Below, piece by piece: positions 1 through 64,000 of a DNA stretch of 64,000 nt. Origin of the DNA: Lutibacter oceani (GTDB lineage: Bacteria; Bacteroidota; Bacteroidia; Flavobacteriales; Flavobacteriaceae); contig NZ_QTTQ01000010.1 of NCBI RefSeq assembly GCF_003384935.1, positions 434,001 through 498,000 of the forward strand, in the 5' to 3' direction. Position 1 is the first letter of the stretch; every line of letters starts with the position of its first letter. The notes under the pieces are model-generated. The model was not told the origin of the DNA. It did no database searches and saw nothing but the letters and a program-made list of their open reading frames with translations. The translations under genes and the position numbers were made by a program.

Positions 1-1463
1 TCATTAGCATCTACAACAGTTTTTTCAACATTTTCTTTTATTTCTTCTTCAACAACTTCTGCTTTTACAGAATTGTCAGTAATTAAATCTAATTGTCCCT
101 TAGGCACAAAACTTGTCATTACAAAAGGTTTACCTTTTATATATTTATCATATACACGTACTACATCTTCTTTTGTAACTTTTTTAATATTTTCAATATC
201 CTGCTCAATAAATTCAGGTGTTCCCGCAAATACATTGTACTGTGCTAATTGAAAAGATTTTCCTAAAACACTACTAATTCCGTTGTAAAAACTTGTTTCT
301 AAACCAGCTTTTATACGTTCAATATCTTTATCTGTAATTCCTTCTTTTTCAAATAAATCGAATGCTTCAAATATTCCGGCTTCAACATCTTTTAAACTTT
401 TGCCACTATTTGCCGTGATAATTATATGAAATTCTCCAGCCAATTCTTGAGATCTATTGTATGCAGTTGTTCTTGATGTTAATTCTTTTTCTTTTACAAG
501 TACTTTATACAATGGTGCTTTTTTACCACTTGATAATATTTCAGATAAAAAATCTAATGCATAAGCATCATCAGTATATTGTTGAAGTGTTGGCCATACC
601 ATATGAAGTTGCGGAGCATTTGCAAAATTATCTTCATGATAAAAACGTTTAGTTTCAGTAATAGTAACAGGTTGAGGCTCCATAGGGCTCACTTCTTCTC
701 TTCTTTTTATTTCGCCAAAATATTTTTCAATTAATGCTTTAGCAGCATCCGTTTCAAAATCACCTGCTAAAACCAAGGTTGCATTATTTGGTCCGTAAAA
801 CTTATTGTAAAACTCTTTTACATCCTCAACTGTAGCATTTTGAAGATCTTCTAATTCACCTATAACTTGCCAGTTATAAGGGTGACCTTCAGGATAAATA
901 TTTTTATCTAACACCCAATTTGTATGTCCGTATGGATTGTTATCTACACGTTGTCTTTTTTCATTTTGAACAACCTCTTGCTGGTTATAAAAAGCAGATT
1001 CTGTAACAGTATTAATTAAATACCCCATACGATCACTTTCTAACCATAATACAGTTTCTAACGCATTATTTGGAACAACTTCATAATAAATAGTTCCATC
1101 TTTCCAGGTTCCACCGTTCAAAGTTCCACCAGCATCTTGAATTTTTTTGAAAAACTGGTCTTGCGGTACATTTTCAGATTCTTGAAATAACATATGCTCA
1201 AACAAATGCGCAAATCCTGTTCTACCAGTTTTTTCCCTATTAGAACCAACTCCATATTGAATTGCTAAAGAAACAATTGGATCACTTTTATCTTGATGAA
1301 GTACAACATCAAGTCCATTTTCTAATTCATACTTTTCAAATTCAACAGAAAAATTGGTAGCACTCTTCTCATTTTCATTTAAATTCCCTTTACATGAAAT
1401 AAACATTAAAGGCAATACCAATAAGGCTAAAAATGAAATCTTTAAATATTTTTTAAACATCAT
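1..1463 (-). CDS. M16-family zinc metallopeptidase, lipoprotein (partial)
   Basis: Insulinase/pitrilysin-like peptidase of the cell envelope; about 487 residues are visible and the C-terminus lies beyond the left edge. The start is the ATG pair at 1458-1463. Residues 1-23 form a lipoprotein signal with lipobox FISC, cysteine 24, so the protein is probably anchored in the outer membrane or periplasm. The inverted zinc motif HLFEH is at residues 86-90, the hallmark of active M16 peptidases. An inactive-type middle domain follows. Bacteroidota often encode such proteins as paired or two-domain chains. It is divergent from the acyl-CoA synthetase at 1584. Substrate unknown. Confidence 0.9.
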   Translation of the reverse strand, partial: MMFKKYLKISFLALLVLPLMFISCKGNLNENEKSATNFSVEFEKYELENGLDVVLHQDKSDPIVSLAIQYGVGSNREKTGRTGFAHLFEHMLFQESENVPQDQFFKKIQDAGGTLNGGTWKDGTIYYEVVPNNALETVLWLESDRMGYLINTVTESAFYNQQEVVQNEKRQRVDNNPYGHTNWVLDKNIYPEGHPYNWQVIGELEDLQNATVEDVKEFYNKFYGPNNATLVLAGDFETDAAKALIEKYFGEIKRREEVSPMEPQPVTITETKRFYHEDNFANAPQLHMVWPTLQQYTDDAYALDFLSEILSSGKKAPLYKVLVKEKELTSRTTAYNRSQELAGEFHIIITANSGKSLKDVEAGIFEAFDLFEKEGITDKDIERIKAGLETSFYNGISSVLGKSFQLAQYNVFAGTPEFIEQDIENIKKVTKEDVVRVYDKYIKGKPFVMTSFVPKGQLDLITDNSVKAEVVEEEIKENVEKTVVDAN

Positions 1464-1532
1464 TTAATAATTTTTTAGATTTCAATAAATATACAATACA
1501 ATTTTTAATAAAAAACCTGAAAGTATTTAGAT

Positions 1533-1564
1533 TTTGTTAATTCTTAATTTTATAACTATTTTGG
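1533..1564 (+). promoter_or_regulatory. Putative Bacteroidota-type promoter for the first acyl-CoA synthetase
   Basis: TTTG at 1533-1536, a 20-nt spacer, then TATTTTGG at 1557-1564, a 7/8 match to the TAnnTTTG -7 box. It lies 20 nt before the ATG at 1584. Spacing and position fit the flavobacterial consensus, but the assignment is by motif only. Confidence 0.4.
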
Positions 1565-1571
1565 TACCAAC

Positions 1572-1599
1572 CAAATGTAATTTATGATTAAAAAAGCAA
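1572..1599 (-). promoter_or_regulatory. Putative promoter for the M16 peptidase
   Basis: On the minus strand, TTG (1599-1597), a 17-nt spacer and TACATTTG (1579-1572) match the Bacteroidota consensus. It overlaps the first codons of the divergent acyl-CoA synthetase gene and leaves a leader of about 100 nt before the peptidase ATG. Motif evidence only. Confidence 0.3.
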
Positions 1600-3359
1600 C
1601 ACGTCTGTTTGATTTTGCATACAATCAACTCTCAAATAATCCACAAGAAAAATGTTTCAATTCTAAAACTGATTCTAAATGGGTTGCAACTTCAACAAAA
1701 CAATATCTTGAACAAGCAAATACTATTAGCAGAGCATTGCTTCGTTTAGGCATAAAACCAAACGATAAAATTGTAGTTGTTACAACAAACAACAGGGTTG
1801 AATGGAGTATACTGGATATTGCAATTTTACAAATTGGCGCTGTTAATGTGCCTTTATACCCTACAATATCAAGTGCTGATTACCAATACATTATCAACCA
1901 TTCTGATGCTGTTTTATGTTTTGTTTCAGATAATGATTTGGCTAAAAAAGTTACCAAAATAAAGGAAAAGACAAATTTAAAAACTATATATTCATTTGAT
2001 ACACTTGAAGGTATTTCCAGTTGGGAATCTCTTTTAGAGCTAGGAGAAAATACTTCAAATCAAAATGATGTTGATGTATTAAAAAAGCAAGTTTTACCAG
2101 GTAATCTTGCTACAATTATTTATACTTCAGGAACAACTGGTGTACCAAAAGGCGTTATGCTTTCACATAAAAACATTGTAGAAAATACCATAGTAAGTGC
2201 AAAAGCTTTGGATTTTAAACCTGGAAATTATAAAGTTTTAAGCTATTTACCCGTATGTCATATTTTTGAACGTTTTGCTTTATATTATTATCAATTAATG
2301 GGTTTTGAAATTTACTTTGCTGAAGCTATTGATAAATTAGGAGATAATTTGAAAGAAGTAAAACCCCATTTCATTCCTGTAGTACCTCGCTTACTAGAAA
2401 AAATTTATGATAAAATTGTTGATAAAGGAAGTAATTTAAATGGTATTAAAAAAACACTTTTCTTTTGGTCGTTAGATTTAGCTAAAAAATACAAACCCTA
2501 TAACCAAAACGGATGGTGGTATCATCTTCAATTAGGAATTGCAAAAAAGTTGGTTTTTAGTAAATGGCAAGAAGCATTAGGTGGAAACATTAAATTTTTG
2601 GTTTCTGGAAGTGCTCCATTACAACCTATACTAATTAAAATTTTTACTGCTGCCGGAATTCCAGTTTTTGAAGGTTATGGTATGACAGAGACTTCTCCTG
2701 GTATTTCAATAAATGATTTTAGAAATGGTGGTTTTAAAATTGGAACTGTTGGAAAAGTTTTAGAAGACATTGAAGTTAAAATTGCTGAAGATGGTGAAAT
2801 ACTGGTAAAAGGCTCCAATATTATGATGGGCTACTATAAAAATGAAGATTTAACTTCTAAAACTATAATAAACCATTGGTTGCATACTGGGGATATTGGT
2901 GAATTAGATAACCAAGGATTTTTAAAAATTACAGACCGCAAAAAGGAAATGTTTAAAACCTCTGGAGGAAAATATATTGCGCCTGCTGTATTAGAAAGTA
3001 AATTAAAAGAATCTCGTTTTATTGAACAAGCAATGATAATTGGTGAAAGCGAAAAAATGCCAGCAGCCATTATTCAACCACATTTTGAATTTATAATTGA
3101 ATGGGCAAAAAGAAAAAATATAAAAAATAATGGCACTTTCGAATCGATCATTTCAAAAAAGAAAGTAAAAAAACGTATTCAAAAAGAAATTAATATCGCA
3201 AATGAAACGTTTGGCAAATGGGAACAAATAAAAGCCTTCGAATTAACCCCTGAAATATGGACTGTTGAAAATGGATTATTAACGCCGACTATGAAAATGA
3301 AAAGAAGAGAAATTTTGAATAAATATAAAATATTACATCAAAATATTTATAAAAAATAA
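1584..3359 (+). CDS. Long-chain acyl-CoA synthetase (AMP-forming), copy 1
   Basis: ANL-superfamily ligase of 591 residues that activates fatty acids through an acyl-AMP intermediate. The phosphate-binding motif TSGTTGVPKG is at residues 181-190, GYGMTET at 364-370 and HTGDIG at 434-439. The C-terminal hinge and catalytic lysine lie in DRKKEMFKTSGGKYI (451-465). The length and the CHIFER/VVPRLLEK signatures fit the FadD/FACS group rather than acetate or aryl ligases. A close paralogue follows 81 nt downstream at 3441, probably by tandem duplication. This copy is the more diverged of the pair in its C-terminal 60 residues. Cytoplasmic or peripheral membrane role in lipid metabolism inferred from the family. 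Confidence 0.92.
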   Translation: MIKKATRLFDFAYNQLSNNPQEKCFNSKTDSKWVATSTKQYLEQANTISRALLRLGIKPNDKIVVVTTNNRVEWSILDIAILQIGAVNVPLYPTISSADYQYIINHSDAVLCFVSDNDLAKKVTKIKEKTNLKTIYSFDTLEGISSWESLLELGENTSNQNDVDVLKKQVLPGNLATIIYTSGTTGVPKGVMLSHKNIVENTIVSAKALDFKPGNYKVLSYLPVCHIFERFALYYYQLMGFEIYFAEAIDKLGDNLKEVKPHFIPVVPRLLEKIYDKIVDKGSNLNGIKKTLFFWSLDLAKKYKPYNQNGWWYHLQLGIAKKLVFSKWQEALGGNIKFLVSGSAPLQPILIKIFTAAGIPVFEGYGMTETSPGISINDFRNGGFKIGTVGKVLEDIEVKIAEDGEILVKGSNIMMGYYKNEDLTSKTIINHWLHTGDIGELDNQGFLKITDRKKEMFKTSGGKYIAPAVLESKLKESRFIEQAMIIGESEKMPAAIIQPHFEFIIEWAKRKNIKNNGTFESIISKKKVKKRIQKEINIANETFGKWEQIKAFELTPEIWTVENGLLTPTMKMKRREILNKYKILHQNIYKK

Positions 3360-3384
3360 ATTACTACTATTGTTTTTATCATTC

Positions 3385-3414
3385 TTGTAAATTCATTTTA
3401 ATTTTTATAATTTG
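3385..3414 (+). promoter_or_regulatory. Weak candidate promoter for the second acyl-CoA synthetase
   Basis: TTG at 3385-3387, then after 18 nt TATAATTTG (3406-3414), one base longer than the TAnnTTTG consensus. It lies 26 nt before the ATG at 3441. This would let the second paralogue be transcribed separately. Low certainty. Confidence 0.25.
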
Positions 3415-3440
3415 TACCGCACTCAAATATACAATAACAA

Positions 3441-5228
3441 ATGCCAAAAGAAATTACGAGACTGTTCGAATTTGCGTATTACCAACTCGAAAATTTTAAC
3501 TTAGAAACCGCGTTTTGCACAAAATATGATAACAAATGGGTAGCTACTTCTACGGAAGAATTTATTGCAAAAGGAAATGCAATAAGTAGAGGACTCTTAA
3601 AACTTGGCATAAAACCTGGCGATAAAATTGCGGTTATTTCTTCTAATAACAGAACCGAATGGAACATTTTAGATTTAGGAATTTTGCAAATTGGAGCAAT
3701 TAGTATCCCAATTTATCCAACTATTTCAAAAGAAGATTATGAATATATTTTTAATCATGCTGAAGTAACACATTGCTTTTTATCTGATGAAGAACTTTAT
3801 AAAAAAGCTATTGCCATTACACAAAATGTTAGCACTTTAAAAGAAATTTATTCGTTTGATAAAGTGGAAGGTTGCAAAAACTGGACTGAAGTTTTGGAAC
3901 TAGGAAAAGACGAAAGCAGTCAAAATGAAGTAGAAACAATTAAAGAAACTGTTCAATCTAATGATTTGGCAACTATAATTTATACTTCTGGAACAACAGG
4001 AAAACCAAAAGGTGTTATGCTTTCTCATAACAATGTAGTTAGTAATGTAATTGATAGTTTACCGCGTTTACCATTGACAATAGGTAATGGCAGAACACTC
4101 AGTTTTTTACCCGTTTGTCACATTTTTGAGCGTATGCTTCATTATCTATATCAATACTCAGGAACGTCAATATATTTTGCTGAAAGTATTGAAAAAATTG
4201 GAGTAAATATAAAAGAAGTGCATCCAAATTTAATGTCTGTAGTTCCCCGTTTACTCGAAAAAGTTTATGATGGAATTATAGCAAAAGGTTCTGAATTAAA
4301 AGGAATTAAAAAGGCATTATTCTTTTGGGCAGTTGATTTAGGCTTAAAATATGAACCTTATGGAAAAAATGGCTTGTGGTATGAGTTTAAACTTGCAATT
4401 GCTAATAAATTAATTTTTAACAAATGGCGTGAAGCTTTAGGTGGAGAATTAACTACAATGGTTTCTGGAAGTGCCGCTTTACAACCACGTTTAGCAAGGG
4501 TATTTACTGCAGCTAAAATGGCAGTTATGGAAGGTTACGGGCTTACTGAAACTTCTCCTGTAATTTCTGTAAATATGTATAAAGATGGTTTAATGCGTAT
4601 TGGAACTGTTGGAAAACCAATTGCTAATGTTGAAATTAAAATTGCAGACGACGGTGAAATTTTAGCTAAAGGTCCTAATATTATGCAAGGCTATTATAAA
4701 GATCCCGAAAAAACTGCAAGTGTTATGACGGGTGATTATTTTCATACTGGTGATAAAGGTGAAATTGATGCAGATGGTTTTTTAAAAATAACCGGAAGAA
4801 AAAAAGAAATTTTTAAAACTTCAGGAGGAAAATATATTGCTCCTGCCCTTATAGAAAATGAAATGAAACAATCTCGATTTATTGAACAGATTTTGGTTAT
4901 TGGTGAAGGACAAAAAATGCCAGCAGCATTAATTCAACCTAACTTTGATTTTTTAAGAGACTGGGCTAAACTTCATCATGAACCTATTCCCGGCAACAAT
5001 GAAGATTTAATTGAAAACCCTCATGTTATAGAACGCATTCAGCAGGAAATTGATAAAGGAAATGAAAATTTTGGAAAATGGGAAACTATAAAACGATTTG
5101 AGCTTACACCAGATGTTTGGGGAATTGATAATGGTTTACTTACCCCAACAATGAAACCTAAGCGAGAAGAAATTATCAAAAAATATTTAAAGTTATATAA
5201 TAAAATATATTCAGAAAATCCGAGATAA
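3441..5228 (+). CDS. Long-chain acyl-CoA synthetase (AMP-forming), copy 2
   Basis: A 595-residue AMP-dependent fatty-acid:CoA ligase. TSGTTGKPKG is at residues 182-191, followed by the family motifs EGYGLTETSP, HTGDKG and GRKKEIFKTSGGKYIAP. It aligns collinearly with the upstream 591-residue copy from the first residues (ITRLFEFAY versus ATRLFDFAY), so the two are tandem paralogues. Both keep the residues expected for adenylation and thioesterification, so neither looks like a pseudogene. Paralogues may differ in chain-length preference or regulation, but nothing in the sequence settles which. It is followed by 166 nt of non-coding DNA before dnaX. Confidence 0.92.
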   Translation: MPKEITRLFEFAYYQLENFNLETAFCTKYDNKWVATSTEEFIAKGNAISRGLLKLGIKPGDKIAVISSNNRTEWNILDLGILQIGAISIPIYPTISKEDYEYIFNHAEVTHCFLSDEELYKKAIAITQNVSTLKEIYSFDKVEGCKNWTEVLELGKDESSQNEVETIKETVQSNDLATIIYTSGTTGKPKGVMLSHNNVVSNVIDSLPRLPLTIGNGRTLSFLPVCHIFERMLHYLYQYSGTSIYFAESIEKIGVNIKEVHPNLMSVVPRLLEKVYDGIIAKGSELKGIKKALFFWAVDLGLKYEPYGKNGLWYEFKLAIANKLIFNKWREALGGELTTMVSGSAALQPRLARVFTAAKMAVMEGYGLTETSPVISVNMYKDGLMRIGTVGKPIANVEIKIADDGEILAKGPNIMQGYYKDPEKTASVMTGDYFHTGDKGEIDADGFLKITGRKKEIFKTSGGKYIAPALIENEMKQSRFIEQILVIGEGQKMPAALIQPNFDFLRDWAKLHHEPIPGNNEDLIENPHVIERIQQEIDKGNENFGKWETIKRFELTPDVWGIDNGLLTPTMKPKREEIIKKYLKLYNKIYSENPR

Positions 5229-5364
5229 ATTAAAGCTTCAATATAGTAAACTTAAAAAAATACATTTAATTATATTTTTTCAATGCTATAAATTACTATT
5301 CTAATTTTTGATAAAAAACTTTCATTTTTTACAAATTAAATACAATATAAATCATTGGTTTTTC

Positions 5365-5372
5365 TATTTTTG
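5365..5372 (+). promoter_or_regulatory. Putative -7 promoter element of dnaX
   Basis: TATTTTTG is a perfect match to the Bacteroidota -7 box TAnnTTTG and lies 22 nt before the dnaX ATG. I do not see a clear TTG -33 box at the expected 17-21 nt spacing. Confidence 0.35.
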
Positions 5373-5394
5373 TAAATGAACCTAATTTAACCTT

Positions 5395-7098
5395 ATGGAA
5401 CAATTTATAGTGTCAGCTCGAAAATACAGACCTCAAACATTTGAGGATGTTGTTGGGCAAAAAGCGATTACAAATACGCTTGAAAATGCTATAAAAAATA
5501 ATCATTTAGCACAAGCACTTTTATTTACAGGTCCGCGAGGAGTTGGAAAAACAACTTGCGCCAGAATTTTAGCTAAAAAAATTAACGAAAATGCTGGAGA
5601 AATAAGTGAAGATGATTTTGCTTTTAACATTTTTGAATTAGATGCAGCATCCAACAATTCTGTAGATGATATTAGGAGTTTAACTGATCAGGTTAGAATT
5701 CCTCCTCAAACAGGAAAATACAAAGTGTATATTATTGATGAGGTACATATGCTATCTCAAGCAGCTTTTAATGCCTTTTTAAAAACATTAGAAGAACCAC
5801 CTGCACACGCAATATTTATTTTAGCAACTACCGAGAAACATAAAATAATACCAACCATACTTTCACGCTGTCAAATATTTGATTTTAAACGTATTGGAGT
5901 ACTGGATGCTAAAGAATATTTAGTAAAAATAGCAGCAAAAGAAAATATAAATGCTGATGATGATGCGCTTCATATTATAGCACAAAAAGCTGATGGAGCA
6001 ATGCGTGATGCCTTATCTATTTTTGATAGAGTTGTAAGTTTTTCAGGTAGTGAATTAACACGCAGAGCAGTTACAGAAAACTTAAATGTACTGGATTATG
6101 ATGAGTATTTTAAAACCACTGATTTACTGTTAGAAAATAAAATTCCCGAAGTGTTGGTTCATTTTAATACTATTTTATCAAAAGGATTTGAAGGGCACCA
6201 TTTTATTAGTGGTCTGGCTTCTCATTTTAGAGATTTATTGGTAACAAAAGATAAAATTACGCTTGATTTATTAGAAGTTGGTGATAATGCTAAAAAGAAA
6301 TATTTAGCACAATCACAAAAAAGCGATATTCGTTTTTTACTGCAAGCAATTGAGTTGGCAAATGATTGCGATTTAAAATATAAAAGCAGTAAAAACCAAC
6401 GCTTGTTAGTTGAACTAACACTTATGCAATTAGCCTCTATCACTTTTGATGGAGAAAAAAAAAATAATAAACCATACATAATTGCTGCAATACATTTTCA
6501 AAGTAAGGTAAAACGAAAAACATTTTCCAAACCCATTATATCAAAACACATTGCCGAACAAAAAAAAGAGGTTCCTATAATAAATGAAACAAAAATTGAT
6601 GTTTCATTAGAAAAAACTCCACCAGTTTTAGAAACAACTACAAGAAGACGGTCTGCACTTTCCTTAACTAGTATCAATAGAAAAAAGGAATTAGAAAAAA
6701 TTGAAGTTGAATACGATCAGGTTGAAGGACTACCAACTGATAGTTTTAAAGAAAATGAAGCTATAATTTTATGGGAAAAATATACCGAACAGCTTTTAGA
6801 TAAAGGGAAAAAAAGTGTTGCATCTATTATGAAAGCAAACAAACCTTTCTTAAAAGATGAAAATATTCATTTTGAACTTCCTAACAATTTAATGAAGGAT
6901 CAATTAGACAGGGCTAAACATTCATTATTAAAATATTTAAGAGAAGGTTTAAATAATTATAAGGTAGATTTAATAATTGATGTAAATGAAAAAGAGACAA
7001 AAAAATACGCCTACACTCCTCAGGAAAAATATCAAAAACTAAAAGAAAAAAATAAAGCTATGGAATTATTAAGAAAAACTTTTGATTTAGACTTGTAA
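5395..7098 (+). CDS. dnaX: DNA polymerase III subunit gamma/tau
   Basis: Clamp-loader ATPase of the replisome, 567 residues. The AAA+ domain starts at the N-terminus (SARKYRPQTFEDVVGQ). Walker A GPRGVGKT is at 46-53, Walker B IIDEVHM near 113-119, sensor ATTEKHK at about 145 and the SRC arginine-finger motif at about 157. Domain III ends near residue 350 and a lysine-rich tau-like tail follows. Only about 18 residues separate Walker A from ELDAASNN, with no cysteine cluster, so the usual zinc module is absent; I recall this as common in flavobacteria. A run of ten A at 6455-6464 (codons 354-357) is a possible slippage site that would yield a gamma-like form. Confidence 0.95.
   Translation: MEQFIVSARKYRPQTFEDVVGQKAITNTLENAIKNNHLAQALLFTGPRGVGKTTCARILAKKINENAGEISEDDFAFNIFELDAASNNSVDDIRSLTDQVRIPPQTGKYKVYIIDEVHMLSQAAFNAFLKTLEEPPAHAIFILATTEKHKIIPTILSRCQIFDFKRIGVLDAKEYLVKIAAKENINADDDALHIIAQKADGAMRDALSIFDRVVSFSGSELTRRAVTENLNVLDYDEYFKTTDLLLENKIPEVLVHFNTILSKGFEGHHFISGLASHFRDLLVTKDKITLDLLEVGDNAKKKYLAQSQKSDIRFLLQAIELANDCDLKYKSSKNQRLLVELTLMQLASITFDGEKKNNKPYIIAAIHFQSKVKRKTFSKPIISKHIAEQKKEVPIINETKIDVSLEKTPPVLETTTRRRSALSLTSINRKKELEKIEVEYDQVEGLPTDSFKENEAIILWEKYTEQLLDKGKKSVASIMKANKPFLKDENIHFELPNNLMKDQLDRAKHSLLKYLREGLNNYKVDLIIDVNEKETKKYAYTPQEKYQKLKEKNKAMELLRKTFDLDL
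6455..6464 (+). promoter_or_regulatory. A10 homopolymer in dnaX, possible programmed slippage site
   Basis: Ten consecutive A follow GGAG within codons 354-357. One extra A, or a -1 ribosomal shift, gives codons GAA AAA AAA AAA TAA and stops after residue 357. One missing A gives a stop after residue 361. Either product would keep domains I-III and lose the C-terminal tail, as gamma does in other bacteria. Functional slippage is inference. Confidence 0.4.
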
Positions 7099-7151
7099 TC
7101 ATTAATAATTAAAAGATCAATTAGTTATATTAGCAATTAAAATTTTATAAT

Positions 7152-9071
7152 TTGGACATTAAATTATTACTCACATTTTTAGTAGGTTTTTTAATTGTTG
7201 CGATTGCTTCTAATGAAATAGCAAAAATTTTTCAAAAAATCAAATTTCCTTTAATTACTGGTTTAATAATTACCGGGATAATCGCTGGTTCATCAGTCCT
7301 AAATTTTATCTCTCCAAAAGCTGTTGATGAACTTTTTTTTCTAAATGAAATTGCTTTAGCAATTATAGCTTTTTCAGCAGGTTCAGAACTATACCTAAAT
7401 GAATTAAGAAGCCGTGTTAATAGTATTAAATGGATGACTATTGGTCAGTTAGTTATTACTTTTGTAATGAGTTCGGTAGTAATTTATTTTGGTGCATCAT
7501 ATATCCCTTTTATGGCTGAAATGCCTTCAACTCATAAAATTGCAGTAGCTATTTTATTTGCTACAATTTTTGTTGCACGATCCCCTTCTTCAGCAATTGC
7601 CGTTATTAATGAAATGCGAGCCAATGGTCCGTTTACAAAAACGGTAATGGGTGTTACAGTTGTAAAAGATGTATTGGTAATAGTTTTATTTGCCATTTGT
7701 TTAGCGGTTGCAAAAGCGCTAATAAATGATGAAACAACTAATTTAATGTTTTTTGTCATTTTATTTTTTGAAATATTAACCTCATTCGGATTGGGTTATG
7801 TAGTTGGAAAAATTTTACAAATACCATTTTCAACAAAAATGGACACAAAATTAAAAGGTTTTTCAGTATTAATTATTGGATATAGCATTTACTTGTTCGC
7901 TCATTATATACAAATAAAATCTCTTGAATTATTTCACCATGAATTTATTTTAGAGCCTTTACTAATATGTATTATTGGAAGTTTTGTACTTACAAATTAT
8001 AGCAAACACCGTATTGAGTTTTCAGAAGCTTTAGACGAAATTAGCCCCGTAATTTATATAATTTTCTTTACGCTCACAGGTGCCTCATTATCAATTCAAA
8101 CATTAATGAGTGTTTTTGGAATTGCTGTTGGATTGTTCTTTTTACGTTTAATTACTATGTTTTTTGGAGGAATTTTTGGTGTTTATGCAGCACAAGACCC
8201 CAAAAAATATGCTTTAATTGCCTGGATGCCTTATTTAACACAAGCTGGTGTGGCATTAGGTTTGGCAACCATTATTTCAAATATATTTCCTGCTTGGGGT
8301 CATCAGTTTGAAACTATTATAATTGCCATTATTGTTTTAAATCAATTAATTGGTCCTCCACTTTTTAAATGGTCATTAAACTTTGTAAAAGAAAGTCATT
8401 TACGCGCAAAAATGCCTGCATTGGATAGCACAAGAGATGCTGTAATATTTGGTTTAGAAGATCAATCAATTGCTTTAGCTACTCAATTACAAAAAAACAA
8501 ATGGGAAGCAAGAATTATAAATGTTGATAGAAAACAAGAAAAAGTTGTAAATGATTTTAAAGTACTTCAATTAACTTCAATTAGTTTTACAGGAATTAAA
8601 CAATTAGCTTTAGATAAAACAGAAGCAATAATTTTAATGCTTTCTGATGAAGATAATTACAAAATTGCAGAACTTATATACGAACATATTGGTACTAAAG
8701 ATGTTATAGTACGTTTAAATAATAGAGATAATTTTGAGAAATTTCACAAACTTGGAGTTTTAATAATTGAACCTGCCACTGCAATGGTTAGTTTGTTAGA
8801 TCATTTTGTACGTTCACCAAATGCAACTTCATTACTACTTGGTATGGATGAAGGGCAAGATTCTATGGATGTTGAAATTAGAAATGAAGATATACACGGT
8901 ATGCGTTTACGTGATTTACGCTTACCTGCTGATGTACTGGTACTTTCAATAAAAAGAAAAGGTCAACTGTTAGTTTCTCACGGATATACACGTATGCGTT
9001 TAGGAGATGTTATAACCTTAGTTGGTGGAGAAACCAGTTTAGAAGAACTTAAATTTAAATTTGACACATAA
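7152..9071 (+). CDS. CPA2-type monovalent cation:proton antiporter with TrkA-N/TrkA-C (RCK) module
   Basis: Integral membrane protein of 639 residues. Residues 5-410 form about 12-13 hydrophobic helices typical of the KefB/KefC/RosB Na+/H+ exchanger fold. They include the SPSSAIAV (144-151) and VVKDVLVI (170-177, acidic D173) segments that carry the exchange residues. A cytoplasmic Rossmann-like RCK domain (TrkA-N) spans about 428-545, and a TrkA-C ligand domain follows to the end. It probably exchanges K+ or Na+ for protons under nucleotide control. The start is TTG at 7152; an in-frame stop at 7131 limits other choices. It ends 2 nt before miaE, so the genes are probably cotranscribed. Confidence 0.88.
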   Translation: MDIKLLLTFLVGFLIVAIASNEIAKIFQKIKFPLITGLIITGIIAGSSVLNFISPKAVDELFFLNEIALAIIAFSAGSELYLNELRSRVNSIKWMTIGQLVITFVMSSVVIYFGASYIPFMAEMPSTHKIAVAILFATIFVARSPSSAIAVINEMRANGPFTKTVMGVTVVKDVLVIVLFAICLAVAKALINDETTNLMFFVILFFEILTSFGLGYVVGKILQIPFSTKMDTKLKGFSVLIIGYSIYLFAHYIQIKSLELFHHEFILEPLLICIIGSFVLTNYSKHRIEFSEALDEISPVIYIIFFTLTGASLSIQTLMSVFGIAVGLFFLRLITMFFGGIFGVYAAQDPKKYALIAWMPYLTQAGVALGLATIISNIFPAWGHQFETIIIAIIVLNQLIGPPLFKWSLNFVKESHLRAKMPALDSTRDAVIFGLEDQSIALATQLQKNKWEARIINVDRKQEKVVNDFKVLQLTSISFTGIKQLALDKTEAIILMLSDEDNYKIAELIYEHIGTKDVIVRLNNRDNFEKFHKLGVLIIEPATAMVSLLDHFVRSPNATSLLLGMDEGQDSMDVEIRNEDIHGMRLRDLRLPADVLVLSIKRKGQLLVSHGYTRMRLGDVITLVGGETSLEELKFKFDT

Positions 9072-9073
9072 TT

Positions 9074-9655
9074 ATGTTAGGCTTAAAACTTCCAACCGAT
9101 CCGCGTTGGGTAAATATTGCAGAAAAAAATATTGACGAAATATTAATTGACCATGCTCATTGTGAGTTAAAAGCAGCATCAACTGCTAATTCGCTAATAA
9201 TGAGTTTCCCAGAGTATTCTGAATTGGTTACAGAAATGGTTTCATTAGTAAAAGAAGAAATGAGCCATTTTAAGTTAGTACATGAAAAACTACTTGCACG
9301 AAACATAAAATTAGGCCAAGACAGAAAGGATTTATACGTAAATAAATTGCTGAAATTCTTTCCAAAAGGTGGTAGCAGAACTACTCAACTAGTACACAGG
9401 TTGTTGTATGCGGCATTAATTGAAGCCAGAAGTTGTGAGCGTTTCAGGCTACTTTCTGAAGGGATTAAAGATCAAGAATTAGCCAAATTTTATAGAGATT
9501 TAATGGTTTCAGAAGCAAATCATTATGTTTTATTTTTGAATTTTGCACGTACTTTTGGAGAACGAAAAGAAGTAGACAAAAAATGGAATGATTTGTTGGA
9601 ATTTGAAGCTGAAATTATGAAGGACTTAGGAACTACAGAAACCATACACGGATAA
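9074..9655 (+). CDS. miaE: tRNA-(ms2io6A37) hydroxylase
   Basis: Ferritin-like di-iron monooxygenase of 193 residues that hydroxylates the isopentenyl group of ms2i6A at tRNA position 37. The two-iron ligands expected of the family are visible: E31 (DHAHCE), E62-x2-H65 (EEMSH), E117 (EARSCER) and E147-x2-H150 (EANH). Length and start (MLGLKLPTDPRW) match MiaE exactly. It lies 2 nt after the antiporter and abuts the next gene at 9656. The link to its neighbours is positional rather than functional. Confidence 0.93.
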   Translation: MLGLKLPTDPRWVNIAEKNIDEILIDHAHCELKAASTANSLIMSFPEYSELVTEMVSLVKEEMSHFKLVHEKLLARNIKLGQDRKDLYVNKLLKFFPKGGSRTTQLVHRLLYAALIEARSCERFRLLSEGIKDQELAKFYRDLMVSEANHYVLFLNFARTFGERKEVDKKWNDLLEFEAEIMKDLGTTETIHG

Positions 9656-10096
9656 ATGTTTAGCAAAGAAGCATCTGCAAAACTCAGAAAAGAATTTTGG
9701 ACAAGTTTTGGGAAATCATTTCCAAGAAAATGGTTATTGTATAATACAAAAATTAAAGATTTCAGTTTTAAATTTGTTGCCGATAAAAAACAAGCATTGG
9801 TTTGTTTAGATATTGAATCTTTTGATAGAACTAAAAATGAATTACTTTTTGATCAACTTTTAGAAGTAAAAAGCAATTTAACAGAAGATTATTTACCCGA
9901 TGTTATATTTGATGAAATTTATCCATTAGATACTGGTAAAATTATTCATAGAGTTTATGTAAAATACAACGGAGCATTTAATATTCATGATAAAAACACT
10001 TGGCAAGGAGCATTTGAGTTTTTTTATGAAGCAATGCATCAATTTGAAGAATTTTACGAAGACTTTGAAGATTTTATAAAACGTGCTATTTATTAA
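9656..10096 (+). CDS. DUF4268 domain protein
   Basis: A 146-residue soluble protein recognised as the short flavobacterial DUF4268 type (start MFSKEASAKLRKEFW, then SFPRKWLLYNTKIK). In other bacteria DUF4268 domains occur in larger nuclease- or restriction-like proteins; this stand-alone version has no assigned activity. There is no signal peptide or membrane segment, and the C-terminus is rich in acidic and aromatic residues. It begins directly after the miaE stop, so translation may be coupled. It converges with the polysaccharide locus 15 nt downstream. Confidence 0.75.
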   Translation: MFSKEASAKLRKEFWTSFGKSFPRKWLLYNTKIKDFSFKFVADKKQALVCLDIESFDRTKNELLFDQLLEVKSNLTEDYLPDVIFDEIYPLDTGKIIHRVYVKYNGAFNIHDKNTWQGAFEFFYEAMHQFEEFYEDFEDFIKRAIY

Positions 10097-10111
10097 ATTT
10101 AACTATTAAAA

Positions 10112-11500
10112 TTACGTCCCTCTATAAAATAACACGGTACTAATTGTTTTAATTATAATTTTAAAATCCAACAATAAATTCCGTTCTTTTATATAATATA
10201 AATCATATCTTAATTTAGTATATTGCTCTTCTTTAGTACTTGCATAAGGATATTCTACTTGTGCCCAGCCTGTTAATCCAGGCTTAATAACATTTCTAAT
10301 GGTATAAAACGGATAGTTTTCGCTTAATTCTGCAACAAATTCCGTTCTTTCAGGTCTGGGACCTATTATACTCATATCTCCTTTTAATATATTTATAAAT
10401 TGAGGTACTTCATCAAGTCTTGTTCTTCTTAAAAACTTACCAAACTTAGTTATTCTTTCATCATCTTTTTGTGCCCAAACCGCACCTGATTTTTCAGCAT
10501 TTTCAACCATTGTTCTCAATTTTACAATCTTAAACAACTTCCCTCCTTTTCCAACTCTTTCCTGGTAATAAAACAATGCTCCTTTATTCCAAATTAAATT
10601 ACCTAAAAATACAAAAGGCAATAAACCAATTAAAAATACTATTCCAATTATGGAACCAATTATATCAAATACCCGGTGAAAAATTAAATAAACCCTATTT
10701 TGCTGGCTTGTACTAAAATTTAAATGATTATAAAAACTCTCATTAAGATGTGTTTCAGGGACTTTCTTTGAAATTGATTCAATAAATTTTTCTGAACTGG
10801 TAATTTTATTACCTCTTTTAAAAAGTGAAATTAGTTGTGGCGTAAACTGGTTGGTAAATTCACTTTTATGAAAGTTATCAACTACAACTTCTGAAATTTG
10901 ACTATTTAAAACAAACTCTTTTAACATTACTTTGTTAGCGTCAAGAAATTTAGCCGGCTGATTTAAAATCTCTTTTGGACTTATATACCCAATAATGTTA
11001 TTATTTGGAGCTTTCGTGTTTATTAAATTAATTAACTTAATTATTTCATTATTATCAGAACCAAGAATTATTATTCTATTAAAAAATATCGGTTTAAAAA
11101 TAAACTGAATATAAGCATACCTCCAAATATAAATTGATACAGTTATTGCTAAAAAAAGATATAAAATTTGCAACCTGTTTTCTGGTAAAATTGGCGTAAC
11201 TACCGGTGTAAAAACATAAAAAAGCGTGGTTGAAAAACCTGTTAAAATTGTACTTCTTAATATTAAATATTTATCGTTTGCAACCTCTAAATTATACATT
11301 TCAAATATTTGCCCAAACAAAAGTACATAAGCACTTAAAATAAACATATAACTATAAACAGTGTTATTTTCAAATTTAAAGTAATGAAAATTAAATAAAA
11401 AAGATACTAAAACCAATCCTCCAATGGTAAACACAATATCAAAAACGCGCAATAACAGCTTTCGTTCAGAAATTGAAAATGGAACATTTTTTTGGGGCAT
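10112..11500 (-). CDS. Polyprenyl-phosphate glycosylphosphotransferase (initiating transferase)
   Basis: WcaJ/WbaP-type enzyme of 462 residues that transfers a sugar-1-phosphate from a nucleotide sugar to undecaprenyl phosphate, the first step of polysaccharide assembly. The N-terminal half has four to five membrane helices and a CoA-binding-like (Rossmann) region around 140-210. The catalytic bacterial sugar transferase domain begins near 275 with one hydrophobic hairpin. It holds KLRTM (327-331), DDERITKFGKFLRRTRLDE (346-364) and the SIIGPRPER motif ending near 385. It is the last gene of the minus-strand locus, 56 nt after the GT2 at 11557. Sugar specificity cannot be read from sequence. 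Confidence 0.93.
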   Translation of the reverse strand: MPQKNVPFSISERKLLLRVFDIVFTIGGLVLVSFLFNFHYFKFENNTVYSYMFILSAYVLLFGQIFEMYNLEVANDKYLILRSTILTGFSTTLFYVFTPVVTPILPENRLQILYLFLAITVSIYIWRYAYIQFIFKPIFFNRIIILGSDNNEIIKLINLINTKAPNNNIIGYISPKEILNQPAKFLDANKVMLKEFVLNSQISEVVVDNFHKSEFTNQFTPQLISLFKRGNKITSSEKFIESISKKVPETHLNESFYNHLNFSTSQQNRVYLIFHRVFDIIGSIIGIVFLIGLLPFVFLGNLIWNKGALFYYQERVGKGGKLFKIVKLRTMVENAEKSGAVWAQKDDERITKFGKFLRRTRLDEVPQFINILKGDMSIIGPRPERTEFVAELSENYPFYTIRNVIKPGLTGWAQVEYPYASTKEEQYTKLRYDLYYIKERNLLLDFKIIIKTISTVLFYRGT

Positions 11501-11556
11501 GATAATTTTTATTTAATAATTTCAAAGATACATACTAGAATTTATAGTACAACCTT

Positions 11557-12306
11557 TTAAAAATAATATTTACGTACACCATAAAACATCCAACTGAAAA
11601 GATAATAAACCGATAACCAAGCAGAAAGTTCAGCAACATTTCTATAAAAATTCCATTGGTGTTTTATTAGGTTGAATTTATTTCTGGAATGTGATTTTTT
11701 TCTAATTCGGTAGATTGCCAATGGCTGTTGAATTCCAATTGCATAGTCAATTTTTTTAAGGTATTTTAACCATAAACCCATATCTTGCCTATAAAGTATT
11801 GTAGGCATATACAGCTTGTCCAGCTTTTCAATATTTATAAAAGCTGTTAAACAACTAATAGAATTAGATTTTAAAATATCAGAATAATTAACTTTTAAAG
11901 GAACAATAAAATCTTTGTATTTTGGTTCTAAAGCCTCATTAAACCTGTGATAAGAAGCAAAAACAAAACCATCAGAATTCATTATATTTTTTTTTGAAAT
12001 TTCAATAAACTCAGGTAACCAAATATCATCGGAGTCTATAAAAGTAAGATATTTACCTTTTGCAATATTAATTCCTTCATTTCTTACAATTGCAGGACCA
12101 ACATTTTCTTTTAATTCAATTAATTTTATTCTAGCATCCTTTTTTTGAAATTCTTTAATAATCGTTACCGAATTATCAGTAGAACAATCATCAACAATTA
12201 TTAATTCCCAATTTTTATAAGTTTGTTTCTGTACACTATGGATTGTTTCTGCAATATACTGCGAAGCATTATAATTTGGCGTTATTATAGAAACTAGTTG
12301 GTTCAT
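11557..12306 (-). CDS. Glycosyltransferase family 2
   Basis: A 249-residue GT-A fold transferase. The nucleotide-binding start is LVSIITPNYNAS, with DDCSTDNS near 39-46 and the metal-binding DSDD at 91-94 in TFIDSDD. It resembles TuaG-like enzymes of surface-polymer loci. No membrane segment is convincing, although the C-terminal 20 residues are aromatic and hydrophobic and may associate with the membrane. The start codon directly follows the stop of the CapK-like gene (12306/12307), which implies a tight operon. Donor and acceptor are unknown. Confidence 0.9.
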   Translation of the reverse strand: MNQLVSIITPNYNASQYIAETIHSVQKQTYKNWELIIVDDCSTDNSVTIIKEFQKKDARIKLIELKENVGPAIVRNEGINIAKGKYLTFIDSDDIWLPEFIEISKKNIMNSDGFVFASYHRFNEALEPKYKDFIVPLKVNYSDILKSNSISCLTAFINIEKLDKLYMPTILYRQDMGLWLKYLKKIDYAIGIQQPLAIYRIRKKSHSRNKFNLIKHQWNFYRNVAELSAWLSVYYLFSWMFYGVRKYYF

Positions 12307-13590
12307 TTATAAAATGTTTGATATAAAACTTTTATGCTTTCCTTCTCTTGTTTTAAACTCAAAATTAGTATTTATTTTAATTTTTAAATCCTTTTTAAAA
12401 TAACGTTCAATTTCGTTTTCTAAAAGCTTTTTATGCTCCATACTTAAATCTTGTTCTATAAAAAAATTGAGTTTACCTTTTATATTTTGCACAATTTGAT
12501 AATTTAAAAACACACCTTGCTTTGCTAAATTTTTAAAAATATAATAAAAATACAAACTTGGATACGTTAATTTTTCTCCATAAACAATAGCTCCTATTCT
12601 ACCTGTAACTTCTTCAATTATTAAATGTTTTAAACCACAGGCGCATTCTTTATTTTCGGGTGCTAATTTCACATAATCTCCTAAACGATAACGAATTACA
12701 GGAAACGATTGCATTTGTAAATTTGTAATAATAATTTCTTCATTTATTTCTTCAACAATTACACCTTCCATATTAATATGCATATTTCCACTTGGGCATT
12801 CAAATGCAATAATACCTGTTTCTGCTGCACCATATTCACTTATCATTTTTTGTCCAAAAGCCTTTTTAATTTCATCTTGATAACGCTCATAAATTTTTTC
12901 TGAAGTGCCTTTAACCATTTTTAAATTTAATGGTTTATTAAAATGTTGCCTATTTATTTTTTTTGCAGTTTCATAAATAGCAGAAGAATATCCGTGTACA
13001 TATACTGAATCATGAAGTTTGTTTGAAAATAACTTTAATTGTTTATCATTAAAGTTAAATATTCTAAACCTGTTTTGTAAGACATCTAAACCCCTTGTTT
13101 TCAATTTTTCTTTACTTGAAAAATTATAACCCCAAAAATAACCGTTTTTATCCCAAGGGTTTACTTTGTACCAAGAATACCCTCTAAACATGGAGGCTCT
13201 ATTAAATGAATCTGAAAACTCATCCTTTAAAAAATTTAAAGCTTGTCCCGTGGTTCCTGAAGTACTTGCTTTAAAAAACTTTGTAGCTTTTAATGTAACC
13301 TGAATATCTTTATTTTTTGTAATTAAATCTTCTTTTGAAATAATTGGAATCTTCTTTAAATCGGCTAACGAATTAATATCTGAAGGAGATAGTCCATTTT
13401 CTTCAAACAAGTTTCTGTAAAATTTCGAATTATTATAAGCAACTGAAACGAGTTCCTTCAGTTTTAATAATTGATAATTTTCAAGTTCTTTTAAAGTCCA
13501 AGATTCAGATTTTTTTAAGAAACTAAACCAATTATTTAAAGATGGATTTCTTAATTTCTGACCGAGTTTAAAAATTACTTTTTTAAGCAT
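12307..13590 (-). CDS. CapK/PaaK-like AMP-binding (phenylacetate-CoA-ligase family) protein
   Basis: About 427 residues. I chose the ATG at 13590 because it overlaps the upstream GT4 stop by 8 nt (ATGCTTAA); an upstream in-frame ATG at 13635 would overlap much further. Adenylate-forming motifs STSGTTG (about 109-115) and EYGAAETG (about 252-259) are present. A CACG pair follows near 335, a frequent feature of PaaK/CapK homologues. CapK-like proteins recur in capsule and exopolysaccharide loci, where their reaction is not well established. Possible roles are acyl activation for an acyltransferase or attachment of an organic acid or amino acid to the polymer. Confidence 0.82.
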   Translation of the reverse strand: MLKKVIFKLGQKLRNPSLNNWFSFLKKSESWTLKELENYQLLKLKELVSVAYNNSKFYRNLFEENGLSPSDINSLADLKKIPIISKEDLITKNKDIQVTLKATKFFKASTSGTTGQALNFLKDEFSDSFNRASMFRGYSWYKVNPWDKNGYFWGYNFSSKEKLKTRGLDVLQNRFRIFNFNDKQLKLFSNKLHDSVYVHGYSSAIYETAKKINRQHFNKPLNLKMVKGTSEKIYERYQDEIKKAFGQKMISEYGAAETGIIAFECPSGNMHINMEGVIVEEINEEIIITNLQMQSFPVIRYRLGDYVKLAPENKECACGLKHLIIEEVTGRIGAIVYGEKLTYPSLYFYYIFKNLAKQGVFLNYQIVQNIKGKLNFFIEQDLSMEHKKLLENEIERYFKKDLKIKINTNFEFKTREGKHKSFISNIL

Positions 13591-14593
13591 TTTCCAATAA
13601 TTTTCTCCATTCTTCTTTAACAACAACGCTATCAAAATTAGCTACTTTTTGCCTTGCATTGTTTGCAATATTAACCGCTTTAATTGGATTTTCAATTAAA
13701 TTAATAATTGCATTCGCCATTTCAGTTTCATTATTTTTTTCAACTAAAATACCATCAATCTTAGCATCAATTAAATAAGAGATTCCTCCAACATTTGTTG
13801 AAATTACAGGTAAACCCAATGCCATAGCTTCAATTACACTAACGGGTGTATTATCAATATTTGTAGTATTTATAAACACATCAAATTCCTCCGATTTTTT
13901 AATCCATTTTTTTTTATCAAGTAAGCCTGTAAACTCTATAGAATTCTGTACTCCTAATTCTTTTGCCAACATTTTTGCGTTTGTTAAAGAACCATCCTTA
14001 TCGGGTCCAACCATACATAAACTTGCATTTGGATACGTTTCTTTAAGCAAAGCTACTACTTTAATTGCCATTTGCGGGTTGTATATTTCATCAAAAGCAC
14101 GTACCCATAATAATTTAGGACTTATAGTTTTACGTAATTTAAAAGGATAATTTTTAAGTTCAATTCCATTTGGAATAAATACCGTTTTAAAACCATTGCT
14201 TTTAAAATGTTGCAACAAATAATTTGAAGGAGCTACACTTAACTCAGCATTTTTAAATATTAATTCTGATAAATACAAACTATTTTTCAATCTTATTGGT
14301 AAATTTCCACCATGTAAAATTGGTAGGTATTTTAAATTAAATAATCTGGCTAATTGTGATACTACCAATGCATAATAAAAATTTGAAGTACTGTACGTAT
14401 CAATTAAAAGAAAACTTGCTTTCCTGTATTTAAAAACACCTAAACACATTGCTAACAAACGAAGTAACTTATTTTTTTTATTTGAATATATGTTTACCTC
14501 AAAACCAATTTCTTGCAACAATGTTGAGAGTAACACAATTGTAGTTGGATTCTTTGCATCTAAATTATTTCCTATGTATAGTATTTTTTTCAA
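13583..14593 (-). CDS. Glycosyltransferase family 4
   Basis: A 336-residue GT-B enzyme. The N-terminal acceptor domain contains LHGGNLP (93-99). The C-terminal donor domain carries TPVSVIEAMALGLPVISTN (249-267), the EX7E-type region of retaining GT4 enzymes. It is probably cytoplasmic, at the membrane face. It ends by overlapping the start of the CapK-like gene (8 nt) and begins 17 nt after the O-antigen ligase-like gene, so it belongs to the same operon. It contains an A9 run in the coding strand near 13912, which does not disrupt the frame. Confidence 0.9.
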   Translation of the reverse strand: MKKILYIGNNLDAKNPTTIVLLSTLLQEIGFEVNIYSNKKNKLLRLLAMCLGVFKYRKASFLLIDTYSTSNFYYALVVSQLARLFNLKYLPILHGGNLPIRLKNSLYLSELIFKNAELSVAPSNYLLQHFKSNGFKTVFIPNGIELKNYPFKLRKTISPKLLWVRAFDEIYNPQMAIKVVALLKETYPNASLCMVGPDKDGSLTNAKMLAKELGVQNSIEFTGLLDKKKWIKKSEEFDVFINTTNIDNTPVSVIEAMALGLPVISTNVGGISYLIDAKIDGILVEKNNETEMANAIINLIENPIKAVNIANNARQKVANFDSVVVKEEWRKLLENA

Positions 14594-14610
14594 ATTAATA
14601 TCCAGCTCAA

Positions 14611-15954
14611 TTATTCCGTTAATGTTTCCTTTTTATTAAAACTTATAATTGTAACACTTAAACCATAAATAAATGCAGGAAAAGCAATCCGCATTGCGGA
14701 GTGGTTAATGGTTAAAAACCAAAACATTAAAAACGCAGCTAAAAAAGCACGCGCTAAGTAAGGTTGTTTTAAAATATGACCAACTGGAATTACTAATAAC
14801 AAAATCAATACAACCAATCCAATCATTCCATGTTCACTTAACAATCTACTAACCTCATTATGGGAGGCTGCTAAAGTATCAGTTTCTTCAAAACGCTCAT
14901 ATTTAGATCCTCCTACACCAATTCCAAAAAAAGGGTGTTCATAAAAATTTTCCAATTCACTCTTAAATAAATCAATTCTACCAGTACTAAAATCGTCTTT
15001 TACTATTCCCGCCGCATTTCTATTCGTATACCTATTAATTAACATTCCTCCTGTTAACTCAGCAGTATATAGCAATAATGCTGTTCCAACTAACAAAATA
15101 ATACCCGTATATTTAAATAATTGCTGTATTTTATCTTTTCTGGCTAGTATATAAAAAAATAGAAAAATGCTTAACGCAAAAAAAGCAGTTACCATGCCTC
15201 CTCTTGAAAATGTAATTAGCCCTCTGTAAATAAAGTATATAAATAAAAATACATCCAATACATAAAACGGAAAAATACGTTTTCTAAAAAACAAAAGACT
15301 CACAATAATAAAACTTCCCATGCCAATAATTGTTGCTACCTGATTGGGACCATAGCCCCCAGATGTTGCAAAATTGGCATTACTGCTAAACCTTATATTA
15401 TTAAAATCTGGTGTTTTAAGGTATAGGAGAATTACGATAGATATTATTGGTAATAACATATAAAACAACATATTTAATAATGTTGAAATAGATAATTCTC
15501 TTTTGTAAAAATACAATGCAGAAACGCATAACAATATAGGGCCGCTTAAATTAAATGCAATTGCTTTGCGTATAGATGCGTTAAAAGGTATATCGGTAAA
15601 AGCAATGCCTATTAATAATAATAAAATTATTATTAAATAGGATATGGAAACATGATGTCTTTTTTTTTCAAAATACAATCCCAATGCTAAAAATAATAAG
15701 ACTGAATATTTTGGTAATTCATATAAAAAAGTACCTCCAGACATCCTGTACAATACCTCTGAACCAACAATATATGCACTCCAATAAATTGCCTGGTTGT
15801 TATCATTTTTTGACTTTATAATGAATATAACTCCGAAAATAACAATTGCCAACGACACTATTTTTGATACAAAACCAAACAGACTTAATGCGCCCAATAC
15901 TAAATGCAGCAGCACTAAAATAAATTCGAAATTAAATCTTTTATTGTATTCCAA
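14611..15954 (-). CDS. O-antigen ligase/polymerase family membrane protein (Wzy_C)
   Basis: A 447-residue polytopic protein with at least ten hydrophobic helices and one large periplasmic loop. The loop has the Wzy_C/WaaL signature around 335-375: GIGVGGSKYERFE, then ASHNEVSRLLSEHG with the conserved histidine. The family includes both WaaL O-antigen ligases and Wzy polymerases. Because this locus also encodes a Wzm/Wzt ABC exporter, which moves a finished polymer, a ligase role is the simpler reading, but sequence alone does not decide. It starts 78 nt downstream of the GT4 at 16033 in the transcription direction. Confidence 0.85.
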   Translation of the reverse strand: MEYNKRFNFEFILVLLHLVLGALSLFGFVSKIVSLAIVIFGVIFIIKSKNDNNQAIYWSAYIVGSEVLYRMSGGTFLYELPKYSVLLFLALGLYFEKKRHHVSISYLIIILLLLIGIAFTDIPFNASIRKAIAFNLSGPILLCVSALYFYKRELSISTLLNMLFYMLLPIISIVILLYLKTPDFNNIRFSSNANFATSGGYGPNQVATIIGMGSFIIVSLLFFRKRIFPFYVLDVFLFIYFIYRGLITFSRGGMVTAFFALSIFLFFYILARKDKIQQLFKYTGIILLVGTALLLYTAELTGGMLINRYTNRNAAGIVKDDFSTGRIDLFKSELENFYEHPFFGIGVGGSKYERFEETDTLAASHNEVSRLLSEHGMIGLVVLILLLVIPVGHILKQPYLARAFLAAFLMFWFLTINHSAMRIAFPAFIYGLSVTIISFNKKETLTE

Positions 15955-16032
15955 GGGTTTGTTATATTAATTCTGTAACTAAAACAATACATCACAAATT
16001 CAAATTTACTGAAATAAGTTTTTATGAAACGT

Positions 16033-17154
16033 TTAACAAACTATTTCTTTTTGAATCCTTTTTAAATAATAGTTAAAAGTGAATTTTTCAGCCATTTTAT
16101 AATTAATATCAATGTATTTTATAAAATCAACATTTGAAAGTAATAAACTTTGTTGTATTACATTCCTTAAATTTTCTTCAATTAAAGGTTTAATCAAGTA
16201 TCCATTGTAGTTATTTTGAACGTATTGATTGATACAGGAAACCTCTGAAACAATAGGAACACAACCAAAATTCATTGCTTCCCCAATTACTTTTGGAAAA
16301 CCTTCGCTTTTTGAAGGCAACACAATAAAATGACACTTTTTATAAATTTCTACAATACTTTCTTTTGACGAATACCCATGAAAAACAATAGTATTGGTTG
16401 CTTTTTTTGCTTCAACTTCCAATCGATTTCTTAAAACTCCATCTCCAACAATGTGTAAGGTTCCTAAATTATTAGCATTTAATTTCGAAAAAACATTAAC
16501 TAGCATTTCAATACCTTTATTGGCATTTAAACCACCTATAAAACAAAAATTAATTTTATCTTCTAATACTTTTTTAGCTATTATTTCTGCCCCAATAACT
16601 CTATCATTAGAATCTAAACAAGGATTTTCAAAAGAAATTATGTTTTTTGGTTGATTTTGCCAATTTCCATTAACTGTAATAGTGGTTTTTGGTGAAATTT
16701 TATGTTGAAGCCACCATCGTTGTAATTTATTTCCCAAAGGCAATTCTTTGGCTACCCAATTACCCGCATATTTAACCCAATATGGTTTTTTATTAAAATA
16801 TTTTAAATATGGAAGTATATACAATCCAATCCCCGTTGGAGCTCTAAATTGAATAATAGTTGCTTCGTTACAATACTTTTTAACAATGGCTAAATTATGA
16901 GGCGCATATAAAAAGATGTTCAATTTCATAAATCCTTTTCCTCCAGATGGCTTTAGTGGAACGTATGTAACATTATTTTGATACCGAATTGCACTTTTTG
17001 GAGCGGTTTCCTTGTGTAAAGGTGCTAAATGGATTACCTCTTCAAAAAGTGTAGCCAAATAATTGAGTTCTCTAACAGTAGATCCTAACCCAACAATTTC
17101 ATTATTTTTTAGAGAGTAATGTTCTGTATGTGAAATAATTAATAGCTTATTCAA
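16033..17154 (-). CDS. Glycosyltransferase family 4
   Basis: A 373-residue GT-B transferase. The donor domain holds SKSEGFPKVIGEAMNFGC (281-298), with the EX7E pair E284/E292, and FIGGLNANKG (205-214) at the start of the second Rossmann fold. The N-terminal domain is unusual for GT4 in lacking a clear GG loop but keeps TVRELNYLA near 26-34. Its start overlaps the stop of the upstream GT4 (17147) by 8 nt, so the two are translationally coupled. Specificity unknown. Confidence 0.88.
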   Translation of the reverse strand: MNKLLIISHTEHYSLKNNEIVGLGSTVRELNYLATLFEEVIHLAPLHKETAPKSAIRYQNNVTYVPLKPSGGKGFMKLNIFLYAPHNLAIVKKYCNEATIIQFRAPTGIGLYILPYLKYFNKKPYWVKYAGNWVAKELPLGNKLQRWWLQHKISPKTTITVNGNWQNQPKNIISFENPCLDSNDRVIGAEIIAKKVLEDKINFCFIGGLNANKGIEMLVNVFSKLNANNLGTLHIVGDGVLRNRLEVEAKKATNTIVFHGYSSKESIVEIYKKCHFIVLPSKSEGFPKVIGEAMNFGCVPIVSEVSCINQYVQNNYNGYLIKPLIEENLRNVIQQSLLLSNVDFIKYIDINYKMAEKFTFNYYLKRIQKEIVC

Positions 17155-18247
17155 AGGTGTTTAAATATTTTTTAATAATAATTTTCCAGTCAAATTGCTT
17201 TGACCATTCTTTCGCATTGTTTGAATAATTAGTATAGTCCTTTAAAATAGTATTAATGGCTTCAAGAAAAGCATTTGCATCTATAGGATTGATCAATTTA
17301 CCAGAACAATTATTTTTTATTGCATCAGCTATACCACTATTTCCAGAGCCAATAGCTGGTAAACCCATAAAATTTGCCTCAATTACAGCAATTCCAAAGC
17401 CTTCAACATCTCCGGTATTGGTTTTATTACTCAGCATCACAAATATATCACTTTCTTTCAATAGTTGATGCTTCCTTTCCCCTGTAACTTCACCATGAAA
17501 AATTATGGAATTGTGAACTCCAAGTTTAAAAGCAACTTCTTTAAACATTTCTTTCATTGTTGGAATCCCCACGATATGATACTGTATTTTTGGGTATTTC
17601 TCTTTTAATAAAGGCAATGCCTTTATTACATTTAACTGCCCTTTTCTATCAGTTACATTTCCAACTGTAATTAGAATCGGGTAATTAGCATCTCTATTAA
17701 TTTTCGGTTCACTTAATTTTGCTGTTTTAAAAGTTTTAAAACCGTTAGGTATTACCTCAATATTTTTCAATTTTAATGAAAAAACCAGGGATTTAGTATA
17801 TTTTGAAACAGCAATTATTTTATTAAATTTTGGAAGCGATTTATTGATTAATATTTTGGGAATTCCTTTTAAGTTTAATTCAGTTCCATGAATAACAGCA
17901 TTTTTTTTAGACAGGCTTAAAAAAGGATCTAAACCAACCATCCATAACGAAAATTTACCTGAGGCAATTACCAAATCTCTTTTAGTAACCAAACTTCTAT
18001 ATTTTAATATCCGCTGTATATAGGTAAACCAGCTAATTTTGTTGGGTATAATTCTTACAACCTTAAAAAGTAATGTAGCATCAAATTGTTGTTCTTCTGC
18101 TCCATCTTTAGAACGCAGGTCAGCTAATACTGTAACCTTATAACCTTTTAATTGTAACTGTGTAGCTAAATTATAGGCGTGATTTCCTATCCCTCCAGGT
18201 TGTGGGGGGAATTCTGAGGTTACTAGTAGCATTTTTTTAGAGTTCAT
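17147..18247 (-). CDS. Glycosyltransferase family 4
   Basis: A 366-residue GT4 enzyme of canonical form. The acceptor-domain loop FPPQPGGIGNHAYNL begins near residue 13. HGTE is at 120-123 and VIPNGF near 165. The donor EX7E is in VEGFGIAVIEANFMGLP (281-297, E282/E290). TVGNVTDRKGQ (194-204) marks the start of the C-terminal domain. It is cytoplasmic and probably membrane-associated. It is 10 nt from the acyltransferase at 18258 and overlaps the next GT4 by 8 nt. It closely resembles PimB/WcaI-like transferases, but the donor sugar cannot be assigned. Confidence 0.9.
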   Translation of the reverse strand: MNSKKMLLVTSEFPPQPGGIGNHAYNLATQLQLKGYKVTVLADLRSKDGAEEQQFDATLLFKVVRIIPNKISWFTYIQRILKYRSLVTKRDLVIASGKFSLWMVGLDPFLSLSKKNAVIHGTELNLKGIPKILINKSLPKFNKIIAVSKYTKSLVFSLKLKNIEVIPNGFKTFKTAKLSEPKINRDANYPILITVGNVTDRKGQLNVIKALPLLKEKYPKIQYHIVGIPTMKEMFKEVAFKLGVHNSIIFHGEVTGERKHQLLKESDIFVMLSNKTNTGDVEGFGIAVIEANFMGLPAIGSGNSGIADAIKNNCSGKLINPIDANAFLEAINTILKDYTNYSNNAKEWSKQFDWKIIIKKYLNTFE

Positions 18248-18257
18248 TAATTAAATT

Positions 18258-18782
18258 TTAAACCTCTTTTGCTGGAATTCCAACTAAAATACTGTTTTTT
18301 TGAAGGCAATTATTTATAACACAGGCAGAAGCACCAATAGTAATGTTATCACTTAAAATTAAAGGACCTATTAAAGTTGCATTGCCCCCAAACGTACAAT
18401 GATCACCAATTATAAAAGAATCTTTTTCACAGTTTTTTTTTGTACCGATTAAATTACCTCCTGTTAAAGTCAAATTTTCCCCTATACTCACTTGACCTGA
18501 AATTACAATTCCTAATGAAGGATGTAAAATTAATAATCCTCCTTTAATATTTGCTTTATAATGGATATCAATATTTGAATATGCTTGAAAAAGATAAAAT
18601 AGAGGCAAAAATGGTATTCTCAAAATTCCATAAAAATTATTGAAAATTAAAAATAAACTTCTTTCAAATCTGTATAAAAATATTCCAACAAAAATTCTAC
18701 TTAACCAAATATGAATAATTCTAATTTTTCTCTTACCCAGCAGCCTATTTATATCGGAAATAAAATATTTAAATTGTGTCAT
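18258..18782 (-). CDS. Serine-acetyltransferase-like left-handed beta-helix acyltransferase
   Basis: A 174-residue protein. An N-terminal helical region (1-70) is followed by hexapeptide repeats from about residue 75: HPSLGIVISGQVSIGENLTL, then FIIGDHCTFGGNATLIGP and DNITIGASACVINNC. This is the LbH_SAT type, like WcaB/CysE. In a polysaccharide locus it probably O- or N-acetylates a sugar precursor with acetyl-CoA. It is shorter than true CysE and lacks its full N-terminal domain, so a cysteine-biosynthesis role is unlikely. It lies between a GT2 (26 nt) and a GT4 (10 nt). Confidence 0.85.
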   Translation of the reverse strand: MTQFKYFISDINRLLGKRKIRIIHIWLSRIFVGIFLYRFERSLFLIFNNFYGILRIPFLPLFYLFQAYSNIDIHYKANIKGGLLILHPSLGIVISGQVSIGENLTLTGGNLIGTKKNCEKDSFIIGDHCTFGGNATLIGPLILSDNITIGASACVINNCLQKNSILVGIPAKEV

Positions 18783-18808
18783 TCTAAAATATTTTTTTAT
18801 AATGCAAA

Positions 18809-20140
18809 TTAAATTAACTTTTCAATTAAACTTCCTTCTTCTAACTTTTTACTTGCCAACTTCCAAGATTTAAATACTTGAAATAAAACCAACGGCAATA
18901 ATAGTACTGAAAGTAAATAACCAATTAACATCATTTTTGGTTGATTCTTATACTTATAAGGTATTAATGAAGGAGGTACTGCTTTTAGTAAGGCAAATCG
19001 AGTTAACTTATTTCCAAAATATTTTCTAAATAAATATACCACACTTGGAATAGGTCTGGGAGAAAACCACTTTTTAGGTCTAAAGCCATCCCAACTTCCC
19101 ATTTGTCGTAACCCTCCTGTTGCTACTTTTAAATGCAACCGTTCCGATGTTGGATTGGATATATTTAAAAAGCCTGCCAAATAGGCTCTTAAGCCAAATT
19201 CACCATCGCCCATACGTTGCTTTTCAAATTGCCGGTCAAATAACCCTATTTGTTCAAATACCTTTCTTTTAATAAGTACATTTCCTGTATCAATTTGATC
19301 TGATAATTTGAAATAACGATACGATTCCGGGACTTTTGCTCCAACAACAGATATTGAAGTTCCAGAAGATATTTCAGCATTAAAAAAGTCGATACATTTT
19401 AAATGGTTTGTAATCCAATCGGTAGCTACCCTACTATCATCATCAAATAACAAAAAATAAGATGCATTGGAAGATTTAATTGCTGTATTTCTTGCCAGCC
19501 ACAAAGCTTTTTCTTGTTGATAAATCAACTTTAAATTCAATTTAAATTGTTTGTAAAACGATTCTTGAAAAGGTTCTGATTGATCAACTACAATTACTTC
19601 AAAATTTTGATAGTCCTGTTTTTCAAGATCTTTTAAAACATCTATTAAATAGTTGTACCTGTTTAAGGTTGGAATAATTACACTTACTTTTGGCTGTTGT
19701 TGTAATAGTTCACTTTTAAAATTATCCCATTCCGGGTAACTTATAGGCTCTTTAAATACATTTATTTGTATTATTTTACGCGTTTTAAAAAAAGCTTTAA
19801 ACTCTTTTAATGGGTTGTGAAAGGTTATTAAACGCAGTAATAAGGTGTAATACACCCATAATTTATTAAAATAAGTTCTTATAAAACGGTATTCATCCTC
19901 AATTGGAATTTGTGCTTTAAAATTAATCGTTTTTACATTTCCAATATACCCTTTTTGAATGGCTTGGTAAGCTCCATCCAATTTACTTATTTCTAAATTA
20001 CTATAAGCTTTATTCAATTTTATTTGCGCTTGTATATTTTTAGGCAAAGCATCCCAATCTGGAAAAACAGTAGTATTGTTATTTCTTTCTAAATTGAAAT
20101 AATTTGTTGGATTTATATATTTTAAAAATTTGAAGAGCAT
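18809..20140 (-). CDS. Glycosyltransferase family 2 with N-terminal extension
   Basis: A 443-residue protein. The GT2 domain starts only at residue 151 (KVSVIIPTLN), with the DXD-like FDDDSR at 232-237. The first 150 residues form an extension of unknown role. A single hydrophobic segment near 410-430 (MLIGYLLSVLLLPLVLF) probably anchors it to the inner membrane. Immediately downstream in the transcription direction are the acyltransferase and the GT4 pair. Upstream, between this gene and the exostosin-like gene, lies the GIY-YIG repeat cluster. The donor is unknown. Confidence 0.87.
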   Translation of the reverse strand: MLFKFLKYINPTNYFNLERNNNTTVFPDWDALPKNIQAQIKLNKAYSNLEISKLDGAYQAIQKGYIGNVKTINFKAQIPIEDEYRFIRTYFNKLWVYYTLLLRLITFHNPLKEFKAFFKTRKIIQINVFKEPISYPEWDNFKSELLQQQPKVSVIIPTLNRYNYLIDVLKDLEKQDYQNFEVIVVDQSEPFQESFYKQFKLNLKLIYQQEKALWLARNTAIKSSNASYFLLFDDDSRVATDWITNHLKCIDFFNAEISSGTSISVVGAKVPESYRYFKLSDQIDTGNVLIKRKVFEQIGLFDRQFEKQRMGDGEFGLRAYLAGFLNISNPTSERLHLKVATGGLRQMGSWDGFRPKKWFSPRPIPSVVYLFRKYFGNKLTRFALLKAVPPSLIPYKYKNQPKMMLIGYLLSVLLLPLVLFQVFKSWKLASKKLEEGSLIEKLI

Positions 20141-20209
20141 TTAGTTTGATAATATATTTTAGGCAAATATAAAAGAACCATTAAGTTTAATTAGTTTTTT
20201 AGGATAATT

Positions 20210-20668
20210 TTCGTCAGTTCGAGTGGTTTTAACAAGAACTAAGGTTCTTTTTAAAATTGTATCGAGAACCTCCTACTCAAATTTCTTCTTAGCCAAATTG
20301 ACCAAATCATCATAACAACCATTAATTAAAGCCTCTTTTTTAACTCTTGACCATTTTTTTAATTGTTTCTCTTTTTCAATTGCTAAATTTATATCTGTAA
20401 ATTCTGCATAGAAAACCATTGTTACAGGCCTTCTTTTATTGGTATAACAATTTTTATAAAAACCTGATGAATGTTGAAATAGTCTTTTTTCTAAATTACT
20501 TGTAACTCCAGTATAATAGGTGTTATCTGAACATTTTAATATATACACAAAACTCTTTTTCATTTTTGAAAGTTAATAATTTTGTTTTTAATTATCGACT
20601 TTCTTCTCGATACTATTTCCATACGTTACACTTCTGAAAATCACTCGAAGTGACGTACTTGAATCTTC
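20210..20668. repeat. Palindrome-ended element E1 carrying a GIY-YIG gene
   Basis: A 459-bp unit repeated nearly perfectly at 21053-21511 (constant offset 843 bp). The outer inverted ends are TTCGTCAGTTCGAGTG on the left and CACTCGAAGTGACGTAC on the right. An inner inverted pair, TGTATCGAGAAC and CTTCTCGATACT, flanks the gene. No transposase is encoded. Confidence 0.85.
20273..20563 (-). CDS. GIY-YIG nuclease-like protein, copy 1
   Basis: A 96-residue single-domain protein. The motif pair is VYILKCSDNTYYTGV (VYI at 6-8, YTG at 18-20), followed by arginine 27. The predicted catalytic glutamate is 65, in the EKQLKKWSR segment. This is the small UPF0213/YhbQ-like class, whose substrates are poorly known, although the GIY-YIG fold is a DNA-cleavage fold. 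It sits inside a repeat element and differs from copy 2 at only four residues (42, 44, 69, 83). Its presence between two transferase genes of the operon suggests insertion rather than a pathway role. Confidence 0.85.
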   Translation of the reverse strand: MKKSFVYILKCSDNTYYTGVTSNLEKRLFQHSSGFYKNCYTNKRRPVTMVFYAEFTDINLAIEKEKQLKKWSRVKKEALINGCYDDLVNLAKKKFE

Positions 20669-20777
20669 GTCAGTTCGAGTGACCGAGTGCGCGAGGTTGT
20701 ATCGAGAACCCGCACGTAATACTTCTAAATACACTATTTCTCCATTGTATTACAAAACACCACTCACAGTGACGTAC
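20666..20777. repeat. Gene-less palindromic element E2
   Basis: A 112-bp unit with the same outer ends as the GIY-YIG elements but no ORF. Its interior (ACCGAGTGCGCGAGGTTG...) is shared with E4 at 20934-21045, which starts 268 bp away. The right end (CACTCACAGTGACG) has decayed from the consensus. Confidence 0.7.
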
Positions 20778-20784
20778 TTGAATT

Positions 20785-20926
20785 TTCGTCAGTTCGAGTG
20801 GTTTTAACAAGAACCTTAGTTTTTTTTAAAATTGTATCGAGAACCATAAACAAAATTTGATTTACAACTACTTCTCGATACTATTTCCCTCCGTTTCACT
20901 TCTGAAAATCACTCGAAGTGACGTAC
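20785..20926. repeat. Gene-less element E3, deletion-like derivative of the GIY-YIG element
   Basis: A 142-bp unit. Its left third matches the left end of E1 up to the TGTATCGAGAAC inner arm, and its right third matches the right end of E5 from CTTCTCGATACT onward. The nuclease gene is missing and only about 25 bp of unrelated sequence remains between the inner arms. Confidence 0.75.
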
Positions 20927-20933
20927 TTAAATC

Positions 20934-21045
20934 TTCGTCAGTTCGAGTGACCGAGTGCGCGAGGTTGTACCGAGAACCCGCACGTAATACTTCTCGATAC
21001 ACTATTTCTCCATTGCATTACAAAATACCACTCGAAGTGACGTAC
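20934..21045. repeat. Gene-less palindromic element E4
   Basis: A 112-bp near-copy of E2 with better preserved inner (CTTCTCGATACA) and outer (CACTCGAAGTGACG) arms. Like E2 it has no coding capacity. With E1, E2, E3 and E5 it forms an uninterrupted cluster of five elements over 1.3 kb. Confidence 0.75.
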
Positions 21046-21052
21046 TTGAATC

Positions 21053-21511
21053 TTCGTCAGTTCGAGTGGTTTTAAAAAGAACCCTAGTTCTTTTTAAAAT
21101 TGTATCGAGAACCTCCTACTCAAATTTCTTCTTAGCCAAATTGACCAAATCATCATAACCACCATTAATTAAAGCCTCTTTTTTAACTCTTGACCATTTA
21201 TTTAATTGTTTCTCTTTTTCAATTGCTAAATTTATATCTGTAAATTCTGCGTAGAAAACCATTGTGACTGGTCTCTTTTTATAAGTATAACAATTTTTAT
21301 AAAAACCTGATGAATGTTGAAATAGTCTTTTCTCTAAATTACTTGTAACTCCAGTATAATAGGTGTTATCTGAACATTTTAATATATACACAAAACTCTT
21401 TTTCATTTTTGAAAGTTAATAATTTTGTTTTTAATTATTGACTTTCTTCTCGATACTATTTCCCTCCGTTTCACTTCTGAAAATCACTCGAAGTGACGTA
21501 CTTGAATCTTC
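21053..21511. repeat. Palindrome-ended element E5 carrying a GIY-YIG gene
   Basis: Second full-length 459-bp copy of E1, including the nuclease ORF and both inverted-repeat ends. Its right end lies directly against the stop codon of the exostosin-like gene at 21513. Confidence 0.85.
21116..21406 (-). CDS. GIY-YIG nuclease-like protein, copy 2
   Basis: A 96-residue twin of the protein at 20273, differing only by N42Y, R44K, K69N and C83G. The VYI...YTG motif, arginine 27 and glutamate 65 are intact. That both copies remain open with conservative changes suggests either recent duplication or gene conversion, possibly under selection. The same flanking arms surround both genes. It lies upstream of copy 1 in the direction of transcription and 106 nt after the exostosin-like gene. 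A role in movement or repair at the repeat ends is inference only. Confidence 0.85.
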   Translation of the reverse strand: MKKSFVYILKCSDNTYYTGVTSNLEKRLFQHSSGFYKNCYTYKKRPVTMVFYAEFTDINLAIEKEKQLNKWSRVKKEALINGGYDDLVNLAKKKFE

Positions 21512-21512
21512 A

Positions 21513-22577
21513 CTATAACTCTATATTTTCAAACAAAATTTTAAAATACCCACCAAAACATAAATGCGTTTCCCAAAGTAACCTGTTTTGCTCCATAAGC
21601 TGTTCCTTTTCCTTAAATGAACGATTCGAATGAAATTCTAAAACTTTATCTGGTAATGTATTTAATTCGTTTTCTTCAACCCAAACTACATGATTTTTCC
21701 AATTTATTGTATCAGCTAATGGCATAAAACCCTCAGTGTTAATTAATATTGGAATACGTCCCATTGCCAGAGTTTCATACAATCGCACAGAAAAATTTCC
21801 ACCACCACGCACACAAACAGTGTACATTGTGTTGTAAATATTATTATAAAATTCATTGGTGGTTTTGGTTCTTTCTTCTGAAGTTTTTACTCCTGCCCTG
21901 TATTTTTTTCGTTCAATAAAATTAGTGCTTAATAAGTTACTTTTTTTAATGATTTTTAAGGTTTGTCCTCTTAAATAAGAAGATGACATAATTTTTTGAG
22001 GACTGTGAATCGATAACTTTAAATAGTATTTTAAATTCCGATAAAATACACGTCCTATTTCTTTAAAAGCATTCAATAAAGATGCATTTGTTTGTCCACA
22101 AAAACCAATTAAAGGCATATTAATACTTTCTTCAAATAGCGGCTTACTTTCAAATTTATTGTTTTTTAAAGGATCTCCTATAAAAATGGGAATTCCAACA
22201 TGGTTTTCTGGTAATTTAGAAACATATCCATTTGGACGTACAACAATGCAATTTTTATAATATGGAATGGCAACTCCAAAATCACCAGTGGTATGCGTAA
22301 ACACTTTTTTATTGAATTTTTCGACCTCCTTTATAAAATTTTCGGCTAATAAAAGTTGCTTTGAACGTTGGTAATAATTCCAAGACATCGTTAAAATTGC
22401 AAGATCACATTCTGCAATAGTATTCACAAACTGATACTCGTTTTCAGAAACCCCATACATAGCTATTCTATCAATATCTGCAAACAAACTTCCTTTAACA
22501 AATGCTTTTAACAAGGGAAATAATTCACCCCTGTGTTTTTTATTATAATGATTTTTAGGGTAAAAAATACGAATCAC
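21513..22577 (-). CDS. Exostosin-like (GT47) glycosyltransferase
   Basis: A 354-residue protein. Its C-terminal part, MYTVCVRGGGNFSVRLYETL (251-270) followed by AMGRIPILIN and later NWKNHVVWVEENEL, is the exostosin signature. Family members in eukaryotes build heparan sulfate or plant cell-wall xyloglucan and xylan; bacterial members add residues in surface glycans. There is no signal peptide, so it probably acts in the cytoplasm. Its start directly follows the stop of the UDP-glucuronate decarboxylase (22577/22578), which makes UDP-xylose a reasonable but unproven donor. Confidence 0.82.
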   Translation of the reverse strand: MIRIFYPKNHYNKKHRGELFPLLKAFVKGSLFADIDRIAMYGVSENEYQFVNTIAECDLAILTMSWNYYQRSKQLLLAENFIKEVEKFNKKVFTHTTGDFGVAIPYYKNCIVVRPNGYVSKLPENHVGIPIFIGDPLKNNKFESKPLFEESINMPLIGFCGQTNASLLNAFKEIGRVFYRNLKYYLKLSIHSPQKIMSSSYLRGQTLKIIKKSNLLSTNFIERKKYRAGVKTSEERTKTTNEFYNNIYNTMYTVCVRGGGNFSVRLYETLAMGRIPILINTEGFMPLADTINWKNHVVWVEENELNTLPDKVLEFHSNRSFKEKEQLMEQNRLLWETHLCFGGYFKILFENIEL

Positions 22578-23507
22578 TTAAATTGATTTAAAATAGTGTA
22601 TTGTTTTTAACAAGCCTTCTTCTAACTGAATAGTTGGATTCCAGTTTAAAGTTTTTTTAGCAAAGCTAATATCTGGTTTACGCTGCATAGGATCGTCTTG
22701 AGGTAAGGGCTCAAAGCGTATTTTAGATTGACTATTAGTTAATTTAATAACTGCTTTTGCCAATTCTAAAATGGTAAATTCTGTTGGGTTACCCATATTC
22801 ATAGGTCCTGTAATTTCCTTTGGTGAATTCATAAAGGCAATCATTCCATCAATTAAATCATCTACATAGCAAAAACTCCGGGTTTGCTCACCATTTCCAT
22901 AAATAGTTATGTCTGTATTATTTAAGGCTTGTACTATAAAATTACTCACCACCCTGCCATCATTTGGGTGCATATTAGGCCCATAGGTATTAAAAATGCG
23001 CATCACCTTAATTTCTAGTTGATGTTGTCTGTAATAATCAAAAAACAATGTTTCCGCAGCTCTTTTACCCTCATCGTAACAGGCTCTTGGTCCAATAGGA
23101 TTTACATTACCCCAATAATCTTCCTTTTGAGGATGTACCACAGGATCACCATAAACTTCACTTGTAGATGCCTGTAAAATTTTTATTTTTAATCGCTTTG
23201 CCAAACCCAACATGTTAATAGCACCATGTACACTCGTTTTCGTGGTTTGAACAGGGTCGTTCTGATAATGAACGGGGCTTGCAGGACAGGCTAAATTATA
23301 AATTTCATCTACTTCAATATATAATGGAAATGTAACATCATGACGTATCAACTCAAAATAAGGATTGCTTAATAAATGTAAAATATTGGATTTCCCTCCT
23401 GTATAAAAATTATCCACACATATTACTTCATTCCCTTGCTTTAATAAGCGTTCACACAAATGTGAACCTAAAAAACCTGCACCTCCTGTTACTAAAATTT
23501 TTTTCAT
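22578..23507 (-). CDS. UDP-glucuronate decarboxylase (UDP-xylose synthase)
   Basis: Extended SDR enzyme of 309 residues that oxidises UDP-glucuronate at C4, decarboxylates it and reduces it to UDP-xylose. The NAD-binding GGAGFLGSH is at 8-16 and TSEVYGDP at 115-122. The catalytic Y144-x3-K148 lies in the family-specific [11 protein letters not shown] (139-149). [20 protein letters not shown] matches the UXS group better than dTDP-glucose dehydratases. It has no gap to the exostosin-like gene and 2 nt to the upstream GT4. No UDP-glucose dehydrogenase is visible in the window, so UDP-glucuronate must come from a gene elsewhere. Confidence 0.9.
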
Positions 23508-23509
23508 TT

Positions 23510-24688
23510 TTAATCTTTTATTTTATAAAAATCCACAAATTCTTGTTGTTGTTTTTGTAAATTAAACTCCCTTTTAATTCTTTCCTTAGCTCTTATAATT
23601 ATTCTATTTTTTTCAATTTCATTTAAATTAATCACTTCTTTTATTTTATTGGCTAGGTATTTTGGATTACTCGATGAAACCACCCAACCTGTTTCACCAT
23701 CGAGCACATTTTCTGATAATCCTTCTGCATCTGATACCACACATAATAAACCCATTGCTTGAGCTTCTAATACCGCATTACAAAATCCTTCCTGTATACT
23801 GTATTGAAGGTATAAATCTGCATTATTCAATTTATCTTTAACCAATTCAGGTGAAATTTTACCCGTAAAGGTAACTTCATTAATTATATCCAATTGATGT
23901 ACTGCAAATTTTAATCTTTCATACGCATCGCCTTCACCAATTATTGTATAATGAAAAGAAACACCTTCTTTTTTTAATAAAGATAATGCTTCCAAAGTAT
24001 CAACTAAACCTTTTTTCCAGTGCAACCTGGCAATTGTAATAAAATTATTTTTTAACGACGTAAATGATTGTTCATTGTTTTTAAAGAATGAGGTATCTAT
24101 TGCCGGCGTTATTTTAATAATCTCAGCTTTTCCTTTAAAACCATTTTTTAAAACCAATTCCTTAATATCATTTGAGATTACATGAATTTTATCCACTTTT
24201 CCCCATAGCTTTAAATAGCAATTTGGATTTTTTAAAGGATAGATACCAATATCAAAACCCCTAAAACTAACTGCCATTTTTGCTCCAATTGCCTGTGCAA
24301 CATGCTCTCTGTTAAATACCATGGTTCCAAAGCCAAAATGCAGCCAATCCAATGATTCTGATAATATATGAGCATTGGCTATAATATTTTTAATACTTTG
24401 TGAAAAACTTAAACCATCTTGTCGTTCCAACTTATATAAACGAATACTTACTTTAAAATGAAACAAAAAAGAATACATCAAGTTAAAAAAACTGACAAAT
24501 GCTACACGTATTATATTGCCTGAGAGTGTTGGAGCTATTTTAACTTTTGAGGCTATATAGTTGCTTTTTTCAGTGCTATTTGCAAAAACGATTACGGTAT
24601 GTCCATTTTTTTGTAAACCTTTAATTTTATTTAAAAAAAAAGTTTCTGAATAGGCAGGAACTTTAGGCAACACTAATCCTATTTTCAT
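23510..24688 (-). CDS. Glycosyltransferase family 4
   Basis: A 392-residue GT-B enzyme of the colanic-acid WcaL/AmsK-like type. The start is [26 protein letters not shown] is at 141-146, [11 protein letters not shown] near 220-230, and the donor EX7E in [14 protein letters not shown] (E300/E308). It resembles the next upstream gene (24692) in the HWKKG donor-domain start and in overall layout, so the two may be old paralogues. Only 3 nt separate them, and 2 nt separate it from the decarboxylase. Donor unknown. Confidence 0.89.
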
Positions 24689-24691
24689 AAC

Positions 24692-25867
24692 CTAATTTTT
24701 TAAAACTTTTAAGTATAGCTCATTCATTTCATGTATCATTTTTTCATGACTATGCTGTTTTTCAATAGTTTTTCTGGCAGCACAAGTTATATTCTGATAG
24801 TTTTTTAAAGATAAATCTGAAACTTTAAACAATGTACTCGCCATAGATTCAGGATCTCTAATTGGAATTAAATAACCATTCTCATTATTTATTATTACTT
24901 CATTCATCCCCCCACAATCCGTTGATACAACCAAGGTTCCCAAAGCCATAGCTTCAAGTACCACATTGGCAATTCCTTCTTCAACACTTGATAATACTAA
25001 AACATCTGCTGATTTTATATTTTTTAATACCTCTTCAAAAGGCATTTTCCCTATAAATGTAACTTCATTTTCTAATCCAAATTGGGAGCGTTTGTATAGT
25101 AACTCTTCATTATTTTCAACCCCAACTATCGTATAATGAAAATCTATTTTCATTTCTTTTAAGATTTTCATACTGTTTAAAGCATAGGAGTATCCTTTTT
25201 TCCAATGTTCTCGACCAATTGAGATAATTTTTAAACCACATTTTTTATCAATTTCCTTTAATTGAAAAGACATTTGTTCTAAATCTAATCCACTATAAAC
25301 TACTTTAGTTTTTTGCAATGCTGCATTATATTTCATAGCTTCACTTGCAATGGATTTAGACACTGCATGAAATCCATCTAACTTTGGAAATAAATTAACA
25401 TATTTATTAGCTAACCTGCTATCTGCTATTGGTGAATAATTAATATGTGCCCCTCTAAGACTTAAAATTAACTTCATTCCAAACTCTTGAACCCATATCC
25501 AATCTTCTACACCTTTTCCCCATTGAAGATGAAAAATATCCGGGCAATGATATAAAACAGGATAGTACTTTACTTTTAGCAATCTAGAGTTTTTTTTGGT
25601 ATTGAATATAATGTTATCTAACCTTTTTTTTTCGTTAGTTTTATAAAGGCTCAATAAAAAACTGTATTTAATTAAAAGTAAAAATTTGCTTATTTTATTT
25701 ACATAACTAATAATATGGATATTTTTTCTTGAAGCTATTTTTTTATTTTGAACACCAAAAAGGTAAATTTTATGATCCTTTTTTGCCAAACCATCAATCA
25801 ATCGTTCTATAAAAGTTGTGCTTGGAACTACACCTGAATAAATTGCTATTTTAATAGGGTTTTTCAA
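24692..25867 (-). CDS. Glycosyltransferase family 4
   Basis: A 391-residue GT4 enzyme. SLRGAHINYSP near 136-146 forms the acceptor-domain histidine region. GREHWKKG (218-225) opens the donor domain, and EEGIANVVLEAMALGTLVVS includes the EX7E pair E297/E305. It is cytoplasmic and probably membrane-associated. The gene ends 3 nt before the GT4 at 23510 and starts 45 nt after the GT4 at 25913, forming a three-GT4 run. The Lys-rich N-terminal part is weakly conserved, as is usual for acceptor domains. Confidence 0.89.
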   Translation of the reverse strand: MKNPIKIAIYSGVVPSTTFIERLIDGLAKKDHKIYLFGVQNKKIASRKNIHIISYVNKISKFLLLIKYSFLLSLYKTNEKKRLDNIIFNTKKNSRLLKVKYYPVLYHCPDIFHLQWGKGVEDWIWVQEFGMKLILSLRGAHINYSPIADSRLANKYVNLFPKLDGFHAVSKSIASEAMKYNAALQKTKVVYSGLDLEQMSFQLKEIDKKCGLKIISIGREHWKKGYSYALNSMKILKEMKIDFHYTIVGVENNEELLYKRSQFGLENEVTFIGKMPFEEVLKNIKSADVLVLSSVEEGIANVVLEAMALGTLVVSTDCGGMNEVIINNENGYLIPIRDPESMASTLFKVSDLSLKNYQNITCAARKTIEKQHSHEKMIHEMNELYLKVLKN

Positions 25868-25912
25868 TATGTTAGTTTTTTTATAAAAATAGTATTTTAA
25901 AAAGTGAAACCG

Positions 25913-27034
25913 CTATTTTCTTCGTATGATATTCTTATAAAGTTCCGTATGCATTTTAATAAATTGTTCCATTGAATATTCATTTTCAACACGTATTCTC
26001 ATTTCTTGAGCTAATTGGGCACGTTCTTCATAGTTCATATTCATAATAGTTGAAATACTTGTTTTTAAACAATCAACATTATTTGGTTCAAATAAGCACT
26101 TCGGAAAAGGTTTTAGAATATCCTTAACTCCACATACATTTGAACCAATCACAATTTTTCCTGAAGCCATTGCTTCTAATGGTGCTACTGGTAATCCTTC
26201 CCCTAAAGCTAACGTTGGAATCACAAATAAATCGGCAATTGAATGGTAAGGCCTAACGTCTGTTTTTTTTCCTAAAAAATAAATAGTTGAAGTTTTATTT
26301 GCCATTTTTTTCAAGCTTTCTGCATACGCTCCCTGGTCATTTCCTACTATGTAAAGCTTAATATTTGGATTGTTTAATTCAATAAACGCATTTATTAATA
26401 CTTCAATTCCTTTTACTGGGATTAAATTTACAACTGATACAATTACAAAATCATTTTTGTTACCGGTAAATTCTTCCAAAAATTCATCACTATTTTTAAA
26501 TTGAGGCGAGTAATAATCGGTATCAACTCCCAAAGGAATCTCTTCAACCTTTTCTAATATTTCTTTTGAAAAGAAGGACTTCATATCCGAATTAATGGTA
26601 ATTATCTTTGAACTTAAAGAACTCCTCCACTTCCAAGCCTTGTTTCCCCAACCCATAGATTTTTTAGTGAATATCCAAGGAATACCGGCTATTTTTGCAG
26701 CCAGCCCTTCAGAAAAATCTGAACTCCAATGCCAGGAATGAATGATATCAAATTGCTGCTTCTTAAAAAAACGAATTATTTTTAGAAGTCGAAATGGAAA
26801 TGTAAAAAAAGGTCTGTAATTTATAGCAAAAGGAACTAAATGCACTTTAACATTTAACTTTTTAATTTCGTCCATAAAAGCACCTCTCTCGTGGAAACAG
26901 CAAATCTCAGGTTCAAAAATTGTGCGATCTAAATTTTTCACCAAATCATACACTACTTTTCCACTTCCAGCTGTATCAAAATTAGGAATTGTATATACTA
27001 TTTTAATTTTCTTTTGGGTCATATCTATGGGCAT
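25913..27034 (-). CDS. Glycosyltransferase family 4
   Basis: A 373-residue GT4 enzyme. The acceptor loop is PNFDTAGSGKVVYDL, with the glycine loop at 22-25. HSWHWSSDF is near 99-107, and the donor EX7E is in GEGLPVAPLEAMASGKIVIG (E279/E287). The start could also be the ATG four codons later (27022). Upstream is a 320-bp non-coding interval with an inverted-repeat element that separates it from the asparagine-synthase-like gene, so a new transcript may begin here. Confidence 0.88.
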   Translation of the reverse strand: MPIDMTQKKIKIVYTIPNFDTAGSGKVVYDLVKNLDRTIFEPEICCFHERGAFMDEIKKLNVKVHLVPFAINYRPFFTFPFRLLKIIRFFKKQQFDIIHSWHWSSDFSEGLAAKIAGIPWIFTKKSMGWGNKAWKWRSSLSSKIITINSDMKSFFSKEILEKVEEIPLGVDTDYYSPQFKNSDEFLEEFTGNKNDFVIVSVVNLIPVKGIEVLINAFIELNNPNIKLYIVGNDQGAYAESLKKMANKTSTIYFLGKKTDVRPYHSIADLFVIPTLALGEGLPVAPLEAMASGKIVIGSNVCGVKDILKPFPKCLFEPNNVDCLKTSISTIMNMNYEERAQLAQEMRIRVENEYSMEQFIKMHTELYKNIIRRK

Positions 27035-27149
27035 AAATATAAGATTATTTTAAAATTTGTAAAATGTAAACTTAAATTGTTTTCAAAGATTATCTTCAAT
27101 CCAAAAAAATATGATGGCAAAACTTTTAGAATAGGTTTTGTAAAACCCT

Positions 27150-27356
27150 AAATTCCCCTCTTGAGAGGGGTTAGGGGTGTGTTTTTCAAACTTATAAATA
27201 TCATCTAGTATCGGTCAGCGTATAATTTCAGGCTTTGTGGAATTATTTCTTATTTTATTAGCAATTCTGTTTATTTTTAATAGAAAGAAATGAACTTTAT
27301 TTTTATCAAAGTAATCCATAATTTACACACCCCTGCCCCTCTCAAGAGGGGAATTT
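27150..27356. repeat. MITE-like element with about 32-bp terminal inverted repeats
   Basis: Ends 27150-27182 and 27325-27356 are inverted copies differing by about one indel. Each end contains its own hairpin, CCCCTCTTGAGAGGGG. The 142-bp interior has no credible ORF. I see no transposase or clear target-site duplication. The right end stops at the stop codon of the asparagine-synthase-like gene. Confidence 0.75.
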
Positions 27357-28738
27357 TATTTATTAAACTTCTTTTGAAACAATGCCAATGTTAACAACAT
27401 ACTCACAGGATGAGAGTATTTTACAGCATTCTTTTCTTTAAAATTATCATAAAATTGTTGAATGAGAACGTTTGGAACAAGTTCTTTTAAATCTGATTCA
27501 AATAACCATTTCCTTAACTGCTTGTCATTTTCTTTACCAACAAATTGCAATTCCCAATTTCTTGATACAAATGGTTTTCCTAATAAACTATTCAATTCTC
27601 TTTTAAGTTTATTAGTTACTCTATAAGGTAAATTATAAGGAACCTTATTTAAATGAAAATTAGTTAAATTAAAAGGTTTATTTCCTTGCCATGTAATTTT
27701 TGCCAAATCTGGTGCTTTTTGTTGAATATAAGCTATTTGTAATTGTCGGTTTGCAAGGTACTCCTCAGGAATTGTACAAATAAATTCACACATTCTATTG
27801 TCATAATAAGGCAATGTAATAGGCAACACTTTTTCAAAAACTGCTAAATTATTTGAAGACCAGCTTACAACTGAATATTGGGTTTTAAATGCACGTAATT
27901 TTGCATTTGTATTTTCAATTTTAAAACCCTTTAACAAATCTCTTATTCGAGATTCAAAATAATTTTCAAATATACCTTCTAAACCCCAGGAATTCCATAA
28001 TGAAGTTGCCAATTCTAATCCGCCTTTTTTTAGTAACATTTTAATGATCACTTGCACCTCTTCATCAAAAGATAGCTGATCTAATCCAAAGGAATCAAAC
28101 ATTAAATCTCCCATATGTCCTAAAGAAAAGATGTTACCCAAATCTTTAAATTCATCTATAAATGCCATTTGACGCGGATGTGTAAACTCTGAATAACAAG
28201 TATTAATTACTGCTAATTCTTCAATGCAACTCCATAAATAGCCTTTTTTAACAGAAAATGATTGAAATGGAAAATCACATTTTTCTGCTATTTTTTTTCC
28301 TATTTTATCCTCAGCATACCCACCTTCAAATGCATAACTATATGATTTTACCTGTGGATGCTCTCTTAAAGCCACAGCTTGCGTTCTACTATCCAATCCT
28401 CCGGATAAAGGTAAAATCACTTTTTTACCAACCGTTTGTTCTTCAATAATTGTTTCTAACAATTTTGTAAATTCTCTTAGAGCGTCCTCAAAACTAATTG
28501 CTCTTGGTGAATAGTGCCATTGAAACCATTTTTTAGATTCAAGTAAATAAGAATCTTTATCCAAAACATACTTTGTTCCTGGTGCAAGTGTTATTTCATC
28601 CCTCCAATAAGTATCAGTATCCAAAAAAAAACCAATGGCTGAAAAAACACAGATAGCCTCTAAGTTTAATTCGTGGCTACCTTCAACCTTAGCAAAAGTT
28701 TTTTTAATTGGAATTATTGGAGTTTTAATTGTATTCAT
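27356..28738 (-). CDS. Asparagine-synthase-like protein lacking the glutaminase nucleophile
   Basis: About 460 residues from the ATG at 28738. An in-frame upstream ATG at 28873 would add 45 non-conserved residues over a repeat, so I did not choose it. The ATP-pyrophosphatase loop LPLSGGLDSR is at 109-118 and the Asn_synthase domain continues to the end. The N-terminal 100 residues keep only the last part of an AsnB glutaminase domain (LAPGTKYVLDK) and there is no Cys at position 2. It therefore cannot use its own glutamine hydrolysis. In polysaccharide loci such proteins may amidate uronic acids; here that is inference. Confidence 0.8.
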   Translation of the reverse strand: MNTIKTPIIPIKKTFAKVEGSHELNLEAICVFSAIGFFLDTDTYWRDEITLAPGTKYVLDKDSYLLESKKWFQWHYSPRAISFEDALREFTKLLETIIEEQTVGKKVILPLSGGLDSRTQAVALREHPQVKSYSYAFEGGYAEDKIGKKIAEKCDFPFQSFSVKKGYLWSCIEELAVINTCYSEFTHPRQMAFIDEFKDLGNIFSLGHMGDLMFDSFGLDQLSFDEEVQVIIKMLLKKGGLELATSLWNSWGLEGIFENYFESRIRDLLKGFKIENTNAKLRAFKTQYSVVSWSSNNLAVFEKVLPITLPYYDNRMCEFICTIPEEYLANRQLQIAYIQQKAPDLAKITWQGNKPFNLTNFHLNKVPYNLPYRVTNKLKRELNSLLGKPFVSRNWELQFVGKENDKQLRKWLFESDLKELVPNVLIQQFYDNFKEKNAVKYSHPVSMLLTLALFQKKFNK

Positions 28739-28777
28739 TATGTGTTTAATTTTAAGTAATTTACACCCGTTGTATAT

Positions 28778-28892
28778 TTCAATTCGAGTTAATTTCGGCC
28801 TTTTTAGGCTTAAAATTAGTATCGAAAATATTTTTTTAAAAATACAAATGTTCTCGATACAATTTTTTATCAAAAATCACTCGAACGGACGG
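28778..28892. repeat. Degenerate solo copy of the GTATCGAGA/CACTCGAA palindrome family
   Basis: TTCAATTCGAGTT at the left, AGTATCGAAAA and TTCTCGATACA as inner arms, and CACTCGAACGGACG at the right. Same nested plan as the GIY-YIG elements, with a decayed left half and no gene. It occupies the upstream region of the asparagine-synthase-like gene. Confidence 0.55.
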
Positions 28893-28946
28893 TGCATTCA
28901 ACTAAATAGTCAAAATGCACAACGGCTTAATTCACCTCGATTATTA

Positions 28947-29888
28947 TTATTTAAAAAATTTCCTATTTAACCTAATAAATAAATCGTTTGAAATAATATT
29001 GTATTTTAATAATTTTAGAAATAATAAACCTGCTGTATAACCAAAAAAGGTTATGTATTTTTTTGAATAAAACAGTTGTAAACTATTTTTTACATACTTG
29101 ATATCTTCTTTTAATTTTGATTTATACAAATATCTAACACAAACAAAATAATATCCTTTTAATAAGCTTTGTTGCTGTTTATTTAACTTATAATTATTGT
29201 AAATATTTGTAATTAAATAATTTACAGAATCACATATTAATTTAACAGGTCTTTTTTTTATATCAATGGGTGCTACACAATAAAAGAAATCTACTTTATT
29301 ATCAATTACTCTATAATTGGTTCCCAATAAAAGTGCTCTAATTGATAATTCTATATCTTGTAAACGTTTTAAGTCAGGATTGAATTTTCCAATCTTAATT
29401 AAAAATTCTTTATTCCATAAAATTGCTGTTATAGGCCAAATAAATTTTGCTTGTAAAAAATGATCTAAAAAATTGGAGGATACATTTGAAGCGGGTTTGT
29501 TATTTCCATGTTCATCTAAAACATTTGAATTTTTAAAGACTACAAAATCTTCCACTTCAACTGCCCTATTACTCACAAAATCTTCTGAAATAATATCATC
29601 TGAATCTAAAAAAACAAGGTGTTCATTTGAAGCGTAATCAACTCCAATATTTCGGCATACCGAACCGTTTGTTTTTGTATCGTTAAAAATTAACTTCACG
29701 TTATCACTGGCAAGATTTTCAATATATTCTTTAAGTAGTAATTTTACATTTCCATCTGAAAAATCATCAACTATAACCCATTCCCACTGATCTGAATCTT
29801 GATTTTTTAAACAATTATATGTTTGTTTTATACCCTCAAAATCATTAAAATGTGGGGTAACAATACTAATTTTCATTTTGGAATTCAA
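28947..29888 (-). CDS. Glycosyltransferase family 2
   Basis: A 313-residue GT-A transferase. KISIVTPHFNDFEG starts the domain, DDFSDGN is near 41-47, and FLDSDD ends at 98 with the metal-binding acidic residues. The start is the ATG at 29888; a second in-frame ATG four codons on (29876) is equally close to the conserved core. A hydrophobic stretch near 285-300 may be a membrane contact. It is the most upstream minus-strand gene before the divergent plus-strand island at 30134. Confidence 0.88.
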   Translation of the reverse strand: MNSKMKISIVTPHFNDFEGIKQTYNCLKNQDSDQWEWVIVDDFSDGNVKLLLKEYIENLASDNVKLIFNDTKTNGSVCRNIGVDYASNEHLVFLDSDDIISEDFVSNRAVEVEDFVVFKNSNVLDEHGNNKPASNVSSNFLDHFLQAKFIWPITAILWNKEFLIKIGKFNPDLKRLQDIELSIRALLLGTNYRVIDNKVDFFYCVAPIDIKKRPVKLICDSVNYLITNIYNNYKLNKQQQSLLKGYYFVCVRYLYKSKLKEDIKYVKNSLQLFYSKKYITFFGYTAGLLFLKLLKYNIISNDLFIRLNRKFFK

Positions 29889-30133
29889 TTTGTAATTTTA
29901 TGATTCGACTTTAATTCGAGGATTTCATTTTATGATTGTTTAACAGCCTCTACCTATGCAGTTTTATTATTGCAATATACTAAAAACAAAACCAATTGAT
30001 GACTTATAAATTGAACGATTTTTTGTTTATTTTCAATTTTAAAAGATTTTTTTTATAAACTTGCACAAACAACTAATTTTTCATTTAATTTTTAGTGTAT
30101 CTAAACTAACAATCAATATTTTTAATTCTATAA
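29889..30133. other. Divergent intergenic region, 245 bp
   Basis: Separates the minus-strand GT2 from the plus-strand MBOAT gene and must hold both promoters. TAAACTTG at 30056-30063 is a 7/8 match to the -7 box, 71 nt before the MBOAT ATG. The nearest TTTG lies 30 nt upstream, too far to be convincing. No repeat or ORF is apparent. Confidence 0.35.
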
Positions 30134-31570
30134 ATGTTATTTAATTCCATTGATTTTGCTATTTTTCTCCCTATTGTATTTTTGTTCTATTGGTTTGTCT
30201 TCAAAAAAAATCTTAAACAACAGAACATTTTTTTGATTATTGCCAGTTATGTATTTTATGGTTGGTGGGACTGGAGATTTTTATTCTTAATAGTAATCAG
30301 TACTTTAATAGATTATTTTATAGGGAAGCTATTAGCCAACGAAAACAATCCTAACAAACGTAAATTTCTACTTTGGCTAAGCATTATTGTAAATTTAGGA
30401 TTTTTAGGTTTTTTTAAATATTACAATTTCTTTTTAGAAAACTTTATTGAGGCTTTTTCTTGGTTAGGATCACCAATTTCACTTCGTTCATTAAACATTA
30501 TTTTACCTGTTGGTATTAGCTTTTATACTTTTCAAACTTTAAGTTATAGTATTGATGTTTATCGAAAAAAAATGAAACCTACAAACGATATTATAGCTTT
30601 TGCTGCCTTTGTAAGTTTTTTCCCACAATTGGTTGCCGGTCCTATTGAAAGAGCTACCAACCTCCTTCCTCAGTTTTATAAAAATAGAGTATTTAATTAT
30701 AGTAAAGCAGTTGATGGTTTACGCCAAATTTTATGGGGATTATTTAAAAAGGTTGTAATTGCAGACAACTGTGCGTATTATGTAAATACCATATTTGAAA
30801 ACCATGAGGACTATTCAGGGAGTACGTTATTTTTAGGAGCTGTATTTTTTGCAATTCAAATTTATGGAGATTTTTCAGGATATTCTGATATTGCTATTGG
30901 CACAGGTAGGTTATTTGGATTTAAACTTAAACAGAACTTTGCCTTTCCGTATTTTTCAAGAGATATTGCTGAATTTTGGAGACGTTGGCATATTTCACTA
31001 TCTACTTGGTTTAGAGACTATTTATACATTCCATTAGGTGGTTCTAGGGGGGCAAAAAAACAGCAAATAAGAAATGTGTTTATTATTTTTTTAGTGAGTG
31101 GTTTTTGGCATGGTGCTAACTGGACATTTATTATTTGGGGAGCATTAAACGCTTTGTATTTTTTACCTTTATTATTAAGCAATAAAAATCGTACCCATAT
31201 AGAAATTGTTGCCACTAATAAAAACTGGCCTTCAATAAATGAACTCTTACGTATACTCATCACATTTATTTTAACAACTTTTGCTTGGATATTTTTTAGA
31301 TCTGAAAGCATTACAGATGCTTTTAACTATATAATTGGAATTATAAACTGGTCAATATTTACTATTCCACAAATCCGTCCAACAGATTTACTTATTCTAA
31401 TTCTAATATTTATTGGTATAGAATGGATAGGCAGACAAGGTAAATATGCTATTGAAAACTTGGGTTTTACATGGAAAAGACCAATTCGACTGCTTTTTTA
31501 CTATATGCTTATTATTTTAGTATTTTGGTTTAGTAGAAACGATCAGGAATTTATTTATTTTCAATTTTAG
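30134..31570 (+). CDS. MBOAT family O-acyltransferase (AlgI/DltB-like)
   Basis: A 478-residue polytopic inner-membrane protein with about ten to twelve helices. It moves acyl (usually acetyl) groups across or at the membrane to a polysaccharide. Conserved pieces are GPIERATNLLPQF near 169-181, WRRWHISLSTWFRDYLYIP (282-300, H286) and SGFWHGANW (322-330) with the invariant histidine 326. It starts a three-gene plus-strand island inside an otherwise minus-strand locus. The next gene, 2 nt on, is an SGNH-like partner, as in AlgI/AlgJ and PatA/PatB pairs. Confidence 0.92.
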   Translation: MLFNSIDFAIFLPIVFLFYWFVFKKNLKQQNIFLIIASYVFYGWWDWRFLFLIVISTLIDYFIGKLLANENNPNKRKFLLWLSIIVNLGFLGFFKYYNFFLENFIEAFSWLGSPISLRSLNIILPVGISFYTFQTLSYSIDVYRKKMKPTNDIIAFAAFVSFFPQLVAGPIERATNLLPQFYKNRVFNYSKAVDGLRQILWGLFKKVVIADNCAYYVNTIFENHEDYSGSTLFLGAVFFAIQIYGDFSGYSDIAIGTGRLFGFKLKQNFAFPYFSRDIAEFWRRWHISLSTWFRDYLYIPLGGSRGAKKQQIRNVFIIFLVSGFWHGANWTFIIWGALNALYFLPLLLSNKNRTHIEIVATNKNWPSINELLRILITFILTTFAWIFFRSESITDAFNYIIGIINWSIFTIPQIRPTDLLILILIFIGIEWIGRQGKYAIENLGFTWKRPIRLLFYYMLIILVFWFSRNDQEFIYFQF

Positions 31571-31572
31571 GT

Positions 31573-32472
31573 ATGAAACAGTTTATAAAAAAAAGTAGTT
31601 TGTTTATTTTTTTATGTGCTTTAAGTATAGGCTTGACAAGTAGTTTATTTAATAATTATATTGGTGAAAAAGCTTCCTTTAAACTTCCTAAAAACGTTAA
31701 AAATGTTGTTTTTGGACATTCCCATCCAGAAGTAGCTTTTAATGACTCACTAATTGCCAATTTTAAAAATTTAGCACAATCTGGAGAATCTTATTTTTAT
31801 ACTTATTTAAAAGCAAAACTAGTTTTAAATCAGAACCCTCAGATTAAAAACATATTTATTGAATTTTCAAACATAGATGTTACCAAAAATAGAGATCTTG
31901 AAATATGGAATGACAAATATATAAATTGGAGATATCCAATTTATGCTGCATTAATGAATACTAACGAACGGTTTTTTTTAGCAACTAAAAACCCTTCAAA
32001 ATTTCTAAATACATTACCAAAAACCTTTAAAAAGCAACTTAAAAGAATACACACTGGGCAGTATAATTATGAATTAAAAACTAGTGGATACCTATTCATA
32101 AAAGAAAGTAAACTAGATTCTTTATTGAGTGTAAATACAAATAATATTATTCCTAAATTGGATTATTATAAAGCTTCAACTTATAATATATTATATCTAG
32201 AAAAGCTTGTTTCACTCTGTAAATCTAAAAACCTTAATATTTATTTTATTAGAAGTCCTCTTTATAAAGACTCTTATTTCTTATCTAACAATAAATTATT
32301 TTATAAAATAAAAAGTGAAAAATTTTCAAATATAACTTTTATTGATTTTGTCGATTTCCCTTTAGAAAATAATGAATATAGAGATTTTCATCATTTAAAT
32401 AATAAAGGAGCTAGAAAATTTTCCTTGTGGTTTAACGACTGGCTCTATAAAAATATTAACTATAAAAATTAA
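31573..32472 (+). CDS. SGNH/DltD-like probable acyl-transfer partner of the MBOAT
   Basis: A 299-residue protein with an N-terminal signal anchor (about 7-27) and therefore probably periplasmic. Near the start of the mature part is FGHSHPE (47-53), which places S50 in a GxS nucleophile context. Near the end is YRDFHHLNNKG (269-279), giving the Asp-x2-His pair D271/H274 of SGNH hydrolases and DltD/AlgJ-type acetyltransferases. Sequence similarity to named families is otherwise weak. Position 2 nt after the MBOAT gene supports a role in passing the acyl group to the glycan. Confidence 0.68.
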   Translation: MKQFIKKSSLFIFLCALSIGLTSSLFNNYIGEKASFKLPKNVKNVVFGHSHPEVAFNDSLIANFKNLAQSGESYFYTYLKAKLVLNQNPQIKNIFIEFSNIDVTKNRDLEIWNDKYINWRYPIYAALMNTNERFFLATKNPSKFLNTLPKTFKKQLKRIHTGQYNYELKTSGYLFIKESKLDSLLSVNTNNIIPKLDYYKASTYNILYLEKLVSLCKSKNLNIYFIRSPLYKDSYFLSNNKLFYKIKSEKFSNITFIDFVDFPLENNEYRDFHHLNNKGARKFSLWFNDWLYKNINYKN

Positions 32473-32496
32473 TTTCTCAAAAAACAACTATACCAC

Positions 32497-33300
32497 ATGA
32501 ATAATAATTTAATTTTTTTACACTTAGCAAAAAATGGAGGCACAACTTTTCATTCAATTCTAAATCGAATGTATTTACCACAAGAAACGTTTACAATCAA
32601 AACAGTTACACAACCAAAAACCAATTTAGATGTTTTTTTGAGTTTAGATCAAAAAGAGAAAAATAAGATAAGGTTAGTAAAAGGACATGCTCCATTTGGT
32701 TTACATAAACATCTACAAGGGACCACAGATTATTTAACATTTCTTAGAAAACCAGAAGAAAGACTTGTTTCTTTTTACTATTATGTTTTAAGGAAACCTA
32801 ATAATAAATTATTTAATACAATAACTAAAAATAATATGTCTTTGTATGATTTTGTAACACAAGTTAAAAGTGCTGATGTAAATAATTCTCAAGTAAGATC
32901 TATTAGTGGAATTGATGATAAAGAAGAATTTATGTTAGAAAAAGCATTAGAAAATATTGAAAATCATTTTTCATTTGTTGGGCTAACTGAAAAATATGAC
33001 GAATCTCTAATAATGTTAAAAACATTATATAATTGGTCAATGCCTTATTATGAAATAAGAAATAAAACTAAAAAAAGACCAACTTTAAATCAAATTAATA
33101 AAAAAACTATAGAAGCCATTAATCATTTTAACCAAGCCGATACCATTTTATATAATACAATAGAAACTAAATTAAATCAAGAATTTAAAACTTTCAAAAA
33201 CCTTAGGCAAAATGTATTGAAACTTAAACTATATAATAAAATTTATTCTAACCAAATTTCAAGAAACATAGCAGGAAAAATAAAAAGAATAATTTATTAG
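32497..33300 (+). CDS. Sulfotransferase (Sulfotransfer_2-like)
   Basis: A 267-residue PAPS-dependent sulfotransferase. The 5'-phosphosulfate loop is FLHLAKNGGTTFHS (7-20) and the 3'-phosphate motif is TFLRKPEERLVSFYY (81-95, with R84 and S92). The layout matches carbohydrate sulfotransferases of the heparan 2-O/chondroitin type rather than cytosolic small-molecule enzymes. No signal peptide, so sulfation would be cytoplasmic. It follows the acylation pair by 24 nt and converges with the GT4 at 33306 (5 nt). A second, different sulfotransferase lies at 35853. Confidence 0.84.
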   Translation: MNNNLIFLHLAKNGGTTFHSILNRMYLPQETFTIKTVTQPKTNLDVFLSLDQKEKNKIRLVKGHAPFGLHKHLQGTTDYLTFLRKPEERLVSFYYYVLRKPNNKLFNTITKNNMSLYDFVTQVKSADVNNSQVRSISGIDDKEEFMLEKALENIENHFSFVGLTEKYDESLIMLKTLYNWSMPYYEIRNKTKKRPTLNQINKKTIEAINHFNQADTILYNTIETKLNQEFKTFKNLRQNVLKLKLYNKIYSNQISRNIAGKIKRIIY

Positions 33301-33305
33301 CTATT

Positions 33306-34556
33306 CTAGATTTCATCATTATAAATTTTTTTTATTTTTTTAACTAAAATTTTGTGATCATAGTTTTTTACAACCAGTAATCGACCTGCTTCACCCATTT
33401 CAAACTTTAATTTTGGGTTTAATATTAACTTTTCTACAGCCTCAACAAACTCCTTTATATTACCTTCAGTTATAACAAAACCACTTTCATTTGGTAACAA
33501 ACCATATTTCATTCCTCCAACATCTGAAACTATAACGGGTAGGCTCATAGCTTGTGCCTCTTGAATAACTAAACCCTGAGTTTCTGCACGACCAGTTTCC
33601 AGATCATACCTTCCCGGTAAAATAAATGCATCTGATTTTTCAAAACATTTAATTAGATTTTCTTGTGAAAGCGCTCCATAAAAAATCACATTTTTCTGTA
33701 AATTATTATACGTAACTTGTTTTTTTAATTGATTACGTAAATTACCTTCACCTACCATATGAAGACGAGTATTGGTGTATCCCAAATCATGAAGACTTTT
33801 CAAAATAGCTATAGCCATGTCTGGGCCTTTTAAACTAATTAACTTGCCACAAAACACCAAGTCAAAATATACTGTATTATTTTTTATGGGTTTCTGCCTA
33901 AAAAAATTAGTATCCAATCCTACTGGCAGTATATAACATGGCTTATGGCAACTATTCACTTTATGAAGCAACCCTTCTAAATAAGGTGTGTTCACTGTAA
34001 ATGCCGCAGCTTCTTTAAATAAATATTGATACTCTTTTTTATAGGTCTCTAACTTAGTAGGCATTAAATCATAGCCATGAAAAGTAGTTATTAACTTTAC
34101 TTGTTTAGGAATAATTCCACAAGCTTTTAAATAGGCAATTCTATTACCATTCATACCAAAATGCGCATGAATTAACTCAAATTCAAAGGGAACTAAAAAC
34201 CATTGCGCTTCAAAAAATAATTTTAAGGTATATGCATCTTTACCATATTTAAACACGTTTAAACTTTTAAAAAATAATCGCCACTTTAATTTAAATACGT
34301 TTTTAAGAGTCCACTTAAAAAACACTATTAACCGGCTTAATTTTGAAACAGGAGGCTTTATAAAATAATTCACTTTTTGAAGTAAATTATATTTCTTTAA
34401 ACTTTCATGTATAATTTTACTTTCAACCTTATTATAAGCATATAAACAAACATTGTAACCACCACTATCCATCAATCCATTAATCTGATTTACAATAAAA
34501 GTTTCTGATACTGTTGGAAAGTATGTTACAATAAATGCTACTTGTTTAACTGGCAT
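33306..34556 (-). CDS. Glycosyltransferase family 4 (WcaL-like)
   Basis: A 416-residue GT-B enzyme. The start AFIVTYFPTVSETFIVNQI resembles colanic-acid WcaL and amylovoran AmsK transferases. HAHFG is at 130-134, HGYDL at 160-164, and the donor EX7E in ETQGLVIQEAQAM (E325/E333) precedes a glycine-rich DVGG. Cytoplasmic. It ends convergently with the plus-strand sulfotransferase, 5 nt apart, so transcription meets here without an obvious terminator. It resembles the GT4 at 23510 in its first 25 residues. Confidence 0.9.
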   Translation of the reverse strand: MPVKQVAFIVTYFPTVSETFIVNQINGLMDSGGYNVCLYAYNKVESKIIHESLKKYNLLQKVNYFIKPPVSKLSRLIVFFKWTLKNVFKLKWRLFFKSLNVFKYGKDAYTLKLFFEAQWFLVPFEFELIHAHFGMNGNRIAYLKACGIIPKQVKLITTFHGYDLMPTKLETYKKEYQYLFKEAAAFTVNTPYLEGLLHKVNSCHKPCYILPVGLDTNFFRQKPIKNNTVYFDLVFCGKLISLKGPDMAIAILKSLHDLGYTNTRLHMVGEGNLRNQLKKQVTYNNLQKNVIFYGALSQENLIKCFEKSDAFILPGRYDLETGRAETQGLVIQEAQAMSLPVIVSDVGGMKYGLLPNESGFVITEGNIKEFVEAVEKLILNPKLKFEMGEAGRLLVVKNYDHKILVKKIKKIYNDEI

Positions 34557-34610
34557 AAAAGAAATAGTGTTGTTTTGTGTTAAATATACTTATCATAATT
34601 TACAATAAGA

Positions 34611-35591
34611 TTAAAATTTCAAAGACTTTAAAAATTCTATATTTCGTTTATAAATTGCATAATTAAAAAGTTGATAACCTAAGTTTCTAAAATAACGTTT
34701 TGCTATTTCTTTCTGCTCATAGGTACCTACTAACAAAGCTCCCACCTTTTTTATAGGTATAATAGGCATTCCTTTTAAAGCAGCTTTCAAAAAGTCTTGT
34801 TTAGTTTTAGGTTTTTTATTTAAAATATCTAAATATGGCCAAAGTATAAAATTAGAGTATGCCATCGCTTTTCGTAACCGCGATACATAATCTAAACTTA
34901 ACCGCCCATCTGTCATAAAATGTTTAAAATACAATCGTTCATCAAACCACATCTTTTTACCTAACAAGCGAAGTGCATAACAATATTCGGTATCTTCCCC
35001 AGAGCTTAAACTTTTACCAACTCTACCTTTTAATAATTGTTGAAAACCAAGGGATTTTAATTTAAAATAATGTGATTTTCTCAGCACCATTCCTGCACCA
35101 TAAACACAACCTTTATTATAAGTTATATCACCACTTTGTTTACCTTGTTTAGAAACCGCAAAATATTTGGCATAATTATCAAACCATTTGGGTTTTTCAG
35201 TTTCAAAAGTTGCTTCACACCAGCCACCTAAAGCTCCTATTTGTGTATTTTGCTCCATAATATCAAAAGCTGTTTTCATATACGTATCACATAACCAGTT
35301 ATCATCATCACACCATAACAAAACATCATATATAGCCTGATTTATGCCTTTTACCCTGGCAAAAGCCAAGCCTGGCTGAACTTCATCTACTACAATTAAA
35401 GGTGCAGGAGTTCCTAAATTATCCCAAATCGCTTTTGCTAATGAAACTGTATTATCTGATGAGTTGTTGTTAACAATAATCAATTCCCAATTAAAAGAAC
35501 CATTAACTTGTTGGTTGGCCAAATGTGCTAAAGTTTCTGGCAACCGCTTGGCACTGTTATAGCAACAAATAATTATACTTACACCTTTCAT
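34611..35591 (-). CDS. Glycosyltransferase family 2
   Basis: About 326 residues from the ATG at 35591, chosen because the GT2 core begins two codons later (GVSIIICCYNSAKRL). An upstream in-frame start at 35618 would add nine residues. VNNNSSDNT is the nucleotide-binding loop and LWCDDDNW near 92-99 is the metal site. A histidine-containing KHFMTDGRLS follows near 230. Similar enzymes are rhamnosyl- or WcaA-like transferases, without firm specificity. It lies 54 nt upstream of the GT4 at 33306. Confidence 0.87.
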   Translation of the reverse strand: MKGVSIIICCYNSAKRLPETLAHLANQQVNGSFNWELIIVNNNSSDNTVSLAKAIWDNLGTPAPLIVVDEVQPGLAFARVKGINQAIYDVLLWCDDDNWLCDTYMKTAFDIMEQNTQIGALGGWCEATFETEKPKWFDNYAKYFAVSKQGKQSGDITYNKGCVYGAGMVLRKSHYFKLKSLGFQQLLKGRVGKSLSSGEDTEYCYALRLLGKKMWFDERLYFKHFMTDGRLSLDYVSRLRKAMAYSNFILWPYLDILNKKPKTKQDFLKAALKGMPIIPIKKVGALLVGTYEQKEIAKRYFRNLGYQLFNYAIYKRNIEFLKSLKF

Positions 35592-35694
35592 TATTTTATA
35601 GTTATTTTCAATCAACAATTATATATATTAATAATTTTTAAAAATTTGTTAAACCCTACCTATTGGAAGCAATTCTTTTTTTATGTGAATTTTT

Positions 35695-35813
35695 CGTCAA
35701 TTCGAGTGATTTTCAGAAGAAAATTGTATCGAGAATAGAAAAATTAACATTAAAAACTATTCTCGATACATTTTTTCCCTCATTTCATTCCTCAAAAAAT
35801 ACTCGAACTGACG
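35695..35813. repeat. Solo palindromic element of the GIY-YIG-associated family
   Basis: A 119-bp perfect-plan palindrome. CGTCAATTCGAGTG pairs with TACTCGAACTGACG at the ends, and GTATCGAGAATAG pairs with CTATTCTCGATAC inside. There is no gene between the arms. It lies between the GT2 at 34611 and the sulfotransferase at 35853, where it could fold as a long hairpin in RNA. Confidence 0.75.
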
Positions 35814-35852
35814 TTTTTAATATTTATACCCAAAGAGTTAAATCTTCAAAAA

Positions 35853-36620
35853 TTATAAAGAATTTTCATTACTCATTAAAGTAGCTTTACATTTTATATA
35901 TGATTCATTAGCTTTACTTAATAAATGTTCTGGTACACTAATATTTGGATAACTTTTGGTTGGTTTCAATATACCTGACTTGATATTTTCTAAAGGGTCA
36001 CCAAAACCTATAACACCCGTATCCTTAAATGTAGCATATGTTTTTTTTAATGGTACCTCTAGATTTAACCAATTGCTAATCTTTTTTAAAGTTGCATCTG
36101 AGTTTTCTACTAAATATTTGGATTCAACAAATAAATACTCGTCATCTAATCTATACGATAATTGCTCCATATTATGCAATCTTTTACAATAATATTCAGT
36201 TACTTTTAATGGATCTTTATACCAATCAACACCTGTTTTATATCCCATGTTCATGATACTTTTAATAGTTTCTTCAGGTTCTCTTAACAAAAAAAGAATC
36301 TTTGGTTGTTTCTTAAATAGTACCTCATCTGAAATAGTAAAATTATTTAGAATTTTGTCTAAAAGGTATTTATTTTTAAGGGAACACTTTAAGTCTTTCA
36401 CCAATTCTATTTGCATATTAATTAATGACATTCGCCCCTTATACGAGAGATGTAATTCCTTATATCCACAAACTTCAGGATTATTTCCCAAAATATGACT
36501 CAAAACACTAGACCTACTTCTCATATGACTCACCACAAACAAATATTTTTTCTTAGAAAATAGTATGTCAGGATTTGTGGCTAATACCACCAATTTTGTA
36601 GCCTTCGTTTTTATTGACAT
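35853..36620 (-). CDS. Sulfotransferase family protein
   Basis: A 255-residue protein with a P-loop-like 5'-phosphosulfate motif VVSHMRSRSSVLSHIL (29-44) and a 3'-phosphate motif FLLREPEETIKSIM (110-123, R113 and S121). The middle is rich in charged residues. It is probably a cytoplasmic PAPS-dependent enzyme acting on a glycan or lipid-linked intermediate. It differs strongly from the sulfotransferase at 32497, so the two likely act on different positions. Its start overlaps the stop of the upstream GT4 by 10 nt, which suggests translational coupling. Confidence 0.8.
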   Translation of the reverse strand: MSIKTKATKLVVLATNPDILFSKKKYLFVVSHMRSRSSVLSHILGNNPEVCGYKELHLSYKGRMSLINMQIELVKDLKCSLKNKYLLDKILNNFTISDEVLFKKQPKILFLLREPEETIKSIMNMGYKTGVDWYKDPLKVTEYYCKRLHNMEQLSYRLDDEYLFVESKYLVENSDATLKKISNWLNLEVPLKKTYATFKDTGVIGFGDPLENIKSGILKPTKSYPNISVPEHLLSKANESYIKCKATLMSNENSL

Positions 36621-37705
36621 TTTTTTTTAATTATTAACCTTTTATATAATCCAACTAACTTTTCAACTTCAGTAGTAGTTGTGAAATTTTCATTTACATA
36701 TTCAATAGCATTTTTTGAGAATAAATGATATTTTTTAGAATCTTGGAATAACTCTTTTATATAATTTGCAGCTGAATCAACATTATATGTATTAATGCAA
36801 TATCCAGTTTTTCCATGAATAATAGCCTCTGGGAGTCCTCCACTATTTGAAACAATACACGGTATTCCTTGTGATTGCGCTTCAATTACTGAACCTCCAA
36901 AAGATTCTGAATGACTTAACTGTAAATAGAAATCATAAAGTTTTAATTTTTGTTTAAAAATAGTATTTTCAATTTTACCGTAACAATTAACTTCCTTTTC
37001 TAATCCATACTTATCTACTAAATAATAAACCTGACCTAAATCTGATCCATTACCAAAAATATCATATTGAACATTAATTCCTTTTTCTTTTAAAATTTTA
37101 ACCGTTCTTAAATTACCTTCAATATTCTTCTCCCAACACATTCTAAAAGCTGAGATAATTTTTACAATTCCCTTATTGGGATACTTTGGTTCTGCAATAG
37201 ATTTTACACCAAAAGATATTGGTATGACATGTATTTTATTCTTTGAAACTCCCCATCTTTGTAAATATTCTTTTTGGTGATTACTAACTGTTATAAAAGC
37301 ATCCACTTTATCACCGTAATTTTTATAAAAATCTTGCCACCTTTTATCTATCCATGGCTTCACATAAGTATCTCCTCCACGTAATGTAATAATTACTTTG
37401 GTTTTATTTTTATAATCTTTAAATAAAGGAATTAATTTAGCAAAAAGAAAACTATGTTGCAGATGTACTAAATCAAACTTACTCATTATTTTAACATCCA
37501 ATGAAGAAAATCTACTAAGCTTCAACTTATATAATAGTCTAAGTATAAAATCTTTAAATCCGTAAGATTCAATAGAGTAATCAGCATCTTCTTTAGAATA
37601 TGATAACGTTTTTACATTAATTTTCTTTTTTAATGAATCTACCAAAAACAACATGTATTTTTGATATGTTTTTGGTAATTCATCGTATATATAAAGTAGT
37701 TTCAT
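36611..37705 (-). CDS. Glycosyltransferase family 4
   Basis: A 364-residue GT4 enzyme. TLRGGDTYV (107-115) gives the acceptor-domain glycine loop, and AFRMCWEKNIEGNLR (186-200) starts the donor domain. The EX7E pair lies in SESFGGSVIEAQSQGIPCIV (E267/E275). Cytoplasmic, probably membrane-associated. It is coupled to the sulfotransferase downstream by a 10-nt overlap and lies 50 nt after the GT2 at 37756. The region 35.8-41 kb is particularly AT-rich compared with the rest of the locus. Confidence 0.89.
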   Translation of the reverse strand: MKLLYIYDELPKTYQKYMLFLVDSLKKKINVKTLSYSKEDADYSIESYGFKDFILRLLYKLKLSRFSSLDVKIMSKFDLVHLQHSFLFAKLIPLFKDYKNKTKVIITLRGGDTYVKPWIDKRWQDFYKNYGDKVDAFITVSNHQKEYLQRWGVSKNKIHVIPISFGVKSIAEPKYPNKGIVKIISAFRMCWEKNIEGNLRTVKILKEKGINVQYDIFGNGSDLGQVYYLVDKYGLEKEVNCYGKIENTIFKQKLKLYDFYLQLSHSESFGGSVIEAQSQGIPCIVSNSGGLPEAIIHGKTGYCINTYNVDSAANYIKELFQDSKKYHLFSKNAIEYVNENFTTTTEVEKLVGLYKRLIIKKKCQ

Positions 37706-37755
37706 TATAAGATATTAAATATATGGATTATTAAAAAATATACTTTTAATTATTG

Positions 37756-38637
37756 TTACAAATTAATAATCATTTGTTTTTTTAATCTTAAAAAAATAAC
37801 AAAAAAATCATACGATAGCTTTTCATTAAATGTTGTTCGGTTCTTTATTTTTTTATACCTTCTTATAATATATTGCTTTCTAACTGTATTAGAAAACAAA
37901 CTATTTTCTTTAAACACCTTATTTATAAAATTTACATTTTCATTAAAGTATATCTTATAATATTGCAAGGATTTTGTCTTGATTGATGAAACTCCTTTAT
38001 CATGTTCTCTATAGTAGTTAATTGTCTCTTCATTATATATTATTTTTTTATTTAAAAAAAATTCATAATAAAAAACCATATCCCCAATTATACTATATTT
38101 AGAAAAGGATGCATCTTCTATTTTCTTATTTTTATTTTTTTTGAACACCATTGAACTAACATTAAAAAGAGGACAATTATAACTGAAATTTTCACTACTT
38201 AGAACAACCCTATTTTGATCTCTAAAAGCACTATGGCGCAAAATTCTTTCACTCTTTATAAAATTTTCCAATACAATAGTTTTTGCGACACTTATATCAT
38301 TTTCTTTTAAATAATTTAAATGAGTTTCTAAAAAATTAAGCTCACAACTGTCATCACTTTCTGCTATCCAAATATAATCACCTTTCGCTAAATCTAATCC
38401 TTTTTTCCATTGTTTAAAGGGTGATCCAGAATTGTTTTTATTAATTACAATATGTGAAACTCTTTTATCTCTTGAATAATCTTTAATTATTTCTACACTA
38501 TTATCTGTTGAAGCATCATCTAATAATATTACCTCAAAGTCTTTGAAGGTTTGATTAAAAATAGAATCCAACCGTTCTTTTAAGAAAAAAGCATGATTGT
38601 AATTTGGTATAATAACTGAAACTAATGGGGTTTGCAT
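37756..38637 (-). CDS. Glycosyltransferase family 2
   Basis: About 293 residues from the ATG at 38637, which places the core VSVIIPNYNHAFFL five residues in; a start at 38682 would add an unneeded 15-residue tail. DDASTDNSVEII is the donor loop and AESDDS (92-97) the metal site. The C-terminal third is lysine- and tyrosine-rich, without membrane helices. It lies among transferases and methyltransferase-like genes whose order suggests stepwise side-chain assembly. Donor unknown. Confidence 0.87.
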   Translation of the reverse strand: MQTPLVSVIIPNYNHAFFLKERLDSIFNQTFKDFEVILLDDASTDNSVEIIKDYSRDKRVSHIVINKNNSGSPFKQWKKGLDLAKGDYIWIAESDDSCELNFLETHLNYLKENDISVAKTIVLENFIKSERILRHSAFRDQNRVVLSSENFSYNCPLFNVSSMVFKKNKNKKIEDASFSKYSIIGDMVFYYEFFLNKKIIYNEETINYYREHDKGVSSIKTKSLQYYKIYFNENVNFINKVFKENSLFSNTVRKQYIIRRYKKIKNRTTFNEKLSYDFFVIFLRLKKQMIINL

Positions 38638-38755
38638 CAATTTTGGTTTTTGGTAAAAATAAGTATTTAATTTAAAAAACAACTAACACAGTATAAGTTT
38701 CAAAATACTACATTCCCTTATTATTGCAAATATTAAAGGGATTATTTTTTTTTTA

Positions 38756-39676
38756 TTATATTATTTTTTTTAACCATAGATTACCTCCTCTATTATTATA
38801 GCAAAGAGGCATATTTTTAAACGCTTCTTCATAATTAGTATGCAAATAGTTAGAAAAAATTTCTATTTGAAAATCATTATTATACATTAAAAATGCTTTT
38901 AAAAAATAATTTTCATTCCAATTTCTACCTTTATAAACCCATTCTTTAGGATATTCAAAAGGATAAAATATATCATGAAAATGTATATAAACCCCTTCTT
39001 TTAATTTAGGTAATATTTCAAATAAAATAAAATGAACATCACTACCTGTTTTAACTACATGGGAACTATCAATAAAAAGTATATCGCCTTTATCCAATTG
39101 TTTAAAAACTTCAATGTCAATATTTTGAACAAAATCAACAATTATATTTGATGAATCTTTATCATCTTCTTTCAATAGTGAATATATTCTTTCTGGATAA
39201 GGCTCTATAAATGTAAGTTTGATTTGATTGTCAAAGAAAAACTGATTTGTATCTAACATAACAGATGAAGAAAAACCTGACCCAACTTCGATAATTTGTT
39301 TAGGTTTAATATATCTAATCATTGAATAAAGGATAATGCCATCAGTGTATGAATATAATCCATTTTCAAAAAAATATCGTGTTTCTTTATTTCTTGTTTT
39401 TTTGAATGGAATATCTGAGTAAAACTTATTAAAATGTGAAATCAATTTAATCTGTTCTTTTGTTCTCAAATTAATTCCATCAATACTATCTATTCTCTCA
39501 CAATTCCAAATTTCATTCTCTCTTTTCTTTATTTCTTCAATTGAAACAATTGGAGAATAATAATGTCCAGGTCTATAACAACTATGTTTTTTAAAATTTT
39601 GACTTTCTTTATATAATCCTTTTATGTAAGGTAATCTGTTTAATACTTCTTTAGTATATCTTTTTAAATTCAACAT
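38756..39676 (-). CDS. Class I SAM-dependent methyltransferase-like protein
   Basis: A 306-residue protein. A Rossmann-fold motif I, IIEVGSGFSSS (128-138), is followed by FIEPYPER (motif II) and FIDSSHVV (201-208), then HFHDIFYP. This is the Methyltransf_24 layout, where the FIDSSH/HDI residues often bind a metal. It probably methylates a sugar hydroxyl, perhaps a chain-terminating group. It precedes a second methyltransferase-like gene by 8 nt. Activity on glycan is inferred from context; small-molecule substrates cannot be excluded. Confidence 0.75.
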   Translation of the reverse strand: MLNLKRYTKEVLNRLPYIKGLYKESQNFKKHSCYRPGHYYSPIVSIEEIKKRENEIWNCERIDSIDGINLRTKEQIKLISHFNKFYSDIPFKKTRNKETRYFFENGLYSYTDGIILYSMIRYIKPKQIIEVGSGFSSSVMLDTNQFFFDNQIKLTFIEPYPERIYSLLKEDDKDSSNIIVDFVQNIDIEVFKQLDKGDILFIDSSHVVKTGSDVHFILFEILPKLKEGVYIHFHDIFYPFEYPKEWVYKGRNWNENYFLKAFLMYNNDFQIEIFSNYLHTNYEEAFKNMPLCYNNRGGNLWLKKII

Positions 39677-39684
39677 AAATTTAT

Positions 39685-40452
39685 TTATGATTTTGTATTA
39701 ATCTCCAAAATTCTCATAAAATTTTCAAATGAAATAAGATTTAAACTTTTCACTCTATTCTTATCAAATATTTGAAACTCAAAAAAAGGATTATTAATTT
39801 TTGTTGGCTCTCCTAATTTTATTTTCTTAGAAATAATTCCAATTCCCCAATCTGAATCAATACAACAAGAAAAAAAAGTTGTGCTTTTTCTAAACTTATA
39901 GAATGCTTTCCATGTTGTACCATTCCAACTACCTCCTGATGGGGATAATACATATTCATAAGTTTCTCTAGCATGGGATTCTGTAGGTGGGTTGCAATCA
40001 TGTACTATAATAAAGCCATCTTCACTTAAAAATTCTAATGAATTTAGAATATCTCTTTCCACTTGATTTGCTTGGTGTAAACCATCAATAAAAATTATAT
40101 CAAATTTATTATTTGTAATTAAAATTTTATTACTTTTTAACTCACTAAAAAATTCATCACTAGTCAGTTTAAATTTTACAGGATTTGCTTTGTTTTCTAC
40201 TCCAGGATCAACACTATATTTAAATTTAGCATTAATTTTATTAAAATTATGATCTGGATACCTTACACCAATTTCAAGATAATGAACCTCTCTATTAAAT
40301 TTACTTACTAAATAATTTATTACATCTGTTCTTGAAGGGGTTTTGCCTTTTTCAATTACATTTTTATTATAGGCATCTGTATGAAAAAAGTCATTCAAAT
40401 ATCGCTTACCCAATTGATAAGTATTATTGATTTTTTTTAATTTATATCTCAT
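39685..40452 (-). CDS. Class I SAM-dependent methyltransferase (Methyltransf_24-like)
   Basis: About 255 residues from the ATG at 40452. A TTG nine codons upstream would overlap the preceding acyltransferase, so the ATG is preferred. Motif I is HYLEIGVRY near 56-64, then YSVDPGVE (motif II) and DIIFIDGLHQANQV, followed by IIVHDCNPP, a metal-binding HD-type motif of this family. Its order with the protein at 38756 suggests two distinct methylations. The gene sits 7 nt after the hexapeptide acyltransferase and shares its operon. Confidence 0.8.
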   Translation of the reverse strand: MRYKLKKINNTYQLGKRYLNDFFHTDAYNKNVIEKGKTPSRTDVINYLVSKFNREVHYLEIGVRYPDHNFNKINAKFKYSVDPGVENKANPVKFKLTSDEFFSELKSNKILITNNKFDIIFIDGLHQANQVERDILNSLEFLSEDGFIIVHDCNPPTESHARETYEYVLSPSGGSWNGTTWKAFYKFRKSTTFFSCCIDSDWGIGIISKKIKLGEPTKINNPFFEFQIFDKNRVKSLNLISFENFMRILEINTKS

Positions 40453-40459
40453 TATAAAT

Positions 40460-41059
40460 CTATTTTTTAAGGCGTTCAAAATCTCCAGAACAAAGAATAT
40501 CTATGTTATCATTAATTCTTTTGGTTTCCCATTTCCACCATTCAATTTCTAAAAGAGTTTTTATAATCTCTTCGTTAAATCTAAATCTAATCAATTTCGC
40601 AGGGTTTCCTCCTACTATTGCATAATCAGGAACATCTTTAGTAACAACACTGCCAGCTCCAATAATAGCACCATTTCCAATTGTAACACCAGAAAGAATT
40701 ATTGAACTATAACCAATCCATACATCGTTTTTAATAATCACATCTCCTTTTGATTTATGCTCATTATAATTAATAGAAATATCAAAACTAGAAATTGTTT
40801 TAAAAGGATATGATGATATCCATTCACTTTGATGTTCACCCCCTAACAGAATTGAGACATTTGGTGCAATTGAACAATAATTACCTATTTTTAAAGTAGT
40901 TCCTTCTTTCCATTCTAAAATTTTTGGTGTTCCATAGGTTCCTGCACCTACAGAATATTTTTTAAAATTTTTATCTTGAGAAAGAAAAAAAGGTTGTTTT
41001 TTAATTTCTTTATTTTTAATACCTAAAATTTGTTTTAATATGCTTTTAACTGTTTTCAT
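40460..41059 (-). CDS. CatB-like hexapeptide acyltransferase
   Basis: A 199-residue left-handed beta-helix acyltransferase of the xenobiotic-acetyltransferase/antibiotic CatB type. LKIGNYCSIAPNVSILLGG opens the helix. The active-site loop is in GGEHQSEWISSYPF (H76 region). The closing coil is IGNGAIIGAGSVVTKDVPDY and GGNPAKLIRFRF. In this locus it is expected to acetylate a sugar with acetyl-CoA. Its start overlaps the Wzt stop by 4 nt (ATGA type), so it is translationally coupled to the exporter ATPase. Confidence 0.87.
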   Translation of the reverse strand: MKTVKSILKQILGIKNKEIKKQPFFLSQDKNFKKYSVGAGTYGTPKILEWKEGTTLKIGNYCSIAPNVSILLGGEHQSEWISSYPFKTISSFDISINYNEHKSKGDVIIKNDVWIGYSSIILSGVTIGNGAIIGAGSVVTKDVPDYAIVGGNPAKLIRFRFNEEIIKTLLEIEWWKWETKRINDNIDILCSGDFERLKK

Positions 41060-42369
41060 ATTTCTTTAGTAATTTCCCATTTTAAAAGTGGTCTAATAAT
41101 TCCTGGCCAATTTCCTCCAATATTTTTCTTAACTGTCTCAACTCCTTCTATAAAATTATCTCTAACCGAAAATGTTAGCGCATTTTCAATTTTTATATGA
41201 ATCCTATTTGGATTGTAATTGCCAATTGCCACAAGAACAGAATATTTACCTTCAGTTAAAAAATTTGATGGTATTTTACATTTAGTTTTTATTACAGCTT
41301 TATTTCCGTTATGGATAGTTTCCCATATTGGAGAATTAAATTCATTTGATGAAAATAATAAAACGTCATATTCATTAAAAACTTGAATAATTGCAGTGTT
41401 TTTATTCTCTATATTGAAATCCCAATAGTCAATTAAAATAAAAATATCCTCTGAAACATCAAAATCATAGTTTGGTATATTCGCATTATTTAATACACTT
41501 ATTTTTTTAAGTCTAGCAAAAAGGTTACCTGGTGCTTCATTTATAGCATCCCAATTTTTATTAATCTTTATTGAATTCTTTAAAGAAATATAATTTTTAA
41601 CAGCTTCATCAGTAGATCCTGTAAATACAACTTTTCCATTTTCTAATACTATCGCTCTAGTTGTTAATTTTAATATAGCATCCATATTATGACTTACAAA
41701 CAACACTGTACGTCCTTCTCCTTTGCTAATATCCTGCATTTTTCCAATAGCTTTCTTTTGGAATTCTGCATCACCTACTGCTAATACTTCATCAATTACT
41801 AAAATATCAGGCTCTAAAAAAGCAGCGACAGCAAATGCCAAACGTACTCTCATACCACTGCTATAGCGTTTTACAGGTGTATCAATATAACGTTCACATC
41901 CGGAAAACTCAACTATTTCATCATATTTAGCATTTATTTCGGTTTTGGTCATTCCTAAAATAGCACCGTTTAAAAAGATGTTTTCTCTACCTGTAAGTTC
42001 TGGATGAAAACCCGTACCTACTTCCAATAAAGAAGCAATACGTCCCCTGGATTTTATACTTCCTGTTGTGGGGCCTGTAACCTTAGAGAGTATTTTTAAT
42101 AAGGTAGATTTACCTGCTCCGTTTTTACCAATAATACCTAAAACTTCTCCTTTTTTTACTTCAATATTAATATCCTTTAAGGCCCAAACATACTCTGAAG
42201 TTCCTTTGGTTGCTCTATTATTTACATCACCTATTTTTAAAAAAGGATCTTCTTTTCCACGCACTTTATGCCACCACCTGTTTAAGTCGTGACTTAGCGT
42301 ACCTGTGCCTACCGTTCCAAGGCGGTATTGTTTACTTAGATTTTCTATTTTTAATATTATCTCGCTCAT
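41056..42369 (-). CDS. wzt: ABC exporter ATP-binding protein with C-terminal carbohydrate-binding-like domain (Wzt)
   Basis: A 437-residue ATPase of the polysaccharide ABC exporter. Walker A GKNGAGKS is at 81-88, signature RYSSGMRVRLAFA at 168-180 and Walker B ILVIDE at 189-194. The long insertion before Walker A (RWWHKVRGKEDPF) is typical of Wzt. Residues from about 270 to 437 form the extra Wzt_C beta-sandwich. In E. coli O9a and Klebsiella O-antigens this domain recognises a modified non-reducing chain end. The gene is separated from its partner wzm by about 900 bp holding repeats and a small gene. Confidence 0.93.
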   Translation of the reverse strand: MSEIILKIENLSKQYRLGTVGTGTLSHDLNRWWHKVRGKEDPFLKIGDVNNRATKGTSEYVWALKDINIEVKKGEVLGIIGKNGAGKSTLLKILSKVTGPTTGSIKSRGRIASLLEVGTGFHPELTGRENIFLNGAILGMTKTEINAKYDEIVEFSGCERYIDTPVKRYSSGMRVRLAFAVAAFLEPDILVIDEVLAVGDAEFQKKAIGKMQDISKGEGRTVLFVSHNMDAILKLTTRAIVLENGKVVFTGSTDEAVKNYISLKNSIKINKNWDAINEAPGNLFARLKKISVLNNANIPNYDFDVSEDIFILIDYWDFNIENKNTAIIQVFNEYDVLLFSSNEFNSPIWETIHNGNKAVIKTKCKIPSNFLTEGKYSVLVAIGNYNPNRIHIKIENALTFSVRDNFIEGVETVKKNIGGNWPGIIRPLLKWEITKEI

Positions 42370-42387
42370 TTTAATCGCTCTATAAAG

Positions 42388-42557
42388 TCAGACGTATTTT
42401 AGTCAGGCGTAAGACGGTTGTTCGTGAGACGGTTGTTCGTGAGACGGTTGTTCGTGAGACGTATTTTCGTGAGACGGTTGTTCGTGAGACGTATTTTCGT
42501 GAGACGGTTGTTCGTGAGACGGTTGTTCGTGAGACGTATTTTCGTGAGACGACTTCT
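42388..42557. repeat. 15-bp minisatellite (left array)
   Basis: Nine clean tandem 15-mers run from 42423 to 42557, alternating CGTGAGACGGTTGTT and CGTGAGACGTATTTT and ending in CGTGAGACGACTTCT. Degenerate copies precede them from 42388. The plus-strand reading frame gives a meaningless [10 protein letters not shown] repeat and is not called as a gene. Confidence 0.9.
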
Positions 42558-42730
42558 CACTATTCACTTCTCACTTCTGACTTCTCACTATTCACTTCTC
42601 ACTATTCACTTCTCACTATTCACTTCTCACTATTCACTTCTCACTTCTCACGTTTGACTTCTCACTATTCACTTCTCACTTCTGACGTTTGACTTCTGAC
42701 GTTTGACTTCTCACTTTTGACTTTTCACGT
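42553..42730. repeat. TTCTCAC/TTCAC simple-repeat tract (left)
   Basis: Irregular repeats of CACTTCTCACTATT, TTCTGAC and GTTTGACTTCTCAC. Their TCTCAC core is the complement of the GTGAGA core of the adjoining 15-mer array. The two blocks meet at a near-palindrome, GTGAGACGACTTCTCAC (42544-42560). The tract runs up to the stop codon of the four-helix-bundle gene. Confidence 0.85.
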
Positions 42731-43072
42731 TTTTCTTAAATAATTTCTAAATCCTAATATTAATCTTTTAACATCGTTTATTAATACTTCAATATTATTA
42801 TTTTTCTCAGTATAATTTAACCTAACTGCAATTAGATATTGAGTTTCTAATTCAGATACAGAACCAAGTGCAATATGAAGAAACTGAACAAATTCTTTAT
42901 CTCCTTTTCTTCCTGCACCTTCTGCAATATTTGAAGGAACTGAAACAGCAGCTCTTCTAATCTGACTTGTTAAACCAAACTTCTCATCATCAGGAAATGA
43001 ACTTGAAAGTTTATAAATTAAAGCAACCAAATCCATACTCTTCTTCCAAACATCTAACTCTTTATGATTCAT
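42725..43072 (-). CDS. Four-helix bundle protein (23S rRNA intervening-sequence/S23 family)
   Basis: A 115-residue all-helical protein matching the four-helix-bundle family also found in 23S rRNA intervening sequences and related to the Avd accessory protein of diversity-generating retroelements. The diagnostic pieces are LDVWKKSMDLV (6-16), FGLTSQIRRAAVSVPSNIAE (32-51), EGAGR and IALGSVSELETQYL (67-80). It lies in the gap between wzm and wzt and is bracketed on both sides by the same composite minisatellite. No reverse transcriptase or rRNA is present nearby. Function unknown; nucleic-acid binding is suggested by the family. Confidence 0.85.
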   Translation of the reverse strand: MNHKELDVWKKSMDLVALIYKLSSSFPDDEKFGLTSQIRRAAVSVPSNIAEGAGRKGDKEFVQFLHIALGSVSELETQYLIAVRLNYTEKNNNIEVLINDVKRLILGFRNYLRKT

Positions 43073-43083
43073 TTTTCTTTTTT

Positions 43084-43275
43084 TTATTCGTGAGATGTAT
43101 TTTAGTGAGACGGTTGTTCGTGAGACGTATTTTCGTGAGAAGACTTCTCACTTCTGACTTCTCACTATTGACTTCTCAATATAGACTTTTCACTATTCAC
43201 TTCTCACTTTTGACGTTTGACGTTTGACTTCTCACTTTTGACTTCTCACTTTTGACGTTTGACTTCTCACGTTTT
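43084..43275. repeat. Second composite minisatellite (right array)
   Basis: Four 15-mers (43089-43148) of the GTGAGACGGTTGTT/GTGAGACGTATTTT type are followed by a TTCTCAC/TTTGACG tract to 43275. They meet at a palindrome with perfect 8-bp arms, GTGAGAAGACTTCTCAC (43135-43151). Block order and orientation match the left array, so the two arrays are direct repeats around the small gene. Confidence 0.88.
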
Positions 43276-44143
43276 ATACCGTATCAATAAAACTCTTTTC
43301 CGTCTTGTTAAAAATTACTAAACCTATTAAAAATATAAAAATTGTAAAAACTATTGAAAATAAAATTCCTTTTATATTTAGTTCTCCTTCGTTTAATAGC
43401 ATATACCTGGATGTTTCAATAATATGTGCCATTGGGTTGTATTCAACTATCCACGATATATTTCCAAGTTTTTCTTTTACTATCGACATTGGATACATTA
43501 CTGCCGATACGTACATTAATAATTGTACACCAAAGGTTACCAAAAATGATAAATCTCTGTATTTTGTTACCATAGATGAAATAATCATTCCTAATCCAAG
43601 CCCTAATAATGCCATAATAATTACCAAAACAGGTAAAAATAATATGGAAATATTAGGATAAATTGCCAACCCTTTAAAAATAAAATAAATATAAAACCCA
43701 ATAAAAATGAGTAGTTGAATTCCAAATTTCAATAAATTTGAAATCACATTAGATAAGGGCATAATAATTCTTGGAAAATATACTTTTCCAAAAATTCCTG
43801 CATTTTTTTTAAAAGTATCTGATGTAGAAGTTAAACACTCTCTAAAATAGTTCCAAGAGGTTACTCCTGCTAAATTGAATAAAAAAGGTGGAATTCCTCC
43901 AGTTTTTATCCCCGCAATATTATTAAAAATAATGGTAAAAATAATTGATGTAAATAAAGGTTGAATTAAGTACCATAAAGGTCCTAAAATAGTTTGCTTA
44001 TATACAGTTATTACATCGCGCTTTACAAAAAGCATTAATAGATCGCGGTAGTGCCAAACTTCTTTTAAATTTAAACTAAGTAGCTTATTTTTAGGGGTTA
44101 TTTCAAATAACCAATCGTTTGGCTCTGTAATTTGTTCTTTCAT
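43274..44143 (-). CDS. wzm: ABC exporter permease of surface polysaccharide (Wzm)
   Basis: A 289-residue inner-membrane protein of the ABC2 family with about six helices. The N-terminal cytoplasmic part includes KRDVITVYKQTILGPLWYL (41-59), a strong Wzm/KpsM signature. It forms the channel that moves undecaprenyl-linked polymer to the periplasm together with the Wzt ATPase at 41056. It is the first exporter gene in transcription order. Its stop codon lies at the edge of the minisatellite, so any readthrough into wzt has to cross the repeats and the small four-helix gene. Confidence 0.93.
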   Translation of the reverse strand: MKEQITEPNDWLFEITPKNKLLSLNLKEVWHYRDLLMLFVKRDVITVYKQTILGPLWYLIQPLFTSIIFTIIFNNIAGIKTGGIPPFLFNLAGVTSWNYFRECLTSTSDTFKKNAGIFGKVYFPRIIMPLSNVISNLLKFGIQLLIFIGFYIYFIFKGLAIYPNISILFLPVLVIIMALLGLGLGMIISSMVTKYRDLSFLVTFGVQLLMYVSAVMYPMSIVKEKLGNISWIVEYNPMAHIIETSRYMLLNEGELNIKGILFSIVFTIFIFLIGLVIFNKTEKSFIDTV

Positions 44144-44294
44144 TAAATGACTTAGAATCAGTTTTAATTGGGGTTACTTTTTCTATTGGCGTAAATATAC
44201 TTTATTCAATGGTAAACTAAAAATAAGATTTTGATTTTATACTTCAACAAGCTCAGACTGACTGTATATTTTTTATAAAACGGATTGCAAGATT

Positions 44295-44418
44295 GTATCA
44301 CAATGTCAAAGCATACGTCATTGCGAGGAGTGATAATGACGAAGTAATCTTTTAATTTATAATTGCTTTAAATAATATTCGTACTAACTAAAAAGTATTC
44401 AACAGACTCAGACTGACC
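44295..44418. repeat. Tandem intergenic repeat, unit 1
   Basis: About 124 bp beginning GTATCACAATGTCAAAGC, containing CGTCATTGCGAGGAG and GACGAAGTAATCT and ending CAACAGACTCAGACTGACC. A close copy begins 155 bp later at 44450. The CGTCATTGCGAGGAG motif is a widespread intergenic palindrome in bacteria. Confidence 0.75.
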
Positions 44419-44449
44419 GTGCAACTCTAATCAAGCGAATAACCATACA

Positions 44450-44570
44450 GTATCACAATATCAAAGCTTACGTCATTACGAGGAGGATACTACGAAGTAA
44501 TCTTTTAATTTATAATTGCTTTAAATAATATTCGAACTAACTAAAAAGTCTTCGACAGGCTCAGACTGAC
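44450..44570. repeat. Tandem intergenic repeat, unit 2
   Basis: A 121-bp copy of 44295-44418 with a few substitutions and a small deletion inside the CGTCATTACGAGGAG arm. It ends CTTCGACAGGCTCAGACTGAC, three bases before the stop codon of the epimerase at 44574, and so may act as a hairpin at the 3' end of that transcript. Confidence 0.75.
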
Positions 44571-44573
44571 TTT

Positions 44574-45626
44574 TTAACTTCCTTTATTCAATTCTAAATA
44601 CTTTTCTACAAAAGCTTTCACCCCATCTTCAAGCCTGGTTTCAGGTTTAAAATTTATATACTTAAATAAACTTTCAACATTTGCATAGGTAGATTGCACA
44701 TCTCCAGGTTGCATTGGTTTAAATACAATTTTTCCCTTTTTATTTAATGCTTTTTCAATTGCCTTAATAAAATCCATTAAAGCAATTGGACTATTATTTC
44801 CGATATTAAATAGTTGATAGGGCTTGCTACTTTTTGATGACGTAGGCTTTTTGGGATTAAATGCCGGGTTATTCTCTTTTGGTGCCAATGGTAATAAACG
44901 TTTTACACTTTCAACAATATCACCCACATAGGTAAAATCTCTACTCATATCACCATTGTTAAACACTTCAAATTCTTTATCTTCAACCATTGCTTTGGTA
45001 AAAATATGTAACGCCATATCTGGTCTTCCCCAAGGTCCATACACAGTAAAAAAGCGTAATCCTGTACACGGAATGTTATATAAATTGGCATACGAATGTG
45101 CCATCATTTCATTTGCTTTTTTACTTGCCGCATACATTGCTAATGGATGGTCGGTACAATTGTCTTCGTGAAAAGGAATTTCTTCACTTAATCCATAAAC
45201 AGAACTTGAAGATGCAAAAACCAAATGTTCAACAGGGTATGCTCTGCAACTTTCTAAAATATTTAAAAAACCTGTAATATTACTATCTACATACGATTGT
45301 GGATTTTCAAGTGAGTATCGCACTCCTGCTTGAGCCGCCAAATTCACTACATAATTAAATTGTTGTTCTTTAAAAAGTTGTTTTATATTTTCTAAATCGG
45401 TTAAATCTAATTTAATGAATGAATTATTTTCAACTTTTAATAGCTTATTATATTCAATGTCTGAAGTATTAAAACCAAGATCCTTTAATCGTGCTAATTT
45501 TAAATTTACATCGTAATAATCGTTAATGCTATCCAGTCCAACTACCTCATATCCAGATGCTACTAATAATTTAGCCAAATGATGACCAATAAAACCAGCC
45601 ATACCTGTAATTAATACTTTTTTCAT
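44574..45626 (-). CDS. UDP-glucuronate 4-epimerase
   Basis: Extended SDR of 350 residues converting UDP-glucuronate to UDP-galacturonate. NAD-binding GMAGFIGHH is at 8-16. FASSSSVYG at 137-145 and YAASK (165-169) give the catalytic Ser/Tyr/Lys. RFFTVYGPWGRPDMALHIFT is the signature that separates this group (CapI/GAE) from UDP-glucose 4-epimerase. It is the most upstream gene of the minus-strand locus. Together with the decarboxylase at 22578 it competes for the same UDP-glucuronate pool, so galacturonate and xylose are likely sugars in the polymer. Confidence 0.9.
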   Translation of the reverse strand: MKKVLITGMAGFIGHHLAKLLVASGYEVVGLDSINDYYDVNLKLARLKDLGFNTSDIEYNKLLKVENNSFIKLDLTDLENIKQLFKEQQFNYVVNLAAQAGVRYSLENPQSYVDSNITGFLNILESCRAYPVEHLVFASSSSVYGLSEEIPFHEDNCTDHPLAMYAASKKANEMMAHSYANLYNIPCTGLRFFTVYGPWGRPDMALHIFTKAMVEDKEFEVFNNGDMSRDFTYVGDIVESVKRLLPLAPKENNPAFNPKKPTSSKSSKPYQLFNIGNNSPIALMDFIKAIEKALNKKGKIVFKPMQPGDVQSTYANVESLFKYINFKPETRLEDGVKAFVEKYLELNKGS

Positions 45627-45670
45627 AAAAATTATTTATTATAAAATAAATTTAATAATTAAAATTAAAC

Positions 45671-45818
45671 CGTCATTGCAGGATGGAGGGTTAAGAAAAT
45701 GTTCTGTGAACATTTTTACCGTTCAGGCCAGCCGGCACAAGGCAAAATATAAATGAAGTAATCTGTTCCTTAGATGCAGATTACCACGTCGTTTTACCAA
45801 ACTCCTCGTAATGACATT
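45671..45818. repeat. Inverted intergenic repeat interrupted by an insert
   Basis: CGTCATTGCAGGATGGAGG at the left and CTCCTCGTAATGAC at the right are inverted copies of the 44295-type motif. GAAGTAATCT and AGATTACCACGTCG are inner arms. A GC-richer piece (GTTCAGGCCAGCCGGCAC) lies inside. No ORF. The rest of 45627-45954 shows nothing else except a -7-like box. Confidence 0.6.
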
Positions 45819-45924
45819 AAATTTCTTCATCCATCATCAACAAAAATAAAACTAAATACTACAAACAGTTAATATAAGCTGTATTTATTTTGATATAGTA
45901 ACAATATTTATCAAATTAACTTTC

Positions 45925-45932
45925 TAAATTTG
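45925..45932 (+). promoter_or_regulatory. Putative -7 promoter element of ftcD
   Basis: TAAATTTG, a perfect TAnnTTTG match, lies 22 nt before the ATG at 45955. No clear TTG lies 17-21 nt further upstream. Confidence 0.3.
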
Positions 45933-45954
45933 AACAACCAAATTAATAATAACA

Positions 45955-47643
45955 ATGAATAAACAATTAATAGAATGTGTTCCTAATATTAGTGAGGGAA
46001 GAGATTCAATAAAAATAAATACGATAGCTGCTATAGTTGAAACTGTTGAAGGTGTAAAATTATTAGATATTGATCCCGGAAAAGCAACCAATAGAACGGT
46101 TATTACTTTTGTTGGTGAACCAGAAAATGTGATTGAAGCTGCTTTTAGATTGATTAAAAAAGCTGCCGAATTAATTGATATGAGTAAACATTCCGGTGAA
46201 CACCCTCGTTTTGGAGCTACCGATGTTTGTCCGTTAGTTCCTATTTCTAATATAACACTAGAAGAAGCTGCTGTTTATGCACATAAATTAGGTGAACGTG
46301 TTGGTAAAGAATTAGGAATTCCCGGTTATTTTTATGAAAATGCTGCTAAAGAAGACAAAAGAAAAAACTTGGCAAATTGTAGATCGGGAGAATATGAAGG
46401 TTTAAACCAGAAATTGGTAAATCCTGAATGGAAACCTGATTTTGGCCCTGCAGAATTTAATGATTCTGTTAAAAAAAGTGGTGCTACTGCCATTTCAGCA
46501 CGCGATTTTTTAATTGCTTATAATGTAAATTTAAATACAACTTCAACACGAAGAGCCAATGCAATTGCATTTGATATTCGTGAAGCTGGTAGAGTAAAAT
46601 ATGAAAATGGTGTTTCAGGAAAAAAAGTCTTGGATAAAAATGGAAATCCTGTTCGTATTCCTGGTAAATTAAAAGCGGTTAAAGGAATTGGTTGGTATAT
46701 TGAAGAATATGGAATTGCTCAAATTTCTTACAATTTAACAAACATTAGCATAACTTCTATGCATGTTGCTTTTGACGAAACCGTTAAAGCTGCAACAGAA
46801 AGAGGGCTGCGAGTTACGGGTTCAGAATTAATTGGACTTATTCCTTTAAAAGCAATGTTAGATGCCGGTGACTACTTTTTAAAAAAACAACAACGTTCTT
46901 TAGGAATTTCTGAAGCTGAAAAAATTAAAATTGCAGTTAAATCTTTAGGTTTAGACGATTTAAAACCTTTCAATCCGAAGGAAAAAATTATTGAATATTT
47001 ATTAGAAGATGACACTAAAAAACTAATAGATTTAACTGTTTCTGAATTTGCTGAAGAAACTGCCGGAGAATCTATGGCTCCTGGTGGTGGATCTATTGCT
47101 GCCTATGTGGGATCATTGGGAGTATCTTTGGGAACTATGGTTGCAAATCTTTCAGCTCATAAAGCTGGTTGGGATGATAAATGGGAATTTTATTCAGAAT
47201 GGGCAGTAAAAGGACAAGCCTATAAGAATAAATTATTGTTTTTAGTTGATGAAGATACCAATGCTTTTAATAAAATAATTGATGGTTTTAGAATGCCTAA
47301 ATCCAACCCTGAAGAAATGGAAGCCAGAAAAGAGGCTATTGAAAACGCAACAAAATACGCTACAGAAATTCCTTTTCAAGTAATGGAAACTGCTTTTAAT
47401 TCTATGGAAGTAATGCAGGCAATGCTAAAAGAAGGTTTACAAAGTTCGTTATCTGATGCTGGTGTTGGAGTTTTATGTGCTAGAACAGCGGTAGTTGGAG
47501 CATATTTTAATGTTAGAATCAATGCTAAAGACATAAAAGACAGGGTATTTGCCGATAAAATAGTAGCTAAAGCAAATGCAATTTATCAAAATACTATGGC
47601 TCTTGAAAAAGAAGTAATTGCTTTTATTGATACAAAAATGTAG
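45955..47643 (+). CDS. ftcD: Bifunctional glutamate formimidoyltransferase/formimidoyltetrahydrofolate cyclodeaminase
   Basis: A 562-residue fusion of the two last folate-linked steps of histidine degradation. The transferase half starts ECVPNISEGRD and holds HSGEHPRFGATDVCPLVPI (about 80-98). The cyclodeaminase half, from about 345, includes ESMAPGGGSIAAYVGSLG with APGGGS at 375-380. The length matches the mammalian-type bifunctional enzyme that is common in Bacteroidota. No other hut genes are in the window. It is monocistronic by context, with repeats on both sides. Confidence 0.95.
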   Translation: MNKQLIECVPNISEGRDSIKINTIAAIVETVEGVKLLDIDPGKATNRTVITFVGEPENVIEAAFRLIKKAAELIDMSKHSGEHPRFGATDVCPLVPISNITLEEAAVYAHKLGERVGKELGIPGYFYENAAKEDKRKNLANCRSGEYEGLNQKLVNPEWKPDFGPAEFNDSVKKSGATAISARDFLIAYNVNLNTTSTRRANAIAFDIREAGRVKYENGVSGKKVLDKNGNPVRIPGKLKAVKGIGWYIEEYGIAQISYNLTNISITSMHVAFDETVKAATERGLRVTGSELIGLIPLKAMLDAGDYFLKKQQRSLGISEAEKIKIAVKSLGLDDLKPFNPKEKIIEYLLEDDTKKLIDLTVSEFAEETAGESMAPGGGSIAAYVGSLGVSLGTMVANLSAHKAGWDDKWEFYSEWAVKGQAYKNKLLFLVDEDTNAFNKIIDGFRMPKSNPEEMEARKEAIENATKYATEIPFQVMETAFNSMEVMQAMLKEGLQSSLSDAGVGVLCARTAVVGAYFNVRINAKDIKDRVFADKIVAKANAIYQNTMALEKEVIAFIDTKM

Positions 47644-47730
47644 TATTTAGAAGAATTGCCAAACTATAACAAAGCAAACGTCATTACGAGGAGGAAACGA
47701 CGAAGTAATCTTTTTATTAATTAACGGATT

Positions 47731-47839
47731 GTCACACTGAGTTAAGCCTGTCCTGAGCTTTGTCGAAGGGTTAAAGTGTTCATTTTAATCTAAATAAAAT
47801 TTGAACTAACAAAAAAGTCTTCGACAGGCTCAGACTGAC
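47731..47839. repeat. GTCACACTGAG...CTTCGACAGGCTCAGACTGAC repeat, unit 1
   Basis: About 109 bp. The ends are imperfect inverted copies (GTCACACTGAG/CTCAGACTGAC, with CTTTGTCGAAG/CTTCGACAGG inside). The interior TTTTAATCTAAATAAAATTT is shared with unit 2. It is preceded by a TCATTACGAGGAGG...GACGAAGTAATCT motif at 47691-47710. Confidence 0.75.
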
Positions 47840-47868
47840 TGTAAAACTCTAATCAAAAAAACACGCAT

Positions 47869-47952
47869 GTCACACTGAGCTTGTCGAAGTGCTCGTTTTA
47901 ATCTAAATAAAATTTGAACTAACAAAAAAGTCTTCGACAGGCTCAGACTGAC
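47869..47952. repeat. GTCACACTGAG...CTTCGACAGGCTCAGACTGAC repeat, unit 2
   Basis: An 84-bp copy of unit 1 with a cleaner left arm, GTCACACTGAGCTTGTCGAAG, that pairs with the right end. It lies just after the cca stop codon and convergently after ftcD, where the hairpin could act as a transcription terminator for either gene. That role is inference. Confidence 0.75.
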
Positions 47953-47966
47953 AAAACAAATAATTT

Positions 47967-49406
47967 CTATAATTTAGAGGAATTCCCAATTTTAACACCT
48001 AATTTCTCAGCTTGTTTTAACATAAAATCATAGGCTTCATCATAATCATTTGCAATTTTACCGTCTAAAATAGCTTCTTTAATGGCATCTTTTATCAGGC
48101 CTATTTCTCGGCAAGGTTTTAAATTAAAAGTTTCCATAATTAATTCACCCGAAATAGGTGGTTGAAAATTACGTACGTGGTCACGTTCTTCAACTTCTTT
48201 TATTTTTTCACGAACAATTTTAAAATTGTTATGATATCTTTCAAATTTAGTTGGATTTTTAGTTGTAATGTCAGCTTCACACAAAGTCATTAAGCTATCA
48301 ATATCTTCCCCTGTATCAAACACCAAACGTCTAACAGCAGCATCTGTAACGTCAGATGCTAATATTATAGGACGAGAACTTAAAAACACCATTTTCTGAA
48401 CAAATTTCATTTTATTATTCAAAGGCATTTTTAAACGCTTAAATAATTTGTAAACCATTTTAGAACCTACAAATTCGTGTGAGTGAAATGTCCAGCCAAC
48501 TTTTTTATCAAATTTTTTGGTGGGTGCTTTTCCAATATCGTGCAATAATGCAGCCCAACGCAACCATAAATCTTCAGTATTTCTAGATATATTATCAACC
48601 ACTTCTAAAGTATGGTAAAAATTATCTTTATGCTTCTGCCCTTCAACTTCATCCACACCTTGTAAATTAGTTAATTCAGGTAAAAACCGTTCTAATAATT
48701 TTGTTTTATGAAGTAATAATATACCCACAGAAGGCACTTCTGAAAGCATTATTTTGTTAAATTCATCTATAATACGTTCCCTGGTAATAATGTCTAAACG
48801 TTCAGCATTTTTTGTAATTGCGTTTAATGAATCTGTTTCAATTGTAAAGTTTAATTGTGTTGCAAAACGAATGGCTCTCATCATTCTTAATGGATCATCC
48901 GAATACGTAATATCGGGATTTAGAGGCGTTCTAATAATTTTATTTTCTAAATCTTTAATTCCCTCAAAAGGATCCAGTAATGCTCCAAAATCAGCTTTAT
49001 TTAAACTTAAAGCTAAAGCGTTTATTGTAAAATCACGTCTGTTTTGATCATCTTCCAACGTTCCATTTTCTACTACTGGATTTCTACTATTTTCAGTATA
49101 AGATTCTTTTCTTGCTCCTACAAATTCAATTTCAATATCGTTATAACGTAACATTGCTGTTCCGTATGTTTTAAAAACTTGCACTTTTGGTTTATTTGGT
49201 AATAATTTAGCCACTTCTTGAGCCAGTTCAATACCACTGCCAATTGCCACAATATCAATATCTTTTGGAGTTCCTCTTTTTAAAAAATAATCACGCACAA
49301 AACCTCCAATAACATAAGTATCTAGCTTTAAATTAGTAGCTGCTTTTGAAATGTATTCAAAAATGGGATGCGATAATGCGTCTTTATAAGTATTGTTTTC
49401 TGACAT
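47967..49406 (-). CDS. cca: CCA tRNA nucleotidyltransferase with HD domain
   Basis: A 479-residue class II nucleotidyltransferase that adds or repairs the 3' CCA of tRNA. The catalytic head has YVIGGFVRDYF (GGFVRD at 34-39) and the DID metal pair at 49-51. RRDFTINAL (123-131) and DPLRMMRAIRFATQ (171-184) are the neck motifs. An HD phosphohydrolase domain starts near 250, with HD at 289-290 in LLHDIGK. Poly(A) polymerases share the head, but these motifs and the HD domain favour CCA addition. It is monocistronic and convergent with ftcD. Confidence 0.88.
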   Translation of the reverse strand: MSENNTYKDALSHPIFEYISKAATNLKLDTYVIGGFVRDYFLKRGTPKDIDIVAIGSGIELAQEVAKLLPNKPKVQVFKTYGTAMLRYNDIEIEFVGARKESYTENSRNPVVENGTLEDDQNRRDFTINALALSLNKADFGALLDPFEGIKDLENKIIRTPLNPDITYSDDPLRMMRAIRFATQLNFTIETDSLNAITKNAERLDIITRERIIDEFNKIMLSEVPSVGILLLHKTKLLERFLPELTNLQGVDEVEGQKHKDNFYHTLEVVDNISRNTEDLWLRWAALLHDIGKAPTKKFDKKVGWTFHSHEFVGSKMVYKLFKRLKMPLNNKMKFVQKMVFLSSRPIILASDVTDAAVRRLVFDTGEDIDSLMTLCEADITTKNPTKFERYHNNFKIVREKIKEVEERDHVRNFQPPISGELIMETFNLKPCREIGLIKDAIKEAILDGKIANDYDEAYDFMLKQAEKLGVKIGNSSKL

Positions 49407-49441
49407 ATTTTCTAATAACCAAGTCTATAAAATATAAAAAC

Positions 49442-49570
49442 CGTCATTCTGAACTTGTTTACTTATTCCTTACTTATTTTAACATATGGAATTCGTGAAT
49501 CTTCGATTTCAGAATCTCATCAAACTGATAGACTATTACGATGTGAACCTGAAACAAGTTCAGGTTGACG
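49442..49570. repeat. CGTCATTCTGAACTTG inverted element
   Basis: A 129-bp unit beginning CGTCATTCTGAACTTG and ending CAAGTTCAGGTTGACG, with inner GAATCTTCGATTTCAGAATC. Its left 80 bp closely match the element at 52027-52155. It fills the gap between cca and tsaC. Confidence 0.7.
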
Positions 49571-49615
49571 AAACTTAATATTTTAAATAACTCCTGTTTT
49601 TTGCTTTAAAATTTA

Positions 49616-50179
49616 TTAATCGCGAATTACAATTATTTCACCATTTTCAGCTACTTTTAAAATAGTAGATGATTTGTCATTCACTTCTTCGCGCTGCAAA
49701 TTTACAATATAGTCAACGCTATCCAAAATTGCTTTGTCTATTTCTTTAAAACATTTTGGTGTTGAATTCCCACTAACATTTGCAGAAGTAGAAACTATTG
49801 GTTTTCCAAAAGCCGAAATCAACTGCTTGCAAAACTCATTTTGAACAATTCTAATAGCCACCGTGTTATCTGAAGCAACAACATTTTTTGCCAATCCTAC
49901 TGGATTATTATAAATAATTGATGTTGGATTTGAAGTATTATTTAACAGATCAATAACTGTATTTGGTATTTTTGAAATATATTTTTGAAGCATTTCAATA
50001 CCATCAACTAAAATTATTAAACTCTTACTTTCTGACCGATTTTTAATTTTAAAAATGGTATTTACAGCTACTTCAGAAGTTGCATCACAACCAATTCCCC
50101 AAACTGTATCTGTTGGGTATAAAATAACTTGTTCATTTTTTAGCACCTTTAATGCTTTATTTATTTCAGAAGTGAACAT
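49616..50179 (-). CDS. tsaC: Threonylcarbamoyl-AMP synthase (YrdC/Sua5 family)
   Basis: A 187-residue YrdC-fold enzyme that makes threonylcarbamoyl-AMP from threonine, bicarbonate and ATP for t6A37 in tRNA. YPTDTVWGIGCDA (21-33) and KIKNRSESKSL (44-54) form the ATP/threonine site. STSANVSGN near 131-139 is the conserved C-terminal motif. It lacks the extra Sua5 domain, so it is the short TsaC-type. It is 2 nt from the glycerophosphotransferase-like gene upstream, an operon link without obvious functional meaning. Confidence 0.9.
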   Translation of the reverse strand: MFTSEINKALKVLKNEQVILYPTDTVWGIGCDATSEVAVNTIFKIKNRSESKSLIILVDGIEMLQKYISKIPNTVIDLLNNTSNPTSIIYNNPVGLAKNVVASDNTVAIRIVQNEFCKQLISAFGKPIVSTSANVSGNSTPKCFKEIDKAILDSVDYIVNLQREEVNDKSSTILKVAENGEIIVIRD

Positions 50180-50181
50180 TC

Positions 50182-51216
50182 TTATTTACCAAATATTTTA
50201 TGAATTTTTAAACGTCGTAAAAAAGACAAATTTCTTTTTTCAGGAATGCCATTTTTAGTTATATAACTTTCAACAGCCTCAACCATTCTTAATGCTGAAT
50301 TTCCATCGTTAAAAGGATGGTATTCTGAAACAATATGCTGCCGTTGCTTTTTAAATAGATCCTTTTCTAAATTAGCACAAATTTTTTCTTCAAGGTTGGT
50401 ATATTCCAAAGAATTATCCCATTGAATATTTTTAGAACTACATTTAAACGTAATTACTGGTTTATCTAACAGTAAAAACTCGTAAACAACCGAAGATGTG
50501 TCACTGATCATAATATCGGCCAGTAACAAAAATTTAATAATATTTCGTTCTTCTTCAAAAATAATATTGGCAGTTTCTTTGGCTAATTTCTTATAGGCTT
50601 CAACTAATTCCTCAGCCATTAAATCGTGAAATTTAACCAATATTAAATAATCCTTATTTTTTGAAAGTTGTTTAAACTCTTCAATTAAAAATGATGCCGA
50701 TGTTAGTGATGGTGAAAACGTTGGTGCATAAAGCACAATTTTTTCAGCCTGATATTTTTTTAATAATGCTGTTTTATAATCATCATATTTATGTAATTCT
50801 TTTCCATAAATATCAATTTTAGGCCAACCGGTTTCAATTACATCAAAATTTTTATGCTTGGCTTTTAGTTCTAAAAATTTTCGTGTAAAAAAAGGTCCTT
50901 GAGTTAAGTATAAATCAAAATAATGTCGAATTCTAAAATGCCCTTTTTTTTCACCTGCAAAACCGTGAAAAACCTGTACTTTTAAGCCTCTTAAATAATA
51001 TGGAACTTCATTACCAGGAACAAAAATAGCATCGCTTTTAAATGCTTTTACTTCGTTCATATTAGAAGTAAAAGGCTCATTTTTAAAAGGAAATTTCTCT
51101 TTTATTGGTTCCTTTACAAACCACAAATACTCATGTTTTTTTTCTTTTAAAACCTGCATAATAGGTTCTAAAATTCCAAAAGCATAAGGATTTTGACAAA
51201 AAAGTATTGTTTTCAA
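50182..51216 (-). CDS. CDP-glycerol:poly(glycerophosphate) glycerophosphotransferase-family protein
   Basis: A 344-residue GT-B-like protein of the TagF/TarB family. HGFAGEKKG (84-92), YAPTFSPS (163-170) and SDTSSVVYEFLLLDKPVITF (238-257) match the conserved active-site blocks. In Gram-positive bacteria the family builds teichoic acids; in Gram-negative loci it adds polyol-phosphate or related groups to surface glycans. It is encoded 4 nt from a nucleotidyltransferase at 51221, which may make its CDP-activated donor. No membrane helix is seen. Confidence 0.82.
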   Translation of the reverse strand: MKTILFCQNPYAFGILEPIMQVLKEKKHEYLWFVKEPIKEKFPFKNEPFTSNMNEVKAFKSDAIFVPGNEVPYYLRGLKVQVFHGFAGEKKGHFRIRHYFDLYLTQGPFFTRKFLELKAKHKNFDVIETGWPKIDIYGKELHKYDDYKTALLKKYQAEKIVLYAPTFSPSLTSASFLIEEFKQLSKNKDYLILVKFHDLMAEELVEAYKKLAKETANIIFEEERNIIKFLLLADIMISDTSSVVYEFLLLDKPVITFKCSSKNIQWDNSLEYTNLEEKICANLEKDLFKKQRQHIVSEYHPFNDGNSALRMVEAVESYITKNGIPEKRNLSFLRRLKIHKIFGK

Positions 51217-51220
51217 GGTA

Positions 51221-51901
51221 TTAAACTATTTTGTTGGCATTTTGTAAATCTTCCGCAAAATCAACCTCTATACAGTTGTATTTTGAAATATCTATAGCTT
51301 TAACTTTTAAGTTATTTTCTGCTATTGCAGTTTCTAAACCTTTCTCAAAGTAATCGTTCGCATCACATTTTTCCAATTGAGAAATAAACGTATCTAAATC
51401 GTTAGAAGCAATAAAATTAATTCCAACAGCTTCCCCTAAACCATTTTTAACTTCTTTGGAAAGTTCATTTACAAAGCCATCTTTAAGCGTGTATTTTACT
51501 TCTTCATCAGCAACGCTTAATGTGTTTACTGAAATAAATGAATTATTTTTTTCAATATCATTTAACAGTACAGAAAGTAATTTTTCATCAAAAACAACAT
51601 CACCATTAAACCATAACACTGATTTACCTCTATGTTTTTTTAATGCCTGTAATAAACTTTTTGAAGTATTTGTTTGATCGAAAAACGGGTTGTACACATA
51701 ATTAACTTCAGGAAAACGCTCCATAATTAAGTCCTTTTTAAACCCAACAACCGTTGTTACATCATTAATATCAAAATATTTTGAAATATTTTTAAGTTGT
51801 TTCGCCATTATACTTTCTCCATCTTTTAATGGTGTTAATGGTTTTGGAAAGGGATTTCCAAGTCTAGAACCTATACCTGCTGCTAAAATGACAATTTTCA
51901 A
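51221..51901 (-). CDS. Sugar- or choline-phosphate nucleotidyltransferase
   Basis: A 226-residue GT-A-like NTP transferase. AAGIGSRLGNPFPKPLTPL (7-25) is the nucleotide-binding loop and WFNGDVVFDEKL carries the metal-binding aspartate. It is shorter than RfbA-type thymidylyltransferases and near the size of LicC/phosphocholine or related cytidylyltransferases. Given its partner at 50182, a CDP-polyol or CDP-alcohol product is plausible but not shown by sequence. Confidence 0.8.
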   Translation of the reverse strand: MKIVILAAGIGSRLGNPFPKPLTPLKDGESIMAKQLKNISKYFDINDVTTVVGFKKDLIMERFPEVNYVYNPFFDQTNTSKSLLQALKKHRGKSVLWFNGDVVFDEKLLSVLLNDIEKNNSFISVNTLSVADEEVKYTLKDGFVNELSKEVKNGLGEAVGINFIASNDLDTFISQLEKCDANDYFEKGLETAIAENNLKVKAIDISKYNCIEVDFAEDLQNANKIV

Positions 51902-52026
51902 TGTACTTACGCTTTAAATTTAATTAATTGATGACAAAAATATAACTTTAAATTTTAATTGTGTTAACATTTGCAAATCGTTAAGTAAAAGACAAAAAAA
52001 GAAGCCTTCAAAAAAGTATTAAAACC

Positions 52027-52155
52027 CGTCATTCTAAACTTGTTTACTCATCCATTTCTTATTTTATAATAAGGAATTCGTGAATCTTCAATTTCAGGTT
52101 TGTATATTAATTGATAATCAATATGATGAGATTCTGAAATAAATTCAGAATGACG
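52027..52155. repeat. CGTCATTCTAAACTTG inverted element
   Basis: A 129-bp unit beginning CGTCATTCTAAACTTG and ending AAATTCAGAATGACG. The segment GAATTCGTGAATCTTC and its surroundings match 49442-49570, while the right half differs. It fills most of the 294-bp gap between the nucleotidyltransferase and dapD. Confidence 0.7.
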
Positions 52156-52195
52156 TTTTTCAAAAATTTATACAGCCTTTATGTGGTATTCTTTA

Positions 52196-53011
52196 TTAAA
52201 CGGCTACATCATTCTCACGAAGTGCATCATTTAAACTCGTCTTTTTATTAGTACTTTCTTTTCTTTTACCAATAATTAAAGCACAAGGAACATTGTAAGT
52301 TCCGGCTTTAAATTTTTTAGGATAACTTCCCGGAATTACAACAGAACGTTCAGGAACTTCTCCTCTCATTTCAATAGGTTCATCACCTGTAATATCTATA
52401 ATTTTAGTACTCATAGTTAAAACAACATTGGCACCCAAAACAGCTTCTTTTCTAACTCTAACCCCCTCAACAACAATACATCTAGAACCTACAAATACGT
52501 TGTCTTCTATAATTACCGGGGCTGCTTGTAAAGGTTCCAAAACACCACCAATACCTACTCCTCCACTTAAATGCACATTTTTTCCAATTTGAGCACAACT
52601 ACCTACAGTTGCCCAAGTATCCACCATTGTTCCTTCATCAACATAAGCGCCAATATTTACGTAACTCGGCATTAAAATAGTTCCTGCAGAAATATAAGAA
52701 CCGTGACGCGCAACTGCATGAGGAACAACTCTAATCCCTTTTTCTTTGTAGCCAGTTTTTAAAGGAATTTTATCGTGATACTCAAAAATACCAACTTCAA
52801 TAGTTTCCATTTTTTGAATTGGAAAATAAAGCACAACCGCTTTTTTTACCCATTCATTCACTTGCCACCCACCTTCAATAGGCTCTGCAACACGTAAAGT
52901 TCCAGCATCTAATAAATTTACAACTTCACGAATGGTATTTTGTGTAATTTCTTCTTTTAATAATTCTCTATTTTCCCAAGCTTTTTCAATAATCTCTCTA
53001 ATTGCTTTCAT
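52196..53011 (-). CDS. dapD: 2,3,4,5-tetrahydropyridine-2,6-dicarboxylate N-succinyltransferase
   Basis: A 271-residue left-handed beta-helix enzyme of lysine and diaminopimelate synthesis that succinylates tetrahydrodipicolinate. I chose the ATG at 53011 (MKAIREIIEKAWENR), which matches the family start and length; an upstream in-frame ATG adds 25 unrelated residues. Hexapeptide coils span about 97-225, with YVDEGTMVDTWATVGSCAQI (123-142) as the DapD signature. It is divergent from ruvX and monocistronic by context. Confidence 0.94.
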   Translation of the reverse strand: MKAIREIIEKAWENRELLKEEITQNTIREVVNLLDAGTLRVAEPIEGGWQVNEWVKKAVVLYFPIQKMETIEVGIFEYHDKIPLKTGYKEKGIRVVPHAVARHGSYISAGTILMPSYVNIGAYVDEGTMVDTWATVGSCAQIGKNVHLSGGVGIGGVLEPLQAAPVIIEDNVFVGSRCIVVEGVRVRKEAVLGANVVLTMSTKIIDITGDEPIEMRGEVPERSVVIPGSYPKKFKAGTYNVPCALIIGKRKESTNKKTSLNDALRENDVAV

Positions 53012-53073
53012 CTTTAAATAATTCTTTAAGAAAGCAAATATAAAACTTAAAATAGTATTTGGTTCAAAATGCG

Positions 53074-53081
53074 TAAATTTG
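53074..53081 (+). promoter_or_regulatory. Putative -7 promoter element of ruvX
   Basis: TAAATTTG, a perfect TAnnTTTG match 27 nt upstream of the preferred ruvX start. It would overlap the coding region if the earlier TTG at 53079 were used, which supports the later start. No clear -33 TTG. Confidence 0.3.
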
Positions 53082-53108
53082 CACAACTTTATAAATATTG
53101 TTAACGAA

Positions 53109-53519
53109 TTGGCACGAATTTTAGCTATTGATTATGGTGAAAAAAGAACTGGAATTGCAGTAACTGATGAACTTCAGATTATTGCTTCTGGACTTACAAC
53201 TATTGAAACTAAAAATATATTTTCATTTTTAACTGAGTATCTTAAAAAAGAAAAGGTTGAATTATTTATTGTAGGAGAACCTAAACAAATGAATAATGCA
53301 GCAAGTGAAAGTGAACAATTTATAAAACCATTTGTAGCAAAATTAAGCTTGACATTTCCTAAAATTCCAATAAAAAGAATTGATGAACGTTTTACTTCTA
53401 AAATGGCTTTTCAAAGTATGATTGATAGTGGATTAAAGAAAAAACAACGCCAAAACAAAGCGTTAATTGATGAAATAAGTGCTACTTTAATTTTGCAAAC
53501 TTACTTGCATAATAAATAA
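53109..53519 (+). CDS. ruvX: Putative pre-16S rRNA nuclease/Holliday junction resolvase (YqgF family)
   Basis: A 136-residue RNase H-like protein. I chose TTG at 53109 because it gives ARILAIDYGEKRTGIAV at the very N-terminus, as in family members; a TTG at 53079 would add ten residues over the promoter. The acidic residues are D8 (AIDYG), E57 (VGEPKQ) and D121, with DERFTS at 92-97. YqgF processes the 5' end of 16S rRNA in E. coli. It is followed by def at 53597. Confidence 0.9.
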   Translation: MARILAIDYGEKRTGIAVTDELQIIASGLTTIETKNIFSFLTEYLKKEKVELFIVGEPKQMNNAASESEQFIKPFVAKLSLTFPKIPIKRIDERFTSKMAFQSMIDSGLKKKQRQNKALIDEISATLILQTYLHNK

Positions 53520-53545
53520 ACATTTTGTTAATTATTATATAAACT

Positions 53546-53577
53546 TTTGACATATACCCTGATTATTTGTAATTTCG
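53546..53577 (+). promoter_or_regulatory. Putative promoter of def
   Basis: TTTG at 53546-53549, a 20-nt spacer, then TAATTTCG at 53570-53577 (7/8 to TAnnTTTG). It lies 19 nt before the def ATG, so def and the genes after it probably form an operon separate from ruvX. Confidence 0.4.
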
Positions 53578-53596
53578 CAAACCAAAAAAATAGAAT

Positions 53597-54184
53597 ATGA
53601 TATTACCTATAATAGCTTATGGAGATCCTGTTTTAAGAAAAGTAGGTGTTGATATTGATAAAGAGTATCCAGATTTAGATACCCTTATTGAAAACATGAG
53701 AGAAACCATGGTAAATGCAAGTGGGGTTGGCTTGGCTGCACCTCAAATTGGCAAAGCTATCAGGTTATTTATAATAAATGCAACTCCATTTAGTGAAGAT
53801 GAAGATCTTGAAAAAGAAGAACGAGAATTTTTATCTAACTTTAATAAAGTATTTATTAATGCTAAAATTCTTAAAGAAGAAGGTGATGAATGGGTATTTA
53901 ATGAAGGCTGTTTAAGTATTCCTGATATTAGAGAAGATGTTTTTAGACAAGAAAAAATTACCATAGAATATTTGGATGAAAATTTTGAAAAACATACTGA
54001 TGTAATTGAAGGTATTGCAGCAAGAATTGTGCAACACGAATACGATCATATTGAAGGAATTTTATTTACTGATAAAATTTCATCTTTAAAAAAACGATTA
54101 ATTAAAAAGAAATTAGAAAATATTTCAAAAGGGAAAATACAAGCTGAGTATAGAATGAAATTTCCCTTATTAAAAAGAAAATAA
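53597..54184 (+). CDS. def: Peptide deformylase
   Basis: A 195-residue metalloenzyme removing the formyl group from nascent N-terminal methionine. All three motifs are present: GVGLAAPQIG (43-52), EGCLSIP (103-109, metal ligand C105) and QHEYDH (146-151, metal ligands H147/H151 and catalytic E148). An acidic insertion, EDEDLEKEEREF (about 67-78), is longer than in E. coli Def and usual in Bacteroidota type. It ends 4 nt before the DUF5606 gene, starting a def-DUF5606-mazG operon. Confidence 0.95.
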   Translation: MILPIIAYGDPVLRKVGVDIDKEYPDLDTLIENMRETMVNASGVGLAAPQIGKAIRLFIINATPFSEDEDLEKEEREFLSNFNKVFINAKILKEEGDEWVFNEGCLSIPDIREDVFRQEKITIEYLDENFEKHTDVIEGIAARIVQHEYDHIEGILFTDKISSLKKRLIKKKLENISKGKIQAEYRMKFPLLKRK

Positions 54185-54188
54185 CTAT

Positions 54189-54608
54189 ATGGAATTAAAA
54201 GATATTGTATCTGTAAATGGTAAACCGGGATTGTTTGAAATTAAAGCACAGTCTAAAGGTGGAATTATTGTTGAATCTTTATTAGATGGTAAAAAATTTC
54301 CTGTTACTGTTACACATAATATTAGCGCTTTAAATGAAATTGCTATATATACCTATGAAGAAGAAGTACCGCTTCGTATGGTTTTTAAAAGTATTGGAGA
54401 AAAAGAAGCTGGAAAAGAAGCAATTAGCCACAAAGAAAACGGTAAAGTTTTAACTTCTTATTTCAGAGAAATTTTACCAAATTTTGATGAAGAACGAGTT
54501 TACACTTCCAATATTAAAAAAGTATTACAATGGTATAATTTACTAGCTTCAAAAAATTTCGATTTCACTGCTATTAAAGAAGAGGAAGAAGAAACAGAAG
54601 AAGCATAA
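54189..54608 (+). CDS. DUF5606 domain protein
   Basis: A 139-residue soluble protein that I recognise as the Bacteroidota-specific DUF5606 family from its start (MELKDIVSVNGKPGLFEIKA) and its position between def and mazG. It has a beta-rich first half and an acidic C-terminal tail (EEEEETEEA). No catalytic motif is visible and no function is assigned. It lies 4 nt after def and 3 nt before mazG, a tight and recurrent order in this phylum that suggests a housekeeping role. Confidence 0.8.
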   Translation: MELKDIVSVNGKPGLFEIKAQSKGGIIVESLLDGKKFPVTVTHNISALNEIAIYTYEEEVPLRMVFKSIGEKEAGKEAISHKENGKVLTSYFREILPNFDEERVYTSNIKKVLQWYNLLASKNFDFTAIKEEEEETEEA

Positions 54609-54611
54609 ATT

Positions 54612-55391
54612 ATGAATTCCCGAGAAAAGCAACTACAAGCCTTTGGTAGATTACTGGATATTATGGACGAGTTGCGTTTAAAATGTCCTTGGGATAAAAA
54701 ACAAACTTTTCAATCGCTTCGTCATTTAACTATTGAAGAAACCTATGAATTAGGCGATGCCATTCTTAATAATGATTTAGAAGAAATTAAAAAAGAATTA
54801 GGCGATGTTTTACTGCATATTGTTTTTTATGCAAAAATTGGTTCGGAAAGCGATGCTTTTGATATTGCCGATGTTGCTAATTCAATTTCTGAAAAATTGA
54901 TTCACAGACATCCTCATATTTATGGAGATGTTCAAGTAAAAAATGAAGAGGAAGTTAAACAAAACTGGGAAAAACTTAAACTAAAGGAAGGAAAAGAGTC
55001 TGTTTTGGAAGGCGTTCCCAAATCTTTACCAGCTATGGTAAAAGCTAACAGAATTCAAGACAAAGTTGCTGGTGTTGGTTTTGATTGGGAAAAACCTGAA
55101 CAAGTTTGGGAAAAAGTTCAGGAAGAATTGGCTGAATTAAATGCTGAAATTGAAAAAGGAAATATTAGCAACATTGAATCTGAATTTGGTGATGTCTTAT
55201 TTTCAATGATTAATTATGCTCGATTTATTAAGGTAAATCCTGAAAATGCCTTAGAACGTACCAATAAAAAATTTATTAACCGTTTTCAATATTTAGAAAC
55301 AGCAGCCAAAAAAGTTAATAAATCACTTCACGATATGTCTTTAGATGAAATGGATGTTTTTTGGAATGCTTCAAAAAAATTCTACAAATAA
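54612..55391 (+). CDS. mazG: Nucleoside triphosphate pyrophosphohydrolase
   Basis: A 259-residue MazG with two all-helical domains. The first has CPWDKKQTFQSLRHLTIEET (25-44) with EELGD-like KKELGDVLLHIVF (60-72). The second has EELAELNAEIEKGN and EFGDVLFSMINYAR. The EExxE and ExxD acidic residues bind Mg2+ for NTP hydrolysis to NMP and pyrophosphate. It removes aberrant nucleotides and affects ppGpp levels in E. coli. It ends the def-DUF5606-mazG run. Confidence 0.93.
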   Translation: MNSREKQLQAFGRLLDIMDELRLKCPWDKKQTFQSLRHLTIEETYELGDAILNNDLEEIKKELGDVLLHIVFYAKIGSESDAFDIADVANSISEKLIHRHPHIYGDVQVKNEEEVKQNWEKLKLKEGKESVLEGVPKSLPAMVKANRIQDKVAGVGFDWEKPEQVWEKVQEELAELNAEIEKGNISNIESEFGDVLFSMINYARFIKVNPENALERTNKKFINRFQYLETAAKKVNKSLHDMSLDEMDVFWNASKKFYK

Positions 55392-55448
55392 TTAATTGGT
55401 CTTTTTTCTTAAATATATTTTCATAAATTAGATTACAAATTAATTTCC

Positions 55449-56180
55449 ATGGATAACGTTTTAATAATAACCGGTGGCAATAAAGGTTTAGGCTTTGGTT
55501 TATCTAAAGAATATCACAAAAATGGCTATAGAGTAATTTCAATTGCACGCAGTAAAATAGAAAAATTATACACACTGGAACAATATCAATGCGATTTAAG
55601 TAAAAGTGAAACTATTGAAAGTGTTGTGAATGAAATTTTTTCTCATTTAGATAAAAACACAACTAAAGTGTTAACTTTAATCAATAATGCCGGTGATTTA
55701 GGTACTGTTAATAAGATTGAAAATATTTCTCCGGAAGAAATTAGTTATACCATAAAAGTAAATTTAATAGCTCCTTTAATTCTAAATTCATTATTTATAA
55801 AATTATCTAAAGGTTGGGAATGCAAAAAGAAAATTATAAATATTTCTTCAGGTGCAGCCATTAATCCTTATGAAAGCTGGTCTATGTATTGTGCATCAAA
55901 AGCTGGTGTAGATATGATGACAAAAGTACTTTCAAAAGAGCAAAAGGAAATTAAAAACGGTGTAAAAATAGTTTCAATTTACCCAGGTATTGTGGATACA
56001 GATATGCAAGCTAAAGCCAGAAACACACCTAAAGAGCAGTTTAAATCCGTACAACGTTTTATAGACTTTTATGAACACGGAGAATTATTTACACCTAAAC
56101 AAGTGGCAGAAAAAATTTACAAACTTGATATAAAAGGAAAACTAAAAAATGGTCGTATTTTAGATATAAGAAATGTATAA
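55449..56180 (+). CDS. Short-chain dehydrogenase/reductase
   Basis: A classical SDR of 243 residues, NAD(P)-dependent. The cofactor loop is TGGNKGLGFG (8-17), NNAG is at 79-82, and the catalytic residues are S133/S134 with Y147-x3-K151 (YCASK). It resembles the YueD/benzil-reductase and sepiapterin-reductase-like subgroup, but the substrate is not inferable. It lies 57 nt after mazG and is convergent with lon, from which it is separated by a bidirectional terminator. Confidence 0.82.
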   Translation: MDNVLIITGGNKGLGFGLSKEYHKNGYRVISIARSKIEKLYTLEQYQCDLSKSETIESVVNEIFSHLDKNTTKVLTLINNAGDLGTVNKIENISPEEISYTIKVNLIAPLILNSLFIKLSKGWECKKKIINISSGAAINPYESWSMYCASKAGVDMMTKVLSKEQKEIKNGVKIVSIYPGIVDTDMQAKARNTPKEQFKSVQRFIDFYEHGELFTPKQVAEKIYKLDIKGKLKNGRILDIRNV

Positions 56181-56181
56181 A

Positions 56182-56322
56182 AAAAGACTGTCTTAAAAGT
56201 GAACTTTTCGTCAGCCTGAACTTGATTCAGGTTCTCATATTAATTGATTATTAGTATGAAGAGATTCTCAATCAAGTTCAGAATGACGGATTTCAATATT
56301 TTTAAGACAGCCTCTTTTTTTT
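56182..56322. terminator. Bidirectional terminator with a nested inverted repeat
   Basis: Outer arms AAAAAAGACTGTCTTAAAA and TTTTTAAGACAGCCTCTTTT, each ending in a U- or A-tract suited to termination in both directions. Between them lies a second inverted pair, CGTCAGCCTGAACTTGATTC and AATCAAGTTCAGAATGACG. It separates the convergent SDR and lon genes and its right T-run overlaps the lon stop codon. Confidence 0.7.
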
Positions 56323-58774
56323 ATAATTTCTTAGCTTTTTTTACTTTTTGCTTTGTAAGTGCTATTTTAATTACTTCGCTCATATCCGAAACATAATGAA
56401 ATGTAAGTCCTTTTAAATAGGACTCTTTAATTTCTGCTATGTCCTTTTCATTGTCTTTACACAAAATAATTTCTTTAATATTTGCACGTTTTGCAGCCAA
56501 TATTTTTTCTTTAATACCACCAACCGGCAATACTTTTCCTCTTAAAGTAATTTCACCCGTCATAGCCAATCTAGATTTAACTCTACGTTGTGTAAATACC
56601 GAAACCAAAGATGTTAACATAGCAACACCTGCACTTGGTCCGTCTTTTGGAGTTGCTCCTTCCGGAACGTGAATATGAACTTTATATTCATCTAAAATTT
56701 TAGGATCAATATCAAAATCTTGCGCATTTGCTCTTATGTATTCCATTGCAATAGTAGCAGATTCTTTCATTACTTTTCCAATATTACCAGTAATTGAAAG
56801 TCCTTTTCCTTTGGAAACAATAGATTCAATAAATAAAATATCACCACCAACACTTGTCCAAGCCAATCCTGTAACTACACCAGCAACATCATTGCTTTCA
56901 TATTTATCGCGCTCTAAATGAGATGGGCCTAATACTTTTTCAATAATTTCATTGGTTATTTTTACATCATAAGCTTCTTCCATTGCAATAGATTTTGCTG
57001 CAAAGCGCACCATTTTTGCAATTTGCTTTTCCAATCCTCTAACACCAGACTCACGTGTATAAGCAACAACAATTTTTTCTAATTGCTTTTTACCTATTTG
57101 AACATGTTCACTTGTTAACCCGTGTTCTTTTAATTGCTTAGGTAATAAGTGACGTTTTGCAATCTCTACTTTTTCTTCAATAGTATAACCAGAAACGTTA
57201 ATTATTTCCATTCTATCTCGTAAAGCCCAAGGAATGGTAGACAAACTATTTGCTGTAGCAACAAATAAAACTTTTGAAAGATCGTAATCTATTTCTAAAT
57301 AATTATCGTAAAAAGTAGTATTTTGCTCAGGGTCAAGCACTTCTAACATTGCTGAAGAAGGATCTCCACTATGGCTTGACGATGCCAGTTTATCTATTTC
57401 ATCCAATACAAAAACCGGGTTTGAAGTCCCTGCTTTTTTAATATCTTTAATAATTCTTCCCGGCATTGCACCAATATATGTTTTTCTATGTCCTCTAATT
57501 TCAGCTTCATCTCTTACACCACCTAAAGACATACGCACATATTTTCTACCCAAAGATTCTGCAATAGATTTTCCTAAAGATGTTTTACCAACACCTGGAG
57601 GACCATACAAACAAATTATAGGAGATTTCATATCACCTTTTAACTTTAAAACAGCTAAATGCTCTATAATCCTTTCTTTCACTTTCTCTAAACCAAAGTG
57701 ATCGCGGTCTAATATTTTTTGAGCACGCTTTAAATCAAACTTATCTTCAGAAAATTCATTCCATGGTAAATCTAATAATAAATCCAGGTAATTACGTTGT
57801 ACCGAGTATTCAGCTACTTGTGGGTTCATACGTTGTAAACGCCCTAATTCTTTATCAAATGTTTCCTGAACTTCTTTGCTCCACTTTTTTGTTTTTGCCC
57901 TTTCGCGCATTTCATCCAGCTCTTCATCGTAAGAAACACCACCTAATTCTTCTTGAATTGTTTTTAATTGCTGGTGTAAATAATACTCACGTTGTTGCTG
58001 ATCCATATCAGAACGTGTTTTAGATTGAATTACGTTTCGCAACTCTAAACGCTGCAACTCTTCATCCATCTTTTTTAAAGTAAGTAATGCCCTATCTTTT
58101 AAGTTTTCAGTTTCTAATAACTCTTGTTTTTCTGTAACATTTAAGTTCATATTAGAAGAAACAAAATTGATTAAAAACGGCTTACTTTCAATGTTTTTTA
58201 TAGCAAATGAGGCTTCAGAAGGCAAATTAGGATTCTCTTTAATAATACGAATTGCCATTTCCTTAATTGAATCTATAATAGCATCAAATTCAGGCTCTTT
58301 TTCTTCAGATCGGTCCTCTTTTCTTGGTTTTGTAATTGCCTGTAAATAAGGCTCTTCCTGTACAAAACTTTCAATTTCAAAAGGTTTTTTACCTTGAATT
58401 ATAACCGTTGTATTACCATCAGGCATTTTTAACATACGCAAAATACGGGCTACAGTACCAACTTTATAAACATCATTTATAGTTGGATCTTCAATGCCTT
58501 CATTTTTTTGAGCAACAACACCAATTATTTTATTTCCCTTATTTGCCTCTTTAATTAATTGAATAGATTTATCTCTACCAGCTGTAATTGGAATAACTAC
58601 ACCCGGAAAAAGTACTGTATTACGCAATGGTAGTATTGGTAATACTTCAGGCACATCTTCTTTATTTATTTCCTCTTCATCTTCAGGAGTCATTAAAGGT
58701 ATTAAATCAGCATCTTCATCTAAAATATGCTGTAATGACAGATTGTCCATTTTTAAAAATTTCGAATTACTCAT
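56321..58774 (-). CDS. lon: ATP-dependent protease La
   Basis: An 817-residue LonA protease that degrades misfolded and regulatory proteins. An N-terminal LON substrate domain (about 43-240) precedes the AAA+ module with Walker A GPPGVGKT (391-398), followed by the S16 peptidase domain. The catalytic dyad is S714 in PKDGPSAG and K757 in GGIKEK, with the canonical 43-residue spacing. The first 40 residues form an acidic extension usual in this phylum. Divergent from the ECF sigma gene at 59011. Confidence 0.96.
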
Positions 58775-59010
58775 AGTTTATTTTTGGTCATTTTGTCATT
58801 TAAAAATTTCTTATATCAAAAATTCTAATCCACAAAATTATATTATTATTCTGATTATCAGTACATTAAAGTATTTTTATTTGTACTTTCATAATATAAA
58901 TTTCAATTGTTATGCCAAAATTAGATTAATTAGGTGTAATATATTTTTGTAATTTTAAATAAAAGTGTAACAGTTAAATAAAACAAATGTCTTTTTAATA
59001 GAAAGCAGTT
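58775..59010. other. Divergent lon/sigma intergenic region, 236 bp
   Basis: Extremely AT-rich, without repeats or ORFs. It should contain the lon promoter (minus) and the sigma-operon promoter (plus). The only clean motif is TATTTTTG at 58942-58949, listed separately. I see no recognisable heat-shock inverted repeat. Confidence 0.4.
58942..58949 (+). promoter_or_regulatory. Putative -7 element of the ECF sigma operon
   Basis: TATTTTTG, a perfect TAnnTTTG match, 61 nt upstream of the TTG start. No TTG box occurs at proper spacing, so an alternative or autoregulated promoter is equally possible. Confidence 0.3.
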
Positions 59011-59568
59011 TTGAAAGTAACAAATCAACATAGTAACCAGCTAATTGAAAAATGCAAAAACGGCGATAAATCGGCCCAGTTTGCAGTGTATAAACAATAC
59101 TATAAAGCTATGTATAATGCTTCTTTAAGAATTGTGAATGATAGTTTTGAAGCTGAAGATATTATGCAGGAATCATTTTTAGCAGCTTTTACAAAATTAG
59201 ATTCGTTTAGTGGAAATGTAACTTTTGGAGCTTGGTTAAAAAGAATAGTAATTAATAACAGTTTAACTGCTTTAAAAAAGAATAATAGAATAAATACAGT
59301 GCCCATTGACAAAGTGACTATAATTGAAAATGAAGAGGAACAATTAGATGCCAGTGCATTTAATTCAAGCATTATATTAAACGCATTAAAACAACTGAAA
59401 AGTAATTATAAAGTAGCCTTAACCTTAAATTTAATTGAAGGATACGATGCTGAAGAAATAGCTCAAATAATGGAAATTTCATACGAAAATAGCAGAACAA
59501 CCATTTCAAGAGCTAAAAATAAATTAAGACACCTTTTATCTCAACATTATGAAAGACAACTTAGATAA
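59011..59568 (+). CDS. ECF-type RNA polymerase sigma factor
   Basis: A 185-residue sigma-70 family protein with only regions 2 and 4. Region 2 includes DSFEAEDIMQESFLAAFTKL and FGAWLKRIVINNS. Region 4 is LKQLKSNYKVALTLNLIEGY followed by the helix-turn-helix AEEIAQIMEISYENSRTTIS. The start is TTG at 59011. Its end overlaps the membrane-protein gene by 20 nt, the usual sigma/anti-sigma coupling. It probably responds to an envelope signal and transcribes its own operon. Confidence 0.92.
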   Translation: MKVTNQHSNQLIEKCKNGDKSAQFAVYKQYYKAMYNASLRIVNDSFEAEDIMQESFLAAFTKLDSFSGNVTFGAWLKRIVINNSLTALKKNNRINTVPIDKVTIIENEEEQLDASAFNSSIILNALKQLKSNYKVALTLNLIEGYDAEEIAQIMEISYENSRTTISRAKNKLRHLLSQHYERQLR

Positions 59569-60091
59569 AATATTTAAAAACTTAGAAGGCTCATTCGATA
59601 TAGAAGAACCAACAATTGGCCATTTTAACAGGTTTGAAGCTAAACTTAATAAAACAGTAGCAGCTCCACCTAAAAAAGGAACTAATTTATTCACATTTAT
59701 TGCTATTGCTGCTTCAATTGTGTTGTTTTTTGGAATTTGGATTGGGTCTAGCTTTTCAAACTCTGGAATGGAATTAGCTGCTATTTCTCCGGAAATGCAA
59801 GAAACAGAAAGTTACTTTGTAACAGTTATAGAAAAAGAACTTCAAATTATTGAAAAAGAGAGAAATCCAGAAACTGAGCAACTAATTAAAGATGCTCTTA
59901 ACCAAATTAAAAAGCTTGAAAAAGAATACCAAGTACTTACTTTAGAGCTCAAAGAAAGTACTGAAGACCAACGAATTATTTACGCAATGATTTCTAATTT
60001 TCAACAACGTGTTGATGTATTACAAAGTTTATTAATTCAAATTGAAGATTTTAAAGAACTAAAAACCCAAAACAATGAAAAATTTATATAA
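59549..60091 (+). CDS. Probable anti-sigma factor, single-pass membrane protein
   Basis: A 180-residue protein with a cytoplasmic N-terminus (about 1-45), one membrane helix near 47-66 (LFTFIAIAASIVLFFGIWIG) and a periplasmic part dominated by coiled-coil heptads (about 95-165). No zinc-binding anti-sigma motif is visible, so the assignment rests on position, topology and the 20-nt overlap with the sigma gene. It also overlaps the next gene by 17 nt. It probably holds the sigma factor inactive at the membrane. Confidence 0.7.
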   Translation: MKDNLDKIFKNLEGSFDIEEPTIGHFNRFEAKLNKTVAAPPKKGTNLFTFIAIAASIVLFFGIWIGSSFSNSGMELAAISPEMQETESYFVTVIEKELQIIEKERNPETEQLIKDALNQIKKLEKEYQVLTLELKESTEDQRIIYAMISNFQQRVDVLQSLLIQIEDFKELKTQNNEKFI

Positions 60092-61151
60092 AATTATAGT
60101 ACTTCTTTTACTGATACCATTTATTTCAAATGCCACCGAAAGAGATGGTAAATACACTAAAAATAAAGTGATTACAAAAGAATTTAATGTTAATAAAAAT
60201 GCACAATTAACCATTTCCAATAAATATGGAAATATTGGAATAGCAACCTGGGATGAAAACCGAATTGTTATAAAAGTGAGTATTACTACTAATGGAAATG
60301 ATGAAGAAAAAGTAGAGAAACGCCTTGAACAAATTTATATTGAATTTGATGGAAATGCAAATGATGTTTCAGCAAAAACTATTATTGAAAAAAATTCCAG
60401 CTCATGGAGTCTTTGGGGTAGAAACAATAATGTGAGTATGGAAATAAATTACCTTATTCAAATGCCTGTTACAAACCATGTAGATTTAAATAACGATTAT
60501 GGTGCTATAAGTATTGATAAACTTGAAGGTAGCTCTAAAATAAATTGTGATTACGGAAAATTAACTATTGGTGAGTTATTGAATTCAAAAAACTCAATAA
60601 ACATAGATTACACTAATAAATCTACTATAGATTTTATGCAGGATGGCGATATTGATGCCGACTATTCGACACTGGTTGTTGAAAGAACGAACACTGTAAA
60701 TTTAAATGCCGATTATTCTCATTTAACTTTTGGTGAAATCGACTTTTTAGATTACAACTGCGATTATGGTAGTTTAAAAATAGGGACTTCAGGTAATTTA
60801 ATTGGAAATAGTGACTATATGCATACTACCATAGAAAAACTAGATGGATCTGGTGATTTTGATATGGATTATGGTTCATTAAAAATTAATGAATTAGGTG
60901 ATAACATAAAAGATATTCATGTAAAATCATCTTATACCAATACTAAAATTGGGGTAAAACCAAGTAATAATTTTAAAATAAATGCAACCTTAAGTTATGG
61001 AAGTTTAAAATATGGGAATAACTTTACTTTTAATAAAGAAATTGTAAAATCATCTTCAAAATATTATGAAGGTTATTATAATTCTTCTAATACAAATGGA
61101 ACTATTACCATAAAATCCAGTTACGGAACAATATCATTTTTCACCAACTAA
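60075..61151 (+). CDS. Exported beta-solenoid-like protein with DYG repeats (DUF4097-like)
   Basis: A 358-residue protein with a signal peptide (1-20, ending SNA) and no lipobox. From about residue 135, the motif D-Y-[GSM]-x-[LTI] recurs about every 20 residues (NDYGAISI, CDYGKLTI, ADYSTLVV, ADYSHLTF, CDYGSLKI, SDYMHTTI, MDYGSLKI). This is consistent with coils of a parallel beta-helix as in DUF4097 adhesin-like proteins. It is translationally coupled (17-nt overlap) to the anti-sigma gene, so it belongs to the sigma regulon. Ligand unknown. Confidence 0.7.
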   Translation: MKNLYKIIVLLLLIPFISNATERDGKYTKNKVITKEFNVNKNAQLTISNKYGNIGIATWDENRIVIKVSITTNGNDEEKVEKRLEQIYIEFDGNANDVSAKTIIEKNSSSWSLWGRNNNVSMEINYLIQMPVTNHVDLNNDYGAISIDKLEGSSKINCDYGKLTIGELLNSKNSINIDYTNKSTIDFMQDGDIDADYSTLVVERTNTVNLNADYSHLTFGEIDFLDYNCDYGSLKIGTSGNLIGNSDYMHTTIEKLDGSGDFDMDYGSLKINELGDNIKDIHVKSSYTNTKIGVKPSNNFKINATLSYGSLKYGNNFTFNKEIVKSSSKYYEGYYNSSNTNGTITIKSSYGTISFFTN

Positions 61152-61163
61152 AAAATATTAATT

Positions 61164-61913
61164 ATGAACTTTTCAATACTAAATTTTAAAATAAAAACAA
61201 TAGCGAGTATCCTATTATTAAGTATTATTAGTACAAGTGTACACGCACAATTTTTCACTAAAAAAATAAAAGGAAACGGAGATATAACAACTATAACAAG
61301 AAATGTTTCTGATTATGACGCAATTGGAATAGCTGGCTCATTTGATGTAAAATTATTTAAAGGCAACGAAGGAACAATTACCATAAAAGCTGATGAAAAC
61401 TTATTGGAATATATTGTTACTGAAGTAGAAAATGGCAATTTAAAAATTAAGCCTAAAAAAGGCTACAACCTTGTATCTCGCAAAACTATTGAAATTACAG
61501 TTCCTTTTGAGTCTATTGATGGGGTTTCACTTGCAGGATCAGGTGATGTGTTTACTAATGATATTATAAAATCTAATAATTTAAAAATAAGTTTAGCCGG
61601 TTCTGGAAATATGGATTTAAACGTTTCAACTGGAGATTTAGATTCAAATATTGCAGGTTCAGGAAACATTAAATTAACTGGAGAATCTGATAATTTTAAT
61701 TGCAGTATTGCTGGTTCTGGAAACTTAAACGGCTATAATCTTAAAGCAACTATTGCTAATGCATCTATTGCTGGTTCTGGAAATGTTAAAGTAAACGCAG
61801 TAAACGAAATTCATGCTAAAATAGCTGGTTCGGGAAATATAGTATATTCTGGTGATCCTGAAATTATAAAATCAAAATCCGCAGGTTCTGGTTCAGTTAA
61901 AAAGAAAAACTAA
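61164..61913 (+). CDS. Head-GIN/DUF2807 domain exported protein
   Basis: A 249-residue protein with a signal peptide (about 1-29, cut after VHA). The body begins VSDYDAIGIAGSFDVKLFKG, typical of the DUF2807 head domain. It then carries seven AGSG turns (LAGSGDV, LAGSGNM, IAGSGNI, IAGSGNL, IAGSGNV, IAGSGNI, SAGSGSV) at 17-25 residue spacing, probably one per beta-helix coil. It lies 12 nt after the DYG-repeat protein and closes the ECF operon. The envelope location is clear; the role is not known. Confidence 0.85.
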   Translation: MNFSILNFKIKTIASILLLSIISTSVHAQFFTKKIKGNGDITTITRNVSDYDAIGIAGSFDVKLFKGNEGTITIKADENLLEYIVTEVENGNLKIKPKKGYNLVSRKTIEITVPFESIDGVSLAGSGDVFTNDIIKSNNLKISLAGSGNMDLNVSTGDLDSNIAGSGNIKLTGESDNFNCSIAGSGNLNGYNLKATIANASIAGSGNVKVNAVNEIHAKIAGSGNIVYSGDPEIIKSKSAGSGSVKKKN

Positions 61914-61929
61914 ACTTCATTTTATTAAT

Positions 61930-62071
61930 AGAAAAACTGTCTAAAAAATCTTAGTTGTTCTGTTTGTCAGGTTAAGTTTGTGGAAATCAATTTTAATTTA
62001 TTTATAATTAGTAATAGGTTTCCACAAGCTCAAGATGATTACAAAATTTACTTTTTAGACAGTTTCTTTTA
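61930..62071. terminator. Terminator-like nested inverted repeat
   Basis: Outer arms AAAACTGTCTAAAAAA and TTTTTAGACAGTTTC with a downstream T-rich end. Inside is a second imperfect pair, TCAGGTTAAGTTTGTGGAAA and TTTCCACAAGCTCAAGATGA. Same plan as 56182-56322. It ends the ECF operon. Confidence 0.65.
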
Positions 62072-62139
62072 TTTATCAAAACTATTTACGAAAAGAATTT
62101 CAGATGTTTTTTTATATTTACAATTATAAAAACTTCATT

Positions 62140-62835
62140 ATGAAAATTAAAAATATTAGTATCTTTTTTTTAATAATAGTAGCTATAAGTTGCTCTTCAC
62201 CCACAAATAGTCCTGAATTTATTGAAAGTGCCTCTGGAAGATATCTTTATAATTCAGATGAAATAATTGATGTTTACTTTAATGAAAACGAATTATATTT
62301 AAAATGGCGTGGAGCTGATAATATTAAACCGTTAAAAGTAGGTGATGAAACTTTCTTTGTTAAGGAAATGAATGAAAAAATTCAGTTTTTAACAAATCCC
62401 CAGGATAAAAGTATGTACTTGGTTTTAGTTCCAAAAGCAGCAAAAGATACACTTCAATATAATTTTAGAAAATTAAAATCTGATGAAAAAATTCCAAGTG
62501 AATATTTAAAAGATCAAAATTTTGAAAAAGCACTAGAAGGCTATTTAAATATTAAAAAAATAGATTCTTTAGATCCTTCAATTGATGAAAATAATTTTAA
62601 TAAATTAGGATATAAGGAGTTACGCAACAAAAATTACAATCAAGCACTTACCATTTTTAAAATAAATATAGAACTTTACCCTAATAGCTCTAATGTTTAT
62701 GATAGTTATGCGGACGCTTTAAAACAACGTGGAGATACCTTACAAGCTATAGAGTATTATAAAAAATCGTTGGCAATTGATTCAGGAAACAAAAGAGCAA
62801 AAAGATTTATTGAAAAATATGAAACAAAGGAATAA
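62140..62835 (+). CDS. TPR-repeat lipoprotein
   Basis: About 231 residues from the ATG at 62140, chosen because it gives a normal lipoprotein signal (KIKNISIFFLIIVAISC, cysteine 18); a start 36 nt earlier adds MFFYIYNYKNFI. The middle is a small beta domain (about 25-110). The last 100 residues hold at least two tetratricopeptide repeats (NFNKLGYKELRNKNYNQALT and VYDSYADALKQRGDTLQAIE). Probably anchored to the outer membrane and involved in protein contacts. It abuts the YfiT-like gene. Confidence 0.75.
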   Translation: MKIKNISIFFLIIVAISCSSPTNSPEFIESASGRYLYNSDEIIDVYFNENELYLKWRGADNIKPLKVGDETFFVKEMNEKIQFLTNPQDKSMYLVLVPKAAKDTLQYNFRKLKSDEKIPSEYLKDQNFEKALEGYLNIKKIDSLDPSIDENNFNKLGYKELRNKNYNQALTIFKINIELYPNSSNVYDSYADALKQRGDTLQAIEYYKKSLAIDSGNKRAKRFIEKYETKE

Positions 62836-63369
62836 ATGTTAGAAAAACTTAAATATCCCATAGGAAAACTAACAATTCCAACATCCATTACAAATAAAAC
62901 CATTGAAGAATGGATTTTAGTTATTGAAAATTTCCCTGTTAAACTTGAAAATTTAGTTAAAAACCTTTCTGATTCACAACTGGATACAGTATACAGAGAA
63001 AATGGTTGGACTATTAAACAAGTAATTCACCATTGTGCAGATAGCCACATAAATAGTTATATCCGTTTTAAATGGTCTTTAACAGAAAATACACCACTAA
63101 TTAAAGCATATTATGAAGATAAGTGGGCAGAGTTATTTGATAGTAAATCAGCTCCAATTTCACTATCATTAAATCAATTAAAAGCATTACACGAAAAGTG
63201 GGTATTTCTTTTAAAAGGTTTATCAATAAATGATTTACAAAAAGAATTTATTCATCCTGAAGGAAATAAAAGTGTTTCATTAGCTGAAAATATTGGAATT
63301 TATGCCTGGCATTGCAACCATCATTATGCACATATTAATAATTTAATTGTAACTAAAGGCTGGCACTAA
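62836..63369 (+). CDS. YfiT-like DinB-fold putative metal-dependent hydrolase/bacillithiol transferase
   Basis: A 177-residue four-helix DinB/YfiT-type protein. The three metal-binding histidines are visible: one in VIHHCADSH (H65/H66), and two in NHHYAHI (H162/H163 and H166). It starts LKYPIGKL and keeps the GWTIKQVIHH family motif. In Bacillus relatives the fold uses low-molecular-weight thiols, including bacillithiol; whether this organism makes bacillithiol cannot be seen here. It begins directly after the TPR lipoprotein stop. Confidence 0.82.
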   Translation: MLEKLKYPIGKLTIPTSITNKTIEEWILVIENFPVKLENLVKNLSDSQLDTVYRENGWTIKQVIHHCADSHINSYIRFKWSLTENTPLIKAYYEDKWAELFDSKSAPISLSLNQLKALHEKWVFLLKGLSINDLQKEFIHPEGNKSVSLAENIGIYAWHCNHHYAHINNLIVTKGWH

Positions 63370-63437
63370 TTTTCTATTTTAACTTCCGTTTCTATAACAA
63401 ATTTAAAAAGTACATCTCATTATTTTAATAAGTTTCT

Positions 63438-63460
63438 TAGCTACTTTATATAAGTAGCTA
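63438..63460 (+). terminator. Hairpin after the YfiT-like gene
   Basis: TAGCTACTT and AAGTAGCTA form a 9-bp perfect stem around a 5-nt loop, 68 nt after the YfiT stop. There is no U-tract, so it is a weak terminator candidate. The remainder of the 63370-63643 gap shows nothing recognisable. Confidence 0.4.
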
Positions 63461-63643
63461 TACCAAAGTCAGCTTAAATTAAGTTTTATAAACCAATTGC
63501 TTTTGCAAACAATAATTAATCCTTTTAAGTCGTTTTTAGTAATTATAACAAACAATGATATTTTTATATCTTTAACATCTCAAAGCACTCAAAATTTTAC
63601 TGTATTAATAACACGCTTTAATAAATGTTAACGATTATTATTT

Positions 63644-64000
63644 ATGAAAACACAACAACAATGGTTCGATGAATATGCCGTAAGTCATCAAAATAAAACA
63701 AACCAATCAATACATTTTATCTGTGTTCCAGCAATTTTCTTTAGCATAGTTGGGCTGTTAATGAGTATTCCTTCAAATACTCTTTCAAATCTATTAAATA
63801 TTAACAATCCATTTATTGAAAACTGGGCTGCAATCATTTTAATAATATTATTGCTTTTTTACTTAAAACTTTCCTATTCTACTTTTGTTAAAATGCTTGC
63901 ATTTTCAATAGTTTGCTTAATGGGAAATTATTTTTTATCAACTTTTCTTCCTTTGTTTTATACATCTTTAGCTATTTTTGTAGTAGCTTGGATTGGACAA
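63644..64000 (+). CDS. Mpo1-like/DUF962 membrane protein (partial)
   Basis: The first 119 residues are visible; the gene runs off the right edge. The N-terminus has WFDEYAVSHQNKTNQSIHFI, the conserved HxxxxNxxIH segment of the Mpo1/YGL010w family, in which histidines bind Fe2+. Hydrophobic helices follow (about 27-45, 63-79, 84-112), as in that family. Yeast Mpo1 is a dioxygenase in 2-hydroxy fatty acid alpha-oxidation; bacterial members are not well studied. Monocistronic as far as can be seen. Confidence 0.8.
   Translation, partial: MKTQQQWFDEYAVSHQNKTNQSIHFICVPAIFFSIVGLLMSIPSNTLSNLLNINNPFIENWAAIILIILLLFYLKLSYSTFVKMLAFSIVCLMGNYFLSTFLPLFYTSLAIFVVAWIGQ

Follow-up and report, generated by a model that had tools for sequence, protein, structure and literature searches.

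A GIY-YIG nuclease gene between inverted, tagged hairpins in Lutibacter oceani: a probable REPtron-like element

The window analysed here, a stretch of 64,000 nucleotides from Lutibacter oceani (contig NZ_QTTQ01000010.1), contains at 20212-21498 a run of five head-to-tail elements, as had been claimed in an earlier note made from the letters of this DNA. The limits of the elements, E1 to E5, are set from CGTCA through TGACG, and two dispersed hairpin pairs lie elsewhere in the window. The features are as follows.

20212-20655, minus strand: element E1, 444 bp, inverted GTCA hairpins enclosing a GIY-YIG gene
20213-20269, plus strand: left hairpin unit of E1, stem GTTC/GAAC, with an apical palindrome
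20273-20563, minus strand: GIY-YIG nuclease gene copy 1, 96 aa, PF01541 at 63.8 bits (cut-off 22.6)
20603-20654, minus strand: right hairpin unit of E1, stem CTTC/GAAG, upstream of the gene start; matched in the genus scan at C2:454604-454654
20656-20667, no strand assigned: 12-bp spacer TACTTGAATCTT, recurring between all elements and again behind E5, altered at no more than one position, a mark of tandem duplication
20668-20774, no strand assigned: element E2, 107 bp, hairpin pair without a gene, right arm degenerate
20787-20923, no strand assigned: element E3, 137 bp, ends of the E1/E5 type, without a gene; 120/137 positions identical to E5
20936-21042, no strand assigned: element E4, 107 bp, hairpin pair without a gene, 100/107 positions identical to E2
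21055-21498, minus strand: element E5, 444 bp, inverted GTCA hairpins enclosing the second GIY-YIG gene
21116-21406, minus strand: GIY-YIG nuclease gene copy 2, 96 aa; N42Y, R44K, K69N and C83G relative to copy 1
28778-28892, no strand assigned: dispersed gene-less pair with degenerate tags TTCA and GTCC, by eye of the same two-ended type as the pairs in genomes G004 and G006
35695-35813, no strand assigned: dispersed gene-less pair, 119 bp, stems ATTC and GTTC

Much of the anatomy given in the earlier note holds: E1 and E5, identical at 424 of 444 positions, each carry a 96-residue GIY-YIG gene, and the two proteins differ at four of 96 residues; E3 has both E1/E5-type ends and lacks the gene; and E2 and E4 have a different filler, with loops that differ from those of the others. 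Its 459-bp unit comes close to an element plus spacer (456 bp from start to start), while the element itself is 444 bp. Its statement that all elements keep their arms is correct in general, except that the right arm of E2 is worn (CACTCACAGTGACG, CTTCTAAATAC) and the left inner arm of E4 is altered to GTACCGAGAA. Each arm is a separate asymmetric hairpin, the GTTC/GAAC stem of the left end being unlike the CTTC/GAAG stem of the right end. Chance palindromes are ruled out by motif counts in the window, both dispersed elements included: TCACTCGAAGTGACG occurs 13 times with at most three mismatches (0.27 expected) and GTATCGAGAA 14 times with at most one (1.98 expected), numbers reached in none of 100 shuffles in either case. 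The array has no room for a transposase, in line with the absence reported earlier, because the sole frame of at least 60 aa other than the two GIY-YIG genes has 72 aa and crosses the repeats. Tandem Repeats Finder (TRF) gives a 268-bp period, and since the near-identical spacer recurs between all elements, the array looks like the product of unequal tandem duplication, the main route of local growth, rather than of five separate insertions.

The encoded protein has PF01541 as its sole Pfam match. Residues Y7, Y17, R27, H31 and E65 are conserved among 99 nuclease relatives of 80-125 aa, and a dN/dS of 0.09-0.18 (0.09-0.15 for copy 1 against four relatives) indicates purifying selection. The closest known enzyme is presumably Ssn of Neisseria, reportedly described by Chenal et al. 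in 2025 as a GIY-YIG site-specific single-strand nuclease with the target NTS; the N. gonorrhoeae relative, presumably Ssn, has 40.8% identity across 78% of the query. Like Ssn, the array protein is a small stand-alone GIY-YIG protein with conserved catalytic-type residues whose gene is surrounded by the repeat that it putatively targets, in several copies, and the Neisseria relative also has the EKQLKKW motif. What would set the array apart from Ssn is a cassette of inverted units copied together with the gene, the gene-less derivatives, the two different ends and the covarying stems. The UPF0213/YhbQ/YazA proteins (1zg2, 1ywl) are equal in domain and size, but E. coli YhbQ is without the EKx[LI]KxW motif, and seven of 15 relatives inspected in a plasmid collection, E. 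coli yhbQ and B. subtilis yazA among them, lack tagged hairpins in the nearest 700 bp. Several other identities were considered and rejected. A homing endonuclease does not fit a 96-residue protein with a single Pfam domain, without a separate DNA-binding domain, whose gene is sited between genes; six peptide patterns found no relative among viral contigs; and 24 phage records and 40 plasmid records were every one below 60% identity, which speaks against a phage origin and a plasmid-borne element, respectively.

The hairpin unit consists of an unpaired CGTCA tag, a 4-bp stem, a GAG/CGA step and a variable apical stem, with 23-39 nt between GAG and CGA and an internal loop in the units of the window. 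It has been possible to examine the unit around relatives of the nuclease, of which 80 of 129 were kept as loci (they were found by one query and are no random sample). In the 400-bp scan for hairpins the gene was placed by tblastn at 107 of 111 loci. The tag and stem pattern was set after reading the same loci, so that the pairing, tag-blind and 200-nt counts are not independent of it: 199 of 253 matches to GTCAn4GAG...CGAn4 are perfectly paired (shuffled mean 36.5, maximum 55 in 500 shuffles), GTCA precedes 195 of 238 X4GAG...CGAX4' hairpins in a tag-blind scan, and, at the 98 loci where the flanks reach 200 nt to the left and right of the gene, tagged hairpins lie on both sides within that distance at 56 (against 3/188 shifted placements) and point inward on both sides at 36 (against 2/188). 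A tagged hairpin on at least one side is seen at 86 of the 98 loci, but this single-side association is weaker than it appears, because 42 of 188 shifted placements also satisfy the permissive match. More independent of how the pattern was framed are the genome counts in the family, the hairpin counts in the plasmid collection, and a motif-free test in which an exact inverted match of at least 11 nt spans the gene at 42 of 77 loci and in 6 of 563 shifted placements (three loci with short flanks were left out).

On the 3' side of the hairpins the tag-blind scan detected a weak T preference and nothing more, making the tag one-sided. The apical stems covary as well. The regions around nuclease relatives show 20 stem types, and in 62 of 81 regions one or more perfect tagged hairpins lie no further than 600 bp away. 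The two ends of an element are distinct, and stems differ within 31 of 41 tail-to-tail pairs (shuffle mean 22.1, maximum 31 in 1000 shuffles) and 30 of 35 head-to-head pairs (mean 19.5, maximum 27). Stem type is co-inherited with nuclease lineage: on a nuclease tree of 100 rows, from which five duplicate loci (one genome in two collections) and two sequences of unsuitable length were left out, the label of the nearest stem changes 41 times, compared with a shuffled mean of 64.2 and minimum of 58 (300 shuffles; n=88). No tagged hairpin was found by scanning within 400 bp at L003, L036, L050, L079, L080, L150, L153, L154, L156 and L161. Inspection by eye shows a GGT or GGC flank before a GGCT stem at L003, L150, L153, L154, L156 and L157, a GTTGA flank at L036, a CGTC hairpin on either side of L080 and an imperfect hairpin at L050; at L079 neither the 400-bp scan nor the eye finds one.

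The earlier note had suggested searching related genomes, both for this GIY-YIG clade occurring commonly without the arms and for signs that the duplication is a single local event. Neither is the case. Hairpin units are present in 25 of 38 genus genomes and 93 of 199 family genomes, and genomes differ in whether one operon junction is filled or empty. Within the family, units occur in 37 of the 39 genomes with a close nuclease (a match at E<=1e-30) and in 56 of the 160 others (Fisher p 2e-12, uncorrected for phylogeny), the two exceptions by pattern being G065 and G179. Within the genus the figures are 12/12 and 13/26 (p 0.0026, likewise uncorrected), where close means at least 130 bits, a cut chosen after seeing a gap from 139 to 108 bits. 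The pattern matches 10 times in the genome of L. oceani and up to 88 times in family genomes. At least five units without a nuclease at E<=1e-30 are found in 27 of the 160 genomes, one of which has 88 units; when 16 unit-rich, nuclease-less genomes were searched at 1e-8, three were without any relative, and in several unit-rich genomes the 1e-8 relatives adjoin other hairpins or contain internal stop codons.

At the operon junction, 29 of 30 loci were usable (L190, where no valid downstream gene was placed, was left out); the gap is -4 to 17 bp in 12 genomes, holds tagged hairpins in 10 (shuffled mean 0.83, maximum 5 in 300 shuffles) and is of another kind in seven. (The units sit between operon genes, after a stop codon.) In G004, pfkA lies about 74 bp from an acetyltransferase gene, its homology judged by eye, and the element is absent from the site. 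On the empty sites and precise junctions that the earlier note proposed to check, filled and empty forms of one junction exist; at the sites compared, neither a junction exact to the base nor a target duplication could be made out. The array locus itself has no clean empty orthologue among the 37 other genus genomes. A close copy of the neighbouring glycosyltransferase gene is found in two of them, G006 and G037, both with arrays, the orthologous locus having one nuclease gene in G006 and many units with no GIY-YIG match in G037; in G016 and G033, where the copy is distant, the genes upstream are different ones and there is no array.

The hairpins bear on a published class of repeats, since they resemble the CGTC REPs of Di Nocera et al. 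2013 (PMC3733652, from the text available) in a (C/T)GTC tag, unpaired and at one palindrome end only, in intergenic position, in repetition within the genome and in inverted dimers (the fetched loci contain 41 tail-to-tail and 35 head-to-head pairs). According to that text, the four published CGTC families are built with stems of 8-9 bp, loops of 4-5 nt and a CCA tail; the window units do not share these traits, having instead a stem of 4 bp together with an internal loop and an apical stem that varies. As far as the available text of PMC3733652 goes, CGTC-tagged REPs are said to be without a dedicated transposase, no CGTC units were found flanking tyrosine transposase genes, the few links to other transposases were regarded as fortuitous, dRS3 is CGTC-1, and Azospirillum lipoferum and Sinorhizobium meliloti are on the species list; the term GIY-YIG is absent from its main text. 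A literature search found no paper joining GIY-YIG to REPs by title, and the available portion of PMC1564403 mentions neither UPF0213, YhbQ nor palindromes. In the plasmid collection, CGTC-REP-like hairpins lie on both sides of the gene in six of the 15 records inspected (out of 40), and the 15 stretches contain 38 tagged hairpins, compared with 4 for the reversed tag. GIY-YIG genes between such hairpins occur in A. lipoferum, S. meliloti, a Rhizobium and two Sphingobium, and the Neisseria GIY-YIG gene lies among dRS3/CGTC-1-type hairpins. The GIY-YIG enzyme is a strong candidate for the partner of CGTC-tagged REPs. The analogy with REP/RAYT systems drawn in the earlier note is closer than could be known from the letters of the window, since CGTC, the tag on these hairpins, is that of a REP superfamily already published. 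Like GTAG REP/RAYT REPtrons and REPINs, as described in the available text of PMC3733652, the array combines a tetranucleotide tag and an imperfect hairpin in inverted pairs, and as in RAYT REPtrons (PMC3733652, available text) an enzyme gene is flanked by repeats and accompanied by gene-less copies. Unlike RAYT REPtrons, the array has the tag GTCA rather than GTAG and a GIY-YIG enzyme rather than an HUH tyrosine transposase, no gene for which lies between the repeats (frames of at least 60 aa; PF01541 the sole Pfam match).

Taken together, the anatomy of the array, the covariation of the hairpins, the co-inheritance of stem and nuclease, the association of copy number with the nuclease, and the presence of units at several sites, with filled and empty junctions, argue that the array is probably a REPtron-like element whose enzyme is unusual, namely a GIY-YIG nuclease encoded between inverted hairpins, together with gene-less derivatives. 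The nuclease-plus-palindrome element with non-autonomous relatives that had been proposed earlier is in this way supported (37/39 genomes, 56/98 loci, several sites), and units occur elsewhere too, although the array itself looks like a tandem duplication. E2, E3, E4 and the pairs at 28778-28892 and 35695-35813 would be non-autonomous dimers, comparable to REPINs. The nuclease most likely recognises the hairpins as folded single-stranded DNA, through the (C/T)GTCA tag, the covarying stem and the GAG/CGA step. A hairpin might become single-stranded in the lagging strand, in DNA taken up or in a repair gap; the enzyme would nick it at or near the tag, and repair of the break or recombination would copy the hairpin-bounded DNA to a new place, so that the nuclease, by acting on the arms, would cause their spread. 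GIY-YIG enzymes hydrolyse DNA and have no strand-transfer step of their own, so that any movement has to go through host repair or uptake. The five-element array would then have grown through unequal recombination between repeats.

The same lack of strand transfer, along with the purifying selection on the gene, is what would be seen if the nuclease were a host or transformation enzyme using hairpins as sites, as the Neisseria enzyme is said to do with NTS, and the element were not selfish, with recombination and uptake spreading its repeats. The Neisseria gene among dRS3-type repeats is in keeping with this (dRS3 is CGTC-1 in the available text of PMC3733652). Such an enzyme is nonetheless rather unlikely here, given a gene that sits between inverted units and is duplicated together with them, gene-less pairs at other sites, and the patchy occurrence of the close nuclease (39/199 family genomes at 1e-30). 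It is very unlikely that the hairpins act as RNA, being terminators or mRNA stabilisers that are cut or bound in that form: their position between operon genes, after a stop codon, would suit such a role, but the tag is one-sided, stem type tracks nuclease lineage, and GIY-YIG enzymes are DNA nucleases. The recurring spacer, the 268-bp period and the variable gene and unit content of the orthologous locus in G006 and G037 would all agree with a mere local tandem array of no present mobility; this is improbable as a full account, since it accounts for the array while leaving unexplained the copies elsewhere, the operon junction in its filled and empty forms and the association across phyla, and tandem growth is in any case compatible with the REPtron-like element. 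Movement of the hairpins by a transposase in trans (RAYT or other), with the GIY-YIG gene as passenger, is left open for CGTC REPs in the available text of PMC3733652, the same text in which no CGTC-flanked tyrosine transposase gene and few, fortuitous other links are reported; it appears quite improbable, as stem type tracks the GIY-YIG tree and copy number tracks GIY-YIG presence.

More broadly, it is possible, and is proposed tentatively, that CGTC-tagged REPs are spread by a lineage of stand-alone GIY-YIG nucleases that hydrolytically cut tagged single-stranded hairpins, each nuclease lineage co-evolving with a hairpin stem of its own, with host repair doing the rest and no transposase taking part. 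If true, a REP system would have evolved a second time, independently of RAYT and convergent with it. The data give a concrete candidate enzyme to a class of repeats reported without one, and the tag-plus-stem rule predicts which nuclease pairs with which repeat, in named genomes that contain both, so that a single protein and a few oligonucleotides would be enough to test the question. The dRS3 arrays of Neisseria would also be tied to the same system, and nucleases whose hairpin specificities may not be the same would become available.

The five head-to-tail elements of the window, E1 to E5, occupy 20212-21498 and are flanked by two glycosyltransferase-like genes, in a genome of 3.38 Mb. E1 and E5 are both 444 bp and equal at 424 of 444 positions; each carries one gene for a 96-residue protein. 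The two proteins differ at 4 residues, and the only Pfam match of both is PF01541 (GIY-YIG; 63.8 and 59.5 bits, cut-off 22.6). E2 and E4 (both 107 bp) agree at 100 of 107 positions, and E3 (137 bp) has ends of the E1/E5 type and no gene. A 12-bp spacer, TACTTGAATCTT, recurs with at most one change between all elements and once more after E5, and a tandem period of 268 bp is detected; this spacer and this period argue for tandem duplication as the main way in which the array grew. (Tandem arrays of 14-15 bp units, CGTGAGACGGTTGTT and ACTTCTCACTTTTC, also lie at 42408-42732 and 43087-43274 of the window.)

From the flanks of related genes, every arm can be recognised as a full hairpin. Its order is GTCA, four stem bases, GAG, a stretch that varies and is often a palindrome, CGA, and the four bases that pair with the stem bases. 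The elements in the window are two-ended, with GTTC/GAAC at one end and CTTC/GAAG at the other. Among the fetched loci, adjacent tail-to-tail pairs have unlike stems in 31 of 41 cases (shuffle mean 22.1, maximum 31 in 1000) and head-to-head pairs in 30 of 35 (shuffle mean 19.5, maximum 27). The stem is perfectly kept in 146 of 169 distinct units, and the apical stem also covaries; positions 13 and 41 of the 54-mer pair in 18 of 19 cases, against a shuffled maximum of 14. When hairpins of the form X4-GAG-...-CGA-X4' are sought without reference to the tag, GTCA precedes 195 of 238. In loci of another clade (L066, L081, L085, L089 and L090) the hairpins read GTCA-TGCT/CCCT-GAACTTGTTTC-AGCA/AGGG, and a fully paired GAA/TTC replaces the GA step.

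These hairpins are concentrated around the nuclease gene. With the protein as query, 80 named loci were obtained, and in 77 the flanks were of sufficient length for a motif-free test: in 42 of the 77 a perfect inverted match (11 nt or longer) spans the gene, versus 6 of 563 placements shifted within those loci. The 81 regions that reach 600 bp from the gene (the 80 loci plus the window; 97 kb) contain 253 GTCAn4GAG sites. In 199 of these, CGA comes no more than 90 nt later, together with the four bases that exactly complement the stem; with shuffled stems the mean is 36.5 (maximum 55 in 500). Control regions 1.4-2.6 kb from the gene (169 kb) hold 31 sites, 19 of them perfect. The stems fall into 20 types, and a perfect unit is present at least once in 62 of the 81 regions. 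A two-sided test used 98 loci with 200 nt on each side (named and genus loci, duplicates removed) and 188 control placements shifted by 900 bp. Units point at the gene from both sides in 36 of 98 loci versus 2 of 188 shifted placements, lie on both sides in any orientation in 56 versus 3, and occur on at least one side in 86 versus 42.

The association extends to whole genomes. Units of the window type are found in 25 of 38 genus genomes (L. oceani included), and a reversed control pattern in 0 of 38. Using a cut of at least 130 bits that was chosen after seeing the scores, the close nuclease is present in 12 of the 38, and all 12 have units (mean 12.0); units occur in 13 of the 26 others (mean 2.5; Fisher p = 0.0026). 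The family set comprises 199 genomes of 198 genera. Units occur in 37 of the 39 genomes with the nuclease at E<=1e-30 (mean 14.9), compared with 56 of the 160 without it (mean 3.5; Fisher p = 2e-12); the reversed pattern matched in 3 of 199. Against a strict partnership, 27 of those 160 genomes have at least 5 units. A search at 1e-8 covered 16 genomes that are rich in units and lack the close nuclease, of which one (G007) belongs to the genus set; 13 yielded some relative and 3 yielded none at this threshold. The richest family genome, G188 (88 units), has no nuclease at E<=1e-30, and its best relative adjoins GTTC hairpins; further relatives from the unit-rich genomes are near other hairpins, have internal stop codons, or are fragments. 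(The best relatives in G188 and in G214, which has 52 units and likewise no nuclease at E<=1e-30, are 54% and 58% identical.) Such genomes could be explained if the enzyme was lost and the repeats stayed, or if a more distant relative serves them.

Stem type follows the nuclease tree. The nearest-stem label changes 41 times on it (shuffled mean 64.2, minimum 58 in 300 draws), on a short, quickly built tree of 100 sequences and 100 columns, in which 88 sequences are labelled, 41 of 97 inner branches are unresolved, L003, L150, L153, L154 and L156 are unlabelled and L157 is mislabelled. These six loci form a sister clade that includes the third nuclease copy in the L. oceani genome. The hairpin logic is kept there as GGCT-GAG-...-CGA-AGCC, with CGGAG(T/C) between GAG and CGA, and GGT or GGC mostly replaces GTCA, possibly a switch of tag.

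Filled and empty sites can be compared at an L. oceani operon in which a unit pair separates two ABC-transporter genes. The first gene has 32 matches in 31 genus genomes; 30 loci were fetched, and 29 junctions, that of L. oceani included, were readable. In 12 of the 29 the gap between the genes measures -4 to 17 bp; 10 contain GTCA-tagged hairpins, with the genes a projected 99-266 bp apart, and 7 have other sequence. The hairpin scan is permissive, and shuffling the 17 long junctions gave a mean of 0.83 matches (maximum 5), versus 10. Since several hairpin types (GTTC/CTTC, GTTC with a GCGC loop, ACCT and TTCT) occur at this same junction, one kind of site, the space 3' of a stop codon, has apparently been colonised repeatedly. 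(In L191, on contig C7 of G004, a TTCT-type hairpin apparently lies inside the first codons of the second ABC gene, in addition to the pair 3' of the first gene's stop codon.) At the array locus, G006 has one GIY-YIG gene, and G037 (L101, contig C5) has a long run of GTCA units and no nuclease gene upstream of the orthologous glycosyltransferase. Among the genus loci compared, no base-precise empty site was obtained.

One further element of the L. oceani genome (G000) holds other genes:

Contig C5, 47168-48040 (locus L018, 1500-2372): 873-bp element bounded by GTCA hairpins, both GTTC

The gene pair inside is presumably ParD/ParE-like. The neighbours are an acetyltransferase-like gene and a phosphofructokinase-like gene (labelled pfkA), which are adjacent in G004, where the element is absent. 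The interior has its own inverted repeats, of the GTTGGCAAC type by eye, so true cargo and a later insertion into a gene-less element are equally likely.

Similar arrangements are found beyond Bacteroidota. The protein has relatives in 40 records of the plasmid collection; among the 15 inspected, 6 have the gene between CGTC-tagged hairpins: Azospirillum lipoferum, two Sphingobium, Sinorhizobium meliloti, a Rhizobium and Neisseria gonorrhoeae. The A. lipoferum gene (L243 1495-1788; plasmid AZO_p3 of strain 4B) has CGTC hairpin pairs at its flanks and sits between sufB and sufC of the iron-sulfur cluster operon. The N. gonorrhoeae gene has 12 dRS3-type hairpins within 700 bp; the dRS3 pattern is ATTCCC(N8)GGGAAT (PMC3898611). 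Di Nocera and colleagues (PMC3733652) describe the CGTC REPs and report no dedicated transposase for them; relative to that description, the Sphingobium hairpins differ by AC at the stem base and the absence of a CCA tail. In Photobacterium one side of the gene has tagged hairpins, and in Sphingomonas parapaucimobilis the hairpins are related but untagged (by eye). The other 7 of the 15 records, including E. coli yhbQ and B. subtilis yazA, have no such hairpins within 700 bp. The 15 stretches together contain 38 tagged hairpins versus 4 with the tag written backwards. Read by eye, with three of the 15 proteins left out and the Methylobacterium frame broken at this position, the motif EKx[LI]KxW is in all 7 proteins with tagged hairpins and is absent from E. 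coli YhbQ and the Cupriavidus protein; the Salinivibrio protein has EYQIKQW there, and that of Planktothrix has the motif and no repeats.

The enzyme itself is conserved. dN/dS is 0.09-0.18 for all pairs among the window copies and four relatives, with dS near saturation in the more distant pairs; for E1 versus E5 it is 0.12, from 11 changes. Y17, G19, T21, R27, H31 and K66 are invariant in 99 sequences, and Y7 and E65 nearly so, a pattern that fits an active GIY-YIG nuclease. Structures have been solved for the related UPF0213 proteins 1zg2 and 1ywl.

A 2025 report reportedly describes Ssn, a Neisseria GIY-YIG nuclease with many homologues that cuts a repeated single-stranded site. Most likely, the enzyme would recognise the tagged hairpin in single-stranded DNA and then nick it, and repair or uptake would afterwards copy the hairpin-bounded DNA. 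Covariation and co-inheritance support recognition; nicking is proposed by analogy to Ssn and from the conserved residues, and spread by repair is a step that we only infer. A literature search returned no paper joining GIY-YIG with REPs by title (the Ssn report lay outside that search). CGTC REPs and REPtrons with RAYT are already known. Beside these and the Ssn report, whose authors may already have made some of the points, the additions appear to be a REPtron layout with gene-less two-ended dimers, a rule of tag plus covarying stem over several phyla, a stem type that tracks nuclease lineage, and a link of the nuclease to the enzyme-less CGTC REPs.
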